DNA of 64,000 nucleotides, taken from Arbacia lixula (Eukaryota; Echinodermata; Echinoidea; Arbacioida; Arbaciidae). The DNA lies in NCBI GenBank assembly GCA_963669155.1, contig OZ022579.1, positions 17,884,978-17,948,977 of the forward strand, written 5' to 3'. The position numbers were made by a program, and so were the translations under genes. The number at the start of each line of letters is the position of its first letter. The stretch's first letter is position 1. The notes below the pieces were generated by a model that was given only the letters and a program-made list of their open reading frames with translations, was not told the DNA's origin and did not search any database. Below are positions 1 to 64,000 of this stretch, one piece after another.

Positions 1-195
1 GGGGGGAAAAAAAACCCTGTTGAACAATACATAGTATACCGTTGACAATTAGATGTTATAGCTCCTTCTTCTCATTCGTCTGATCTGTCGATGAACTGTT
101 CCTCGGTCATTCTTGAGTTTCATATCTCACAAACTGGACCTTATAAATGTAACAAATCCATAAATTGATTAGCCTAGGTACTAGGCTGTGAGATG

Positions 196-356
196 CATGG
201 ACACAACCCAGTCTGTTAACAGATATGTCTGGTAAAACGGACTACACCCTAATTACGCCATGGCTCCTCTGACTCCTTCCCCTCTCATAGGAGGAGCGAG
301 GATGGGTTTAGGGCATAGTCTGTGTTACCTGGGTTGTGTCTGTTCACCTGGGTATC
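196..356. repeat. Short imperfect inverted repeat
   Basis: GGACACAACCCAG near 199 recurs in reverse complement as CTGGGTTGTGTC near 330-341, giving a foldback of about 150 bp. It is probably a degenerate MITE. No target duplication could be read. Confidence 0.35.
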
Positions 357-423
357 ATGGATATTATGATTATTATTGATGTATGGCATTTTTTAACATA
401 TGTACTTGGTTAAAGATCGTAAG

Positions 424-887
424 TTAAAGGGAAAGGCAAGGTGATTTTACTAAATATTAAATAAACAAATTAGTGAAGGTTTGACAAACATCCGTTAAAG
501 GATAACAGAGTTACGAGTGTTCAAATTCTTAATTTTGTGACGTCACTTGCGGAATACACTGTTATAAGTTGTGTAACAACTTGTTTAAAAGTGTCAATTT
601 CTAAAAAGGACACATGCCATTTTACATGTGCATTTCATATTTCATTAGATGTATGTCTTCCGGCAATAACTTATTCCTTCACCACAAAAAAAAAATATAA
701 GGGACACTTAACTTTATGGAATATCACAGAACACAACATATGTGACGTCACAAAATTGAAACTGAAACAAAATCATTCTTATCCTTTCACGGAATTCGTC
801 AAACCTCACTAATATCATGAATATGTTGCTTTCATGTTTTTGCTACGATTAAAACCAATTCAACTTTTTGGTGAAATTTCTCTTTCA
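424..887. mobile_element. Foldback MITE, family D copy 1 (TTAA-type, degenerate)
   Basis: It begins TTAAAGGGAAAG and shows the family D landmarks in order: TTAGTGAAGGTTTGACAAA, ATCCGTTAAAGGATAA, a central TTTTGTGACGTCAC and its mirror GTGACGTCACAAAAT, then the inverted TCCTTTCACGGA and CAAACCTCACTAAT. The same landmarks occur at 10665-11176 and 16195-16680. The right end is eroded and no longer shows TTAA. Non-coding, with the two CRE-like TGACGTCA half-palindromes facing each other. Confidence 0.65.
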
Positions 888-1256
888 TGTTTCATTGGCG
901 TGCACACTATACACGATTTAAGTAATAATGTCAAACTGCACTTGTAATGCTTGTCAATACCATGTAAGGTGGAAAACATATTTCTACGTAATTATTGTGG
1001 ACAATAAAATCGCTCGTTCAGAAGTAATTAATTCATACCACGTAGGACACTAGCGCGGACAAGTTTAACATTTTGAACACAGTGCCCCAAGATACGCAGT
1101 CTGCTCCTATAAGATAAACAGACATAACAATACAATCTTAAACAATGCAGGATTTTATTCTCGAGGAGCTTTGCACAAAAATCATTCTTATTGGATGATC
1201 GACCATGTAGCTGTAAAAGCCTAATTGTTGTCATTTTGAAGGTACAGCATCGATGA

Positions 1257-1278
1257 TATTGATGAGTATGACAGTGAA

Positions 1279-1333
<55 letters not shown>

Positions 1334-1391
1334 GTGATGATGATAATAATGATGATGATGGTGATGATTATGATGATGATTATGAAAATGA
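1257..1391. repeat. (GAT)n microsatellite
   Basis: GAT/ATG triplets run almost uninterrupted for about 110 bp, degenerating at the right edge. The apparent poly-His and poly-Ile reading frames on the minus strand are products of this repeat, not genes. Confidence 0.95.
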
Positions 1392-1569
1392 TGCGACATA
1401 CTGATAACATTATTGTAACATGAACAGTACAAATATTTATGTGTACATTCATTTATGAGAATGATGACAATACATTTGCAGTTCAAAAAATTACAAAAGA
1501 AAATAATAGCATTACAATAATGGGAACTTTGTTTTCATCGGGAGGAGTTTATGTGGAATTGTTGAAATA

Positions 1570-2230
1570 CGAGTAAGAACAAACAACCCCCCTCCCCGCT
1601 ACCACATCATCACCACCACCTTCTCCGAACCCGACCCGACCCCCACCGCGCGCCCCCCTTCACCCCTAACTCCCATGCTCCTTCCAGAATCATGTTGATG
1701 TTCGAATGTAGCTCGCTGCGCCGCGCAAGCCATCCATGCACCGTATACCATCGTGTAATGCGGTATGCTTGCAAGCAGACCACACAATGCAGCTCCCCTC
1801 AAACCCGCATCACCAGCGTATCGTGCTCTGCTGATAAGGCACGGTAAACTCTCGCCCCTCACTACCATCATCATCAAGTGGATATTACGCACAACTAATT
1901 ATACAGCTGTCATCTAACTCCTGCCTTCTCGCTATTCTGAAATGTTTCGTGCTGCCTGATGCGTTTGATTGAGGATAACATAATCGAGCTCCCAGGTGAA
2001 ACAGATTTTGGAATTCAGTTTGCTCCGGTCCGGTCGGCGTTGCTCTCTCTATCCATTGGCAGTGAACGTATGCAGATCAGGTAAGCACGTACCTCAACCC
2101 CACCGTCTTGGCGGCATGACGCCGCCGAGGTCCCGGCGGAGTAATCGGTGTTCACCGCTCGAACGAGCTCGCTGCAGCTCTACGGTCGCTAGGGGTGGCT
2201 CGAGTAGATTGTGCTGTGATGGGGCCATAC
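1570..2230. other. GC-rich patch with a possible non-coding first exon
   Basis: GC content rises here relative to both flanks (C-rich at 1586-1680, CG-rich at 2025-2200). A CCATTGGC element at 2053-2060 (inverted CCAAT box) lies just before a good donor, CAG|GTAAGC at 2081. This could be a promoter with a 5' untranslated exon of the gene whose coding part begins at 7151. No TATA box or coding sequence was identified, so this is tentative. Confidence 0.25.
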
Positions 2231-2638
2231 AAAATGCATGATGGTGTTTACACATTCGGGCTAGCTTGGGCTGGCAGGAAATATGCCGTGACTCTGAGCT
2301 CAGCTTATGAAACCTTCCCAGAAATGTTAACTGAGACCAGCTGCTGGTGTGTGAAAATTATATTAGTTTCACTTATAAATGGACTTGGCCAGGTCCATAT
2401 TTGATCAACCATGTCAACTCTGGCTATAGTACTAACAGTTTCCGATTCATTATTTGAGAGACCAACTTGCAATACTCCTGACACTTTCACTGATTTAGTT
2501 GTATTACTAGACTGGATAGTCTAAATTAATGTCTTTCAAACATGTTTGTATTGCTTCTGAATGATTTTCCATACATATTTGTAAGTTATTGTTTTTGTTC
2601 ATAATTCAGAACTAAAAGCACATGAATGATGATATTAC

Positions 2639-2775
2639 ATTGTGTGTGTGTGTGGGGGGGGGGGGGGTGTAGGGGGGGGAGGGGGTGTAGGGGGGGGGGG
2701 AGGGGGGTGTATTATTATGATGATTTGGGGGAAGGGGGTGTAGGGGGGGGGTGAGGGGGGTGTATTATTATGATG
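2639..2775. repeat. TG and poly-G low-complexity tract
   Basis: A short (TG)n is followed by G runs of 8-13 separated by TGTA, GA and a repeated TATTATTATGATGATT block. The + strand carries many G-runs and could form G-quadruplexes. The two copies of the TATTATTATGATGATT block show that the tract expanded by duplication. Confidence 0.9.
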
Positions 2776-2921
2776 ATTGATTATCATGATGTACTTCACA
2801 ACCACATGTATGGGAAAATATATGCATGAGTCCCAACATGTGTAGGTTACTAGTGAGATAGTAAAACAAATAATAGTAAAAACATATGATAGAGGGAGAG
2901 AGATAGGAATGGGTAGAAACG

Positions 2922-2975
2922 TGTGTGTGGTTGTGTGTGTATATATATATGTTTGTGTGTGTGTTGTGCGTGTGT
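2922..2975. repeat. (TG)n/(TA)n microsatellite
   Basis: Alternating TG, then TATATATA, then TG again. A simple repeat with no coding potential. Confidence 0.85.
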
Positions 2976-3129
2976 GTTAGATGTTCATGTTCTATTCTAG
3001 AACATTTAACAATATGCTGTCTGAGGGGTAATTGTGGGTGAGGGTGGGGGGGGGGGATGGAGGCAAGGGAATGGAACTGTGGTGTGATGAGTGGGGAGAT
3101 ATCATTGTTATACAATGTGAGAACATGAA

Positions 3130-3310
3130 TGTAAAAAGTGACTTCTTGAAGCCAGTCGCCAAGCAATAATATAGCGTAGCTTCCAATTTTTTTTGCATTT
3201 TCAATCCAAATTACAATGTATTCAATAACTGGGTCTGGCTGTAGTAGACTAATCATTCTTAGTTCCATCTCCAACTCACCTGACAAGGGTATAAATGAGG
3301 AGAATGTCAG
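3130..3310. repeat. Dispersed repeat, copy 1 (related to 4511-4746)
   Basis: It shares with 4511-4746 the ordered blocks CAATCCAAATTA, ATTCAATAA, GGGTCTGG, CTGNAGTAGACTA and ATCATTCT. The second copy is bounded by an inverted AGCCTGG/CCAGGCT pair, suggesting an old DNA transposon. No protein is encoded. Confidence 0.5.
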
Positions 3311-3378
3311 AGTGACTAGTCTTGTGAGGATTAGACTCTAACCTTGTAAGATTGAATTAGCCATGTCCAAACACCTTA

Positions 3379-3484
3379 GGCCATATTCATGAAACCTTAC
3401 TAAGCTTATTTTGTTACTTAAGTACTTCCAAATGCATGTGTTGTAGTAACTTACTAGGCTAGTAAGCTTTCATGAATATGGCCC
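3379..3484. mobile_element. Small foldback element (family G)
   Basis: The ends are perfect mirror images: GGCCATATTCATGAAA at the left, and TTTCATGAATATGGCC at the right. Inner parts (TTACTAAGCTTA and its partner TAAGC near 3464) also pair. About 106 bp, non-coding. A MITE by structure; the superfamily cannot be set. Confidence 0.7.
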
Positions 3485-4510
3485 CTGGAAGTGAGTCTAG
3501 GGATGATACTATCATATCAGTTTAAAGAGAAGGGGTAGATGTGGTGGTAAGCCCACTGGCTCAAGAACTTTGTATTTCAGTCTTCTTCCTTGCTATAGAA
3601 ATCATGCTGTATAAACTCTTCACATGAAGGAAATTTGAGGTATTGTCTCAAAATTATATATCAATGGTATCGTGATCTAAAAGCAGGATTACCCATGAAG
3701 AGAGTGGTTGATATTTGCAAAATCTACTAACACTAGATCCTGGCACACTGAGGCCTTAATTGTACTTTACTCACTTTTAACTGATTGTTCTTCATGTTTG
3801 CTTTTAGCCCACTAACAGTCCACTATTCTGCCCTACTTTGACAAAAGGCAGCAACTAACAAAAGAGACTTTCCTTGTAAATGTGCAAAATGTGTCTGTCA
3901 CTTGCATTGACATCAGTGCAACACCAGTTAGATTGAACATCTCACAGCAAGATTAATATTTCTCCTCCAGATTTAGTCTCTAATATGTAGGGAATGCTTG
4001 ATACATTCTAAGAGTATCAGTAACCCAAATTTGAGTCATTTGTCACTTGCTTCCTTTTGTCAGAGTAGGGCAGTATTATTATGCACATTCTTCTCTGGGC
4101 GCAATCAAATGATTCCGGGAGAAGCGAAAATTTGTACCTTTCAATACACTATGTACCATCAAGGATGTTGGTACTATCACATAGATGGAATAAGAGTGTA
4201 CTGGAAGTGTGTTGGAACACTGCAGTAATAAAACAAAAATTGAGGATGTTTAATGTCAATTTGGAGAGTGTATCATGGACCATCAGAAGGAATTTGACTG
4301 AGGGCAGATACAGTCGTTTGTTTATTTACATATCTCATACTCCAAGCAAACCTTCTATCAGAAATGTGTTTACATTCTTGAATATCAATGTCACATACAA
4401 TGTCATCTCATCCTCGCTTTATATACAATATTTTGTTTTAAACATTAAGAATGAATATAAACAAAAGAGGCACAGCCAATTCAAGGACCATGGGGATTGG
4501 GCTCTGGCAG

Positions 4511-4746
4511 TAGTCTAGCCTGGCTTCCAGGCTGTTAGGCATTTCTCATCCAAATTATTCAATAAAGGGGTCTGGACCGTCTGGCTGCAGTAGACTAGAA
4601 TCATTCTCGATTTCTTCTCCGGCGCGCCCAAACAATGGAACTCACTGAATGATGAAGTGACTATGAGTCTGAAATCTTATGAGTATTAGATGCTTTTGTT
4701 CAGTATGGGTTGGAAATATTCAGCAGCCTGGAAACCAGGCTACATA
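4511..4746. repeat. Dispersed repeat, copy 2, with inverted AGCCTGG ends
   Basis: GTCTAGCCTGGCTTCCAGGCT at the left is answered by AGCCTGGAAACCAGGCTAC at the right. The interior matches 3130-3310. It directly abuts the family A foldback starting near 4747. Confidence 0.5.
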
Positions 4747-4941
4747 TACACTACAGCTCAAAGGAATTGTCACGGGTAAAGGGAAAGGGAAGAAAGGGAA
4801 TGAGCCGCGGTTTATTTTGTCCAGTTCAGCATGAAACATGATGCTTTTTAGGCTAAAGCATCGTGTTTCATGCTGAACTGGACAAAATATACCGTGGTTT
4901 AAAACTGTGGCTCCTTCCCTTTCTTCCCTTTCCCTTTACTG
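4747..4941. mobile_element. Family A foldback MITE, copy 1 (right end lost)
   Basis: A long palindrome around 4850: TTTTGTCCAGTTCAGCATG and its mirror CATGCTGAACTGGACAAAA flank a short loop. Outside this lie AAAGGGAAAGGGAAGAAAGG and the mirror CCTTTCTTCCCTTTCCCTTT. The left terminus ACACTACAGCTCAAAGG is present. The matching right terminus (CCTTTGAGCTGTAGTGT) is missing, so this copy is 3'-truncated. Other copies are at 5600, 11227, 14552 and 36778. Confidence 0.85.
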
Positions 4942-5599
4942 TTCCCTTCACTGTTTCTAGGTTGTGGAGTGCTTAGTCACATAGTTTAACCAACATCTCA
5001 TTGCTATTTTGTGCTCAGGTTAGCTCCTGTAAGTGGTCAGGAAATTTACTGAATTTATCAGTCTGAAATCTAGTCCATGAGCACGCTCCGCATAACAGCA
5101 TGTAGCAGTCACTGTGGTGTATTGTTTAACACTTACATTACAGCTGTTTTAATTTTCGGGCTAATTTTCCTTGATCAGAAAATAGCCAGATGATTTTGTT
5201 AGCTACGGGCTGACGCAGATACATCTATTTTGCCTTGCTGAAATGCCAACCAACCTCCTTGATAGGTGTTGGAGGGATGTAAGAGTGTCGCCCTGACCTT
5301 GCTTCATATTAGCCCCATCCTAGAGGGTCAGGGGGGTGCCAACCGACCCTCCAGCCTAGCGCCTTACTCAAGCATTTAGCACTATTTAATCATACATGCC
5401 CTGCTAAGACACAGGTAACGTTCCTGAAAGATGCATGAGAACTCTAGCTATGGCATTATAAAGAGCTATTTGATGCTCATGGCCGTTCAATTTTGTTATC
5501 ATGCAAAAATACTTTTTTTGCTCAGAAAGTTTCTTCTGCATTAGCTTTATATTGCACCTTATGCGTTGCCCATAAGCTCATTGACAGACATATACTTCA

Positions 5600-5845
5600 T
5601 CTCAAAGGAATTGTCATAGGGCAATTAAAAGGGAAGAAAGGGAAGGAGCCGCAGTTTTAAAAATGTGATATATTTAGTTTTAAACTGTGGTATATTTTGT
5701 CCAGTTCAGCATGAAACATGATGATTTTTAGGTGAAAGCATCATGTTTCATGCTGAACTGGACAAAATATACCGCAGTTTAAAAAAGCGGCTCCTTCCCT
5801 TTCTTCCTTTTCCCTTTACCCGTGCCAATTCCTTTGAGCTGGAGT
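5600..5845. mobile_element. Family A foldback MITE, copy 2
   Basis: Both termini are present (CTCAAAGGAATTG ... CAATTCCTTTGAG), and the central TTCAGCATGAAACATGATG is mirrored. It carries an extra 20-30 bp near 5655 that repeats the TTTTAAAMYG segment, making it slightly longer than the other copies. Non-coding. Confidence 0.85.
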
Positions 5846-7150
5846 CCTTGATACATCTATGAAAAGCAGATTGGGGGAGAGGTGAACAAATAATGAAAAC
5901 AAAATTATATTCATTTGAATTTGACCATAATTTGTTTAAATTTAAATCAATGATTGTGATTTTAAGCATTCATAGATTTTGTCAAAATTTTTACCCGTAT
6001 ACTTCTAAGATAAAATCTGTCAGGACTTCTTTGTATAGGGTATTGTAAAGGAAAAAATGATAAAAAAGAAAAGAAACTGTTTACAATTTAAGCATGTTTT
6101 AAACACACATTACACTCAATACAGAGAAGATATTTTTATTACATGAGTTAACTTAAAACACAGCTTATGCAGACCTAGACAATTTACCTAGTGCCAACGT
6201 GGCAAATATCACCTTTCTTCCCAATGTAACAGACAAGTTTATCTGCATTTATTCTCCTTGTCTCAAACCATTCAGTACATAGAGTGTCATCATAAATGTA
6301 TGTCTGACCTTGAAAAGAATAGCGCCCAGGCCTCACCTCAAACTTCTATCTCACCGTTTTCTGCTTGAGTTGTAGTGTAATGTATCCTATTGTATCATAT
6401 TGTATTGTATATGATTTGTCATATGTGTCGATAGAAAAAAAAATGAGTTAGATTCCTTTTGTTCATGCTCCCTTTGATGGTTGCCTGAAAGCGTTCATCA
6501 ATGTTAGTTCAGCCTTGAATAGAATACAGCTTTAAGCCCGAGGTACCACACACACTGAGTGACTGGTTGCCGCAATTCCTTTCATGCAATCTTTTATTCA
6601 TTGAAATTTATGGATAATAATAATGTGAGCTATTAGTGTATTATGAATACAGTGTGCAGTGTAGTGTACAGTATACAGGTGTATTTGGAAGTGTTTCCTT
6701 TTTCTGTATACGGCTCAAGTTCCAGGCATCACACACCCAGTGACTGGTTGCTGCAATTTCTTTTATAAATGCAATCTTTTATTCATTTGAATATGGATGA
6801 TAACAATGTGACGTACATGGATGTATTAGCATTTGAATTCAAAGTATACTGTAGTGTACAGTGTACATATCTGTACAGATTTTGGAACTGTTTCCTTTGG
6901 GGTTTTTTCCCGACTTTTTTTTTCATTCATATATGATCAAGAATACTTTTTGGGTGAAAGCCAATCATTTCTTGTATTCGGAAGTGTTTCCATTTTCTGT
7001 TTTTTTTTCAGACTTGTTTTTCATTCATGATCAAGCTTGCTTTTTTGGGTGGAAGCCAACCATGTCTTTTTGAATTGTTTCCTTTGTGGCTGTGTAGTTG
7101 AATGTGCTTGACTCCGCGTGTCACTATGCTGCTTGCCGTGGCTCGAGAAG
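5846..7150. other. No gene recognised; AT-rich flank with a diverged tandem duplication
   Basis: No coding exon could be supported. The block CACACCCAGTGACTGGTTGC...TTTATTCATTTGAATATGGAT at 6720-6800 repeats CACACTGAGTGACTGGTTGC...TTTATTCATTGAAATTTATGG at 6540-6610, with a following CAGTGTAGTGTACAGT motif also repeated (6650 and 6850). This indicates an old tandem duplication of about 180-200 bp. An in-frame TGA at 7109 closes the frame upstream of the ATG at 7151. Confidence 0.5.
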
Positions 7151-7217
7151 ATGGCCACCTATAGCCCAGCTCTAGAGCCAAGCCATCCTCGCACACCCTG
7201 CATCAAGATCATTCAAG
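7151..7217 (+). CDS. Candidate first coding exon of a gene with SDQLL-motif exons
   Basis: The ATG at 7151 is in a strong context (AAG-ATG-G) with an in-frame TGA at 7109 and no other start between. The exon reads MATYSPALEPSHPRTPCIKI followed by IQ and one base, ending at a consensus donor CAAG|GTAAGC at 7218. It ends after one base of a codon. The next exon at 8998 starts with the two bases that complete that codon, so the join is in phase. The peptide is Pro/Ser-rich with no signal peptide or membrane segment. I do not recognise the family. It could be the start of a long isoform of the rhomboid gene downstream. Support is splice and phase logic only. Confidence 0.5.
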
Positions 7218-7278
7218 GTAAGCCAGAGAAAATACAATGCTTACTTAGTGCAGTAGCAGGGTAACACAGTATTTTTTT

Positions 7279-7880
7279 TTTCAATTCAATTCAATTCAAT
7301 AATGGTTTATTCAGTAAAAATTCAAAAAGTTACAAACATTAAAAGGAAAATACATACAACTGCAGCCAAGAGGCTGAAATGTTGATGTTTACAACAATAG
7401 TGGTATAATACATTTAAATACAAAGTAAAGAGCTCATTCCTGACCTACACTGCACATATATATGATTAAAATATGAATATAAAAGTTTTAAAGGTTTAGG
7501 TATAAATAGTTAAAAGAGTACATACACATGGTATGATTTAATACTGAGTATATACAAAATTAAAAATCATCAGTTTATCTGCTGTTTAAGAGGTCAATGA
7601 AATATGGGATTGCACTATTCCTAAATCTATTTGTTTTACATTTATATTGATTGAGCTTTGGTATATGTCTGAGAGAAATATTCATATGTTTTTGTCTCGG
7701 TAGCCAATCTTTACATTGTGGGTTATTAGACAGTGATTTGGCAAATGCAATACAAAGTTTTTCTCTTCTAGTTTCCAGACATTCAAGCTTACACGTAATA
7801 ATTGCATTTTCATAATTTATGTAGCCCTTCCCTAACATTATTTTACACAATGTTTTGTGTTTTTTTACCCCACAAGTATT
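7279..7880 (-). mobile_element. 5'-truncated non-LTR retrotransposon (LINE) 3' fragment
   Basis: Read on the minus strand, an open segment (about 7850-7575) encodes a peptide with LETRREKLCIAFAKSL, NPQCKDWLP and ending IPYFIDLLN. This matches the C-terminal end of CR1/Rex-like reverse transcriptase ORFs, which close with a similar RRE-LC-FA and Y-x-x-LLN pattern. The 3' untranslated part runs to a TTTTTACTGAATAAACC segment and ends in about four (TTGAA) units at 7279-7298, the short tandem tail typical of these LINEs. The rest of the reverse transcriptase and the endonuclease are absent. It lies in the intron between the exons at 7151 and 8998, in antisense orientation. Confidence 0.75.
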
Positions 7881-8239
7881 GAAAATGTATTGAGAGACAC
7901 TACAATTATGTGTTCATTATTTAAACCAATAGATGAAAAAATAGTGAACATTTAAGTAAGCCCATGTGGTTTTCTTCTTTCAGGATATTTGCCGCACTTG
8001 TGGGGTGAAAAGGGGACAGGAAAGAGTGACAAGAGAAGAAATTGATTCATTTTTTTCAAAGCACCCTCACATGACTTACACATGATGTTGAAGACAAAGA
8101 TCTTGACCGTATGCTTGGATCAGAATTAGATACATTTGTATGATTACCCGATTTCATTGAAGCTCGGTCCAATTTTGACATTTATTATATTATTGAAAAC
8201 ATTTTCATGTTCTAAAGTCACTTTAACATCCTATTGAAA

Positions 8240-8997
8240 TAAATGCCTCTCTGTTTTGAAGTGTTTACTTGGAACAAGTCAAGTGCCTCTCAATTGTCTG
8301 GATATATGTTCAGTGAGTAGATAATGCCTCACTCTATCTATTGGTGTCTTCAATTGTATTATTTTTTGACGGGGGTTGTTCAGTCATGAATTACAATGCC
8401 TCTCTATCATTGGGTGCCCTAAGTTACAAATTAAAATGGCCCTTTATGATTGGGTGCATTCAGGTTTACATTTTAATGCCTCTTCATCCTTGGTTGAATT
8501 CAATTGAATTGAATTAAATTGTCTCTTTATCATTGAGCGCATTCAGTTTTAAACTGTGATGCATTTTTATGATTGGTTGCATTCTGCTATGAATTATAAT
8601 GCATCTTTATGATTGGTTGCATTCAGCTATGAATTATAATGCCTCTTTATGATTGGGTGCATTTAGTTACAAATCATAATGCCTCTTGTTTAATGAATGT
8701 GTTCAGTTTTAAATTGTAATGCCTATCATTAGGTGTGTTCAGTTATTGGGTCCATTCTGTTATAAATTGTAATGCCAGTATCACTGAGTGTGTTCCGTCA
8801 TAAATGGTGATGCGTGTTCATCATTGTCTGTGTGCAGTTAACATTATAGCACGTTTTTGATCATTCGGTGTGTGCAGTTAGCATTATAACACGTTTTTGA
8901 TCATTGGGTGTGTGCAGTTAACATTACAGCATGTTTTTGATCATTGGGTGTGTGCAGTTAGCATTATAGCATGTTTTTTATCATTGGGTGTGTTCAG
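8240..8997. repeat. ~50-60 bp minisatellite running up to a splice acceptor
   Basis: Repeats of the form AATGCCTCTTTATGATTGG, GTGCATTCAGTT, ACAAATTAT occur about fourteen times. They are degenerate on the left and nearly identical over the last four units (8830-8997: CAGTTARCATTATARCAYG, TTTTTGATCATTGGGTGTG). Every unit contains a T-rich stretch followed by GTG-(T/C)-CAG, so each unit resembles a 3' splice site. The last unit's TTCAG at 8993-8997 is the acceptor of the exon at 8998. Confidence 0.85.
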
Positions 8998-9176
8998 TTC
9001 CGGCGCCCAGCAAGCTGTCCTCACCGCTGCAGCCCCTGAGCAGCAAGCTACCCTCCCTCCTGGCCGCGGGGCATGACAGCAGAGAGAGGCATCCCTCACT
9101 CGACAGCATGGTGTGCCAGAAGACTGACTCAGACCAGCTCCTCGACCCCATCCCTGAGGAGATTCTGGTACCAGAG
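8998..9176 (+). CDS. Internal coding exon, PAPSKLSSPL... with KTDSDQLL motif
   Basis: The acceptor TGTTCAG|TT is at 8997/8998; the exon starts in phase with the exon ending at 7217 and closes in phase 0 at CCAGAG|GTGTGT (9177). It encodes 59 full codons: a Ser/Leu/Pro-rich part (PAPSKLSSPLQPLSS), a basic patch (HDSRERHPSLDS), then VCQKTDSDQLLDPIPEEIL. Codon use is GC-rich compared with the flanks, as in a real exon. The last 22 codons plus the donor are copied three times downstream (9723, 9949, 10178). No known domain, disorder-like composition. The donor is weak (GTGTGT). Confidence 0.6.
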
Positions 9177-9195
9177 GTGTGTTCACACTCACTAC

Positions 9196-9556
9196 TTATA
9201 GGGCATACTGTACTGGGAAGGCAAAAAAGCCTTCAAAATGTAACTGTTAGCAATCTTCTTGCCAATGGTCTTAAATTCATGTATTGTCTATTTTAGAAGC
9301 TTGCTGAAAGTTATTTGCCCTCAAATGATCTACATTTGGGGTAATGAGTGATTAAATCACAAATGTTCGGCCCGAACATTTTGAGGATTTAATCATTAGT
9401 CATTAATTACTCCATATGTGGATCATTTGAGGGCAAATGACTTTCTGCAAGCTTCTAAAATGGTCAATACATGAATTTAAGACAATTTGCAAGAAGATGC
9501 TAACAATTACCTTTTGAAGGCTTTTTTGCCTTCCCAGTACAGTATATGCCCTTTAA
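9196..9556. mobile_element. Family B foldback MITE, copy 1, inserted at TTAA in tandem unit 1
   Basis: The element is 9200-9552 (353 bp). AGGGCATACTGTACTGGGAA at the left is mirrored by TTCCCAGTACAGTATATGCC at the right. The arms pair over most of their length and meet at GTTCGGCCCGAAC around 9372. It is flanked by TTAT (9196-9199) and TTAA (9553-9556). Units 2 and 3 of the host repeat read CTACTTAAATCCC at the same place (TTAA at 9808 and 10033), giving uninterrupted target sites. TTAA targets fit piggyBac- or Kolobok-type transposases. Confidence 0.9.
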
Positions 9557-9659
9557 GCTTTTGTTTTTTCCTCTGTCTGTAGTAACAATGTAACATATGG
9601 TATTTTGTACAAACATGGAAACTGGAGGTAGAAGTATAAAAGGGGGTTTAAAGGGTGAA

Positions 9660-10160
9660 GAGTTAGGGTGTAGGTTTGGGGTTTAGGGTTTAGGGTTAGG
9701 GTTTAGGAATGACCATAACCTCGTGTGCCAGAAAAACGACTCAGACCAGCTCCTTGACCGCATCCCAGAGAAGATACTGGTACCAGAGGTGTGTTCCCAC
9801 TTACTACTTAAATCCCTGTTTCATCCTTCAGTAATATTGCATTTTCTAGGATCAAGGAAACATTGTAGTAGAAGTATAAAAATGGTATAAAGGGAGAGGG
9901 GTTAGGGTTAGGGTTTAAGGTTAGGGTTTAGGAATAACCATAACCTGGTGTGCCAGAAAACCGACTCAGACCAGCTCCTCGACCCCATCCCAGAGGATAT
10001 ACTGGTACCAGAGGTGTGTTCCCACTCACTACTTAAATCCCTGTTTCATCCTCTGTCAATAGTAATATTGTATTGTGTAGGATCACAGAAACTTTAAATT
10101 AAAGTATAAAAATGGTTTAAAGGGCAAGGGGTTAGGGTTAGGGTTTAAGATTAGGGATTA
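9660..10160. repeat. Interstitial TTAGGG-like telomeric motif clusters
   Basis: Three short clusters of TTAGGG/TTTAGGG lie at 9663-9708, 9899-9932 and 10127-10160, one per tandem unit. They are interstitial and degenerate and multiplied with the tandem unit, so they are not evidence of a chromosome end. Confidence 0.8.
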
Positions 10161-10446
10161 GGGATAACCATAACCTGGCGTGCCAGGAGACCGACTCATA
10201 CCTGCACCTCCTCGACCCCATCCCAGAGGAGATACTGGCACCAAAGAGGTGTTCACACATGCTATTGAAGTCCTTGTTTCATCTTCTACCATGCATGTCT
10301 AGCCCGCAAGACAATGTTGAACCAGTAAATCTCTCTTGAGGGATGCCATTTAGAACCAGAAACCATGGGTTTGTCGACACCACTTAGGTACTCTATTCAT
10401 ATGCAACATGTCTCAATGACCAAACTGCCTCTCCCTTCTCCGCCAG

Positions 10447-10587
10447 GTTCCCCAGACCAGCGTAGGGGTAGGAACCAGTAACGGCAATGACAACCACACC
10501 CTGCGTGTGGATGCATCCGATGCGCTGGGGTGCCACAAGACGGAGTCAGACCAGCTCCTGGAACCTCTACCCGAGGGCCTTGCCGAT
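10447..10587 (+). CDS. Internal coding exon with a second SDQLL motif
   Basis: A strong acceptor (CTGCCTCTCCCTTCTCCGCCAG at 10425-10446) leads into 47 full codons ending at GCCGAT|GTGAGT (10588). Phase is 0 at both ends, so the join to the exon ending at 9176 is in frame. The peptide has a Gly/Asn/Thr-rich part, then DALGCHKTESDQLLEPLPEG, clearly a diverged repeat of VCQKTDSDQLLDPIPEE in the previous exon. The motif therefore arose by internal duplication and is under constraint. No family recognised. A phase-0 acceptor-like site at 41044 in the rhomboid gene would be a compatible partner, but 30 kb separate them. Confidence 0.65.
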
Positions 10588-10664
10588 GTGAGTTGCTTTA
10601 ATTTGTGTTTGCTCAAGATTCAGAAGATGTGTATCATCTATATCCATTGCTATGAAACCTCTTT

Positions 10665-11176
10665 ACAGCGAAAGTCCACCCCGAAGATGAGTTCATTTCA
10701 ATTATAGCAGAAAAATGAAAGCAACGTATTAGTGAAGATTTGACAAAAATCTGTTAATGGATAAGAAAGTTACTTTCTTAAATTTTGGTTTTTTTTAGAC
10801 ATCCCTTGCAAGTTCTTTTCCAATAATTTGTGTGCTGTACGATTCTATGAAATGCCCCTTTTCTGTTTTTGATGAAAGAATAAATAATTTTCATAGAGAT
10901 ATGTGTGTAAAAACATGTTTCTCGTGCTTACCCGGTGTATCAAATGCACGGGTGAAATGATATAAAGGTACATCCTTTTCAGAAAATGGACATTTGTTTT
11001 AATAGTATGCAACTTATAGCATAGTACCCTGCAAATGACATCACAAAATTAAGAATTTTGAAATTCATTACTCTGAATATTATATGATGGATTTTTATCA
11101 AACCTTCACTAATTGATTTTCCATGTTTCTGCTTTTATTAAAACCTACTTAATTTCATGGTAGACTTTCCATTTAA
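10665..11176. mobile_element. Family D foldback MITE, copy 2
   Basis: Ordered family D landmarks: GAAAGTCCACCCNGA, AGCAGAAAAATGAAAGCAAC, TTAGTGAAGATTTGACAAAA, GTTAATGGATAAGAAAGTTA, then GACATCACAAAATTAAGAAT, the inverted TTTTTATCAAACCTTCACTAA and a right end running into TTAA (11173-11176). It carries no open reading frame of its own and lies just after the exon ending at 10587. Confidence 0.7.
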
Positions 11177-11226
11177 CACTTTGTGTGCCCCTACTGCATT
11201 CCTGCGCCAATGAAGAAATACACACA

Positions 11227-11456
11227 TACACTACAGCTCAAAGGAATTGGCAAAGGGTAAGGGAAGAAAGGGATGGACCCGTAGTTTTAAACCGCGGTAT
11301 ATTTTGTCCAGTTCAGCATGAAACATGATGCTTTAGCCTAAAAAGCATTGTGTTTCATGCTGAACAGGACAAAATATACCGCTGTTTAAAACCGTGGCTC
11401 CTTCCCTTTCTTCCCTTTCCCTTTACCCGATGCCAATTCCTTTGAGCTGGAGTGTA
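11227..11456. mobile_element. Family A foldback MITE, copy 3 (complete)
   Basis: Complete palindromic element: TACACTACAGCTCAAAGGAA at the left, TTCCTTTGAGCTGGAGTGTA at the right, and the TTCAGCATGAAACATGATG hairpin in the middle. Both ends finish on TA, compatible with a TA target duplication of the Tc1/mariner type, though TA may simply be part of the terminus. Confidence 0.9.
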
Positions 11457-11569
11457 CAACCGAAGGAGTGGCATTTTGTTTGGCACTTAAGAGGTTTAAT
11501 AGCTTCTAGTGCAGTGAACTCACAATTGCATTAACAATATCATGTGTGAATGTGATCAATGAGCCACTT

Positions 11570-11745
11570 TTGTAATTTGTTCACACATTCTCCCCTTACT
11601 GTGTAATAATGTATGAGGACATTCACCTGTAATTTTGTATTCAGTTTAATGGGCGTATAATTCGCTTTGAATCTTTTAGTTGTTACTATAATTAGACAAA
11701 CCTCTGACACACTTTGAGGTTACCATTGGTTGTTTAAATGATGTG
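11570..11745. mobile_element. Family C MITE, internal fragment
   Basis: CATTCACCTGTAATTTTGTATTCA, CGCTTTGAATCTTTTAGTTG, ACAAACCTCTGACACACTTT and GGTTACCATTGG match the interior of the complete family C copies at 15650-16185 and 42547-43099. The inverted termini are not preserved. Confidence 0.6.
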
Positions 11746-12394
11746 CGTATTAAACATTTGCAATTTTGCGTAACAAAATGGGCTATTTCTATGAAATGTA
11801 GTTAAAGTCATGGTAATGTCCATTAGATAGTTATATTCCCACCTCTGCCTGTGGAGTCTGCAAAATATCACTACATTCTGGATAGTTAGAGTTTGACAGT
11901 GCAATTATTTTGTTATAGTAAACTCTAGAGCATGCGCTTATTATATGATGTGAAATATTTGGCGTATAATCACATAAAATTGTAGAATTACAGCACTTTT
12001 GCAAAAGTCTTTGGTAAGCCTTTAAGCATCGCAATGGTAAAATGTTTATAGTGTAATTATAGAAACTCATCGCTAGAGTAAGTATTCCCACATGAAGATT
12101 TAATCTGAAGCACATCACTATTTCTGCGTCTTCATCTTCCCCCTTCCCCTCCGGACAAAATAAAAAATGATGCAAAATCTATAAAGCCAAGAATGAATCA
12201 GATTCAATTTCCTCCACCACGTGGCCTGGCTTAATTGTTCAATCTGTGCTGGGAGATTGGTATAAACACTGCGGGTGGAGGGTTTCTCAAGGGTTGATAG
12301 AGGCAGTGTGTGTCGTCCGGGTGAGTCAGCCGCTGAGGTGTGATATATGACCAGTCTCACACTCTGGAGCTAGCCTGCTGGAAAATGAGCAATG

Positions 12395-12862
12395 TGCAGT
12401 CAGCCAGGCCAGGCCACGCTGGGCCAGGCCAAGCCAAGTTATCAATGTATACCAAGCCAAGCAAGGCTATGGATACAAGCCAAGATGGGTCTGGCTAGGC
12501 TATACTATCGGTATATTGCCATTTGGTCCAATCCCAGTTGGTCCACTCACCATTTCGTCTACAAGGAACCCCTTAAAAATACTGTTTTAGATTAAGATAC
12601 TGGGTTAACTTATCAACAACCCTAATCTACACCATAACCTCAACTGTTAACCCCAATCCAGACCTCCTACCCTAACCCTAACCTATACATATCAGCATGT
12701 GATGGTAGACGAAATGGTGAGTGGACCAACTGGGATTGGACCAAATGGCAAATCACCATACTATCTATGCCAAGCCAAGCCAAGCCAAGCTATGGATTTG
12801 TGCTATGCCAAGCCAAAACAGGCTATTGATGTATGCCAGGCCAAGCCAGGCTAAGCTATAGA
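12395..12862. repeat. CCAAGCC/CCAGGCC short tandem repeat array
   Basis: The pentamer GCCAA/CCAAG and variants (GCCAGGCCA, AAGCCAAGC, GGCTATGGAT) repeat on both sides of an inserted element. Another short stretch of CCAAGCCAAGCCAAG is at 34684-34699. Confidence 0.75.
12502..12765. mobile_element. hAT-like MITE with 8-bp target duplication
   Basis: ATACTATC occurs at 12502-12509 and again at 12758-12765. The 248-bp element between them has inverted ends GGTATATTGCCATTTGGTCC and its mirror (GGACCAAATGGCAAATCACC). The match runs without a mismatch for about 47 bp from 12516 and 12752 inward. An 8-bp duplication is characteristic of hAT (and P) elements. The target is the CCAAGCC tandem array. 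No transposase. Confidence 0.85.
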
Positions 12863-13724
12863 TGAACGTCGAGTCAGACCAGTCATGCAGGCTTACTGCA
12901 TATAAAAAAGAGCTCCTTCAGGAAAAGATATTATTTCTGCATACATTTTCAATTTGTCATATACTGCGTTCATAATGTTCTGCATGATATTAGGACACTT
13001 AAATGCATTGTTGTTTACTTGTGAAGATCAAAACAGTACTACATGTATATGTATATTAGCTGCCAGACCAGTCAGGCCTTCTGCAGGAAACAGGAAGTCC
13101 TTATTTGACCAACAAAGCAGGGAGCAAACATTATTTCTGCATACATTTCCATTTGTTATACTGTCAATTCATAATGTATGGCATGTTGAAAAGCAAGTAC
13201 AATTTATTGCAATTTTCACTTTTGTAGATAAAAAAAAGAATAATTTATGCTCTGCTTGTTTGCATTTCATATGATGCTATCCAAATTTGTCAAAGCAAAG
13301 GTTTGAGCGTTTATTTACACATCCAAAGAAAATGTTGAAATTTTGGATTGCAAAAGCATGAGAAGAATATATTTCCTCAAAAAATAGTAATCTTCACATT
13401 ATGAAAACATTCATGAATTTGTTATTAGTTGTCCAATTTTCTGTGAACTTTTTTTCCTTTTTTTTTTATTCAGTTATATTGCAAAAAACTTAACATGGGG
13501 AACCAGAATCTCCCTGGATTCCTCCTGCTAAATCAAATTATGTGTTCAGCCTGTCACTTTTGAATATCAAAAAAATATTTCTCAATAAGATTGATTTTTA
13601 TAAAATATCAAAATTTTAACATGTAGTTATTCCATGTCATTACACATGGCATGAAAGAAAAAATGTATGTCAGTGTTTCTTTGTGAACAACAGATCTGAA
13701 TCACAGTATCACAGTTTTTCACTT

Positions 13725-13835
13725 CTCCTGGAAAGGTTTGTAAAGATATGACTTTGACATCTTATTATTAGGGTATACTGCTAATTCCTGCCGAGTTTCG
13801 TGACTTTTGCAAATGGGTTACCCTGTCTTTAAAGG
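13725..13835 (-). repeat. Dispersed repeat M, fragment on the minus strand
   Basis: The reverse complement of AGGGTATACTGCTAATTCCT and TCGTGACTTTTGCAA matches the starts of the copies at 37740 and 44770 (CAAAAGTCATGAAACTCA, AATCAGCAGTATACCCTAA). Fragment only. Confidence 0.55.
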
Positions 13836-14551
13836 TGCTCCATATTTGATACACTTCAGTATTCTCAAGGTTTGTTTCATTCAGTGTTGAAGTCAACGGA
13901 AGGTGAAATCAGTGATAAACCATGAACAAACCGTGACAAAATCTCCATTATTGATAATAAGATGATACGCCGTTGGCGTTTTCATTATGAATGCCTGCCT
14001 TATGAAAATTGCACTCGTTTGCCCTCCAAGGAGGAAGTAAGTCGCATGCGTGACTATCCAGACCATACATGTATGTGGATAATGCAGTTAGGTGCAATTG
14101 ATTCCCGTGCCCCTCACTAACATCCTTACCTGAATACTATACAGCGAGTGTGAAACCAGATTTAATCTTGTAGATTTTTTCGGGTCAAGGCCTTTTCGAG
14201 GCCAGAGTCGGAGCCAGAGCCGGTGGGCCACGAAGCCGTGAGCGGTAGTTGACACGCTGTCTGCTGCCGTGCACGCTCCGTAGCAGGGGTATTCATGGAA
14301 CATATTAACAATGGATGAGATGAAATTGCTCCCTAATGCTGCACGGAACTTCCTGCATGATAGTTGATTAATATGGCTGTTTTAAGGTCACGGCTCTTCT
14401 ATCTTACAAGTGCATGGGAAGGCGGTGGCTGCTCTGTATTATGCAGTTTGCACATTCAAGACATTGTTAATCCTTACTTTGTCTTCCTTAACCTGGATAT
14501 CTGTTCCACATTTTTCTATTTCTAGCTGTATAATAAAGTTCACATGAAAGC

Positions 14552-14781
14552 TACACAACAGCTCAAAGGAATTGGCATAGGGAAAGGGAAAGGGAAGAAA
14601 GGGAAGGAGCCACAGTTTTAAACCGCGGTATATTTTGTCCAGTTCAGCATGAAACATGATGCTTTAACCTAAAAAGAATCATGTTTCATGCTGAACTGGA
14701 CAAAATATATCACAGTTTTAAAACTGCAGGTCCTTCCCTTTCTTCCCTTTCCCTAGGCCAATTCCTTTGAGCTGTAGTGTA
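14552..14781. mobile_element. Family A foldback MITE, copy 4
   Basis: ACACAACAGCTCAAAGGAAT at the left and ATTCCTTTGAGCTGTAGTGT at the right, with the central TTCAGCATGAAACATGATG mirrored. About 230 bp, like the copies at 11227 and 36778. Non-coding. Confidence 0.9.
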
Positions 14782-15649
14782 AGCACTCTTCCAATGGAGT
14801 TAGACTTTGTTTATTGTAGGGTTTAAAGTAGAAATACCCAACTGTCTTGAAGTCAAGCTAATTCTTCCTCAGAATAAAAAAATGTGATATTTTATTCATG
14901 GGCTGTATTCAAGCCGGAGTGCATGTCGTGTCCGTCATTAAAATAAGAAAATTACAGTATGAGCAAGTGTTGTTAGTCATGGCAGTCCACGTATGTATTC
15001 TGTCTTTTTCTTAGGCTGTAAATGAGGTATAATCTAATGTCTTATTGCTGAATGTAGATGGGCATGCACGGGTCGTCTTGGTAATAAGCGATGCAGGTGA
15101 GGTGGTGAATATTTGATGTCCATGTGCGATCCCTGGCGGCTCCCAGCCTTTCTGGGCTATAGTCGCTGTAGGTTGATGGGCAGAAACATAGATGCTAGAT
15201 ATCAAATACACAGTGCATCGTACACATGAAGCCATGGTGGATGTAGTCTCACTACCAGGCTATGAAGTATTTAGATGCTCTGCAGGCACAGACACAACAC
15301 TGCAAGCATATCACAATTAAGTCTGAACTGATATAGACTACGAGCAAGCATCCTTACATCCTTCCATCCTTGCTCTATCTGTGAGGAAAGCCTGGAATAA
15401 TGTATGAGCCAAGTGTCTAGATTTAATGAGGGTTGCGGAAATGCATCAGAAAAAAATTTACACAACAGCCTAGAACTTGGGCTATGGTCGATGTGACTTC
15501 TCCCTTCACCTCCGCTACAATATTTGAATATTATTTTTAGGCAGACAGCACTTTCATCATGCGCTATTGAATCGATGTGTGCTTGACAATAGGATACAGT
15601 GGAGGATGTGTGTTACACATGCAAGAACACACAAGTGGCATGTTTATAG

Positions 15650-16185
15650 TTAAAGGGTTACTAAATTAGAAAAATAAGTTCCCCCTAATCTATATACAAT
15701 TATCCACTGAAAACAAATTTCACATTTGTTTGCCGCAATAAACTCTCATTTTGACGAAAATTTGAAAAAACGCACACCTCCAGTGAAGTCAGAAATGTAA
15801 AAATGCCATAAATGCCAACGGCGTGTACGGAAGTCAACAATCCGCCATTTTCGTAATTTATTCGCAACTTTCCCCCTAACTGCGTAGTAAGGCATTATTG
15901 CATTCACCTGAATCTTGTCATTCATATTTAATGGATGGAATGCACTTTGAATCTATTAGTTGTTGCTACTCGGACAAACCTTGGACAAGCTTTGGGGTTC
16001 CCATTGGTTACATTGTTGGCATTCATGGAATTTTGACTTTTCTGAAGTCACTGGAGGTGTGCATTTTTTTTCAAATTTTCGTCAAAATGAGACTTTATTG
16101 TGGCAAATGAATGTGAAATTCGTTTTAGTGGATAATTTTACATAGATTAGTGGGAACTTATTTTTCTAATTTAGTAACCCTTTAA
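15650..16185. mobile_element. Family C foldback MITE, copy 1 (TTAA-flanked, complete)
   Basis: TTAA at 15650-15653 and 16182-16185 flanks a 528-bp element. Its inverted repeats extend about 180 bp from AGGGTTACTAAATTAG; shared blocks include ATTATCCACT, TTTGACGAAAATTTGAAAAA and CACACCTCCAGTGA. The unique centre contains CCCCCTAACTGCGTAGTAA. No coding capacity. Confidence 0.9.
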
Positions 16186-16194
16186 GGGAGCTAG

Positions 16195-16680
16195 TTAAAG
16201 GGATAGTTCACCCTGATATTAAGTTGGTTTCAATAAAAGAAGACACATGAAAGCAACATAAGTAGAGGTTTGATGAAAATCCATCAAAGGATAAGAAAGT
16301 TAGTATCTTTCAGAGTTATGTTTTTGTGATATCACGTGCGAGTTGCTCCCCCATATTTTGTGTATTTTTTTCTGGTGAAAATATTGATTTTCTAAACAAA
16401 AATGCATCTTCTTACCTGTGCATTTTAGACATCATTAGAAACACATGTTTACACACATACCTCTATATTTTTTGTTTCTGATGTCAAAAACAGAAAAAGA
16501 GCAAGTTATGCAATCATACAGCACACAACATATGGTAGGCACCTCGCACATGACGTCATGAAACGGAAATTTCAAAAGATCACAACTTTCTTGTCCTTTG
16601 ACGGATAGTTGTCAAACGTTCACTGATATGTTTCTTTCAAATTTCTGCTTTTTTTAAACCAACTTCACTTATCCCTTTAA
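16195..16680. mobile_element. Family D foldback MITE, copy 3 (TTAA-flanked, complete)
   Basis: TTAA at 16195-16198 and 16677-16680 flanks a 478-bp element. AGGGATAGTTCACCCTGA at the left answers AACCAACTTCACTTATCCCT at the right. Inner pairs include GGTTTGATGAAAATCCATCA and TGACGGATAGTTGTCAAACG-like mirrors, and GTGATATCACGTGCGAGTTG with its mirror CGCACATGACGTCATG. Only 9 bp separates it from the family C copy at its left. Confidence 0.9.
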
Positions 16681-17793
16681 GATCATTTTAGAGTATTACA
16701 CTTTTGCATTAGGATTTGGTCACCCATTTTCAATGTCAAGCTGTTGATTGCCAAGTCACAGATTTGATGTTCATCCATCGACCAATGAATTCTCTACGCA
16801 GTGAGGACGGGGGATTCTCTCTGGCACTTACACTACGCAATTAATAAGGATTTGAAATAAGATTACCCTGAAGAAACCTTTGTGTTTTAATGCTGAGAAG
16901 CCTCAAGGAGGTTTGAACCATCTGCTAGTCCTGAAAAGGACCAATGGGTTACTTGGATTATTTGATGAATAGCCCTGAAATATTCTAAAGCCTAGGAAAT
17001 ACTGCAAACAAACAACCTGTACAAGTGTAAAGATTTAATCACTTCAAGAGCTAACTGGGTGTACTTCTACTTCTTCTCTTTGCAGCTTTTGTCCATTACA
17101 CCAATGATCTTATTTACCTAGTAGTGTTAAGACCTAGCCACAGGGTAACCTAATTAACATGTCATTGTGATGTCATTATCAGTTAATTTGCATTTTGCAT
17201 GCAGATATTCAAGAAAGACAGCCCTATATCAACACTGCAGTAATCCCTATGGGATCAGGATTAGAAGGCGTGAAGAGATGAGATCTTTAATGGATAATTA
17301 CTTGAATTCCTAATTACGTTGTTCCACATCTTTAGGCACAGATAAATCCAATTACAATTCTTTCTCCAATGTACCATAACAGAAGTACAGAACATGCATT
17401 ATGTGCTATAAATTGTTTAATTACATTGCCATTCCTACCAAAGGTATTTTTCAAGTCTAAAAAGGCAAACAAGTTAGAGCTGGAAGGCTGAAGAGTTACA
17501 GACAGGGTAGCCAAAACAAAATTGTGTAAAAAGAACACAGAAAATGGAAGAAAATACTTTCTTAGATTTGCCCTCACAATGATAGAACTGTGGAATTATA
17601 CCGATTGCTAGAATATGAGTTATGATTTATATGGGTTGTCCCAAACCCAATGATTCCTATTGGCTCAAGATTTTGGTGAAAGAGTTCTTAAATGTTAATT
17701 GTTAGGTTAATTGCAGCAAGCTACTTGTGTCTTCATGAGCCAAATTTGTCTCTTGAATGCACTCCTAGATAAAGAAGGAGAGAGGGAGAACAG

Positions 17794-18147
17794 TTTACAA
17801 ATATTGTATTTTCTTGAAATTATAGTGAGGTAATAAGGTTACAAACTTCTTGGAGATATAACAGTAACTACTAGCTCAATAATGTATTAATTAGTATGTT
17901 TCAGACATGCACATCTCAATTGCCATGCAGTTAAAAACTGAGTGTAAAGTTGTAATCAATAGATTTTTTAACGTTTGATCTAAATTATTAAATGTCATCC
18001 ATTTTAAATTGGCATGGTAATTGAGATGTGCATGTCTGAAACATACTTATTAATACATTATTGAGCTAGTAGTTACTGTTATATCTCCAAGAAGTTTGTA
18101 ACCTTATTACCTCACTGTAATTTCAAGAAAATACACCATTTGTAAAC
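17794..18147. mobile_element. Long palindromic element (family H)
   Basis: Arms of about 130 bp, nearly identical: TTACAAATATTGTATTTTCT ... GGCAATTGAGATGTGCATGT against the mirrored right arm, with an 80-bp unmatched centre. Landmarks such as AGATATAACAGTAACTACTA and its mirror TAGTAGTTACTGTTATATCT are perfect. The high arm identity suggests a young insertion or gene conversion. Superfamily unknown. Confidence 0.8.
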
Positions 18148-21003
18148 CAGCATAATATTGGCAATTAAACTGGATTGTATTAAATCCTGTGAAGCAGAAA
18201 ACGTATCGTCCTAATTTGGTTTGACATATGAAAAGAGAGTTTTGCTTGCCAAATCAAGATTCTATCAATGATTAATAATTACTCTAAACATGCTTTGGGG
18301 CATGGCAAAATGAGCCATTGTCATTTCATCCAAAGGGATCGAATGAAAGAAGTCTAGTATATGTCCCTTTCAGTTTCACCCTCAGCATTTACAAAGGAAT
18401 AAAGAAGCAATAGTATACATGTGCATTTGTCTGGTTACCTTCGTACAGATAAGATCTCAGTAAAATGTCAATGAGACCTCAAGTCTCCAAATTATGTATT
18501 AACTGAGATGTTGGGTTCCCTTGAAGATTACGGGTACTGTATTCTTTCCGCAGACCTTACAGAACTTTTGTAGCACATAGCATGAACGTTGACCCACAAA
18601 AATAACTTCAAGGTGCAATTTGTGAAATGTGAAATCTAGCAGTTGTGCAGATTTTGAATAATTTTATAGACTGCTTTGTAGTTTGCCTTTCAGGTTCAGC
18701 ATCTTTTCATATGCAAATTACATTTTGTTTAAATAACAATGTTATCTTCCATATGATTATACTTTATCACTTAGCTGAGAAGAGATAACCAAACAAAACA
18801 TACATTTGAAATTTATTCTGTCATGAAATGTTTTTTTTTTTAATTTATCACATTTTTGTTGTACACATATACCACAGCAATTTTAGCATATATACTGTGT
18901 TCAATAAAATGTAGAGTTGAATGATTATATTTTTCTTTTTTCATATTACTTAAACTGCATCCAATATACATAATTTCTATATATCACTAGCAATTAATTT
19001 CCACTGTGGAATCATTATAGTTAGTACATCACAATCAGCTTAAAACATTAATGGGTTGATTGGCAACGCAGATAATAAGTGAATGTAACTATGACCAGTC
19101 TGTCTGAAGTAGCCGCAGTACATGGACGCAATCTGCAGGGATGAATTGACATTGATTCTTTCATCGATTTTCCTCCGAGTGAACTAGTGGCCGCAATTCC
19201 TTTCTCATTCTCATTCATCAGTGCAGGTCATTGGGAGACATGAAACAGTGTGGGTTGAGGGTGAATGAACAGAGAGCTTCTCTCATTGATTTCTTGTTTT
19301 ACTATAGTGTGAAAAGGGCAACACATGTTTCTGTGCTCCATTCTGGTGATGAATGCAGGTCATTAATGGACCCAATGGGGGATTAAAAGACAGCCAAAGG
19401 CGAGGAGTAGTCTAGCCTCAAGGCTGCGATGGTTATTTGTTTCTGATAGACTGCTACAACGGTCTTGAAAATTTGGCATTGACGGAGGGAAAGAGGGGTA
19501 GAGGAAGGAAATGAATGAATTGGATGACCATTCTGAATGCATGGATTACAGAGAGAGGTGCGGGTCAGCGGGAGGTGGAGCTGATTCAAACAGCTAGAAA
19601 CAGAGATTTGTGGCACTCCATGATCGCCTACATCTCCAGATATGGCACTCAGATAGATGGATAGACTGCTACAACCACAACTAGGTCTGAAGACTTAGAC
19701 TATGTCTTTCTCTCCTTTGACTGAAGTGGGAAACCATGCTTAAAGATTGTCCGTCCCTTTTGCAAGCTTAAAATTTCAAATCGTCTATCACGATCGTGAA
19801 TTGAAGAAAGTGTGATTCAAGACCATTTCTAAGAATATAGCATGTTGAAGCTTTCTGTATATGTAAAAATTTCAGCCGTTAAATTTTAAACCGACTTTTT
19901 TCGTACTACGAAAAAAGTATTAGTCTTTGTTACAGTATCTATTTGGTTATTATGCATGTGTGAAATCCTAATTTTATGAGTAATTACCAAACTTTTGAGA
20001 TGATTCCTTCTATAGAACATTTTTTTTTTCATAATGCGTTTTATGATTTAATAAAAAACAGATTAATCAATAAAGCAGATATTTCAATACAAACTGCTAA
20101 GAGCCTGAGGTAAAGACTATTAATCAGACGTTGTTTACGTGCATTATTTGAATTTTACACTACGTATCAGTTTCAAATTAAGAATATAGCTTGCTAACAT
20201 TTCCCTATTATGTTTTGCCATGGTTTCGATGGTTTTGTGGTGATCTGAAAAAGGGACGGGCTGTCTTTAACATGAACTGAACGGAAAGGTTTGAGTGCTT
20301 AGCCTTTGCGTCCAGACCCAGTTGTGCAATACTAAGTCTGCATGTATCCATAACTTGCAGTGTGTCCTCGCAGCCTTGAACCAAAGCCAGGAGGGACTGT
20401 CGAACGCTTCAGAGCGCCAATTAGCCAAATTTGGTCCCTGGGGAAGAAATTAATATCGCTCAGCATAAGCCATGGAGTAGGGTTGTATGTTACAGAGATT
20501 ATGCAGCAACTGCTGGCTATATTTTGGATATGCATATAATCTGATCATCTGGTAAATAGGACTGCAAGTACCTGGGAATTTGTAAGTCTTTTATGACACA
20601 AGAAGGAATCCCACTCTGATTTTATTGCACTAAGTGAAATATGATTTCTGTTCATTGCAATTCAGTTTAATTGTAGATTTTTTGATTAAAAAAAATAACA
20701 TGCACGCATAGCAACCAAAGGCCGAATTTCACATGTGTGCAAACGTTAACGTTCTGAGCTAATTTAAAACAAACAAAATTCTTCACTTGATGTAGATCAT
20801 GATTGAGTGGTAGCGGCACATTCATGCCAAGGGCCTTTCAAGGTGAAAACTTACAACAACAATTACAAAAAATAGACTCGCTTTCAATTTGGAAACAGTT
20901 TCCTACAGTTGCCCCTAGAAATAATGTCAGAAAAAAACATGGAGATGCTCAATAGTGGTACCAATGTGAATAGCCACAGTGTGCTCTATAAATGTTAAAG
21001 ATT
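18148..21003. other. No gene or repeat family recognised
   Basis: AT-rich sequence with short poly-T and poly-A runs. A small hairpin CTTTTTTCGTACTACGAAAAAAG is at 19895-19917. No splice-compatible coding exon or transposon termini could be supported. Confidence 0.5.
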
Positions 21004-21502
21004 AAGGGCGGTACTCTAGAAGTTATCTTCAGTTTTCTTTAAGGTCCCCAACTTAGGAGGTGCCTAAGAGATCAAGAAATTGGTATTCCAGAACGTCTTC
21101 TTAGGACTCTCTCAATGCAAATTAGGGAGGGTTAGACCCCACCCAATTCCAAAATCAATAGCCAATGGAGGGAAGTGTTTCATAGATGAACAGCAAATCA
21201 CAATCACAGCATCTCATCGGGACCTTCCCCCAGGATTGATCCTAACTTTGTGGTCACGCAACTATGTGCGCGCACATCAATCATGTACGTGCGCTTATGC
21301 AAATAAATGCTGCTCTTTTTTATTGCGTGTGTTATGAATGTCTAAGACAGGGGGAGGCTCTCCGAAGTTTTTGCCTAAGTGTTCTCTTAAATCCTCTCTT
21401 ACGCGAATTCTGGAATACTAATCCTCCCAACTTTATGATTTGCATAAATTTACAGAAAGATAAGAGCAATCTTAGGAGAAAACTTCTGGAATACCACCCC
21501 AA
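21004..21502. mobile_element. Diverged foldback element of ~500 bp
   Basis: Ends are imperfect mirrors: GGGCGGTACTCTAGAAGTTA at the left against the reverse complement of AACTTCTGGAATACCACCCC at the right. Inner mirrored blocks include TGGTATTCCAGAA / TTCTGGAATACTA and TGCAAATTAGGGAGGGTTAG / CTAATCCTCCCAA. An older DNA transposon relic, non-coding. Confidence 0.6.
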
Positions 21503-23872
21503 GTGATGATTACACATTTCACATTTGATGCAGTATTTGGTACCTTTGGTACCAACTAAATATCCGCCATTTTGTTGAATTATTTATTTCATTTTTTATT
21601 CTGTACCATGATTTGCCAAAAAATGTGTGGAAATAGTTTTAGTGTTTTATACAGATTTTGTTTTCTTGTAAGTGATCTTATGTAACAATTAATGCATGCA
21701 AATGATAACTTTATTCTAATGTTCATGTTCTGTTCTAATCTTCATTGTTCAATAATAATACCCATAGTTGTAATTATTGATCTTATGTCTTTGAATGAAA
21801 TTGGAAATTGGAAGTTTACCGCAAATACTATATTGCAAGTGCGATGTAGTGAAATGGGCCGTGGGCAGTAACATGCTGAACAGTGGGTCGGAGGACTCTG
21901 AGACCCTGGCGTGAGCCGCATAAGTGTTGCACATAATCCAAGTAATGTTACTGGGGTACACGTAGCCTCGGGGACACGTACGGGTACACGTACAGTGTCA
22001 CGTAAGAGGAAATATTCGTTTTCGACTTCGCCCCGTCCCATTTATCGATGCATCGGAGCTTGACTGGAGCAACGCCATCGAGCCCCGGTTTAAAAAAAAA
22101 AATCCATATGACTCAGGTTTAATTTAAACTCATAAAATAGGCGTTGTGATCATTGTCCCCAGTCATTGTCATGATTGTCGCACCGATCGTCCGATCGTGA
22201 TCACCATATGTAACTGTACGCTATTATGACATGAGATGGCGGTGCACAATGCCGTACCCCGGGCTCCGACGGTACCACGGGGTACAGCGTGGTGCATCAT
22301 TTGATATCAATTAAACACAAAAGTGCAGGCTGGCGTGTAAATAAATGTAGTACTGGTATCCTCTTTTACTTGATATTTCGTCATGTCTAATACATCGAAG
22401 TACTAGCCTCATGCTACATACAGTACTTGCATTGAAGGTGGAAAAATGCTTTTATTTACAGCTCCAGAGACAGCTTGTCAATCCTAATGTCATGAGCATA
22501 TACCTAGAACTTTCCTTTTGCATTCTACCCTATAAGAAGCAATCTGCTTTTAAAAAAGCTTTTTTTTTTATTCACAAGCTATTTTCTGCATTTCGGGGGA
22601 AAAAATCACCCTATCCCCCCATTTAATGTTTTCACTGTTGTGTTGACTGGTGCTGATTGGATTAAATGAATAAAAACGGGAGAACCTGGAAAAGAGTGAA
22701 CAGTTTCCCTTTTTTCTGAATCCCATTACCCTGGCTGTCGCACTGGGTGAATACAAGAAGCCATTTGTTGCTCATTCAAGGGGCATCGGATGAACGAGTG
22801 TGACCAGAATTCCTCCTTCCCAGCTCCATCATCCCAGATCCCCGTCTTGACAGAGATCAGTCGGGTGATATACATGTAAAGTAGGCACTACAAGGGATCG
22901 GTTACCATGACGAAGCAGGCGAGGGCGAGTTTCAGAACCCTAGAACAAATCATCCAGACATTGTCATTTCATTTCGTTTCATTTTTCTATAATCTATATT
23001 TCATGTTCAAGGGCTAGGGAAACGTGAGAATCGGAAAGCGGATTTGTAGATGGTCTCCACAACATGGGGGTTCCTATTCAAGATGTCATGAAATGAGCCT
23101 TGAATTATAATAGGAATTGCGTTCTTTGAGGAACATTCTTTTTTCGCAGGCTTTTTTGTGAACTCTTTGCCCGCTTCGTTCGACTCGCGGCACATACAGC
23201 GGGCTGCCAAGTTCGACTCAAGTCACATTACGAGTACAATGCATACGGAACGCATTTAATTGTATTGTGCGCACACACATACAATAGCGACGCGTGTATT
23301 GCATAAGGGGATCAAAGTATCAATAGGCAGGAAGTCTCCCACGACAGGAAGTCTATTGAGAAGTACCCAGGGTCAATTTCAAAAGAGGAGTTTAGTTCAT
23401 TGTTAGCTTACTCTTTTTGAATGTCCCATTTAAATCCTAAATTGCTTGGCTCATTATTCCCATAAAACATGGGTTTGGTATGTAATGAAAGCTAAAGAAC
23501 AAACCTTTTTCATGAACTAACTTAGAGAATAACTTTCAGTAGGATGTATTGAATATAAGAGGTATAAAATAGCCTCCAAAACGATGATTTGGAGACAGAA
23601 TGTTAAGTTATAATTCTCAGAATCTATGATATTATACATGACAAAAATGATACCATTAGCAAGAGTATTAATTTCTTTTAGACTTTGCTACACATTTTTT
23701 TTCATCACTACAAACCAATAAAAAGTTATTGCAAGTTGAATAAGACAGTGCATGCAAAACCCCTCTGAATGCAGCGCCCTGAAATTAATGTGGCGCAGGG
23801 GAGATATTGTGCGTGGCAGGCAAAGAGTTAAGTTTGCAGCTTCATTTTGCATTGCAGGGACTAAATCAACCT
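21503..23872. other. No gene recognised
   Basis: Mixed-composition non-coding sequence. The segment 21955-22010 has repeated GTACACGTA/CACGTAC blocks, and 22255-22290 has a GGTACC-centred imperfect palindrome. Nothing coding could be supported. Confidence 0.4.
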
Positions 23873-23970
23873 GACACTATGAACGTGGTCTTTTGTAACA
23901 TGGACAAAATTTAGAAGGGTCCCATTGAAATTTTGTCAGCATAACAAAAGACTATGTTCATGGTGTGAGC
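23873..23970. mobile_element. Short foldback element
   Basis: GACACTATGAACGTGGTCTT and its mirror AAGACTATGTTCATGGTGTG bound about 98 bp. The inner ACAAAATTT / AAATTTTGT also pairs. MITE-like. Confidence 0.55.
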
Positions 23971-24119
23971 TCATGTATAATTTGTTGACTGCTCCGTAGA
24001 AATGATTGTAAACTTGCTGAAACGAGATGGGCTTTTTGAACAGAGAGGCACCAGCCTCTTCTGGCTAGCTTCACCTATTTTGTTTCGTATTAGCTGAGTA
24101 TGATCTAAAGCTCTAACTC

Positions 24120-24703
24120 TAGTATGCTTTTCACACTGGCAAAAATTTCCTTAGCCACGTATGATAGGTGGGGTAAGGCCTCCCCCCCCCCCCCCCCCTT
24201 AGCCCCACCTATCGTACAGGGCTTAGTTTAGACCACTTTCTGATTGGTTTTTACCAAAGTGGGCTAGCCCCACCAATAATTCGGGATTATTTGGCCCTGC
24301 AAAAAAGCAGAGCTAACCCCGCAATTGCAGGGCCAAGCCAAATAGTCCGGGGCTGAGAGCGCCAGTGAGAACAGAAACAAAAAAAAAATATGAGGCTAAG
24401 GAAATGCGATGTCAGCTTACAAGGCCAAGACGCCGAGACCAATCAGATAATGCCCAACGGGCGAGTAACCTTGATGCTGAGTGGTAAAGAGCACATGTGC
24501 AAGACGTACACTTATAAATATTCATAAGCTGTCAAGAAAGTCCAGGGCTAACGATTTCGAGTAGGAACAGCGTGGATTTTCTTAGTCTGGTTTAAGAAAA
24601 AGTATGGGGCTACGAAATGTCAGTGAAAAAAGCTTAAAAAAATAGTCCGGGGCTTAGGATAGTACGGAGTTAAGAAAACCCAATGAGAAAAGGGTATAAC
24701 TAT
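24120..24703. repeat. Probable degenerate DNA element with poly-C insertion
   Basis: AGTATGCTTTTCACACTGGC at the left is loosely mirrored by CCAATGAGAAAAGGGTATAACT at the right. Internal phrases recur in both orientations (CCCCACCTATCGTA / TATGATAGGTGGGG, TAGTCCGGGGCT twice). A C-run of 18 lies at 24181-24198. Confidence 0.4.
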
Positions 24704-24902
24704 AGGAAGCACAGAAGAACAACAATCACTACGGATTTGAAAGGAGAGTTGATGCTTTATGAAGGTAGACAAACAAGCACAATATTATAGCAAATGTTAG
24801 CGTATGCCAGATTATTTCAAGAGAGGGTTTTGTTTCAATCTTCATCCATCACTAAAATGATAAGTTTCAGAGTCACCCATTCCGTGACCCTGAATCGCAG
24901 TG

Positions 24903-24923
24903 GGGAAGGGGGGGGGGGGGGGA
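24903..24923. repeat. Poly-G run
   Basis: A near-pure G homopolymer of about 20 bases. Its length in the assembly is unreliable. Confidence 0.9.
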
Positions 24924-25375
24924 ATTGAGGAGTATTTTTGTTGTTGATCGTCCATTTGAATGCTGCCTTCCCAAACTTACTGGACCCAAATCTCTCTTCA
25001 CTTTCAAATAATATTTTATTTACTGTGTTTCTACCGACTTAGGGATCTGGGGGATCATTAGTATGCATTCCAGTATTCTGCCGAGGGCATACTTTCACTT
25101 GCCAGTGGACACAACCAAGCAAACATTGTCTTTGGTTTGTGGTAAAAGATTAACTTGTTATAATTTCCGGTCATGGCCCGGCCCCGGTGTCAAAGTGGCA
25201 GGAATGCCCTAGATGACTGCGTGGTGGCATGCATGGTTATTAGATTTAGCTGCTCCTCCGGTCTGGGGAGGTTTAAATACTTGAACCCCCTTGGAAGCGA
25301 GTGGGAGCAGCCCATCAAAGATTCAAGCCTTCTGTGCTGGCAGTGCTCTCTGTAGTGCAGGTATCACTTCCTTGC

Positions 25376-25446
25376 ATGGGTGGGTGGGGGCAGGGGGTGG
25401 GGGAAGGGGGTGGGGGAAGGGGGTGGGGGAAGGGGGTGGGGGAGGG
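25376..25446. repeat. G-rich minisatellite (GGGGGTGGGGGAA)
   Basis: A 15-bp unit GGGGGAAGGGGGTGG is repeated about four times, with strong strand asymmetry and G-quadruplex potential. The long frames through it in all directions are composition artefacts. A C-run of about 16 follows at 25507-25522. Confidence 0.9.
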
Positions 25447-25959
25447 ATGGTGGTGGGGATGGGAGATAAATGAAGGATGTAAGGCTGGGAATAGAATATG
25501 TAAGCGCCCCCCCCCCCCCCCCATAATACAACAAATATGATAACAATAACAACAAAAGTTGTTTCATGGTGTAGGCCTTGAGAAGAATACCACCTTAACC
25601 ATTGATTGAGGCAGGTGAAGTGGGGGTGGGGGATGGGGGGGGGGATGAAGGAGAAGGTGCTAACCCCATCCCCATGCCAGAGCTGCCATGAATCTCTTAA
25701 GGCAGGGGTATAATAAGTTACCAGATAGAACGTTTATCACAGTGTCCAAAACAGAAGGGTCATCATGGCAATATTGTAGCTCCCTAGGGTGCTGTGGGGG
25801 TATATGGGATGAGACTAAGAAGGGTTGGAGAACAGAGGTAGGACAGCACCCTCTACCATTAATTAAAGGGGGCAGATATTCTTGTATGCATCCTTGAAAC
25901 AGTGTCCTTCATGCTTGGTGAACGGATAGTTCCAATACAAAGCTCTTTCTATGAAGGGA

Positions 25960-26690
25960 GTATATGTAGCATAAATAAAGCATTGGATTTTAAAAATCCA
26001 ATCAAATACCTCACTCTGATTAAGTGGTAAATGGGCTTATCCATGTCCAAGATATTAATTAAGAATCAGCATTAAATGGTGGATGAATACCCCATTCAAC
26101 TTATTTTTTTAATTTGGGAAGCAAGGCTCATAAAATGTGGGGATTGTTAAGTAGACGAAAATGAGTTCAAATAGATCCATTACATTACAAAAGTGAGTCT
26201 ACAGATTTTGAAGCATTGAAACTGGTTACACCATAGACTGATCATTTATATGAAACACGGAGTGAGCAAAAATGGCCAGTGTCTAATTAAGCAGTGTTAT
26301 TTAATTATGAATGGTCTTTCCATACTTCATATGATTATGTGAGTAGCTTGGGAGGGTAATCATATAAAATGTGCGAATGGTATGTAGACTGAAATGCATC
26401 AAAATCCAACCATTGTATAATTTCCCAAGTTCAGTGCACTGCACTGTATAGTGAGTATGGATGTCGTAGCATTAATTGAGTTCACGCAGAATGAGTGTTT
26501 GTAAGTACAGTATGATACCAGGAGTTAAGAAACCCATATCCAATCTAGAACGACTGATTCATTTTTCAAAATGTGGGAATGGTAAAGTAGACCAAAATGC
26601 ATTTAAATCAAACCATTCTTTATCCCAAGTTCAATGCAATACACCGAGAAGTGAGTATGGCTTTTGAAGTGCTTATTAGGTTGTCTGTCG
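25960..26690. repeat. Old, diverged ~200-240 bp direct repeats
   Basis: CATAAAATGTGGGGATTG..GTAGAC at 26129, CATAAAATGTGCGAATGG..GTAGAC at 26364 and CAAAATGTGGGAATGG..GTAGAC at 26567 are spaced 235 and 203 bp. Surrounding phrases (TCCCAAGTTCAATGCA, GAGTATGGAT) also recur. A further partial copy with TTCACACAGAATGAGTATTT lies at 27368-27450. Non-coding. Confidence 0.6.
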
Positions 26691-26769
26691 CAAACGACAA
26701 ATCGCCTCTTGATTTTGTCAGAAATTTTTAAATCATTCTAGCCCCTGCTTTTCATAACATGTTAAGTGA

Positions 26770-26860
26770 ATCGTAAGATTTGTGGATGAATTGGTTAAGA
26801 GGCTGACTTAAGAATGTGTGACCCCGGTTCAATTCCTGGAGTGGGTAGGGTCATTACTTC
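26770..26860 (+). repeat. tRNA-like SINE head (A and B box)
   Basis: TGAATTGGTTAAGAGGCTGA at 26787-26806 resembles a tRNA D-arm/A box. CCCCGGTTCAATTCC at 26822-26836 resembles a T-arm/B box, at about the right spacing for an internal RNA polymerase III promoter. The acceptor stem and anticodon arm do not form a proper tRNA, so I read it as a SINE relic rather than a tRNA gene. Its 3' limit is not clear. Confidence 0.45.
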
Positions 26861-27156
26861 ATTCCTTTTGCAATGTCACTTTTGCCTCCTTCTCCTATTC
26901 TTTGACTTACTATGTCATTCTCTTTGATATTGTCTTTACCTTTTTTTTCTCTCGCCCCTTTATTATAAATGACTATCATCTACATTTTGTTAGCACATAG
27001 ATGTGACCATTTCAGGCAAGTCTCTGAAATGTTAGTATGTTGAAGGTGCGCTATGAGCTTTCTCCAGCGTTGCCCCTGATCTTTAATGAATAGATGGCGT
27101 CACCGTGCATTTGTCAGCTCTGTCTTTGCATGAATTTGCATTGACAGACGGTCACA

Positions 27157-27352
27157 GACCAGGGGGTTGTTTTACCAAGCTGTTCATAAGTTACGAATGT
27201 CTTTACAAGCGACTGGTGATCCCTTCTTGTGCTAAATGTGATACCACACTTTGTTCATTGAGAATCTGATTAAGCACAAGAAGGGATCACCAGACGTTCG
27301 TAAAGTCGTTCGTAACAGGTCTATGAACAGCTTGGTGAAACAACCCCCAGCT
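27157..27352. mobile_element. Family F foldback MITE, copy 1
   Basis: GGGGGTTGTTTTACCAAGCT and its mirror AGCTTGGTGAAACAACCCCC bound 196 bp. GTGATCCCTTCTTGTGCT and AGCACAAGAAGGGATCAC form an inner stem. The second copy is at 51137-51450 in intron 3 of the rhomboid gene. Confidence 0.85.
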
Positions 27353-27914
27353 CATACTTGTACACTGGGTTCACACAGAATGAGTATTTGTAAGTACAAT
27401 ATGACACTAGGAATGAGCAGAAACGGGTGTCCAATCTAGATATGCTGCTTCATTATGCATGTCCCATGATGCATATGGAAAATCATCCGCCCCGCGACGA
27501 GAAAACACACCAGCCTCATGAAAATTGATGCCGATTGTTTATCCACATAGATCATGCCGAATGGCCGTAAATCAAATAATTTACAAACCAAATCAAGCAG
27601 GATAAATAAAGGCATCTGTCTGCGTGTGATTTCCACCAAAAGTAGGCAAGCAAAGGCGATCTTCCTCGTCCTTTCCCGCTCTCCCCCGCTCATCAAATAT
27701 TGACGACCGCGCACCTCAGAGGGGGGTTTGTCCCAGCAGTGCCAGTGATAAGCAAAGGGTCTCCTGCTCTTTTCTCCTCCAAAGTCTGCGCAGTTTCATT
27801 CCTCATTTGGCGCTGAAATTTGCAATTTCCTTTTGCCAGCACTGAAGTGAGTGAAGAGATGGTGAGTTGCTCATGGCTTTCATGGTGAGACTATTAAAGT
27901 GGAGGTCTTGGACA

Positions 27915-27916
<2 letters not shown>

Positions 27917-27955
<39 letters not shown>

Positions 27956-28210
27956 ACTCTCTTTCCCTCTCCCTCTCTCTGTCTCATTCATTATCCCATC
28001 TTCTTTTCTCATTTATTCATATATTTTTTCCCATCCTTCTCTCTCTCTTTGTCTCTGTCTCTCTACCTCTTCTATTCCTGCCATTAATGTGTGAGCACTT
28101 TTCTTATTCATTTAGATTCCAAATCCATCACTTCCTTGCCAATGCCAATGTCAACAGAATTATATTTTTCTTTCCACATGGATTTGATTGGGAAATCAAA
28201 TATTCTGCAT

Positions 28211-28252
<42 letters not shown>

Positions 28253-28276
28253 TGCCTCTCTACCTTTATATCCTCC

Positions 28277-28330
<54 letters not shown>
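27917..28330. repeat. Three (CT)n microsatellites
   Basis: Pure or nearly pure CT runs at 27917-27975, 28212-28250 and 28280-28328, with shorter CT-rich stretches between. Leu/Ser-rich and Arg/Glu-rich frames here are repeat artefacts. Confidence 0.95.
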
Positions 28331-28331
<1 letters not shown>

Positions 28332-28435
28332 GGTTGGTTCTTAATGTTATCTTCCTCCTTGAGATCTCCAGATCATCATGTCTGTGCCAACGCTGTAAAT
28401 TAAGTGCAAGATTAGCCTTTCTTCCTTTCTTATGA

Positions 28436-30080
28436 ATTTTATACAATTTATGTATTTTATACATATTTATTCATTGATGTCAAATTCATTTTTTTATCAG
28501 TGTAGGCAAAAGCAATTGTGTTTTTTAGAAGTGGTAATGTGCTTCTTTCTTTCTTTCCACATCTTTATTTTTCTTCTTCATCCATCTTTAAAATTGATTA
28601 TTTTGGTAAAAGTGCTTTGGTCACGAGAATTAGATGCACAATATGTATGTTTTCTTGCTGGTCAGATATTTATTATGTGCTACTGCAATGAGGTTTTTTT
28701 TCTTCCTCAGTAAGAGTTTTCCCAATACACAACATTCACTGATTGTCATAGTTACCACCCCTAAAATATGTCTGTCCTAGAATAAGCTACCTTGAATGTT
28801 GATAAATTTGAAGGAAAAAAATTGAAAAACCTGTGCCTAACTTGTGTCTAACTTTATATCTACTGTAGATAGACTGAGTGGAATGTAACTACATGTATAA
28901 CAATGACTCTATTACAATGTTAGGAATACAACTTATATCTGTTTGGATGTCAGGTTACTAAGCAGGAGACACTCAAACAGTTGCCCTTCTCCAACTGAAA
29001 AACAATACAAGTATTTATGGGGGCTACTGTACATTTAATGCTTAGTTGGACAAACACTCTGAAATATGCTTTGCATATGAGGGTCTTTTTTTCTCCATAA
29101 GGGCTCTTTTGTTTGTTGTGGGGGCTTTTCATTGCATCGCGGGTAATTAACATCACCCGATGCCCCTGAGTTTATTTTTCATAACCATCCTGACTGATTA
29201 AGGTTCTTCAACATAACAGGGAGGACTATCTGGAGAGAAATATTATCCTCCACAACTGTTTTATCCACAAAAAAATGGATAATACATAACATCTGTGTAA
29301 TGCAAAGGAAACCACCAACTCTCTTTCAGTCTCAACTAATGCCCTGAATGTTTTCCCCTTCTTGAGGAAGAAAACTACTGGAGTGTTTTAGGTGCACAAA
29401 CACATTCTGCCATACAGATGAGTGACCTTTCTCAGACCTTTTCTCCAGTATGTGTGCACACTATCAGCCACTAGTGGTGACACTCACCAGTCGCACATTC
29501 ACCAGTCTTTGTCACCGTTTTCCGTTTCAACGCAGTCACGCGCACAGAGTGAAATCGCAGTTCTGAGAAAAACTTGCAAGCAAAGATTGTGACTTTTTCA
29601 TTCCACAGCTATAGTGTCTTTCCATCTTTTGGTTGTTAAGGTCTTGAGCTGGTGAAAAAGTAATAATATCAGCTGCAGCAAGGATGGAAGCTTGAGTTAC
29701 CAATGTAACTCTCTCTCTCTCACTCTCTCTGCAAGATGTTCAATTCTTCATTACGTACATGGAGTGCAATGCCCTTGTATGTTGTGATGCACATGAAAGA
29801 TTCCGGAAGCTTCATGCATTGTGGGCCAACTTGAATTTAAAATGTCCTCTTTGGCCTTTTTTTTTAGTGGGTGGGGGGGGGGGGGGCAAACTGAAACATT
29901 CAACTGAGGCTGATATCAGTATTCTCTTTATTCTTTTCTTAGATATCTCCCTGTATATTTTATTGTCATGTTTTTACTTCTACTTTTTAGATAATCAGTA
30001 TACATTTTGTATGGCAGATCACCCAATTTGTACTGAGTTACAAGTTATACTTTTCCTCTGTACTTCTTTACCTTCTTGTT
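28436..30080. other. No gene recognised
   Basis: AT-rich non-coding sequence. A short (CT)n is at 29710-29731 and a G-run of about 13 at 29874-29886. No splice-bounded coding exon could be supported. Confidence 0.4.
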
Positions 30081-30082
30081 TG

Positions 30083-30250
30083 TCTTGTTTTTTTTCTTCT
30101 TCCTCTTCTTCTTCTTCTTCGTCTTTGTCTTCTTCTACTTCTTCTTCTTCTTCTTCCTCTTCTTCTCCTCCTTCTTCTTCTTCTTCTTCTTCTTCTTCTT
30201 CTTCTTCTTCTTCTTCCTCTTCTCATTCCTCTTTCTACTCTTCCTCTTTC
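30083..30250. repeat. (TTC)n polypyrimidine microsatellite
   Basis: TTC/TCT triplets dominate about 165 bp, purest at 30165-30218. A homopurine-homopyrimidine tract of this length can adopt triplex (H-DNA) structure. Poly-Ser and poly-Phe frames are artefacts. Confidence 0.95.
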
Positions 30251-32050
30251 CTCATCTTCATCTTTATCATATTTTCCTAATTTCTTTCCTTCTTGTGCTT
30301 CTCTTTGTTCTTGATTCCTTTCTTATCATAATTTCAGGGGGGTCTTGAATACCTCTTCATGAGTCACTTTCACATCTCTGCGTCACAAAATGCACTAATC
30401 ATACAATGTAGCAGTTTGGCTTTCAAAGTGTACCTCCACTGTTAATGCTTAAGTCAAAGACACATGTGTGCTGCGCATTTTAAGTAGAGAAAAATATGGA
30501 GTTTCAGCAAATTAGATTTGAAATTATAAAGCTGTTCTTGTTGTTTTTCTGCTTCTTCTTCTTAGTCTTATTCTGCTTCTCTTTCATTTTCTTCCTATTG
30601 GTGAGAGAGAGGAGTGCAGATGGTTTGCACGTCCCTATCTTTGTGCAAATATCATAGACACTTTTCATATTGTCAGAATATTTACGACCCATTGAATCCA
30701 TACAGTCCATCGCACACGTATTTGATAATTTGTGAAAATGCTGAAGTTATAGTGTAGCCATTTTGCTTGCTAAGAGGAGAGCCATTGTTAATATTGAACA
30801 GTTAGGAAATTCAACACGTGTAGTGTGTGTGGTGGTGCCATCCAAACAGACATGTCATCACCTTCCGTAGAGGCACCTCTTACACCCAGTGCTAGTGTCT
30901 CACACCCTCAACATCAGCTGCATGTCCCCCCAACCAGTATTTATTTCTTGGGGTCCCATTACTCCGGCTGGCTTCATGAGCGTGCAGTGAAGTGGAAGGG
31001 AAGATGGCAACTCTGGATGTGTGAGTTTATGTCCATGAATCACCTGTGATGGTAGGAGCAGGCCGGGGCGGGTCGCTATCACCCCGGAAAGCTGGCAATT
31101 TTCCCAGAAATCATTTTTAGGTGGTAATCATAAGGGGCGCTGATTCACTCTGCATTTTTCATAAAGTGCAGACAAATATTTTGGGCATTGCCAGAAGATT
31201 ATAGCTTTGTCATTCATGGAAAGATCTATAGAAGAGATACTGCTGAGTACAAATTGGTAAGTAAGCTGAATGTCAGGATAGCAGTGAGTCAAGATCTGAG
31301 ATTACAAGTTTCTTATTAGTTTGAAAGCAATTTGCCAGGGAAAAATCTGGAGTTTTGGCAAATTAACTTCCCAATTAACAGCTACCCCCATTTGATATAA
31401 GCATTATTGTTGACTTCCCCATTGTTGCGTCATAAGACAGGCCTTGATTCTTTGAAGATGTGCGCATTTCAAGTGGAATAAAGCTTCCTAAATTGGAGAT
31501 CAGCTGCGGTAATTATGTGATTCCCAGTGACAACTAACCTAGTTTGATGCGATGTTGTAGGCGTAAGTATCTGAAGGCACCATGCTGTATTGTGATAGGC
31601 TTCAGGTATGGTAGAATGGTTATTGTAGCATACTCTGGCATTAAAATAGACTCAGATGGGAGGAAGCCATGTAGCTGTAGGCTTGGAGAGTGCCGCCGTG
31701 ATGCGTGGGAGGCAAAGCTAATAATGAATACAAGCAACTGAAATGCAAGCTGAATGCTACTGGATGAGTTGAGTCATCCAAGGTGATATGGTTATAGTGT
31801 GTCTATATGAGCCTTTGATGTGGTTCGTTCATGTCAAATTTATATTGCTGATATCGAAATGACAACGGAAATGATAGTGGAAATTATTTCCTACATATTC
31901 TTTGCGCCCCATTGAATATTTGTCGGCAAATGTGAAATATTTTGTCATGCAACTGATATATTAGAAGCTCAACATCAAATTTTGCCCAATGATTGCACTG
32001 TATTTTGTCTGCAAAACTGAAATTCTGTTGTGCTGAGAAACTCCCCTTTA
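30251..32050. other. No gene recognised
   Basis: Mixed non-coding sequence without recognisable transposon ends or coding exons. A C-run of about 22 begins at 32053. Confidence 0.4.
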
Positions 32051-32115
32051 AACCCTCCCCCCCCCCCCCCCCCCGACTACACTAATTGGTTAAAGATACA
32101 TGTTTCTTATATTTG

Positions 32116-32116
<1 letters not shown>

Positions 32117-32189
<73 letters not shown>
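32117..32189. repeat. (TG)n(GA)n microsatellite
   Basis: A short (GT)n leads into about 30 GA dinucleotides. Arg/Glu and Ser/Leu frames over it are artefacts. Confidence 0.95.
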
Positions 32190-32190
<1 letters not shown>

Positions 32191-32385
32191 GGGTGGGTGG
32201 GTGGGTCGCAAAAGAGAAAGAAAAAGAGAGGGGAGAAGGGATCAAATTGAGAAAATGTTACACTTGTTGAAAGAGCAACATTTCCAAGAGAAAGATCAAA
32301 AGAAAGATAGAAAGATATTAGCCATATAGATGAAGAAAAGGAAAGAAAGGAGAAAACGAATGAAGGGGTTGGGATAGAGATACAG

Positions 32386-32794
32386 GGGTCATTCCATGGG
32401 GTTGGGACAAAGTTTTCATGCAATGTCCATGTAACAGAGGTATCAACCTTTGAAGTTCACCATGGAGATCAATTCAGATGTTTTGAGCTGTCAATGAAAA
32501 ATTGCCTTCTTTTCTCAGTAATAGGTGTTAAAATTTGAATTTTTTTATGGATTTGAAGCAACAGGCACACACAAATCTACCACTGTTACATGAAAATCAT
32601 ACTGTTTTGATATAGACAAGAAATTTTCATAAGTCAAAATGCAATATGCCATGGTCTTTGAGAAATAATACTGGATGGGACCCCCATTTTTTTGCTCATG
32701 CCATTATTGGACTATATTTGCCTGGTTTGAAAAAGATATGGATTTTGGAATTGTGGTATGTCACAAAAATTGCCCCAACCCCGTGGAATCACCC
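32386..32794. mobile_element. MITE with GGGTNATTCCA ends
   Basis: GGGTCATTCCATGGGGTTGG at the left is mirrored by CCAACCCCGTGGAATCACCC at the right (409 bp). The left arm continues GACAAAGTTTTC, the right arm GGCAATTTTTGTG. Flanks ACAG/ACAA hint at a 4-bp duplication. The terminus resembles that of the MITE at 54550-60007 (GGGCAATTCCACAGG), suggesting one superfamily. No transposase. Confidence 0.65.
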
Positions 32795-33415
32795 ACAAAC
32801 AAAGAGAATGAAGAAAAGATGTATCCCTGTTGACCAGAGGAGCTGGTGCTGGAGAGAGAGAGAGAGGAGGGGAAGGACGGAAACTGTAGCTTGATGAAGT
32901 CACACACCAGTGGGCTAATCTGGTCACGCATGGCTCTCCTCCGCAGAGATTTCCAAGCTTTTTCCCCCCCTCTCCCCTTCCGCTCAAGAAATGCAGGCAA
33001 AAAGCCAACTCACCACACGTAGCGATAATTTAGGATGTCTCTCCCCACAAAATCTCAGGACACCAGGAATGAAGGCTGCACATGATCCATTATCCTGACA
33101 AAGACGGACATAAATACTTGACCATATATATATATGTTCATTCTGGGTATGCCCAGGTTGGAAGATGGTTTTTGTATGCCCACCTCACTAGTAGGAGATC
33201 ATCTTGTTTTCATGATATAGAGTTATTGACTGCTGTACTTTAAACAAATTGGAAATAAACCTCCGAATTGGCCTGGCAGTTGAAGAATGGAAATAATGAT
33301 AATGTTTGTATATATCTATGGGCAAGTCACTTCATGGTAGTTATCAAAAAATGCACTACAATAACCTCCCACAAAAACAACAGAAGTAAACAGTAAATCA
33401 CACCTCTTTTCCATT

Positions 33416-33615
33416 NNNNNNNNNNNNNNNNNNNNNNNNNNNNNNNNNNNNNNNNNNNNNNNNNNNNNNNNNNNNNNNNNNNNNNNNNNNNNNNNNNNNN
33501 NNNNNNNNNNNNNNNNNNNNNNNNNNNNNNNNNNNNNNNNNNNNNNNNNNNNNNNNNNNNNNNNNNNNNNNNNNNNNNNNNNNNNNNNNNNNNNNNNNNN
33601 NNNNNNNNNNNNNNN
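33416..33615. other. Assembly gap (200 N)
   Basis: A run of exactly 200 N, probably a placeholder of nominal length, immediately followed by a CCT/CTC-rich tract that likely broke the assembly. Confidence 1.
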
Positions 33616-33785
33616 CTTCCTCCTCTTCTTCTTCTTCCTCCTCCCCCTCCTCTTCCTCTTCCTCCTCCCCCTCCTCCCCCCTCCTCCTCCCCTCCTCCTC
33701 CCCCTCCTCCCCCCTCCTCCTCCTCCTCCTCTTCCTACCCCTCCTCCTCCCCCTCCTCTTCCTCTTCCTCCCCCTCCTCCTCCCC
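33616..33785. repeat. CTC/CTT polypyrimidine tract bordering the gap
   Basis: Almost pure C/T for 170 bp, in CTCCTC and CTTCCT units. The true tract probably extends into the gap. Confidence 0.95.
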
Positions 33786-34817
33786 ACTCTCTGTTATGTA
33801 GCCAAGATCAGAGAGATAATTGACAGTGTGGGGACCTATACATGTAGATAATGCAAAGTGTATGCCAGATCAGAGAGAATCCATTCCATAAATATTTTGG
33901 TCCTCTTGTCAGAAGATGAATTATTGAAGCCTGTGATAGGATAGTGTGTGGCTGACAGTGCAAGTAGCTAGCTGATGAGGAGCATGCTAATCCCTTGAGC
34001 TTAGCGTCCATCAGAGACTAGCGGCCAACATGGATCAGGAAAGGTCTTTTACCTGGACGCATGTTCCTTAACTTAGACCTGTGGCCACTGGGGCTGGCTA
34101 TCTCATGCCAGTCATTGTGATAGGTTGGTTTTCTGTTGCAAAGATGGATATGGGTAGATAATATATCACCAACAAGGTTTACATTCAAGATCTTGTGCAG
34201 AGTCCACATGATAATTATCTGAATCATTAACAAATTAGAATGTAACAGTAAACCCTAACAACACATTGATTGAACAACAAATATGATATTGATTGATTGA
34301 TTGAACAACAATTGATTGGACAATTGATTGAGCAACAAATATGATATTTACACATTTTTTTAGAGTATATAATGTTCAGGTTCCTTGTTACGTCTGCAGC
34401 ATTATTGATTTTGCCAATTATAAAGATCTTTCTTAAGTGAATGATTAAATGTCTGGAAACATGTATTTTCTCAAACCATTAACATTCCTTTTTTTTACTG
34501 CTCTTCTTTCATACAAAGAATGCTTTGTTTTCATTTGGGCACAGTCAGTTCAATTTTGTTTACCCTAATTAAAAAAAAAATTAAGGGATATTCTATCCCG
34601 AAATTGAATTGAACAGGTTTGGAGCCACTGCCCGCATGACGCATGCTGTGTACAACACAATAAGATACACCCTTACTGCACTAAGCCAAGCCAAGCCAAG
34701 AAGAAATGTGGAAAATATAACAGTGAGTGGGATGCCTTCTCTGCTATATTGTTTAGGTGTCCTAATATGCAGTATTGCGCTGAGTCAACAGAAGATTGGT
34801 GCAATTTAATCTTAATT

Positions 34818-35160
34818 TACTCACTGCCATGTAGTGCAAATGCTCGATTATGGTGATATGCCTTCCCAGTTACTGCACTATCACAAAGCTGATAATAGAA
34901 GTAGGAGCTTGGGGTGTGTTTCTTGAAACAGCTACAGCGCTAAACTCAAATCTAGACACTAAGAACTGTTTGGACTTGGAGAAGCTTGGGGTGGGCGTCT
35001 AGTCACTGCCTTGTATTGCAAGTGGTCGATTACATTGATATATCTTCCCAATTACTGCATGATCACAAAGCTGATAATAGTAGGAGGATCTTGGGATGGG
35101 TTTCTTGAAACAGTGACAACACTACACTCAGTGCTAGACGCTAAACACTATTTTGACCCC
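34818..35160. repeat. Tandem direct duplication of ~185 bp
   Basis: CACTGCCATGTAGTGCAAATGCTCGATTA (34824) recurs as CACTGCCTTGTATTGCAAGTGGTCGATTA (35005). CACAAAGCTGATAATAG, GTTTCTTGAAACAG and CTAGACRCTAARMACT follow in both, in order, at the same offset. Diverged, non-coding. Confidence 0.8.
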
Positions 35161-36777
35161 AGTCCTGAATGCATTCATCTCTCACCCTGCTTCCACTCCA
35201 TACTATAGAATAGAAGAGCATTTGTTTCAAGATATGAACATTATCTCTACACTTGTTTATACAAACATATCTTTCACGTAAACAAAAGAACAACATAACA
35301 TGCTATCAACATATCATATCACCAATGACCAAGTGTAAAAATAATAAAATGTAGGCCATGTTTTGTAGGATATACAATGTTTAATGGAATATGTATATAG
35401 ACCATAGTTGATATGTTTAAAGTAATAATGTTGTATAGTATGCATCATTGATGTAAATGTTGAACAGAAAGTGCTTAGAGAGTTGTATAAAGATATTGAG
35501 CACTATATAAGAAATATATAATTACAAATCAATTAATCAGTACATTATGAAGCCCACAACAACCAGTATCATTAGCAATGCTACAATTGTCTCTAAGAAA
35601 TGAATGTGTACATTACAAAAACAAGCATTCGCAAGGCATGATTGTATCCCAGAGTAAGAGTTTGTGCCGGGGTGAAGAGTAAGCATCATTTTTGAGAAAG
35701 CCGCCCCTGTAAGTGATGTAGATTGGACAATCTCCGGCACACTGCAGCTGTAATATGATTAGGGAGGGAGAGGGTGCCGCGGGCCACAGCTGTGCGAACA
35801 ACTATCACTTCTAGCGCTGCAGGGTGGGATGCCTTCTGTGGCTGGTAAGCTTAGGATATTAGGTGGGGAGTCTTGTCGGAGGAGTTGTACCCCCCCCCCT
35901 CCAATTGATTTTGAGAAAAGAGAGCCTTCCTGCATCATATTGCAGTTATTTGAACTTGGCAGTGAATGTTTGAATGTGTCTTAATACTACTGATGGCAGT
36001 GCTGATAACAATAGACTTGGGCTATCGATTGACGTCGGGAATGGTAGGATTGCGATCGTGAAGTGAACACAATATGGATCTTACTCAGTCAATATTCACA
36101 CCATGATGATTTTATTAACATTAATACCTGCACAGTATTACTGTTTGAATACAATAGTAACATGATGAAAGATATTTGATTGTAGATGTACATGTATTGT
36201 AGTTGCGAATAAGGACCAAAATGGCACAAGTGCTAGTCAAGTATTAATTGGCTTCGTGAATTTACACACATTTTTCAGTATAAGCCTCTCAGAGAGGTTT
36301 TCCTATTGGATTCCTCAAGACTGCAGTAGTTAACATCTTGAATTTGTATTGATTTCATTGAAGTCAATTTGGTTTTAAGGTTGTTTTATCCGAAATTGTG
36401 TGCTGAATTTGCCTCTATTTCAAACTGGAAGGGGTACAAGATACAAGATGCAAGATATTTCATTCAGTCCAAAATCATGGAAAAGTGCTTTCCACCAGCA
36501 CAATACCATGACAATGCAATACATATGTAGCAGTATTATAGGTGCCTATTAACAATGAGTTGGAAAAATCACATTTAAACAAGGTGGTAATTCACCTGTG
36601 CAATCGTAGGTTATTTTCTATATGCGAAATAGTAATTACAGGCTGAAAAATAGATCATATTTTCACAATATTTTCATGATATTGCACCATCCCACCTACC
36701 TTTTATATGCCTTCCTAACAAGATTATTTATGGCATGATTAAACAATTAAACAGTGCCTCGCAATGTCCAAACACTA
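35161..36777. other. No gene recognised
   Basis: AT-rich non-coding sequence with a short C-run (35889-35899). No exon or transposon termini could be supported. Confidence 0.4.
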
Positions 36778-37014
36778 TGCACTATAGCTCAAAGGAATTG
36801 ACATCGCGGAAAGGGAAAGGAAAGAAAGGGAAGGGACTGCAGTTTTAAACCATGTTTTATTTTGTCTAGTTCAGTATGAAATGTGATGCTTTTTAGGCTA
36901 AACCATCGTGTTTCATGCTGAACTGGACAAAATATACCGCAGTTTAAAACTGCGGCCCCTTCCCTTTCTTCCCTTTCCCTTTACCCGATGCCAATTCCTT
37001 TGAGCTGTAGTGTA
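36778..37014. mobile_element. Family A foldback MITE, copy 5
   Basis: TGCACTATAGCTCAAAGGAA at the left and TTCCTTTGAGCTGTAGTGTA at the right, with the central TTCAGTATGAAATGTGATG mirrored by CATCGTGTTTCATGCTGAA. 237 bp, slightly more diverged in the left arm than the other copies. Confidence 0.9.
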
Positions 37015-37724
37015 CACGCGGTGTCAACGGTTGCATTTCAACTCCACTCTCCACACGAAACACACAGGAATAGTATCCCATGCCTCACATCACACAAAGA
37101 CTTTTCCAATAAATTATGAGATTATTAGATTGTGAATTGTCTGTAATTTTATTAAACTGGAACATAAAGCACATTTATACTGAGTTGTTGCCTGAAGCAA
37201 CTGTTCTGATTAGATATCAAAGAAGTGATGGTCCCGTTTAAGTGGGTCAAACTCATGCCTGGAATATGGGGGAAGTCAGAAATGTTTTTTTTACGTGCAT
37301 TAGAAATCAAGTGACGAATATAGTGATTTATTATCCACATAATTTTTAGCTCTCCTCATTTATGCACATAGAGTTTGATTTAAGTGGTATTTGAGACTTA
37401 ATTTTAGTTGGTGTAAGAAAAGAATAGGCTAGGAAAACAGAAAAAGTAGGATGTAAGATAGATTCATAATGATATCAATTCTTGCATAAGGAATAGCTAC
37501 TATATCCACAGAAAAATAGATATTTTTTTTTTTAGATCTAGGTTAGATATACAGATTTCTGTGCAAACATAGACTGGCATTATTGGGACTAGCCATACCT
37601 AAAGAATGATATATCTTTTTCCCAGAAATTTGTTGTTGTAACAATGAGAGTAGAATCTGTTACAGGTTTATAGTCCTAATGATTTCTTACTTTTGATGTT
37701 AGATAGTAGAATCTGTGCATTAAA

Positions 37725-38035
37725 GAAAGGGTAGCCAATTGCAAAAGTCATGAAACTCAGCAGGAATCAGCAGTATACCCTAACAGTACCACATATGAAA
37801 TCTCAAAGCCATAGCTTCACAAACCTATTCAGGAAAAGTGAAAAACTATCCCTGTTTGAAATGTTTGATATGCTTCCTTTTGTATCAACTATAATCTGCA
37901 TTCATTGTATTGTAATGCTTAGTTATCGCTCATTAGGCCTCAATGTTCTTATACTGTATTTTCTTCCATTTTCTGTGTTTTCAATTAAATTCTATTTTGT
38001 TTACTGGAAGCTGTAAAAGGGCTTCCCTGTTTTTA
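37725..38035. repeat. Dispersed repeat M, copy 1
   Basis: Blocks shared in order with 44750-45215: CAAAAGTCATGAAACTCA, GAATCAGCAGTATACCCTAA, TATGAAATCTCA, TTCACAAACCT-TTCAGGAAAA, TGAAAAACTA, TTTCTGTGTTTT and AAAAGGGCTTCCCTGTTTTTAA. No protein conserved between the copies. Confidence 0.65.
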
Positions 38036-38276
38036 ACTGCTAGAATGCGTACATTGAGCTTTCGGGGGCTACTTTTTGAGCACATTGGCCGATTTTAACC
38101 ACAATTTTTCATTGTGTCTATGGGAATTTAGGGGGCTCTTTTAGCATTTTGGGGGTGAAATCACCCAGAGCCCCCGTGTATTTTTTTCCTGTATTGAGCC
38201 CAAGTAGTTAATGCAATCTGAGAAGCACAAATAACACAGTAGAATTGATCATATTTCAAGGAAAAATAAATACATA

Positions 38277-38649
38277 TTAAAGGGCATATACTGTACTGGG
38301 AAGGCAAAAAAGCATTCGAAATGTAATTGTTAGCAATCTTCTTGCCATTGGTCTTAAATTCATATATTGACCATTTTAGAAGCTTGCTGAAAGTTATTTG
38401 CCCTCAAATGATCTACATTTGGAGTAATGAGTGATTAAATCACAAATCCTCAAAATGTTTGGGCCGAACATTTTGAGGATTTAATCATTAATCATTAATT
38501 ACTCCATATGTGTATCATTTCAGGGCAAATAACTTTCAGCAAGCTTCTAAAATGGTCAATACATGAATTTAAGAACAATGGCATGAAGATTGATAACAAT
38601 TCCATTTTGAATGCTTTTTTGCCTTCCCAGTACAGTATATGCCCTTTAA
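38277..38649. mobile_element. Family B foldback MITE, copy 2 (TTAA-flanked, complete)
   Basis: TTAA at 38277-38280 and 38646-38649 flanks a 365-bp element with ends AGGGCATATACTGTACTGGG and CCCAGTACAGTATATGCCCT. The arms are nearly fully complementary and meet at CCTCAAAATGTTTGGGCCGA. The perfect TTAA duplication shows the target length directly. Confidence 0.95.
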
Positions 38650-39296
38650 ACAGCTATCAATCGATCTAATTGCAGAGATTCTTCAGCCCATTCTGTGAAC
38701 TCACTTGTATACATCTTCTGCTGGTTGATTTGCATTAATTTCTTGGCCGGCCATAGGACAAAGACATTTTATTATGTAGGATTAAAGGTGCAGGAGGGCA
38801 GAGTCATTATACTAGCCGACTGTGTGCAGACAGATATCTTTAGATGTCTTTCTGTCCATCTTTGTCTTTCTCCATCTCTCCCTCTTTCTATTCTCATGTA
38901 GACTCAACACTTGACTTGTCAAAAAGCTGATTATCCAAGTGCCATATCACACTTGTCGTGCTTACAAAATTCAAGAAGAAAAAGTGAAATATGTTACAGA
39001 ATGTGTAGCAATGATATACAGCCTGTCTATATACCTATATACCTATATATGATCTCACTACCTGATTGTTTGCTGATGAAACAGGAAACCAAAGAATGAT
39101 TGTATGTGTTTGCCTCCTGTGCCAGAGCGAATTGTCTGGCCATAATGGCCTATTATAATATCATTATTGCAGCAGGAGCCATCTTCGCTGCCTTTCTTTA
39201 ACGACCTGGCGAGATGGAGGCAGATCGTACCGCGTCCCCATAGATTGCTCATCAGAGACGGGACGTGGGATTGCAATCTACCCAAATGACACTGCC

Positions 39297-39323
39297 CTCA
39301 CACACACACACACACACACACAC
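39297..39323. repeat. (CA)n microsatellite
   Basis: About twelve uninterrupted CA units. A simple repeat. Confidence 0.95.
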
Positions 39324-40939
39324 CAAGACCCGCACACATAGAGACGCAGATAGTTCAATAGAGAGAGTGGGATAGAGAAGGGGGGCTGTTTGATATTCCT
39401 CCCCCAAATCGGAAACCGGACCGCTTTGGTTTCGCATTTACGTCCTGCCGCTCCTTGTGGTTGCGTCCGCATCTCCCTCACGCCTCGCTAGGCGGGCCAG
39501 TTGTTGCAGCGTCGGCTGACTTTTAAATAGTTAACTAACTTAAAGCCCAACACCGACATCTTAATTTTGTGGGAAAGAGATCGAGAGCTTATCAGCTACC
39601 ACCTGCTTCTGCCTATTGGTCGGCCCACGCCCCGAATTGCTGTGTGTGTAGATAGCAGGAGAGGGATGGGATGGGATGACGTAGACATCCAACTCACGTT
39701 TGTATCCAACTCTCTGCGGCTTCCCAGAGTGCACCGTCATCATCAAGCGATCCCGCTACATTTTTTTCTAGGAGAAAGTTTGTTGAATTATGATTGGGTC
39801 ATGATTTTTCTGCCTGACGTAATTTTTAGCAATTACATCATGGATGGATTGGTAACATGCATCACTGCGAGTAGCACCTGCTGTGCAAGATTCTGAAGAT
39901 TAGGTATCCTGAATAGATGTAACAATGCTGCAACATGAAATCTTACTTCTCCTCTCATGCATCTATGGAGATTGTTTGTTCTTCATTATTATGAGGTAAT
40001 ACTTGTGAGCTCTAAAGCTGGAACTATTATGCAGGAATTGAAACTTTCCTCTTTGCTGATATCTTTTTGATTCCATCCCCCTTCAGGATTGCATCGACTT
40101 TACTCATCATTAAGCGTCTTTGCTGACCCGAGTTGTTCTCTGTGCAATAAAAGATTAGTCTTAACTTGACTTATTATTAAGGCAGAAGACATGACTTCAC
40201 TAATTTAACTGTTCACAGCAGTGTCGACTTTTTGTTATGTTTTGATTCCTAAACTGAAACCTATCCCTTCTGTACCAGAACATAAAAATGGACTTGTCTT
40301 CTACAGATGATTGGACTATAGAACTTGCTATATAACATTTTAAATAGTAGAGTCTTGAACAAAACAACATCATTTCCTGTCCTTCTACCACCATTGTGGG
40401 CACCTATAACCCATGCATCAAGCGAAGATCATCACCAGAGATTCAAAACATAAACGAAGAGTGCATCATATTAACTTATGAAAAGGAAAGTTGTATTCAG
40501 CTCGAGTCGTCAAGAATTCTTGTGATTTGTGTTTGATCTTTATTACGGAAGAAGCAAAAGTAAACAAGCAGCTTCTTATCATGCAATAAGCAGCTATTTG
40601 TGGTTCAAAGGCAAATGGAAAGTGGGACTTAAATGGACCTGTGTGTAACAAAGTAACACTGAACTATTACATCAGCAAATCTTCTCGCAACTGGGTGATC
40701 TATAAGCATCTCTCTTTCAGAAGAAGACTAAAAATATAAACAAGAGGTTGTGATGGAATAAGTTGCTCCTGTACATCACCGCATCACCTCCTTCTACCCT
40801 ACAGCAAGATGAAAGACCACCCTATGAGAAGTGTGTGTAGTACATATGCGAAAACACTCCTGAGTGACGCATGACGATTACCCCAGTTAGCCTCTGACTC
40901 TGTTTTCTAATCGGCCGTTATCTTGCTTTGACCCCCACC
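39324..40939 (+). promoter_or_regulatory. Presumed upstream region and 5' UTR of the rhomboid short isoform
   Basis: GC content rises at 39400-39520 (including GGCGGGCC, a GC-box-like element at 39493-39500) and falls again toward the ATG. An in-frame TGA at 40895 precedes the ATG, with no acceptor-like AG between it and the start, so the first exon probably extends 5' of 40895. No TATA box or transcription start could be placed. Confidence 0.3.
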
Positions 40940-41068
40940 ATGCCTGCCCACGACTCGTTTGCGATGCACGACACCCGGACCCATCTCTTGCTTGCCTCCA
41001 ACAACCACCTGGATGTGGCTGATACTACCCTGGCCTGCCTGCAGAAATGGAAGCCCTTGTTCGATAAG
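40940..41068 (+). CDS. Rhomboid exon 1 (start codon)
   Basis: 43 codons, MPAHDSFAMHDTRT... to KWKPLFDK, then the donor AAG|GTAAGT. WKPLFDK aligns with the residues just before the first EF-hand in vertebrate RHBDL3, so the end of the exon is certain. The first 35 codons show no conservation I can recognise. A pyrimidine-containing stretch ending GCCTGCAG at 41037-41044 looks like a phase-0 acceptor, so a transcript could instead enter at 41045. Confidence 0.8.
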
Positions 41069-44000
41069 GTAAGTCCATTCAAAGAGTATTGATTGTTTGG
41101 CAGAAAGATCATAGGTGATATAATCTTTTGTTACTCTTTGTTACTCTCTGTGGTAATAACATTGATTGTTCAATCTGTTAGATTATGAACAAAGATAGTG
41201 TTGCAGCCTGGAAAGCTGTAGATTAAGGTTAAGTCTAAGATGGTCTTCTTTTTCTTTGTTCATTTTCTAATGGATTGATCAATTAATCTCATCACTACGA
41301 ATAGTAACAACAAAACAATGATTAGATTAATGTAAATCCATATGTGTGATTTGGCAGTCACTTCATGGAGGTAGACTGGTGAAAGTTTGGGTAAAATTCC
41401 TGAAAGGTCAAAGATCAATGACCCTCACCCCAAATTGGCTAATTTTAAACAAACTTGATACAAGATCGATTGAGACAGATTGGTTAGATTGGAAGTCAAA
41501 GAAGTAAGAGGTCAAATGTCAATGAACATTGCTAAACTTGGCTAAACATGAAAAAACAGAATGTGATATTTTCATTTCACATAGGAATTGAATGGAACAT
41601 TCCCCACCAAACATACACATTTTCTGAGAATAAATCTAAATAGACTGTAACAAAGAGGTGGAGGCATATTTATCGACTGTGTGGCAGTCGAATTGCTCTA
41701 GTTTAGTGATAGAATCATGAATAAACTGTGCACTTGCTGGACTTGAAATTTGGGACAATTGATCAAGAGGAACTAAAAGCCTTCAGGCTGTGTGTAATTG
41801 CCTGATAGACAGAAGCTGCTACAGGGTATGTCCATCATCAAAATCAAATTGTCCGTATCAGCAGAGTGGTTTTTCTCGAATCTTTTCAATTACTTGAAAC
41901 AGAAGATGACCCAAATAGGGCACATTCCAATTTTCAATTTCACATCAGATCTTTCGAAGTACATGTAAACCCACCACCCTTTTGGAACTTATTTGCCATT
42001 ATCCTTCCTGTCACATTATAGAGAGAAATTATTCCTTTAAACCTTAAGTCATTAACACTGAAATGATCGTGCAGAGACACTACTGGTATTTTCCTGTTAG
42101 AATGGTCTAATAGTCTAAACAGAAAAAGTAATGAAGTGACACAAATTCAAAATAAAGTACAGGGGAAAGGGAAAGATAGCTTTAAAAATGAACATAGTCG
42201 CCAGAATGCTTGCAAACTGGTACTCTGGTAAGCGTTTTGAAGTAATTTCCAAGACATGTACGCGTGTATATTCTCTTTTCCAACCTTCATCTGTGTTCTG
42301 TGTGTAATAACAATGTGTTTCCCCCTCCTGTAGATGGGTGAATGGAGAATCTTTGCTCTTAGCACCATATGTCATAATTAGGTGACCTATGAATAGTTTC
42401 AGAGTTCTTGATCAGGATTTTCAAATGCTGAGAACTAAATTGAGTTATTATATCAAAGGTTTCAGCACACTTTTACCAACACATTTCTCTGGATTCTCAG
42501 TTTGTATACAACTGCACCTTAAACTTTAATTCCTTATAGGGTGCAATTAAAGGGTTCCTAAATCAGAAAACTTAGTTCCCACTTATCTATGTAAAATTAT
42601 CCACTGAAACTAATTTTTTTGCCGCAACAAAGCATCAGTTTGACAAAAATTTGGAAAAAGCACACCTCCAAGTGATGTTAGAGGGGTCAGATGCTATATA
42701 AGACTCCATTGTTTAACAGTAGACCATTTTCGTAATGTATTCACAATTTTCCCCCTAACTGCGTAGTAACACGTTATTGCATTCACCTGTATCTTGTGAT
42801 TCAGATTCAATGGATGGTAAGCACTTTGAATCTATTAGTTGTTGCTACTCAGACAAACCTCGTTCAAGCTTTGGGGTTCCCATTGGTAACGTATTGTTAG
42901 AATGGTATGAATAAAATATTTTATTCACGCCGTTGGCATTTATGGCATTTTGACTTTTCTGACGTCACTGGAGGTGTGCGTTTTTTCAAATTTTCGTCAA
43001 AATGAGACTTAAGTGCGGCAAACAAATATGAAATTCGTTTTACTGGATGATTTTACATAGATAAGTAGGAACTTATTTTCTAATTTAGTAACCCTTTAAA
43101 GGGCATATACTGTACTGGGAAGGCAAAAAAGCCTTCAAACGGTAATCGTTAACAATCTTCTTGCCAATGGTCTTAAATTCATGTATTGTCTATTTTAGAT
43201 GCTTGCTGAAAGTTATCTGCCCTCATATGATTCACATTTGGAGTAATGAGCAATTAGTAATTAAATCCTCAAAATGTTCAGGCCGAACATTTTGAGGATT
43301 TGTGATTCAATCAGTAATTACTCCAAATGTAGATCAGTTGAGGGCAGATAACTTTCAGCAAGCATCTAAAATAGACAATACATGAATTTAAGACCATTGG
43401 CAAGAAGATTGCTAACAATTACGTTTTTAAAGGCTTTTTTGCCTTCCCAGAACAGTATACGCCCTTTGAGCCACACTCCTCTGTTTACTGAATCTCAAAG
43501 ACAAATATTAACATCCTCACTGGACCAGGATTCATAAAGCCCGAAAATCTAAAACAAGGCAACAGATTTCCTATGATTATATGATTGAATATCATACAAT
43601 GAAAGAACATGAAGTCAGATATATGCAGAACCTTATTAACACAATTCACGGTGAGTTTTCTGCTTGTATATAACTCCACCTGTCATTGTGGTCTGGCTAC
43701 CCTTGCCACACCATCATCTGGTGTTGATTGTGGCCGCCCAGAACATGGCATCATGCTGTGTTGTAGCTACAATACCAGCAGGACGACTGGTTCTGAGGAG
43801 CGCAATTCTAAGAAATGTGTATACAGGGAACAATTCCTGTACCCCTAGTCTAGAAATGGGAATCCCTCTGCCCGCTAGTTATATTCATCAGCCCCTCCCC
43901 CATCCCCTTCCCTCTTGATATAAACTTATCAAGATTTGATTAAAGAATGGGTAATTAAATCTCCCCCCCCCCCGTTACAAAATTCAAGTAATTTATATTC

Positions 44001-47000
44001 ATGAGTTCCTTCTCCAACCCTACCCCCCTCACCCCTTGATATGTTCTTACTTATTATAATTTGAGGGAAGAATGGTGCATGAAATCTCCCTTTGCCTGTG
44101 AAATTCAATCAATGCTTTTGGTAATATGATGCCAAGATGTACTTATTTCACACTTTTGCTCTATTCCAGTGAGCTTGTAATTAACCACAGCAAGGAGGCA
44201 TGCATTGCTTGGGAGAATCAATAGAGCTAAAGCAAGTCAGAGTCAAGAGATCAAAGACATACCAAAGACAAGATGAATGACCTCATTACGACACCTCCTG
44301 ACCCCATTTTTGAAATTGGTCCAGATTGTCTTTCTCTGTGTCTTTCATCCCGTCCCATCCCCCATCTTGCACAAACGTGAATGGCATCCCCTGTTGATAA
44401 ATGGCATGTCGAGCTTTCTCACACCCTCCAACGGGATTGGTCATTATCCGCCAAGATCGGCATGCAAGAATGATGAGGCAATCCGTAGTCTGTGTACGGC
44501 CAACGTAGGGTGATGGATGGTGCGAGGAGAGAGGTACCCCTTTGCCGATCAATTAATAATCACCCTGCCACTCCCACTAGGTGTAAGCACATCTTGCGAC
44601 AGGATAGAGAGTGGTGAGAGACACGTGAGGTTGGTCAAGAAGGAGGAACGGAGTGATGAGTCGGACAAGGGAAAGATGTAATGAGGAGGCAAAGACATGG
44701 ACAGTCAGAGACCCCCTGAGTAACCATTGAAATAGTAGTGAAAGTCATTAAAAAAAGGGCAGGCCTTTAACAAAAGTCATGAAACTCACCATGAATCAGC
44801 AGTATACCCTAAAGATAATGTGTATGAAATCTCACATTCATACCTTCGCAAACCTCTTCAGGAAAACTGAAAAACGAGCCTTGGTTATGTTTCAAACAAA
44901 GCGACCATAGTCTAAATTCCTATACCATATTGCACCACCCAATGTAATTTGCAGAGGTGCACCCCTCTTATCACTGTGAGCAGAGAGCCGCGATACATGC
45001 TGTTATGGTCTCTAAACTCTAAGCTAGAGGCTTTGGGTGCTCCGCCCAAAACGTACTTGCAATCTAGCAAGCAATGTAATTCAGTTTCAGCAAGTCAGTT
45101 TCCAGCTCTATTATTAGGAGGGATTCAAAGTGCTTATACAGTATTTACTTCCAATTTCTGTCGTTTTTAACAAAATTACATTTTTTGACTTTTAAAAGGG
45201 CTGGCATGTTTTTAATCTATCCCCCATTCACACAGAAGTAAATGTTGTTGTGTCTATATGACATATAGAAATGTACCTGAGGTAACCTATTCAGATACTG
45301 AGCAACATATCTTAATCTGCTCTATGGACAATAGACGACAGGCTATAAATAAACTTAAAATTCCTTATAGGGTGCAATTAAGCCACACCTCTTTGGTTCC
45401 TGCAGTTCTGTGGCAAATTTTGACATCCTAACTGGACCAGGGTTCATGGAGCCCCAAAATCTAAACGTAAGCAATGGGTTAAAAGATGCCCTCTGTAAAC
45501 ATGGTATATTAAAGGAATGCTCAGTCAAATATGCAGAACCGTTTATTAACACAATGCACAGTCAGTTGTTTCGGGTGTCGCGACCCGCAAGATCTTATCG
45601 GCCAGAAGCATCATGAATTATAAATGACACTGTGAAGGCAGTTGCTAGTGGATTATCATGTGTGATACCCAATGGCCATTGTTGTGTTCAGGATTAATTA
45701 TCTGATACTCACACCACGGACCCTCACACATCTTTAAGATCCATTTATGTCCAAAATTGAAAATATCATTGAATATCTAGGATAATTACAAGAATAATAA
45801 TTGATGAAGTGACACAAAACATTACTTGTAAATAATTTGCCGTCCTTTGAGTTAAAGTTGTGTAAATTTTAGCTTCATGCGATTGAAACTCATTTTTCAA
45901 AAAAGTCAAAAGTTTTTTTTATCGCCTTCATGTAGTAGTAGTGTACTTAGTGATAAAGCAGGGAGTCATGAAATAATGAACGAAACCTTGCAGGGGGCGA
46001 ACACGGGGAGGTAGATGTATTACTCCACACAGATTGACTCACTCAAATTGGGACATCAAACCCTCACGCGAAGTCAAGCAGACAATGTCTTTGGATACAG
46101 TATATGGTCGCTCAGGATATGTGAGCTTGAATAAGCAAAGCTGAGACAGGTTTGCGGGAGATCAGAGCATCTCGTATGGACAGCGTTATTGACACCCACA
46201 CAAAAGGAACCATTTCACTCCAATGAATTTAACATCATTCTATAGATAGGTCCACGCTACAGTCAAAGGCAGCGCGTGGAGTCATTCATCGCGCTACAAC
46301 CAATATCAATTTACCAGTAGATCACATGTTTATTCATGCAAATGATACTTCTGATGAAAAAAACAACATGATGAATGCCTTTGAATTTGTAATGGAGAAG
46401 CTGGCGACAGGATTTTGATGAGCGGAGCTGCGAAGTATGAGAACACTGATTCGTGTAAGAATGGCTCTGTTTTGAAATTTCCCCCCATAATTTTTCCTCA
46501 GCTACTCGAAGAAGTTGATGAGCTAAATGTTGTCGGGTGGCAACTGTGTTCAATCATATTTCCCTCTGTGAGCTCAAAGAAGGGGCTGCTTCTTCTCCCT
46601 CATTTTCAATGGGTTTTTGACTTCTTGTGGCACACAAGGAAAAGTGCTACATGTGCATTAGTCATGTTTTAATTTGAAGATTGGTCTAGTCTGAGAAGAT
46701 CTTCCAAAAGAAAAATTAAAAAGCTTTGAGAGCAATCAGTTACCCAGATATTTGTTTGTTACTTCCATTGACACAATCTTTATTGTTAATCAGGTATTTT
46801 TGTCTTAAGCTTTACTTGAATTGAATTCTTGTGCTTAAATCAGATATTCTAATAAGCTATTTAAAGTCTATTGTTTAATATATATATTTCAATGAACTAT
46901 TGTATTGTAGGGATTTGGTGTGTTGTCTCCTGCCTTAAAATTTTTCAGTTGGCCTCTTTAAAGATTTAGAGTTCAAGTGATCCTTAGTGCGGCCACAATC

Positions 47001-50000
47001 TGTTTAACTCTCTATGAGCGAATGTTTTGTTTTCCACACGTTTCCTATGCACAAATGCTTTTGAGGAGCATTGTTATTGGCAGAGAGTGAGTTAAAGTGA
47101 AAGGAGAAGGGGTGTGACAAAAGCATGGGAGCTGTTGAATGGAAATGTCACGCCGGGTGTGGAGCTAGATATAGAGAGTTCACTTACGTTATTTAAGGTT
47201 CGGACCTTAATTTTGAATGAGGTAGAAAGGGCAAGAATGGGAAATGGGTTTTGGAAGACCTTTCAGCATCATCGACAGGGCTGAGGAAGATGGACCCGTG
47301 GTCACAGATTGTGAGCGCAAGACAGTTGTTGCTAAAAGCATATCGCTTGATGTCACAGAGAATAGAGGAATCCCAATTCACTTACGCATTCATAGAGAGA
47401 GGTGGGGAGTGTCTTTTTGTCCACATTTAGCATTTATATGTCAGGGGTGATGCGATTGGCGATAACTTTAGACTTCTGCAGTCGTTCCGGCCTTCTGAGA
47501 CCACAAACAACGTCACGCGGCCATCGCCGTGATGTCATTCGCTAGCGTGCGCGAGGTGAGCGTGGCAGGGCAGTGGCGGTGGCTGAATTATTCGGGGCAG
47601 CCCTATAACAGGAGGTCCTCGCTTGACATGCAGAGGGGGTGCTGCGCACGGCATGTTTTATTCAGGCTGGGGATGGCGGCTCGACTCGCATACACAGACG
47701 CAACATTCAGAAGAATGTTAAGGAGCGAAACACGTCATGTTCCATCCTCCATCTGCACAAGTCATTTCTCAGATAATACAGAGAAGCAGCTGTGCAATGC
47801 ATATCAATCAGGTATTAATGGGATTGTATGTATCAGGGGTGAAAAATCCATACATATAAATATCTCTCATGTATTGCAGCTTTACAACACTCCTGCACTC
47901 GTCTGCTTTCTGCAATAACAGATGCAATTCAGCCCCACCCACTCAGTATGCAGTAATACGCTTATGAAAGACAGGCCAAAGCGACCACAGTATTAATGTC
48001 AACTGCCTTATGGGTTTCTGTGTGTAACCCAGGGGTATACAGTATTTTCACCACATATAACCACAGTGTCGAGCATTAGGCACTGCTGAATAGGTCACCT
48101 AGATCTCAATTGGATTATGAGACAATTATTCAAGGCTCAACTTTAGCAGGAGTTTGAGACACAGGCATCCGGGCAAACAGAACAAGACAATCGCTTATGA
48201 TACATGTATCTGGTTTCTTGCTCCAACACCAAATTCTTCATTACGAGTCTCTAGAATAAATACCAGTATATACCAGCACAGTCTGATTGAAGTAATTTTC
48301 ACAACCAATATATTGCAAAACACTCGTAAGATGCAGTTTAATAAAAAAAATCTAAATGCTGTTCATGCTTCAACCATGTACCTTGTACTTTTTAGTGTGA
48401 GAAAAAATCAAAAGCTTTATATTTCAGTCGAATGAGGCAACAAATTGTTGGGTCTTTTACAGATTCGTTCATTTTGGATTTGTGACTTAAGTTTGTGACT
48501 GACTCATGAAGTATAATCACTCTCTGATTAGGAATCAGCTCTTTCTAAATTTCATAAAGAAATGTTGTAATCTTGACGACTTTTCAAACACTTTATGGTA
48601 TGGATGCCTTTGACTTGTTTCTCACATTAAAATTATGATATGGCTTTTCTTGTCTGTACTCATGAATGGCTGCGAGAGTTGAACGTTGAATAAATCTGTT
48701 GTTAGCAGAATTTAAGCCGCAGAAATGTGGTTCTTGAGACAGACTGACTGAATACCAAATGAAGAAGTGTTGGACAAGTCATGTCTTGATAGAACCCTTT
48801 GTACATCAAAAAAATAAGGTCACTTTGCGAGAACTGAGGAGGCACAATAAAAGAAACTGTATACACAATTAAAGGAAAGAGAAGCTCGGGAGGCAGCATG
48901 TAAAACAAGGATCTATTTGTGCACTGACTGGTAACAGTAGTACCAGCACATTACAAGTCATAAGAGATAGAAGTAGATAGAGAGTGGTGATCGCAAATGT
49001 CTGGAATAGACAAGACACCTCAGGGAGCATGCAAACAATAGTCTAGTGCTCTTGGGAAGCGTAGGAGGAAAATGAAGATCTTCATTACAATACTGTCTGA
49101 CTGCTAGTGTTGTGGTTATTCAGTTTACTCCTCTCGCTGTGGATGTTCTTAAAGGGATAGTTCACCCTGAAGTTGGTTTCAGTTAAAGCAGAAACATGAA
49201 AGAACGTATTAGAGATTTTCATATCTATTTAGGGTAGCAAGAATTAATTTGAAATTGTGATATCAAAAATACAAACAAGTTAGAACAATGTGATGAATGA
49301 AAACATGTCATGCTTGGGATCTGCAAAGAGCAACACTTAAGAGCTTGGCCCCTTTACGGTCAGTGCTATAACACTGGGAGTCATATGCACTATACCCTAG
49401 CAAAAGAGACATCAGGGCCCTGTTGCATAAAAACTTACCATTGATGAGAGCCTTGCTACTAATGGCAATTGCTATGGAAACCTTGAATTTCATTTGAATT
49501 TCATTTGCTGTTAAGCAATGTTACCATGGTAGTTATTATTGATGGTAAAGTTTCCATGAATGGTAAGTTTTATCCAAGTGGGTCCAGATTTAAGAAGCGA
49601 ATCATCCCCATTGTTTGATGATGTGAAGTATACAATAAGAAAGTATTGCATGTCATTTGATGTCCTCTTCTCCTCTTGTTCTTGATGGTGTAGTTTGACG
49701 TGGATGGAAACGGGACAATCAGCATGGAGGCCTTCCAGGTGATCCTCTACAAGTACGGGCTGCGGGAGGACCTGGACCCCCACAAGAGGGAGGTCCTGGA
49801 GACCACCATAGAGGACAACACTGGGGGCGTCATCAGCTACCAGGAGTTTGTCAATATTGTGAGTGTCTCGGAGGAGAAGCCTCGTCTATAATCTCTCTAA
49901 CTTTGACGGGTCACCACTACAAAAGTTTGCTCATATCTCGTAACCTACAGAGCATAATTGTCCATAATCTCTCCAATGTTTGACAGGTCACCATTTAAAC

Positions 50001-53000
50001 GTTTGCTATTTTGTAACCTACCTAGATCATAAAATATAGTAGTAATTGCCATGGAAGCAGCCAATGATTTCTAGGCTTTGTAGTTGTCATGGTAATTACG
50101 TCAAAAGCTACAGTGCATGCAATATGGCCCAGGAGTTACTTGATGGTGTGTCTCAAGTCACCTTCAAAATGTGACTTGCTGCACTGATCACTTTTTTTTA
50201 CATTCCATTCTTTCTCTATCTTTCTTTCCTTTTTAGTTTAGGAAAAAGTAAACAGAAAAATAATTTGAGATAAACTTTTACCGTCATTCTGCCTCTTGTG
50301 GATTATTTGTTTGATGGTCATACATGTTATCTGGCTCAGCCAAGTCAAGTTTTCATTTGGGAATTAGCTAGAAAATGTACAGTTTAAATTGTGTTTGTTA
50401 CTGGAAAGTGGCATAGATTAAGGAACCTTTATCAAAGGAGTGCCGTTTTGTGTCCCATTCTCATTTGATATTAGGATAACAGAATGAAACAATCTTAAAT
50501 TGATAGAGATCATTGACATGGAATGAAATCTGGGCCCTGTTGCATAAAACTTACCATTGATAGTAACTCTGCCATCGATGGTAACTACCATGGTAACATT
50601 GCTCGATAGCCAATCAAATGCAAGGTTTCATAACAGTTGCTATTGATGGCAAATTTACCATCAAAGGTAAGTTTTATGCAATGGGACCCTGGTCCCATGA
50701 TAACTGCAGGAACATTCTGCCATGTTTATAGACAATAATCATGTCCACTACAAATCCTGTCTTTTAAGGTCAGTCGACCTCAGATACCATGTTTCTCTCT
50801 CTTTAAGTAGATGAGTGACAAGCGCTCGCTCAGCTTCTCCATCGCAGTCAGGTCTCGCTACGAGGAATGCGAGACAGAGTGTGATGGCGCCCCCAGTGGC
50901 AGCTTCAAGAAGGACGACTACCGCAACCTGACCTACCGGCAGTGCTTCCTCAAGATGGTTGCCGACGAGATTCTGACCAACGAGACGGACAGGAATTACT
51001 TCCGGGCCAATTTCTCCTGGTGTCTTCCACCGATCCTCATCTTCCTCATCACCTGGGTTGAGGTGAGGATGTTTCGTCTGCATTCTCCCATGCATTTTTC
51101 ACTGCTCCATGCTTTTATATGAACAATAGAATCTCTGGGTGTTTCACCAAGCTGTTCGTGATGAACTACTGGTGATCCCTTCTTGTGCTAAATCACATTC
51201 TCAATGATTTTGATTCCCACCAGCGTAAGTTCAAATCTGATGTTTATAAATGAAAATTCTGACTTATTGTAAGCAATTGTCTGAATACAAAGCGTATGAT
51301 TTGTCCAAAAAAAATTAGGATTGTTTGAAGTTAACTCCCAATATGTTAAAACAGGAACACAGTGTGGTATCGCTTTTGCTCAAGAAGGGATCACTAGTCG
51401 TTCGTAAAGTCGTTCGTAGCTTACAAACAGCTTGGTGAAACACCCCCCCCCCCCCCCCTGGCACCCTCTGACCTGACCATGAAGCAGAGAAAAGATGTAT
51501 GCATGACCATGTCCGCACGATAAAGCCTACTTGAATTTAGAATCAAGCTAAAAGTACCAATATGCACATATTGAGCAAATTTAGCCTCTGACCTTGTCTC
51601 TTCAAAACTCCCTCTATTCGGTCATGCATGGACTATTCATAATGTTAAGGGTATCAAATGAAAATAAAGAGAACTGTTTAGACTTGCTTGCTGTGTCACT
51701 GTATACTTTATGTTATGAAACAATGATGGGATACTTTGCTATGAAAATCCATTGTTTCTGGGATCTGTGAGTATGTCTTGTCCCAGAATGCATCACTGGC
51801 ACTTAAAGAGGTCAGCGAAAGCTTAATCAATGAGAAGTTAACCTTAATAAGCCAGCAATATAAATAATTCCTCTCTATGCAGAGAGAGAGAGAAAGAGAG
51901 AGAGAGAGGGGGGGAGATAAATTGACCGGTGACTGTCCGCTCACTATCTGACCTCTGAATAGTATTCTGTGGTTGCAGCATTTTCTTCTAGTCAATTTGT
52001 TCAGGTCCATCACACTGGTGCCAGCCTTAATGAGGCATGCAGACCCAAATGTAGGGCATTAGGCTGCTACCAATTTAAAGGTGGGATATCCCTTGAGCAG
52101 ACGTAAAATACAATGTAAAGACCCACAGCATATGCAAGGAAATACCATCTAATAACTCCCTTAAGGCCCCCCTTGCATAAAACTTACCATTAATGGTAAC
52201 TCTATCATCAGTGGTAACTACCATGGTAACATTGCTCAACAACCAATCAACCTCAAGGTTTCCATTGAAGTTGCCATTGATAGCAAAGTTACTATTAATG
52301 GTAAGTTTTATGCAACAGGGCCCAGATTATGTAGTTTTCTTTACCGGCTCTTTACTGAGCCCATATACAGTATATGCGGTCTGGCTTTTCTCTTCTCAGA
52401 TACTGAGCAGCTTGAATATCACGAAACCTCTCATAAGGACATTAGGTAACAGACTATGAATAAACATAAAATTCCTTTTGTCCAGTATTGTCAATGTTTT
52501 TGTGATTCTGTATAAATAATACTCCTTCCCTCTACACCCCTGCCCCCTCTCTCCTCCCCACCCACCTCCTCCTTCCATAGCTAGGTTTCTACATTGGGGT
52601 GACGATGAATGTGACGAGGTCGGACGTAAACGCAACATTGAGGGCAGCAGACATCTGGACGGGGCCCCTCCCCAAGCACAGCGCATTGGTGTTTGATCCC
52701 AACAAGAGGATTCAGTTCTGGAGATTTTTTTCATACATACTTTTACATGGCGGGTGCGTATGTTCTTAGATCTGTCATTATTTCCATTCATAAGGCACTA
52801 TGTGCTATGTGTCAACATGGACTTTGCTCCGTTTTGAAAGTGTATTTATTTAATCCTTTCAATTGAATCTTAGTTTTACTGACATTTCCACAATCCAAAA
52901 GTCACAAACTACAGTCATCCCATAGACAATTTCTTGCAATGTTTTCTACACAAGGGATGTATTAACTTTTACAGTAACTGATCAGGTTTTAATGAACCTC

Positions 53001-56000
53001 ATGACACTCAGACCAAAGAGTGTATTGTCATTTTCCATCTTCATCAAGCAGTATCAACAATAGAAAGATGTGATATCATAAAAAGGAATTTTGGTATTTT
53101 GGGGGTTTTGAATAGCTCTGAAATTGGCTGCTCATTCAGCTTCAGAAAATGAGAAATTTGAGGGTAGAGTACCAAAGTGTGATGTCATATGAGGATGTTG
53201 TTGAAACAACTGGTTCTAAACAATGGGTGGAGAACAAACATCAGTGATTATAGGGGGGACTCTCATTTGGAATGCCCGACACCCTCCCACGGGACAATGT
53301 CAGACCAGTGAAACTCTCACTTGAGCAATGTGTTTAGAACCAGCAACCTGCATAGCAATGGATATGACAACACCATTCCAGTACTCCATGGAGAAGGGTT
53401 TTCTATAATGAGGGTTTGAAAACAACTCCCAAATTACTCATATGAATAAATAGAGCCAACTTCATTTGAAGGTGATATTCATAGAAAATCCCTAAATATG
53501 AAGATATTCATCTACAGAAAGTTTATAAGACATGCAATGAGCTTGGATGACATTCAAACAATATATCACTTCTGAAAAAGCATTAGGGTGAAAACAATCA
53601 CCCTATCCTCTGGGATAAATTTACCCTACTGTCATCCAAAATGGCCTTTAGGTCTGACGTAAGAAAAGGAAGGCGTTATTGTGCATCACACACGCCAATC
53701 CGCAGCTTCTTTTCTGCCAGAAGCATCATGTATTATTGATGAAACTGTGATGGCAGTTGCTAGTAGATTAACAGATGTGATACACAATGGTCATTGTGAA
53801 CATTTGTGTGTAGATTGAAGTTAGTCTCTATAGCTGCATGAAGCATATCCCGGCTGTGACGTACACATAAAGCCACTTTCCCTCAGGCGATTTTGTAGGT
53901 CAGGAGAGAGTCAATTTAGTGAAATTTGATTTACATAAAACACAAAACTGAACACTTTAATTGCATGTTAGCTGCATAAATTTCTTTAATAACTCATTCA
54001 ATTATAAAATAAACTCTATTTATTTGATTTTATTTCCGATAAGTATCACCTTTAAAGCTCATCTTTCAGGCACGGCTTATTCACTGATTTATGTATGTCT
54101 CCCTCTCTTGGTCTTGCAGCATTGAACATATAGTCTTCAACTTCTCAGTGCAGATGTTGCTGGGTGTTCCCTTAGAGCTGGTTCACGGGACACGGAGAAT
54201 TGGTACCCTCTACCTCATTAGCATAGCCGCTGGTAAGATATACCCCCAAAATGGAGAAAAGATTGAATTTTTAACAAAGATTTCTCTATTTTTCTACTGT
54301 GAAACCTGTCTATAGTGGCCACCAAAGGGAAACAAAAATTGTGGCCTTTATAGACAGGTGGCTTGCTATAGACAGGTTCTTTAACACATGATCTCTCTCC
54401 AGGGGAATTATTTTAGTGACCACTATAGACAGGTAAGCTGCTATAGACAGGTGGCCACTAAGACAGGTTTGACTGTATTTATGAACTCCATCTTGATAAT
54501 TTGTTCTAGTCCAAACGCAGGAGATGGATTTCATAATTAGGAACCTTATGGGCAATTCCACAGGTTTGGTTAACTCTTAGTGTGCCATAGCGCTGCAAAC
54601 ACGCTATTGTTACGGTGCTTTGTACACGCTAGCGCGCTATCGATTGGCTGCTTTCTTCACGCGAGCGCGCTATCGTTACAGTGCCAAAAGCGTGCTTGCA
54701 CGCATTCGTAATAGCAGTTATTGTTTATGCTCATTGCACATGTACTGAATGCTTCGCACGCCCTATTGTTCATCGCATCGCGTGCACCAGATAATCGGCT
54801 TTCGGTCACGCGTTTTTTTTTACACCTTTCACATTGGACTTTCTCGAGTAATTTAGCGTTTTGTATTTCATATCGTATCATCAATATGCCTCCCCCTCGC
54901 AAGAAACGGACTTGCTTCATCGACCCTGATGTGGTGCGACAGCTTGTGATGGCTGACTCGGATTCTGAAGCCCCGCAAGAGAGCGACAGTGACCATGGAG
55001 ATAGTGACAGTGACGCTGATTTTGACATCGGTCCCACACGCAAGGTTTCGTGCAGGGAAGAGCCTGCTGCTGATGTTGATGCAGACACGTTTGATGCAGC
55101 TGTTCCAGACTTCATGCATGATTCGGACAGCGAGATTGAGGATGAGCATGATGATCGGCCAGAGCCTCAAGTTGAACCGGCACAACACCAAGGAGATCAC
55201 TGGATCAACTTGGAGGAGGGTGATTGGGCCCCCTCCTGGCAGAACTCTTACGACGAGGAACCAAAACTGTTGTTCGACATAAACAACCTCAAACCGGTAG
55301 ATTTTTTCTACCGGTTTTTCCCAGAGGATTTGTTCACGACCATTGCCAACGAGACGAACCGGTATGCGAAGCAGACGATTGAGCGACTTGGTGTTCTGCA
55401 GCAACATTCCAGACTTAGCAAATGGACAGAGACAACACCTGATGAAATCAAAGCGTTCACCGCACTGCAGATGGCAATGGGGCTTGTCACGAAACCAGCC
55501 ATCCACATGTACTGGGAGGAGAGCTGGCTGATCGGAACTCCGGGCTTCAGCACAGTGATGAGCCGAAACAGGTTAGAGTCTTTGACTTATTGATGCTTTA
55601 TTTATTTGGATATACATTTATGATTGTTTACTTACAACATTCTCATGATCTTGCATGAAAGCAAGAGAAAAACATTCTGGAAATCTATTTTTACATGTTT
55701 TATGGATGAGATATTTTCTAACGTAGATAATATAGACAAAAATGTTACTTACATGATATGTTATCATTATGATAGCATCAGACAGTTGGTTCAAATTCTA
55801 TTATGTTTTTATTTGTTATTTGTCATTAATTGATTGATGAATTTATGTATTTTTTTTCTTTGTGTGTGTGTGGGGGGGGGGTTAAGCTCATATATAATAG
55901 ATTATAATTTGTAATAGCTTTGTGCATGTTATGCTCAGTTCTGGTAGATAAACAATTATAAACTAACCTATTTCTCTGCTTCTTTTCATTTTTTTTTCTG

Positions 56001-59000
56001 CAGGTACCAGCTGCTCAACTCTCTTCTGCACTTTGTGGACAATGAAGACAGAGTACCGAAAGGTCAACCTGGCTACAATGTCCTCTTCAAAGTCCAGCCC
56101 ATCATCGACCGTGTCCGCCCAACATACCAGGAGGGATTTGCACCCGGCCGTGACCTTTCCATCGACGAGAGCCTGGCTGCGTTCAAAGGAAGGCTCTCAT
56201 TCAAGCAGTACCTTCCAATGAAGCCAACCAAGTGGGGTATCAAGTTCTGGGTTGTGACGGATGCGTCGTGCGGCTTTTGCTTGGATTGGAGGGTGTACAC
56301 CGGCAAGAACGAGCAACAGGACCGAGGAGGAGATGGGCTGTCGACGCATGTGGTCAAGGAGCTGACTCGGCCATATGCAGGATCTGGCCGCCATGTCTAC
56401 ATGGACAACTTTTATAGTTCCCCTGAGCTGTTCGAGTTTCTACATGACTCGAATCTTGGCGCGTGCGGCACAGTGAGACTGAACAGGAGAGGCATACCAC
56501 CCGACATGCGAGAGGCATCTCAGCAAGCGAGGAAGGGCGAGGCACCCAAGTTCTTTAGGAAAGGCGACCTGCTGGGTGTCACGTGGCACGACACCAAGAG
56601 GGTTAGTGTGCTGTCAACGATACATGGAACTGGCTGCACACAGAAGGATATCCGCGACAAGCGATCGGCAACAGGCGTTCGACGGGTGCGAAAACCAATA
56701 GCGGTGGAGGGGTACAACCAGGCCATGGGAGGCGTCGACCTACTAGACCAGAGGATGTCTTATTACAAGTACCCACACAAGCACCTCAAGTGGTACATGG
56801 TAGTGTACCACTTCATGATGGAAGTCGCACTAGTGAACGCCTTCCTTGCCTACAGACTTGCCACAAAGGACGACAAGCGTAGCACCCGTAGTTTCCGAAT
56901 GAGTGTCATCAACAGCCTCCTGGACAATTACACCAAGAACTCCACTGCTGGACGACCCAGGACATTGCGGGAGTCTAACAGAGACAACCGCCTGGCACCG
57001 AGGCTCGTTGGGGACCACTTCGTTGATCAAAGGAAGTGGAAGGGACAGAGCAGGCACTACCCTGACTGCGTGGTCTGCTCGAAGAAGGTCGACGGGAAGA
57101 GAGTGACAACGTCTTTCTTCTGCGAAACCTGCAAGCTGCCGATGTGCTTGAAACCTTGTTTCAGACTTTTTCACCGCCGTTAGATTGTGGACAATGAATA
57201 GTATGACATAGACTGTAGCATAAGAGCTTAGCACATATATGTTCAGCAAAATGAGTTTCATCATGTATATTTGATTGCAGTAACTAAAGAAAGGATTTAT
57301 TTTCTTATTTTCCTTATTTATTATTTATTTATTGGAGAAACTTATATTGCTCTGTGCCTGATCATTGAGAAACATATTCTTCAAAGCTTAGATGAGCAGT
57401 AGGACTTTAGTTTACAGATTATTGTAAGCAATGAAGTGAGGCTATTCTAAATATTTATTTTGTTTTCATGTTACATTTATAATGGTTTTGTATTTTGTAT
57501 GGTTATTTATTTTGAACAATATCAGTAATGTCTTGCCAAATATTTATTGATAACTCATCCATGCATGCTTTCACAACTATACCATGAATTGTCTACTGCA
57601 ATTTTTTTTTATAACCAGTACCTGCTGTTTCTAAGTGTAATAATATCATGTTAAGTTTATAGACTTGTGCAATTTGAGCTACATTTTGCAATTTAAATGC
57701 CTCATTTATCTTGCTTATAAGGGTTGCTTCTAAATTATGTTTGCCAATATCTGACCCACTGTTCTAGTGCAATATTTTGATTATGTAGTTTTGACATAAT
57801 GTGTTAGACTTAGAATGTGATTTTGTATTCATGCGGCATTGGGCCTTTATATGAACTTGACATTTGCCAATATTACTGTGTTTGATGGTTTTACTATGAT
57901 TTTTATTACTTTTGTTTTTTAATGATTTTAATTATGTTAGGAAGTGACTATTAGGAAGTGGACTAAACTGGTAATCTAATCTAAGATGTACATTATGATT
58001 TGTTGTTATGGCATGCTGCATTACCTTGAACATTTCCCCAAAATATTTACTTAGGACTTGCCATCTTGGCAATTTTTTCAGCACATACTAAATACAACAT
58101 TTGCTTTCTTTTGCCAATGTTAAATGTTAAATTTATAGAAATAAATGCATCCGTGACTCACTTTATGAATATTTTCGTCTGAGTACGTCTTTATGATTTG
58201 AAATGTACAAAGTGTTTGTGTATGTTTTTTTTTTTTGCTTGTATATTTGTGTTTGCATACATGGAAAAATCTGTGTGAATTATGTTGATGGTGATAGTAC
58301 TGGCTATGGTGATGACGATGACAATGATAATGCTGATGACAATGATGATGATAGTGATGATGAAACGACCGTAATGATGACAATGAAAATGATAAAGGCT
58401 AAAGAGAGATGTGATGACAGTGGCTTTGATTTTTGGTGGTGATGGTGATATTCCTCTTTTCTTTTCTGCAGATGGTTCGGGATAAACTGATTACTTAGTA
58501 AGGCTTTTGAAATGAATGATTGCAATAACATCTGTTTTGTATGTCAGTGCTCATCTAAAATTATGTTGCATTTTATAGCACTTGGTTACAAGTGTGAATA
58601 AGTTCATATACCTGGGGAAGCTTCGGGAGGGGGGGGGGGGTGAAGGGGGTGTGGCGGCAGGTATCCTCACGAGTCACAATTGCCGCAAGTCATAACGTCC
58701 AATTTGCTACGTTTATATTTATTCATGTAAAACAAAATTTGGATCACTTTTCAAAATCGCTCAACATATAGGAAGGTAGACGCTATGACTAGCGGCGCTT
58801 ATTATTAGCAAGGGAATCCTGTTGGGGGTGGGGAAGGGGGTAATTTTAAGAAAGAAAAAAAAAACATAAGCGGAATAAACACACACACACGAAAAAAGAA
58901 AACATTTAAGGCGTGCCCCCAATCACTATTCTGTTTGGAACAGACTGGTACACCAAAGTAATTATATGTAGGCCTATATGAATCTAAAGTGCACATGAAA

Positions 59001-61444
59001 ATAACAAGCCACATTTTGTTTTTGTCAAATACTTTCATCAGTTACTGATCCTCTGCAAAGCATGAACAAGGCATGAACACTGGGTTTTTTTTCAACATTT
59101 GTACATTTTATTTCTCGTCATCTTACAATAACATTGATGTTTCTTTCCTAGCCTGTATTATAGATATTATGTAACCGTAGAAAGACTAATCCAAAGCACT
59201 ATGCACAGAAAATATCTGCTGCATATAAAAGAACAAAACACAGGATGTACCTTAGCACTCCCGCATGCAGATAAGCCTTGGAACAAAGCACAGGATGTAC
59301 ATTGTATATCCACTCGTTTCTACTGCAAAGAGCTCATTATGTAGTTAAGGCATATAGCCTATTTGCGAGGTCCAAGGGGGAGATATTTCCCACAAAATGC
59401 CAAATGCATGTTATCATATAAATATATAACACTATAAGCATGATCTGAAGATAAAGAAGCATCTATGTTCAACTAAAACATCACAAAAAATGGCTCAAAA
59501 ACAACGATTCCAACTTAAGGTTTATTATTAGTTTGTAATAAAAAAGCAAAATAACATCTCCATACAAATTTGATATCATAATGAAGCTGATAAAATTTTC
59601 TACAACTTTCATGTACAAGTTTTTCTGTAAAAGTGTATAGGTTTCAAAATATAGTGGCTCAAAAATGCCTACACAGAAAATAAAGCTCAACTAAGTAGAC
59701 CCCAAAATAAACTTGGCACAGGGCGGATTTGGGGCTGGCACAATGGGGATTAGCGGCGTGGCACTGGGCTCTATTCATTGGGGCAGGCTAAGAGTTAAAG
59801 TCGTGTAACATGAGTAACCAAAGCTTCTTTATTTGATTGAAAAAGAAGTTTCTGTGCTGAGGATATGATTGCGTGTCATGGAAATGTGGACTGTTTGCTT
59901 CCTTAATAATTATTTACATAATTTCTGCAAAACTATGACAGAATATAAAATAAAGAAGCTTTGGTTACTCATGTTACACATCTTTAACCAAACCTGTGGA
60001 ATTGCCCTTATTTTATGAAATATGTGTTATTATTCTGGTTCATAGGATCACAGAGTAACATTTTGATTGCGTTACCATAACACAATTCTGATGGTCTGCA
60101 TTGTAAGTAGAATGGTATACATTTGTACATAACACCACTAAGTTAACCATTTTGTAATGTATCCTGGATTATGATATGGCAGTTGTTATAAGAAATATTT
60201 AGAGTATTCCTCCTGATGTCTTCCCCACCCAGGTTCCATGGGCACGTCTGTTTTTGACCGGAGTAGCTACCTAGTAGGGGCGTCGGCTGGATCCTACGCC
60301 TTACTGTCAGCCCACCTTGCCAATGTGGCCCTGGTGAGTTGACTCTCGACTCAAAGTATCGAGTTAGCAACTATAAGAAACTATAAATTGCCTAATTATT
60401 AGGCAGTATTTACCCCTTATGCTGCAGATTAAATGCTGCTCTTTTGGATTCATATGTATTACTTGTGCAAAAATGAACTAGTGGTGCATAAATTTGTGGA
60501 GATTTGTCTGTTTGTAATGTCATGCATTTTGTGAATAACGCACAGCAGGTTCATGTTAATGTTTCACTTATTTGTCATGTGTATAATGTTTTCATTTTCT
60601 TCCTGAAACTCATGCTAGCCCTCCTGGCTATGTGCTAGAATTTGCTTTTGATTAATAACATAAAACCATGAAAGTTCTTATAACCCAAGTTTATGTTGAC
60701 TTCATTTCATTGTTTTTTCAGCATTTTCCAGATTCGAAATTAAGTCCACAAAGAATAGCAGTTGTTATATTATGTGGTAAGTAATAACTTTCATTTCTTT
60801 AGATATAGATATGTGGAACTTCATTGATAATATCAGAAAAATATGTACTTATTAATTAATACTTTTATTGATGATACAAAGGCCAATGATTTCCAATTCA
60901 GGTATTAAAAAAGCTTTTCAAGAAAGTTCAAAGAAAATTCTAGGTCATAACATCATTCAATGATTAATCGGTTTCAGCTCATGTGACCTATGACCTTTCA
61001 TCAAAAACCTTGCTCATTGGAAGGCCATCGATTCTAAATTATAAATTAATTGCTACTTGAGAATTGATTTTCTTTTCTTCCAAGAAAATGATAAAATCTA
61101 GGTCATGAAATCATTGGAAGATGAATATGTTTGAGTGCTCTTTTCGTGGTAATATGTAATTATATATATTGTATTGTGTTTTTCCCTTCCCAGTAAGTGC
61201 AGACTTTGGGCTGGCTGTCTACCGGCGCTACTCCAACCTTCAGACCGAGGCCTCCTTCGTGGCCCACCTGATGGGGGTCACCATCGGCCTGACGATAGGC
61301 CTCTTCATCCTCAGAAACTATGAGCAGCGGCTGCACGAGCGCATCGGCATGTGGCTGGCCATGGTGGCCTATATCATCTTCATCCTCTTTGTGGTCTTCT
61401 GGAACATTTTCTACAAGCCTGCCCAGGCGGTTCCGCCGGTATAG
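40940..61444 (+). CDS. RHBDL3: Rhomboid-related protein with EF-hands (RHBDL1/3 type intramembrane protease), 8 exons
   Basis: Intramembrane serine protease that cuts transmembrane substrates within the bilayer. Exons: 40940-41068, 49694-49858, 50811-51062, 52581-52753, 54120-54232, 60233-60333, 60722-60776, 61194-61444. All introns are GT-AG and all joins keep frame, giving 1239 nt and 412 residues (human RHBDL3 has about 404). Two EF-hand-like loops (45-56, 83-94), then a first membrane segment (about 168-190), the FWRFF motif of loop 1, HIVFN (243-247; the oxyanion His/Asn pair as in bacterial GlpG), GASAG with catalytic Ser295, AHLMG with catalytic His354, and a final membrane segment near the C-terminus. 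The peptides DPHKREVL and LRNYEQRL and the end of the protein resemble vertebrate RHBDL3; the YLVGAS segment is more like RHBDL2. ATG context CCACCATGC, with an upstream in-frame TGA at 40895. The animal-wide orthology within RHBDL1/2/3 is inference. Confidence 0.92.
42547..43099. mobile_element. Family C foldback MITE, copy 2 (TTAA-flanked)
   Basis: TTAA at 42547-42550 and 43096-43099 flanks 545 bp with ends AGGGTTCCTAAATCAG and TAATTTAGTAACCCT and long complementary arms. The centre matches copy 1 (CCCCCTAACTGCGTAGTAA, GGGGTTCCCATTGGT). Its right TTAA is also the left TTAA of the family B copy that follows. Confidence 0.92.
43096..43469. mobile_element. Family B foldback MITE, copy 3, abutting family C copy 2
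   Basis: Element 43100-43465 (366 bp), ends AGGGCATATACTGTACTGGG and CCCAGAACAGTATACGCCCT, centre GTTCAGGCCGAAC. Left flank TTAA (shared), right flank TTGA, one substitution from TTAA. Confidence 0.92.
44750..45215. repeat. Dispersed repeat M, copy 2
   Basis: Starts with a short poly-A/G stretch, then AACAAAAGTCATGAAACTCA, AATCAGCAGTATACCCTAA, CTTCAGGAAAACTGAAAAAC, and ends TTTTAAAAGGGCTGGCATGT. It carries about 150 bp not present in the copy at 37725. Non-coding. Confidence 0.6.
45270..45690. repeat. Dispersed repeat L, copy 2 (uninterrupted reference copy)
   Basis: Contains TCAGATACTGAGCA, AAATTCCTTATAGGGTGCAA, TTAA (45378-45381), GCCACACCTCT, ACATCCTAACTGGACCAGGG and the later block CCAGAAGCATCATGAATTAT-GGCAGTTGCTAGT. 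Fragments of the first and last parts recur at 52385-52490 and 53690-53810 in introns 3 and 4. Confidence 0.7.
49149..49240. mobile_element. Family D MITE, left-end fragment
   Basis: TTAAAGGGATAGTTCACCCT (49149-49168), then GTTGGTTTCA and AAGCAGAAACATGAAAG, as in the complete copy at 16195, but the remainder is missing. Confidence 0.7.
49415..49586. mobile_element. Family E foldback MITE, copy 1 (intron 1)
   Basis: GGGCCCTGTTGCATAAAAAC at the left, CCATGAATGGTAAGTTTTAT at the right, with inner ACCATTGATG and CCATGGTAGTTA blocks repeated in both orientations. It ends 108 bp before exon 2. The right terminus has drifted (ATCCAAGTGGGTCC). Confidence 0.8.
49694..49858 (+). CDS. Rhomboid exon 2 (paired EF-hand module)
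   Basis: 55 codons, phase 0 at both ends, with acceptor GTGTAG|TTT and donor ATT|GTGAGT. The first loop, DVDGNGTISMEA, has Asp/Asp/Asn at positions 1, 3 and 5 and Gly6 but Ala at position 12. The second, EDNTGGVISYQE, has Glu at position 12 but a poor 1-3-5 set. Both calcium sites are therefore imperfect, as in vertebrate RHBDL proteins. DPHKREVL lies between them. Confidence 0.93.
50532..50689. mobile_element. Family E foldback MITE, copy 2 (intron 2)
   Basis: GGGCCCTGTTGCATAAAACT and its mirror AGTTTTATGCAATGGGACC-type right end, with TTACCATTGATAGTAACT and ACTACCATGGTAAC inside. Ends 121 bp before exon 3. Confidence 0.9.
50811..51062 (+). CDS. Rhomboid exon 3 (linker and start of TM1)
   Basis: 84 codons, phase 0 at both ends. 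Starts MSDKRSLSFS, equivalent to the M-x-x-KRS-x-SF segment of vertebrate RHBDL1/3. It then gives a linker with an extra Cys pair (EECETEC) and ends in the hydrophobic CLPPILIFLITWVE, where Cys-Pro-Pro marks the start of the first transmembrane helix. Confidence 0.93.
51137..51450. mobile_element. Family F foldback MITE, copy 2 (intron 3)
   Basis: GGGTGTTTCACCAAGCTGTT and mirror AACAGCTTGGTGAAACACCC (with a C-run at 51445-51459). GTGATCCCTTCTTGTGCT and the imperfect mirror CTCAAGAAGGGATCAC form the inner stem. About 120 bp longer in the centre than the copy at 27157. Confidence 0.85.
51881..51915. repeat. (AG)n microsatellite in intron 3
   Basis: About fifteen AG units with one interruption, ending in a G-run. 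Confidence 0.9.
52165..52323. mobile_element. Family E foldback MITE, copy 3 (intron 3)
   Basis: GGCCCCCCTTGCATAAAACT and mirror AGTTTTATGCAACAGGGCCC. Inner TTACCATTAATGGTAACT is itself a perfect small palindrome, and ACTACCATGGTAAC matches copies 2 and 4. Confidence 0.9.
52581..52753 (+). CDS. Rhomboid exon 4 (loop 1 and FWRFF)
   Basis: 57 codons plus two bases. It completes TM1 (LGFYIGVTM), has two N-glycosylation-type sites in the loop (NVT, NAT), and ends FWRFFSYILLHG, the conserved W-R loop-1 motif and start of TM2. Donor GG|GTGCGT; the split Gly codon is completed by exon 5. Confidence 0.92.
54120..54232 (+). CDS. Rhomboid exon 5 (H-x-x-x-N oxyanion segment)
   Basis: Encodes IEHIVFNFSVQMLL, GVPLELVHG and IGTLYLISIAA. 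His243 and Asn247 correspond to GlpG His150 and Asn154. Acceptor CTTGCAG, donor TG|GTAAGA. The long intron that follows holds the piggyBac element. Confidence 0.93.
54297..54480. repeat. TATAGACAGGT foldback/tandem repeat in intron 5
   Basis: TATAGACAGGT occurs five times on the + strand (about 54350, 54368, 54425, 54443 and in AAGACAGGT at 54462), and ACCTGTCTATAGTGGCCAC opens the block in inverse orientation. The outer ends GTGAAACCTGTCTATAGTGG and CCACTAAGACAGGTTTGAC are mirrors. A compact foldback element. Confidence 0.7.
54886..55571 (+). CDS. piggyBac transposase exon 1
   Basis: Residues 1-228 plus two bases of codon 229. Contains the basic start, the acidic region, and the beginning of the transposase fold (DFFYRFFPEDLFTTIANETN and the ALQMAMGL segment). 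Donor AACAG|GTTAGA at 55572. Confidence 0.9.
54886..57183 (+). CDS. piggyBac transposase (DDE_Tnp_1_7 family), two exons
   Basis: Cut-and-paste transposase for TTAA targets. Exons 54886-55571 and 56004-57183 join across a 432-bp GT-AG intron (AACAG|GTTAGA ... TTTCTGCAG|GTACC) inside an Arg codon, giving 621 residues with no frameshift or stop. Start MPPPRKKRTCFIDP at 54886; an in-frame extension upstream has no ATG with conserved features. The N-terminus is acidic (DSDSEAPQESDSDHGDSDSD). Catalytic Asp315 (WVVTDAS), Asp363 (YMDNFYSS) and Asp474 (GGVDLLDQ) correspond to the piggyBac DDD triad. The Cys-rich C-terminus has C584-x2-C587, C602-x2-C605, C610-x3-C614 and His619, the zinc-binding end-recognition domain. 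Higher GC than the intron around it. Confidence 0.93.
56004..57183 (+). CDS. piggyBac transposase exon 2
   Basis: From the split Arg codon and YQLLNSLLHFVDN through the DDD triad to the terminal Cys-rich domain and TAG at 57181-57183. The DLSIDESLAAFKGR motif, conserved in piggyBac transposases, lies at residues 279-292. Confidence 0.93.
57184..59793 (+). other. piggyBac 3' non-coding region
   Basis: A long AT-rich 3' UTR with AATAAA at 58140-58145 as the likely polyadenylation signal. Then a (GAT)-type imperfect microsatellite (58290-58430), a G-run (58630-58640), a short repeated ACAGGATGTAC segment (59240 and 59289), and the right-end TGGCAC subterminal repeats. No second gene seen. Confidence 0.6.
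58140..58145 (+). terminator. Polyadenylation signal candidate, piggyBac transposase
   Basis: AATAAA about 960 bp downstream of the transposase stop, followed by a T-rich stretch near 58225. Position fits; no transcript evidence. Confidence 0.4.
60233..60333 (+). CDS. Rhomboid exon 6 (catalytic serine)
   Basis: Ser295 sits in YLVGASAGSYAL, followed by LSAHLANVAL. The canonical GxSG is written G-A-S-A-G, where vertebrate proteins usually have GASGG or GSSGG. Acceptor CCCACCCAG, donor CTG|GTGAGT. Confidence 0.95.
60722..60776 (+). CDS. Rhomboid exon 7 (short linker exon)
   Basis: Only 55 nt: HFPDSKLSPQRIAVVILC plus one base. Acceptor TTTTTTCAG, donor GTGG|TAAGT-type (G|GTAAGT at 60777). It starts the membrane segment between the serine and histidine helices, and both joins are in phase. 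Confidence 0.88.
61194..61444 (+). CDS. Rhomboid exon 8 (catalytic histidine, stop)
   Basis: SADFGLAVYRRY, then FVAHLMGVTIGLTIGL with catalytic His354 and the Gly-rich helix, LRNYEQRL, a last hydrophobic helix (YIIFILFVVFWNIF) and the C-terminus AQAVPPV followed by TAG at 61442-61444. Noticeably GC-rich. Confidence 0.95.
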
Positions 61445-62440
61445 CACACAGCGCGGATACCGGCGATGGTTTCTCTCGGACCAAAACAAAATTGAATGTG
61501 TTTGATAATCTTGTAGCTGAGCTGTGTTGGTACCCCTTGGGCAGGGACCTTGTCTGCAGATTTGTATATGTCTTTTCGCACGCTACATATGGAGATTACC
61601 AATCAACAGGACCAAATGTTACAACGTGTTTGCTACCATTGACGAAAGCCCAACAGATCTGCATGATATTTGCTGAAATAGAAATGATGAAAAGGGCTGC
61701 TTGGGGAATGTGAATTGGAGTTGATGCTGAGATGGTGGCTGGCTCGGTGTGTGCAGAATTTCTGTGCGTCCTGCAAGGTGGATGGGAGATACAAGTGCTG
61801 CTGAGCTACTGCTGATTGCAAACAGAAATCCCTGTACGCTTACATTCGACATGTATAGCTCTGTAGCGGGACTACTATTTATTGAACATGTCATGTATGC
61901 GTTTAGACACGCACGGCCCTGCTGTGCAGTATTGTAAATAACAGTGGAGTCATTTTATTCCAGAACGATACCATTGAGGTGCCGTCATGGAAGGATACCG
62001 CCCTCTCAAGGGCAGCTATGGCCAGTTTGCTTGTGACAGAATCTTATAGTCAGTTTTCTTCAGGCTGCCTCAATGTGTCTGGCAATTTGTGAATTAACTA
62101 TTGTCGGTATTGTTTTGTATTGCATTGCGTTTATGGACCAAATTGCGCTGCCGGCCGTGTTGTCTTAGTAATTCACCTTCTGCTGTAGAAGGCCAAGATC
62201 TTTTCAAACAACTTCTCAGTTTGTCTAAATAGGGTTCTAATGTGATGATTAAGAGAAAGATGAAACGGGAATGTTCACCTGCTTGGACAGGCACTTTGCA
62301 TGAAAGATGAACAAATTAGAGAGAGACAGATCAGTGAAGTGTGAATAAAAAACAAGAAAGTTCAGTAGTTTTTGTCTTGCCAGAACAAAGATTAGCAGAG
62401 ACCTAGTAATCACTTTTCCTGTTAGTCTGTTGGTCTGTTA
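61445..62440 (+). other. Rhomboid 3' UTR (presumed)
   Basis: Follows the TAG at 61442 without another exon signal. AATAAA at 62344-62349 is the first good polyadenylation signal, which would give a 3' UTR of about 920 nt. Open frames here (for example 61351-61713) are overlaps with exon 8 in other frames or chance. Confidence 0.5.
62344..62349 (+). terminator. Polyadenylation signal candidate, rhomboid gene
   Basis: GTGAATAAAAAACAAGAAAG contains AATAAA, followed about 20 bp later by a TG/T-rich segment (TAGTTTTTGTCTTG). Later alternatives cannot be excluded. Confidence 0.4.
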
Positions 62441-62452
62441 AAGTTTTTGTTT

Positions 62453-62745
62453 AACTTGCTCTCATTTCTTTATTTCTGCATCAGTTGTGATCAAACTTGG
62501 TACAAATGATCCTTGAGTAATACCACATGTATCGTCATGAGGATTATGGGGTCAAAGGTCATCTAGGGGTGAACAGGTCAAATGATATGAGGCTGTGTGC
62601 ATCATTTTTCTCAAAGTTTTCATTTGACTTGCTCTCATTTCTTTATTTCTGCATCAATTGTGATCACACTTGGTACAAATGATCCTTGGGTAATACCACA
62701 TGTGTCTTCATGATAATGATGAGGTCAAAGGTCATCTAGGCACCA
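62453..62745. repeat. Tandem direct repeat (~172 bp, two copies)
   Basis: ACTTGCTCTCATTTCTTTAT at 62454 recurs at 62626, followed in both by TCTGCATCARTTGTGATCA, CTTGGTACAAATGATCCTTG, TAATACCACATGT and GGTCAAAGGTCATCTAGG. High identity suggests a recent duplication. Confidence 0.9.
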
Positions 62746-63458
62746 TTTTGGATATTTGGAAAACAACTCAGCACTCTATATTGATTGATGTGTTGATCTA
62801 TAGGATGACGAGAGAAGCAATGCACACTCCCAATTCTCGCCACATAGACTTCAAATCGTTCATTTACATGACATAGCATATTTGAATTTATTCTCCCTCA
62901 AATGTTCTTTTTTCCCAATGTCTCCCTTCCCGTTTCCCCCTTCACATTTTTGTTTAGCTGTATTTTCATGTTGAACAATGATCATATTGTGAATAGCCTG
63001 ATAGCGTTTTTTTGTTTCAGATTTTGGAGCGTAGGTCATTTGTTATATCGAATATGATGTAGACAAGTTTAGGCTTTCCTGCTGTGGTCTGGGTGGAAGT
63101 CCTGCTGTGCAGACTTCATTTCTCTTTGACATGATGAGAAATAATAGTTTATTCATTAATTTATTTATTTGTATATTAAAGTGTATTTGATATGTGTTTA
63201 TTGCCAGCTTGGATGTGATCTCTTAGCCCACAAGTTACCATGATGTCGTTCACGTAACTACCCACTATTTTGTATTCTTTTTCTCTCTAACAAAATCATC
63301 AAGCTCACGATCATTTTTAAGATGTTCTATATCGGGAACAAAATGCAGGGCAGGATTGTGCACAAGACTTCTTCAGTAGACTTGATTTGTATGAGCGTTT
63401 GACTTATGCCCCTGGTTTACTCTCAAAGACAGAGAGCCTTCATATCCAGAAGATCTGT

Positions 63459-63621
63459 GCCCTGTTGCATAAAACTTCCCATTGATTGTAACTTTGCTAT
63501 CAATGGCAGCTTCTATGGAAACCTTGAATTTGATTGGCTGTCGGGCGGTGTTACCATGGTAGTTACCATTGATGACATACATGTAGTTACCATTAATGGT
63601 AAGTTTTATGCAACGGGGCCC
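63459..63621. mobile_element. Family E foldback MITE, copy 4
   Basis: GCCCTGTTGCATAAAACTTC and mirror AGTTTTATGCAACGGGGCCC, with the inner GTTACCATGGTAGTTACCAT and TTACCATTAATGGTAA. 163 bp, outside the rhomboid coding region. Confidence 0.9.
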
Positions 63622-64000
63622 AGAACTCTAGCAAATATTTCTAAGACCACTTCTTGCCTGTGATTAACCCTTGCTTTCATGGAGCGACGTAGAGACGCTA
63701 TTCAGCCATGTTCCTAATCTCACATAACATCGCACAGCTTAGAGATATCATCACCAATATCACACCACAGCTACATTTCTTGATGGCCTCTTTCTCAGAT
63801 ATCCGCACTCTGGAATATTTGAGGTTTATTTGTTATTGAATTTTCATTTGATGTATTTGGAATCAAGCACAGCAAAGATTTCAAAAAGCAAGTTGAGGTA
63901 TGAGGTGATCATGACATAACCTCGGCATAATTTGAAAGGACGTGTGGTCAAAATCTAGACCCCATTGCACTTGTTCTCTTTCACGCACAATGATTATGTA
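63622..64000. other. No gene recognised (window edge)
   Basis: AT-rich flank with no recognisable exon or repeat. Confidence 0.4.

Follow-up and report, generated by a model that had tools for sequence, protein, structure and literature searches.

A piggyBac-type element is nested inside a smaller MITE in an intron of a rhomboid-family gene of Arbacia lixula. The arrangement lies in a 64,000-nucleotide stretch of DNA (the window, C4:17884978-17948977, of an assembly of 607 Mb in 590 contigs), in which the ends of both elements, the target duplications of both, the nesting itself and an open transposase frame with its catalytic residues can be read directly. Very probably, the MITE inserted first and the piggyBac later into its TTAA, within the rhomboid-gene intron. 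According to this order of events, a 233-bp MITE would have inserted with a 4-bp duplication (TTAT), and the 5,221-bp piggyBac would then have entered the TTAA of the MITE left arm by TTAA-specific cut-and-paste, duplicating that site; integration of piggyBac at TTAA with duplication of the TTAA is described in the available part of PMC7351741.

The junctions and the host MITE

The nested structure comprises the following features:

54546..54549, unstranded: left target site duplication of the MITE, TTAT (a 4-bp duplication is a feature of the family, exact in 24 of 40 other copies)
54550..54573, + strand: left end of the MITE, TTAA included (sequence read and genome copies)
54570..54573, unstranded: left TTAA of the piggyBac (sequence read)
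54574..59794, + strand: piggyBac element, 5,221 bp (domains, junction and genome copies)
59795..59798, unstranded: right TTAA of the piggyBac (sequence read)
59799..60007, + strand: remainder of the MITE, 209 bp, with the rest of the left arm, the centre and the right arm (sequence and genome copies)
60008..60011, unstranded: right target site duplication of the MITE, TTAT (sequence read)

A scan of possible breakpoints (left 54553-54599, right 54600-59989) gave six sequence-equivalent best joins, 54573|59799 among them, which agree at 60/64 positions with the arm as deduced from the intact right one. The first-pass annotation had removed 54574-59797. The join scan agrees with its left end and moves its right end by one base, as cutting at 59797 leaves an extra A and the correct stretch to remove is 54574-59798. 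The restored MITE measures 233 bp rather than the 234 bp reported earlier, with a single TTAA at the site, as had been described. Within the first 63 positions, its two arms disagree at three (27, 28 and 61), so that the earlier count of two mismatches in 60 bp is borne out. The description of the element as a near-perfect palindrome holds for the 63-bp arms but is too strong for the whole, since the central 107 bp, from position 64 inward, are not palindromic.

A genome query with the MITE returned at least 41 near full-length matches including the element itself (best 40 of 518 candidates scored). Forty other copies, from 39 loci, were fetched; the palindromes match in both orientations, giving 55 matches, which were reduced to 40 by discarding 15 reverse-orientation duplicates according to their alignment scores. 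The copies examined are 225-238 bp long, and the 40 others share 89.3-96.1% identity with the restored element (median 94.4%). Positions 17-34 of the restored MITE equal the majority sequence of these independent copies and, on the junction side where the two arms of this MITE differ, position 27 is T in 40/40 copies and position 28 is C in 33/40, so that independent copies, in addition to the palindrome, confirm the join. TTAA is present at the insertion site in 34 of the 40 copies and at the corresponding right-arm site in 31. Copies lacking this TTAA had been named beforehand as grounds for abandoning the nesting; six of the 40 do lack it, and the nesting stands.

The exact 4-bp duplication in 24 of the 40 copies, with no copy matching over 5 to 9 bases, likewise upholds the earlier reading of TTAT as the target duplication of the MITE. 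Genome-wide, a 26-base arm pattern with at most two mismatches was found 356 times in forward and 353 times in reverse orientation (709 in total), while a reversed control gave 0. Short, with inverted termini, a target duplication and many similar copies, the MITE is, to judge from these features, a non-autonomous DNA transposon of a large family. The MITE arm had no exact match in viral_contigs, a viral collection, so that this result says little.

The duplications of the family are variable and A/T-rich, and include ATAT (three copies), TTAA (two copies), AGAA, CTTT, TGGA and ATTG, among others. In this respect the MITE is like the Sola2-type elements, whose 4-bp duplications are described as variable and rich in A/T (PMC3627910), for instance ATAT, AAAT and ATTT, although some of the MITE duplications (TGGA, AGCA) are not A/T-only. 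The resemblance to the Sola2 type is one of duplications, and any superfamily assignment of the MITE would be tentative. A different possibility is that the MITE is a TTAA-type element, related to Kolobok or piggyBac, with an altered TTAT site. Its GGG...CCC ends do agree with 5'-RR...YY-3', the pattern of Kolobok ends (PMC9587614), and other palindromes of the window have TTAA-AGGG ends. Nevertheless, TTAA stands on both sides in only 2/40 copies and exact duplications include AGAA, CTTT, TGGA and ATTG, which makes such an origin highly unlikely. A Kolobok-like, TTAA-specific origin was rejected on the same two counts, the 2/40 and the variable duplications.

The piggyBac element and its relatives in the genome

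The transposase region of the element is organised as follows:

54886..55571, + strand: transposase exon 1 (open frame; protein 99-100% identical in two other long copies)
55572..56003, + strand: predicted transposase intron, GT-AG, phase 2 (prediction from sequence)
56004..57183, + strand: transposase exon 2, with the catalytic DDD region and the zinc finger (PF13843, PF13842, piggyBat and piggyBac chains)
57184..59794, + strand: 3' non-coding stretch of the piggyBac, 2.6 kb long (diverged by 0.5% and 1.3% from the other two long copies)

Joined, the two exons make 621 codons with no stop. PF13843 (DDE_Tnp_1_7) matches exon 2 (56035-57183) at 3.2e-59 and exon 1 at 3.1e-21, and the same stretch of exon 2 matches PF13842 (zf-Tnp_2), the C-terminal zinc finger, at 2.8e-6. 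Against solved chains, 56035-57183 aligns with piggyBat at 6.6e-39 and with piggyBac at 7.4e-34. The motifs SIDES, MDNFYSS and GGVDLLDQ, which we take to hold the catalytic aspartates, are all present and aligned with piggyBat, as is the C-terminal finger. The element therefore shares with the piggyBac superfamily, as represented by T. ni piggyBac and piggyBat, the catalytic domain, the DDD residues, the C-terminal zinc finger, a short TIR and the TTAA duplication. It differs from these relatives in its predicted intron and in the 2.6-kb 3' non-coding part and, unlike the usual piggyBac, it starts with CTCTTAG instead of CCC.

With regard to the ends, the following features were read:

54574..54586, + strand: left TIR, CTCTTAGTGTGCC (11/13 match to the right end)
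59782..59794, - strand: right TIR, paired with the left TIR
54582..54587, + strand: subterminal GTGCCA, left copy 1 (motif count)
54681..54686, + strand: subterminal GTGCCA, left copy 2 (motif count)
59714..59719, - strand: subterminal GTGCCA, right copy 3 (motif count)
59736..59741, - strand: subterminal GTGCCA, right copy 2 (motif count)
59759..59764, - strand: subterminal GTGCCA, right copy 1 (motif count)

In the portion available, the survey PMC10813416 gives lengths of 1.23-9.51 kb for animal piggyBacs, 503-675 aa for most intact transposases and TIRs of 4-24 bp, and takes as intact those elements with duplications, TIRs and a transposase of at least 500 aa. By these criteria the element is, on its sequence, an intact piggyBac, with length, transposase and TIR within the survey ranges. 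Its terminal triplet is CTC and not the typical CCC; since the same survey also reports CACTA among the conserved 5' motifs, the CCC start is treated here as typical, not defining.

GTGCCA occurs twice in the left 130 bp and three times in the right 130 bp, always pointing inward. The motif was chosen after looking; five copies of any 6-mer were reached in 3/5000 shuffles, and such a 6-mer appeared in 1/5000 draws of random window pairs (those containing N being skipped). The longer TGTGCCA (3 copies) is weaker, as some 7-mer reaches three copies in 77/5000 shuffles. These repeats are putative subterminal binding sites of the transposase.

The query with the whole element (best 40 of 1005 candidates scored) revealed three long copies among the scored candidates, one of them interrupted. 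The second full-length copy, on C1, is 97% identical and 5,279 bp long, with the same ends and TTAA on both sides. The third, on C10, is approximately 99% identical and split by 7.7 kb, its outer ends being the same and accompanied by TTAA. The interruption of this copy (L049/L050, C10:1592402-1605549) falls in exon 2, and the insert of about 7.7 kb has TGTTA...TAACA ends and a GTGGA 5-bp duplication; judged from these ends, it has the look of an LTR retrotransposon.

In addition, the genome holds many short, widespread derivatives of about 823 bp, made of the first ~300 and the last ~555 positions of the long element. Of 35 that were fetched, 30 have the same ends and TTAA on both sides, and in five (L065, L082, L083, L084 and L085) either one or both of the sites are altered or an end is damaged. 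Both piggyBac ends, the TTAA duplication and the nesting in the MITE, all claimed by the first-pass annotation, are therefore supported by independent genome copies. The contrary finding that it had named, copies elsewhere with different ends, was looked for and did not overturn the claim, the 30 derivatives and the C1 copy sharing the ends. The exact 300|4667 break, in BLAST pieces, is found in 25/35 derivatives. They are 79-87% identical to the ends of the long element and 75.7-99.5% identical to each other (median 90.5%); the derivatives are therefore, as far as these identities tell, an amplified sister lineage rather than deletions that arose recently from this copy.

An assembly artefact would be another way to obtain such a nesting, and the window does contain 200 N elsewhere, while both elements are repeats. 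However, exact TTAA copies stand at the junctions, independent copies confirm the ends, and the right flank occurs once, so that this explanation has a practically negligible probability. The right flank has its single match in the assembly, with no second match to represent an empty allele.

In the C1 copy the transposase frame is open across both exons; in the C10 copy it is open in exon 1 and in the part of exon 2 that follows the insert. The coding sequence of the window copy differs from that of C1 by 10 synonymous and 8 non-synonymous changes (pN/pS 0.22) and from the C10 pieces by 3 synonymous and 1 non-synonymous change (pN/pS 0.09), with a non-coding divergence of 1.3-1.6% and 0.5-0.6%, respectively. 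This pattern, which rests on few changes, would fit recent mobility under selection, and we infer that the transposase may be active now or was so recently. The earlier label "autonomous" holds as regards the open transposase and the shared ends; autonomy itself is deduced from these and not from transposition.

Many other piggyBac lineages are present in the genome, where at least 109 matches were obtained (best 108 of 214 candidates scored), all but three of them 26-75% identical and many with stops. A decayed transposase fragment (L051, G000:C8:19665529-19666185) has 89% DNA identity to exon 2 and several stops. No transposase relative was confirmed in viral_contigs or genome_contigs, collections that are viral and prokaryotic, so that this says little.

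The order of insertion

The first-pass annotation had put the MITE into the intron first and the piggyBac second. That the piggyBac entered the MITE stands; that the MITE was already in the intron when the piggyBac arrived is likely, not proven. The nesting alone cannot discriminate this order from one in which the piggyBac entered the MITE elsewhere and the resulting 5.46-kb composite then moved into the intron by means of the MITE ends, as either course would leave an identical outer TTAT duplication. Nevertheless, no second composite was found, given that neither the 100-base flanks of the two other long copies nor the 60-base flanks of the 35 derivatives contain a MITE match. Furthermore, the composite is some 20 times longer than the MITE copies of 225-238 bp, and the move of a MITE with a 5.2-kb cargo would be unlikely. 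The flanks and the size of the cargo both favour a MITE that was already in the intron, and a transfer of the composite appears very unlikely.

The long piggyBac copies have 97-99% mutual identity, against a median of 94.4% between the MITE copies and the present MITE and of 90.5% among the derivatives. Age is a soft argument, which helps only a little: because the derivatives stand at a median of 90.5% to each other, the wider piggyBac family is not younger than the MITE family.

The host gene and the recurrence of nesting

The exons of the host gene on either side of the nested elements are:

54118..54232, + strand: upstream host rhomboid exon, 3' end, with a donor at 54233 (PF01694, 6.4e-8, within 54088-54315)
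60233..60333, + strand: downstream host exon, probably rhomboid (PF01694, E 0.006, 60235-60336, below the curated cut-off)

The phase 1 end of the upstream exon is matched by the start of the downstream exon. Further downstream, an open stretch at 61160-61444 (+) matches the rhomboid model at 0.014 and an amino-acid permease model at 0.0051, both below the cut-offs, and the open stretch at 50811-51122 (+) had no match in the domain search.

The transposase is in the same sense as the rhomboid-family gene. As described in the consulted portion of PMC3459987, PGBD3 lies in intron 5 of CSB, and the present case is like CSB-PGBD3 in having a piggyBac in an intron with its transposase in the sense of the host gene. 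In contrast to CSB-PGBD3, the acceptor of transposase exon 2 does not keep the frame of the upstream host exon here; a CSB-PGBD3-like fusion via exon 2 was rejected on this ground, and fusion is not indicated. The piggyBac might otherwise serve as an alternative terminal exon, in a rhomboid-transposase fusion from the phase 1 host exon to an AG before exon 1. Only two in-frame AGs are found there in the open stretch (54790 and 54856), with 60-65% pyrimidines upstream, and use of either would seem extremely unlikely.

Two derivatives, L070 and L078, also sit in TTAA sites of other repeats, of which uninterrupted relatives are present within the window (11060-11200 and 54310-54450). As the empty site can be read in the same way for these two (2/35), the event does not stand out here; the nesting is an ordinary one, and the element and the MITE belong to known kinds. 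The repeat that received L078 at its TTAA is of the CTATAGACAGGT type, with an uninterrupted relative (54310-54450) just to the left of the nested element. Two further derivatives (L056 and L057) have on their left side a flank that matches the palindromic family at 38277-38649, at its TTAA end.

Palindromes are frequent in the window. The long ones at 9196-9556, 15650-16185, 38277-38649 and 43096-43467 have AGGG/CCCT ends beside TTAA and are Kolobok-like by their ends, with the exceptions that 9196-9556 has TTAT on the left and that the right end of 43096-43467 is without TTAA. At 42547-43099 and 43096-43467, two different palindromes with TTAA-AGGG ends abut, with one TTAA in common.

These results do not change views on how piggyBac works. 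They define the exact ends of a recently mobile piggyBac lineage, with three long copies and a widespread derivative of about 823 bp, and of a large family of MITEs that duplicate 4 bp, and they place the two in a relative order; they are useful for the repeat annotation of the genome and for the choice of natural transposon ends to assay.
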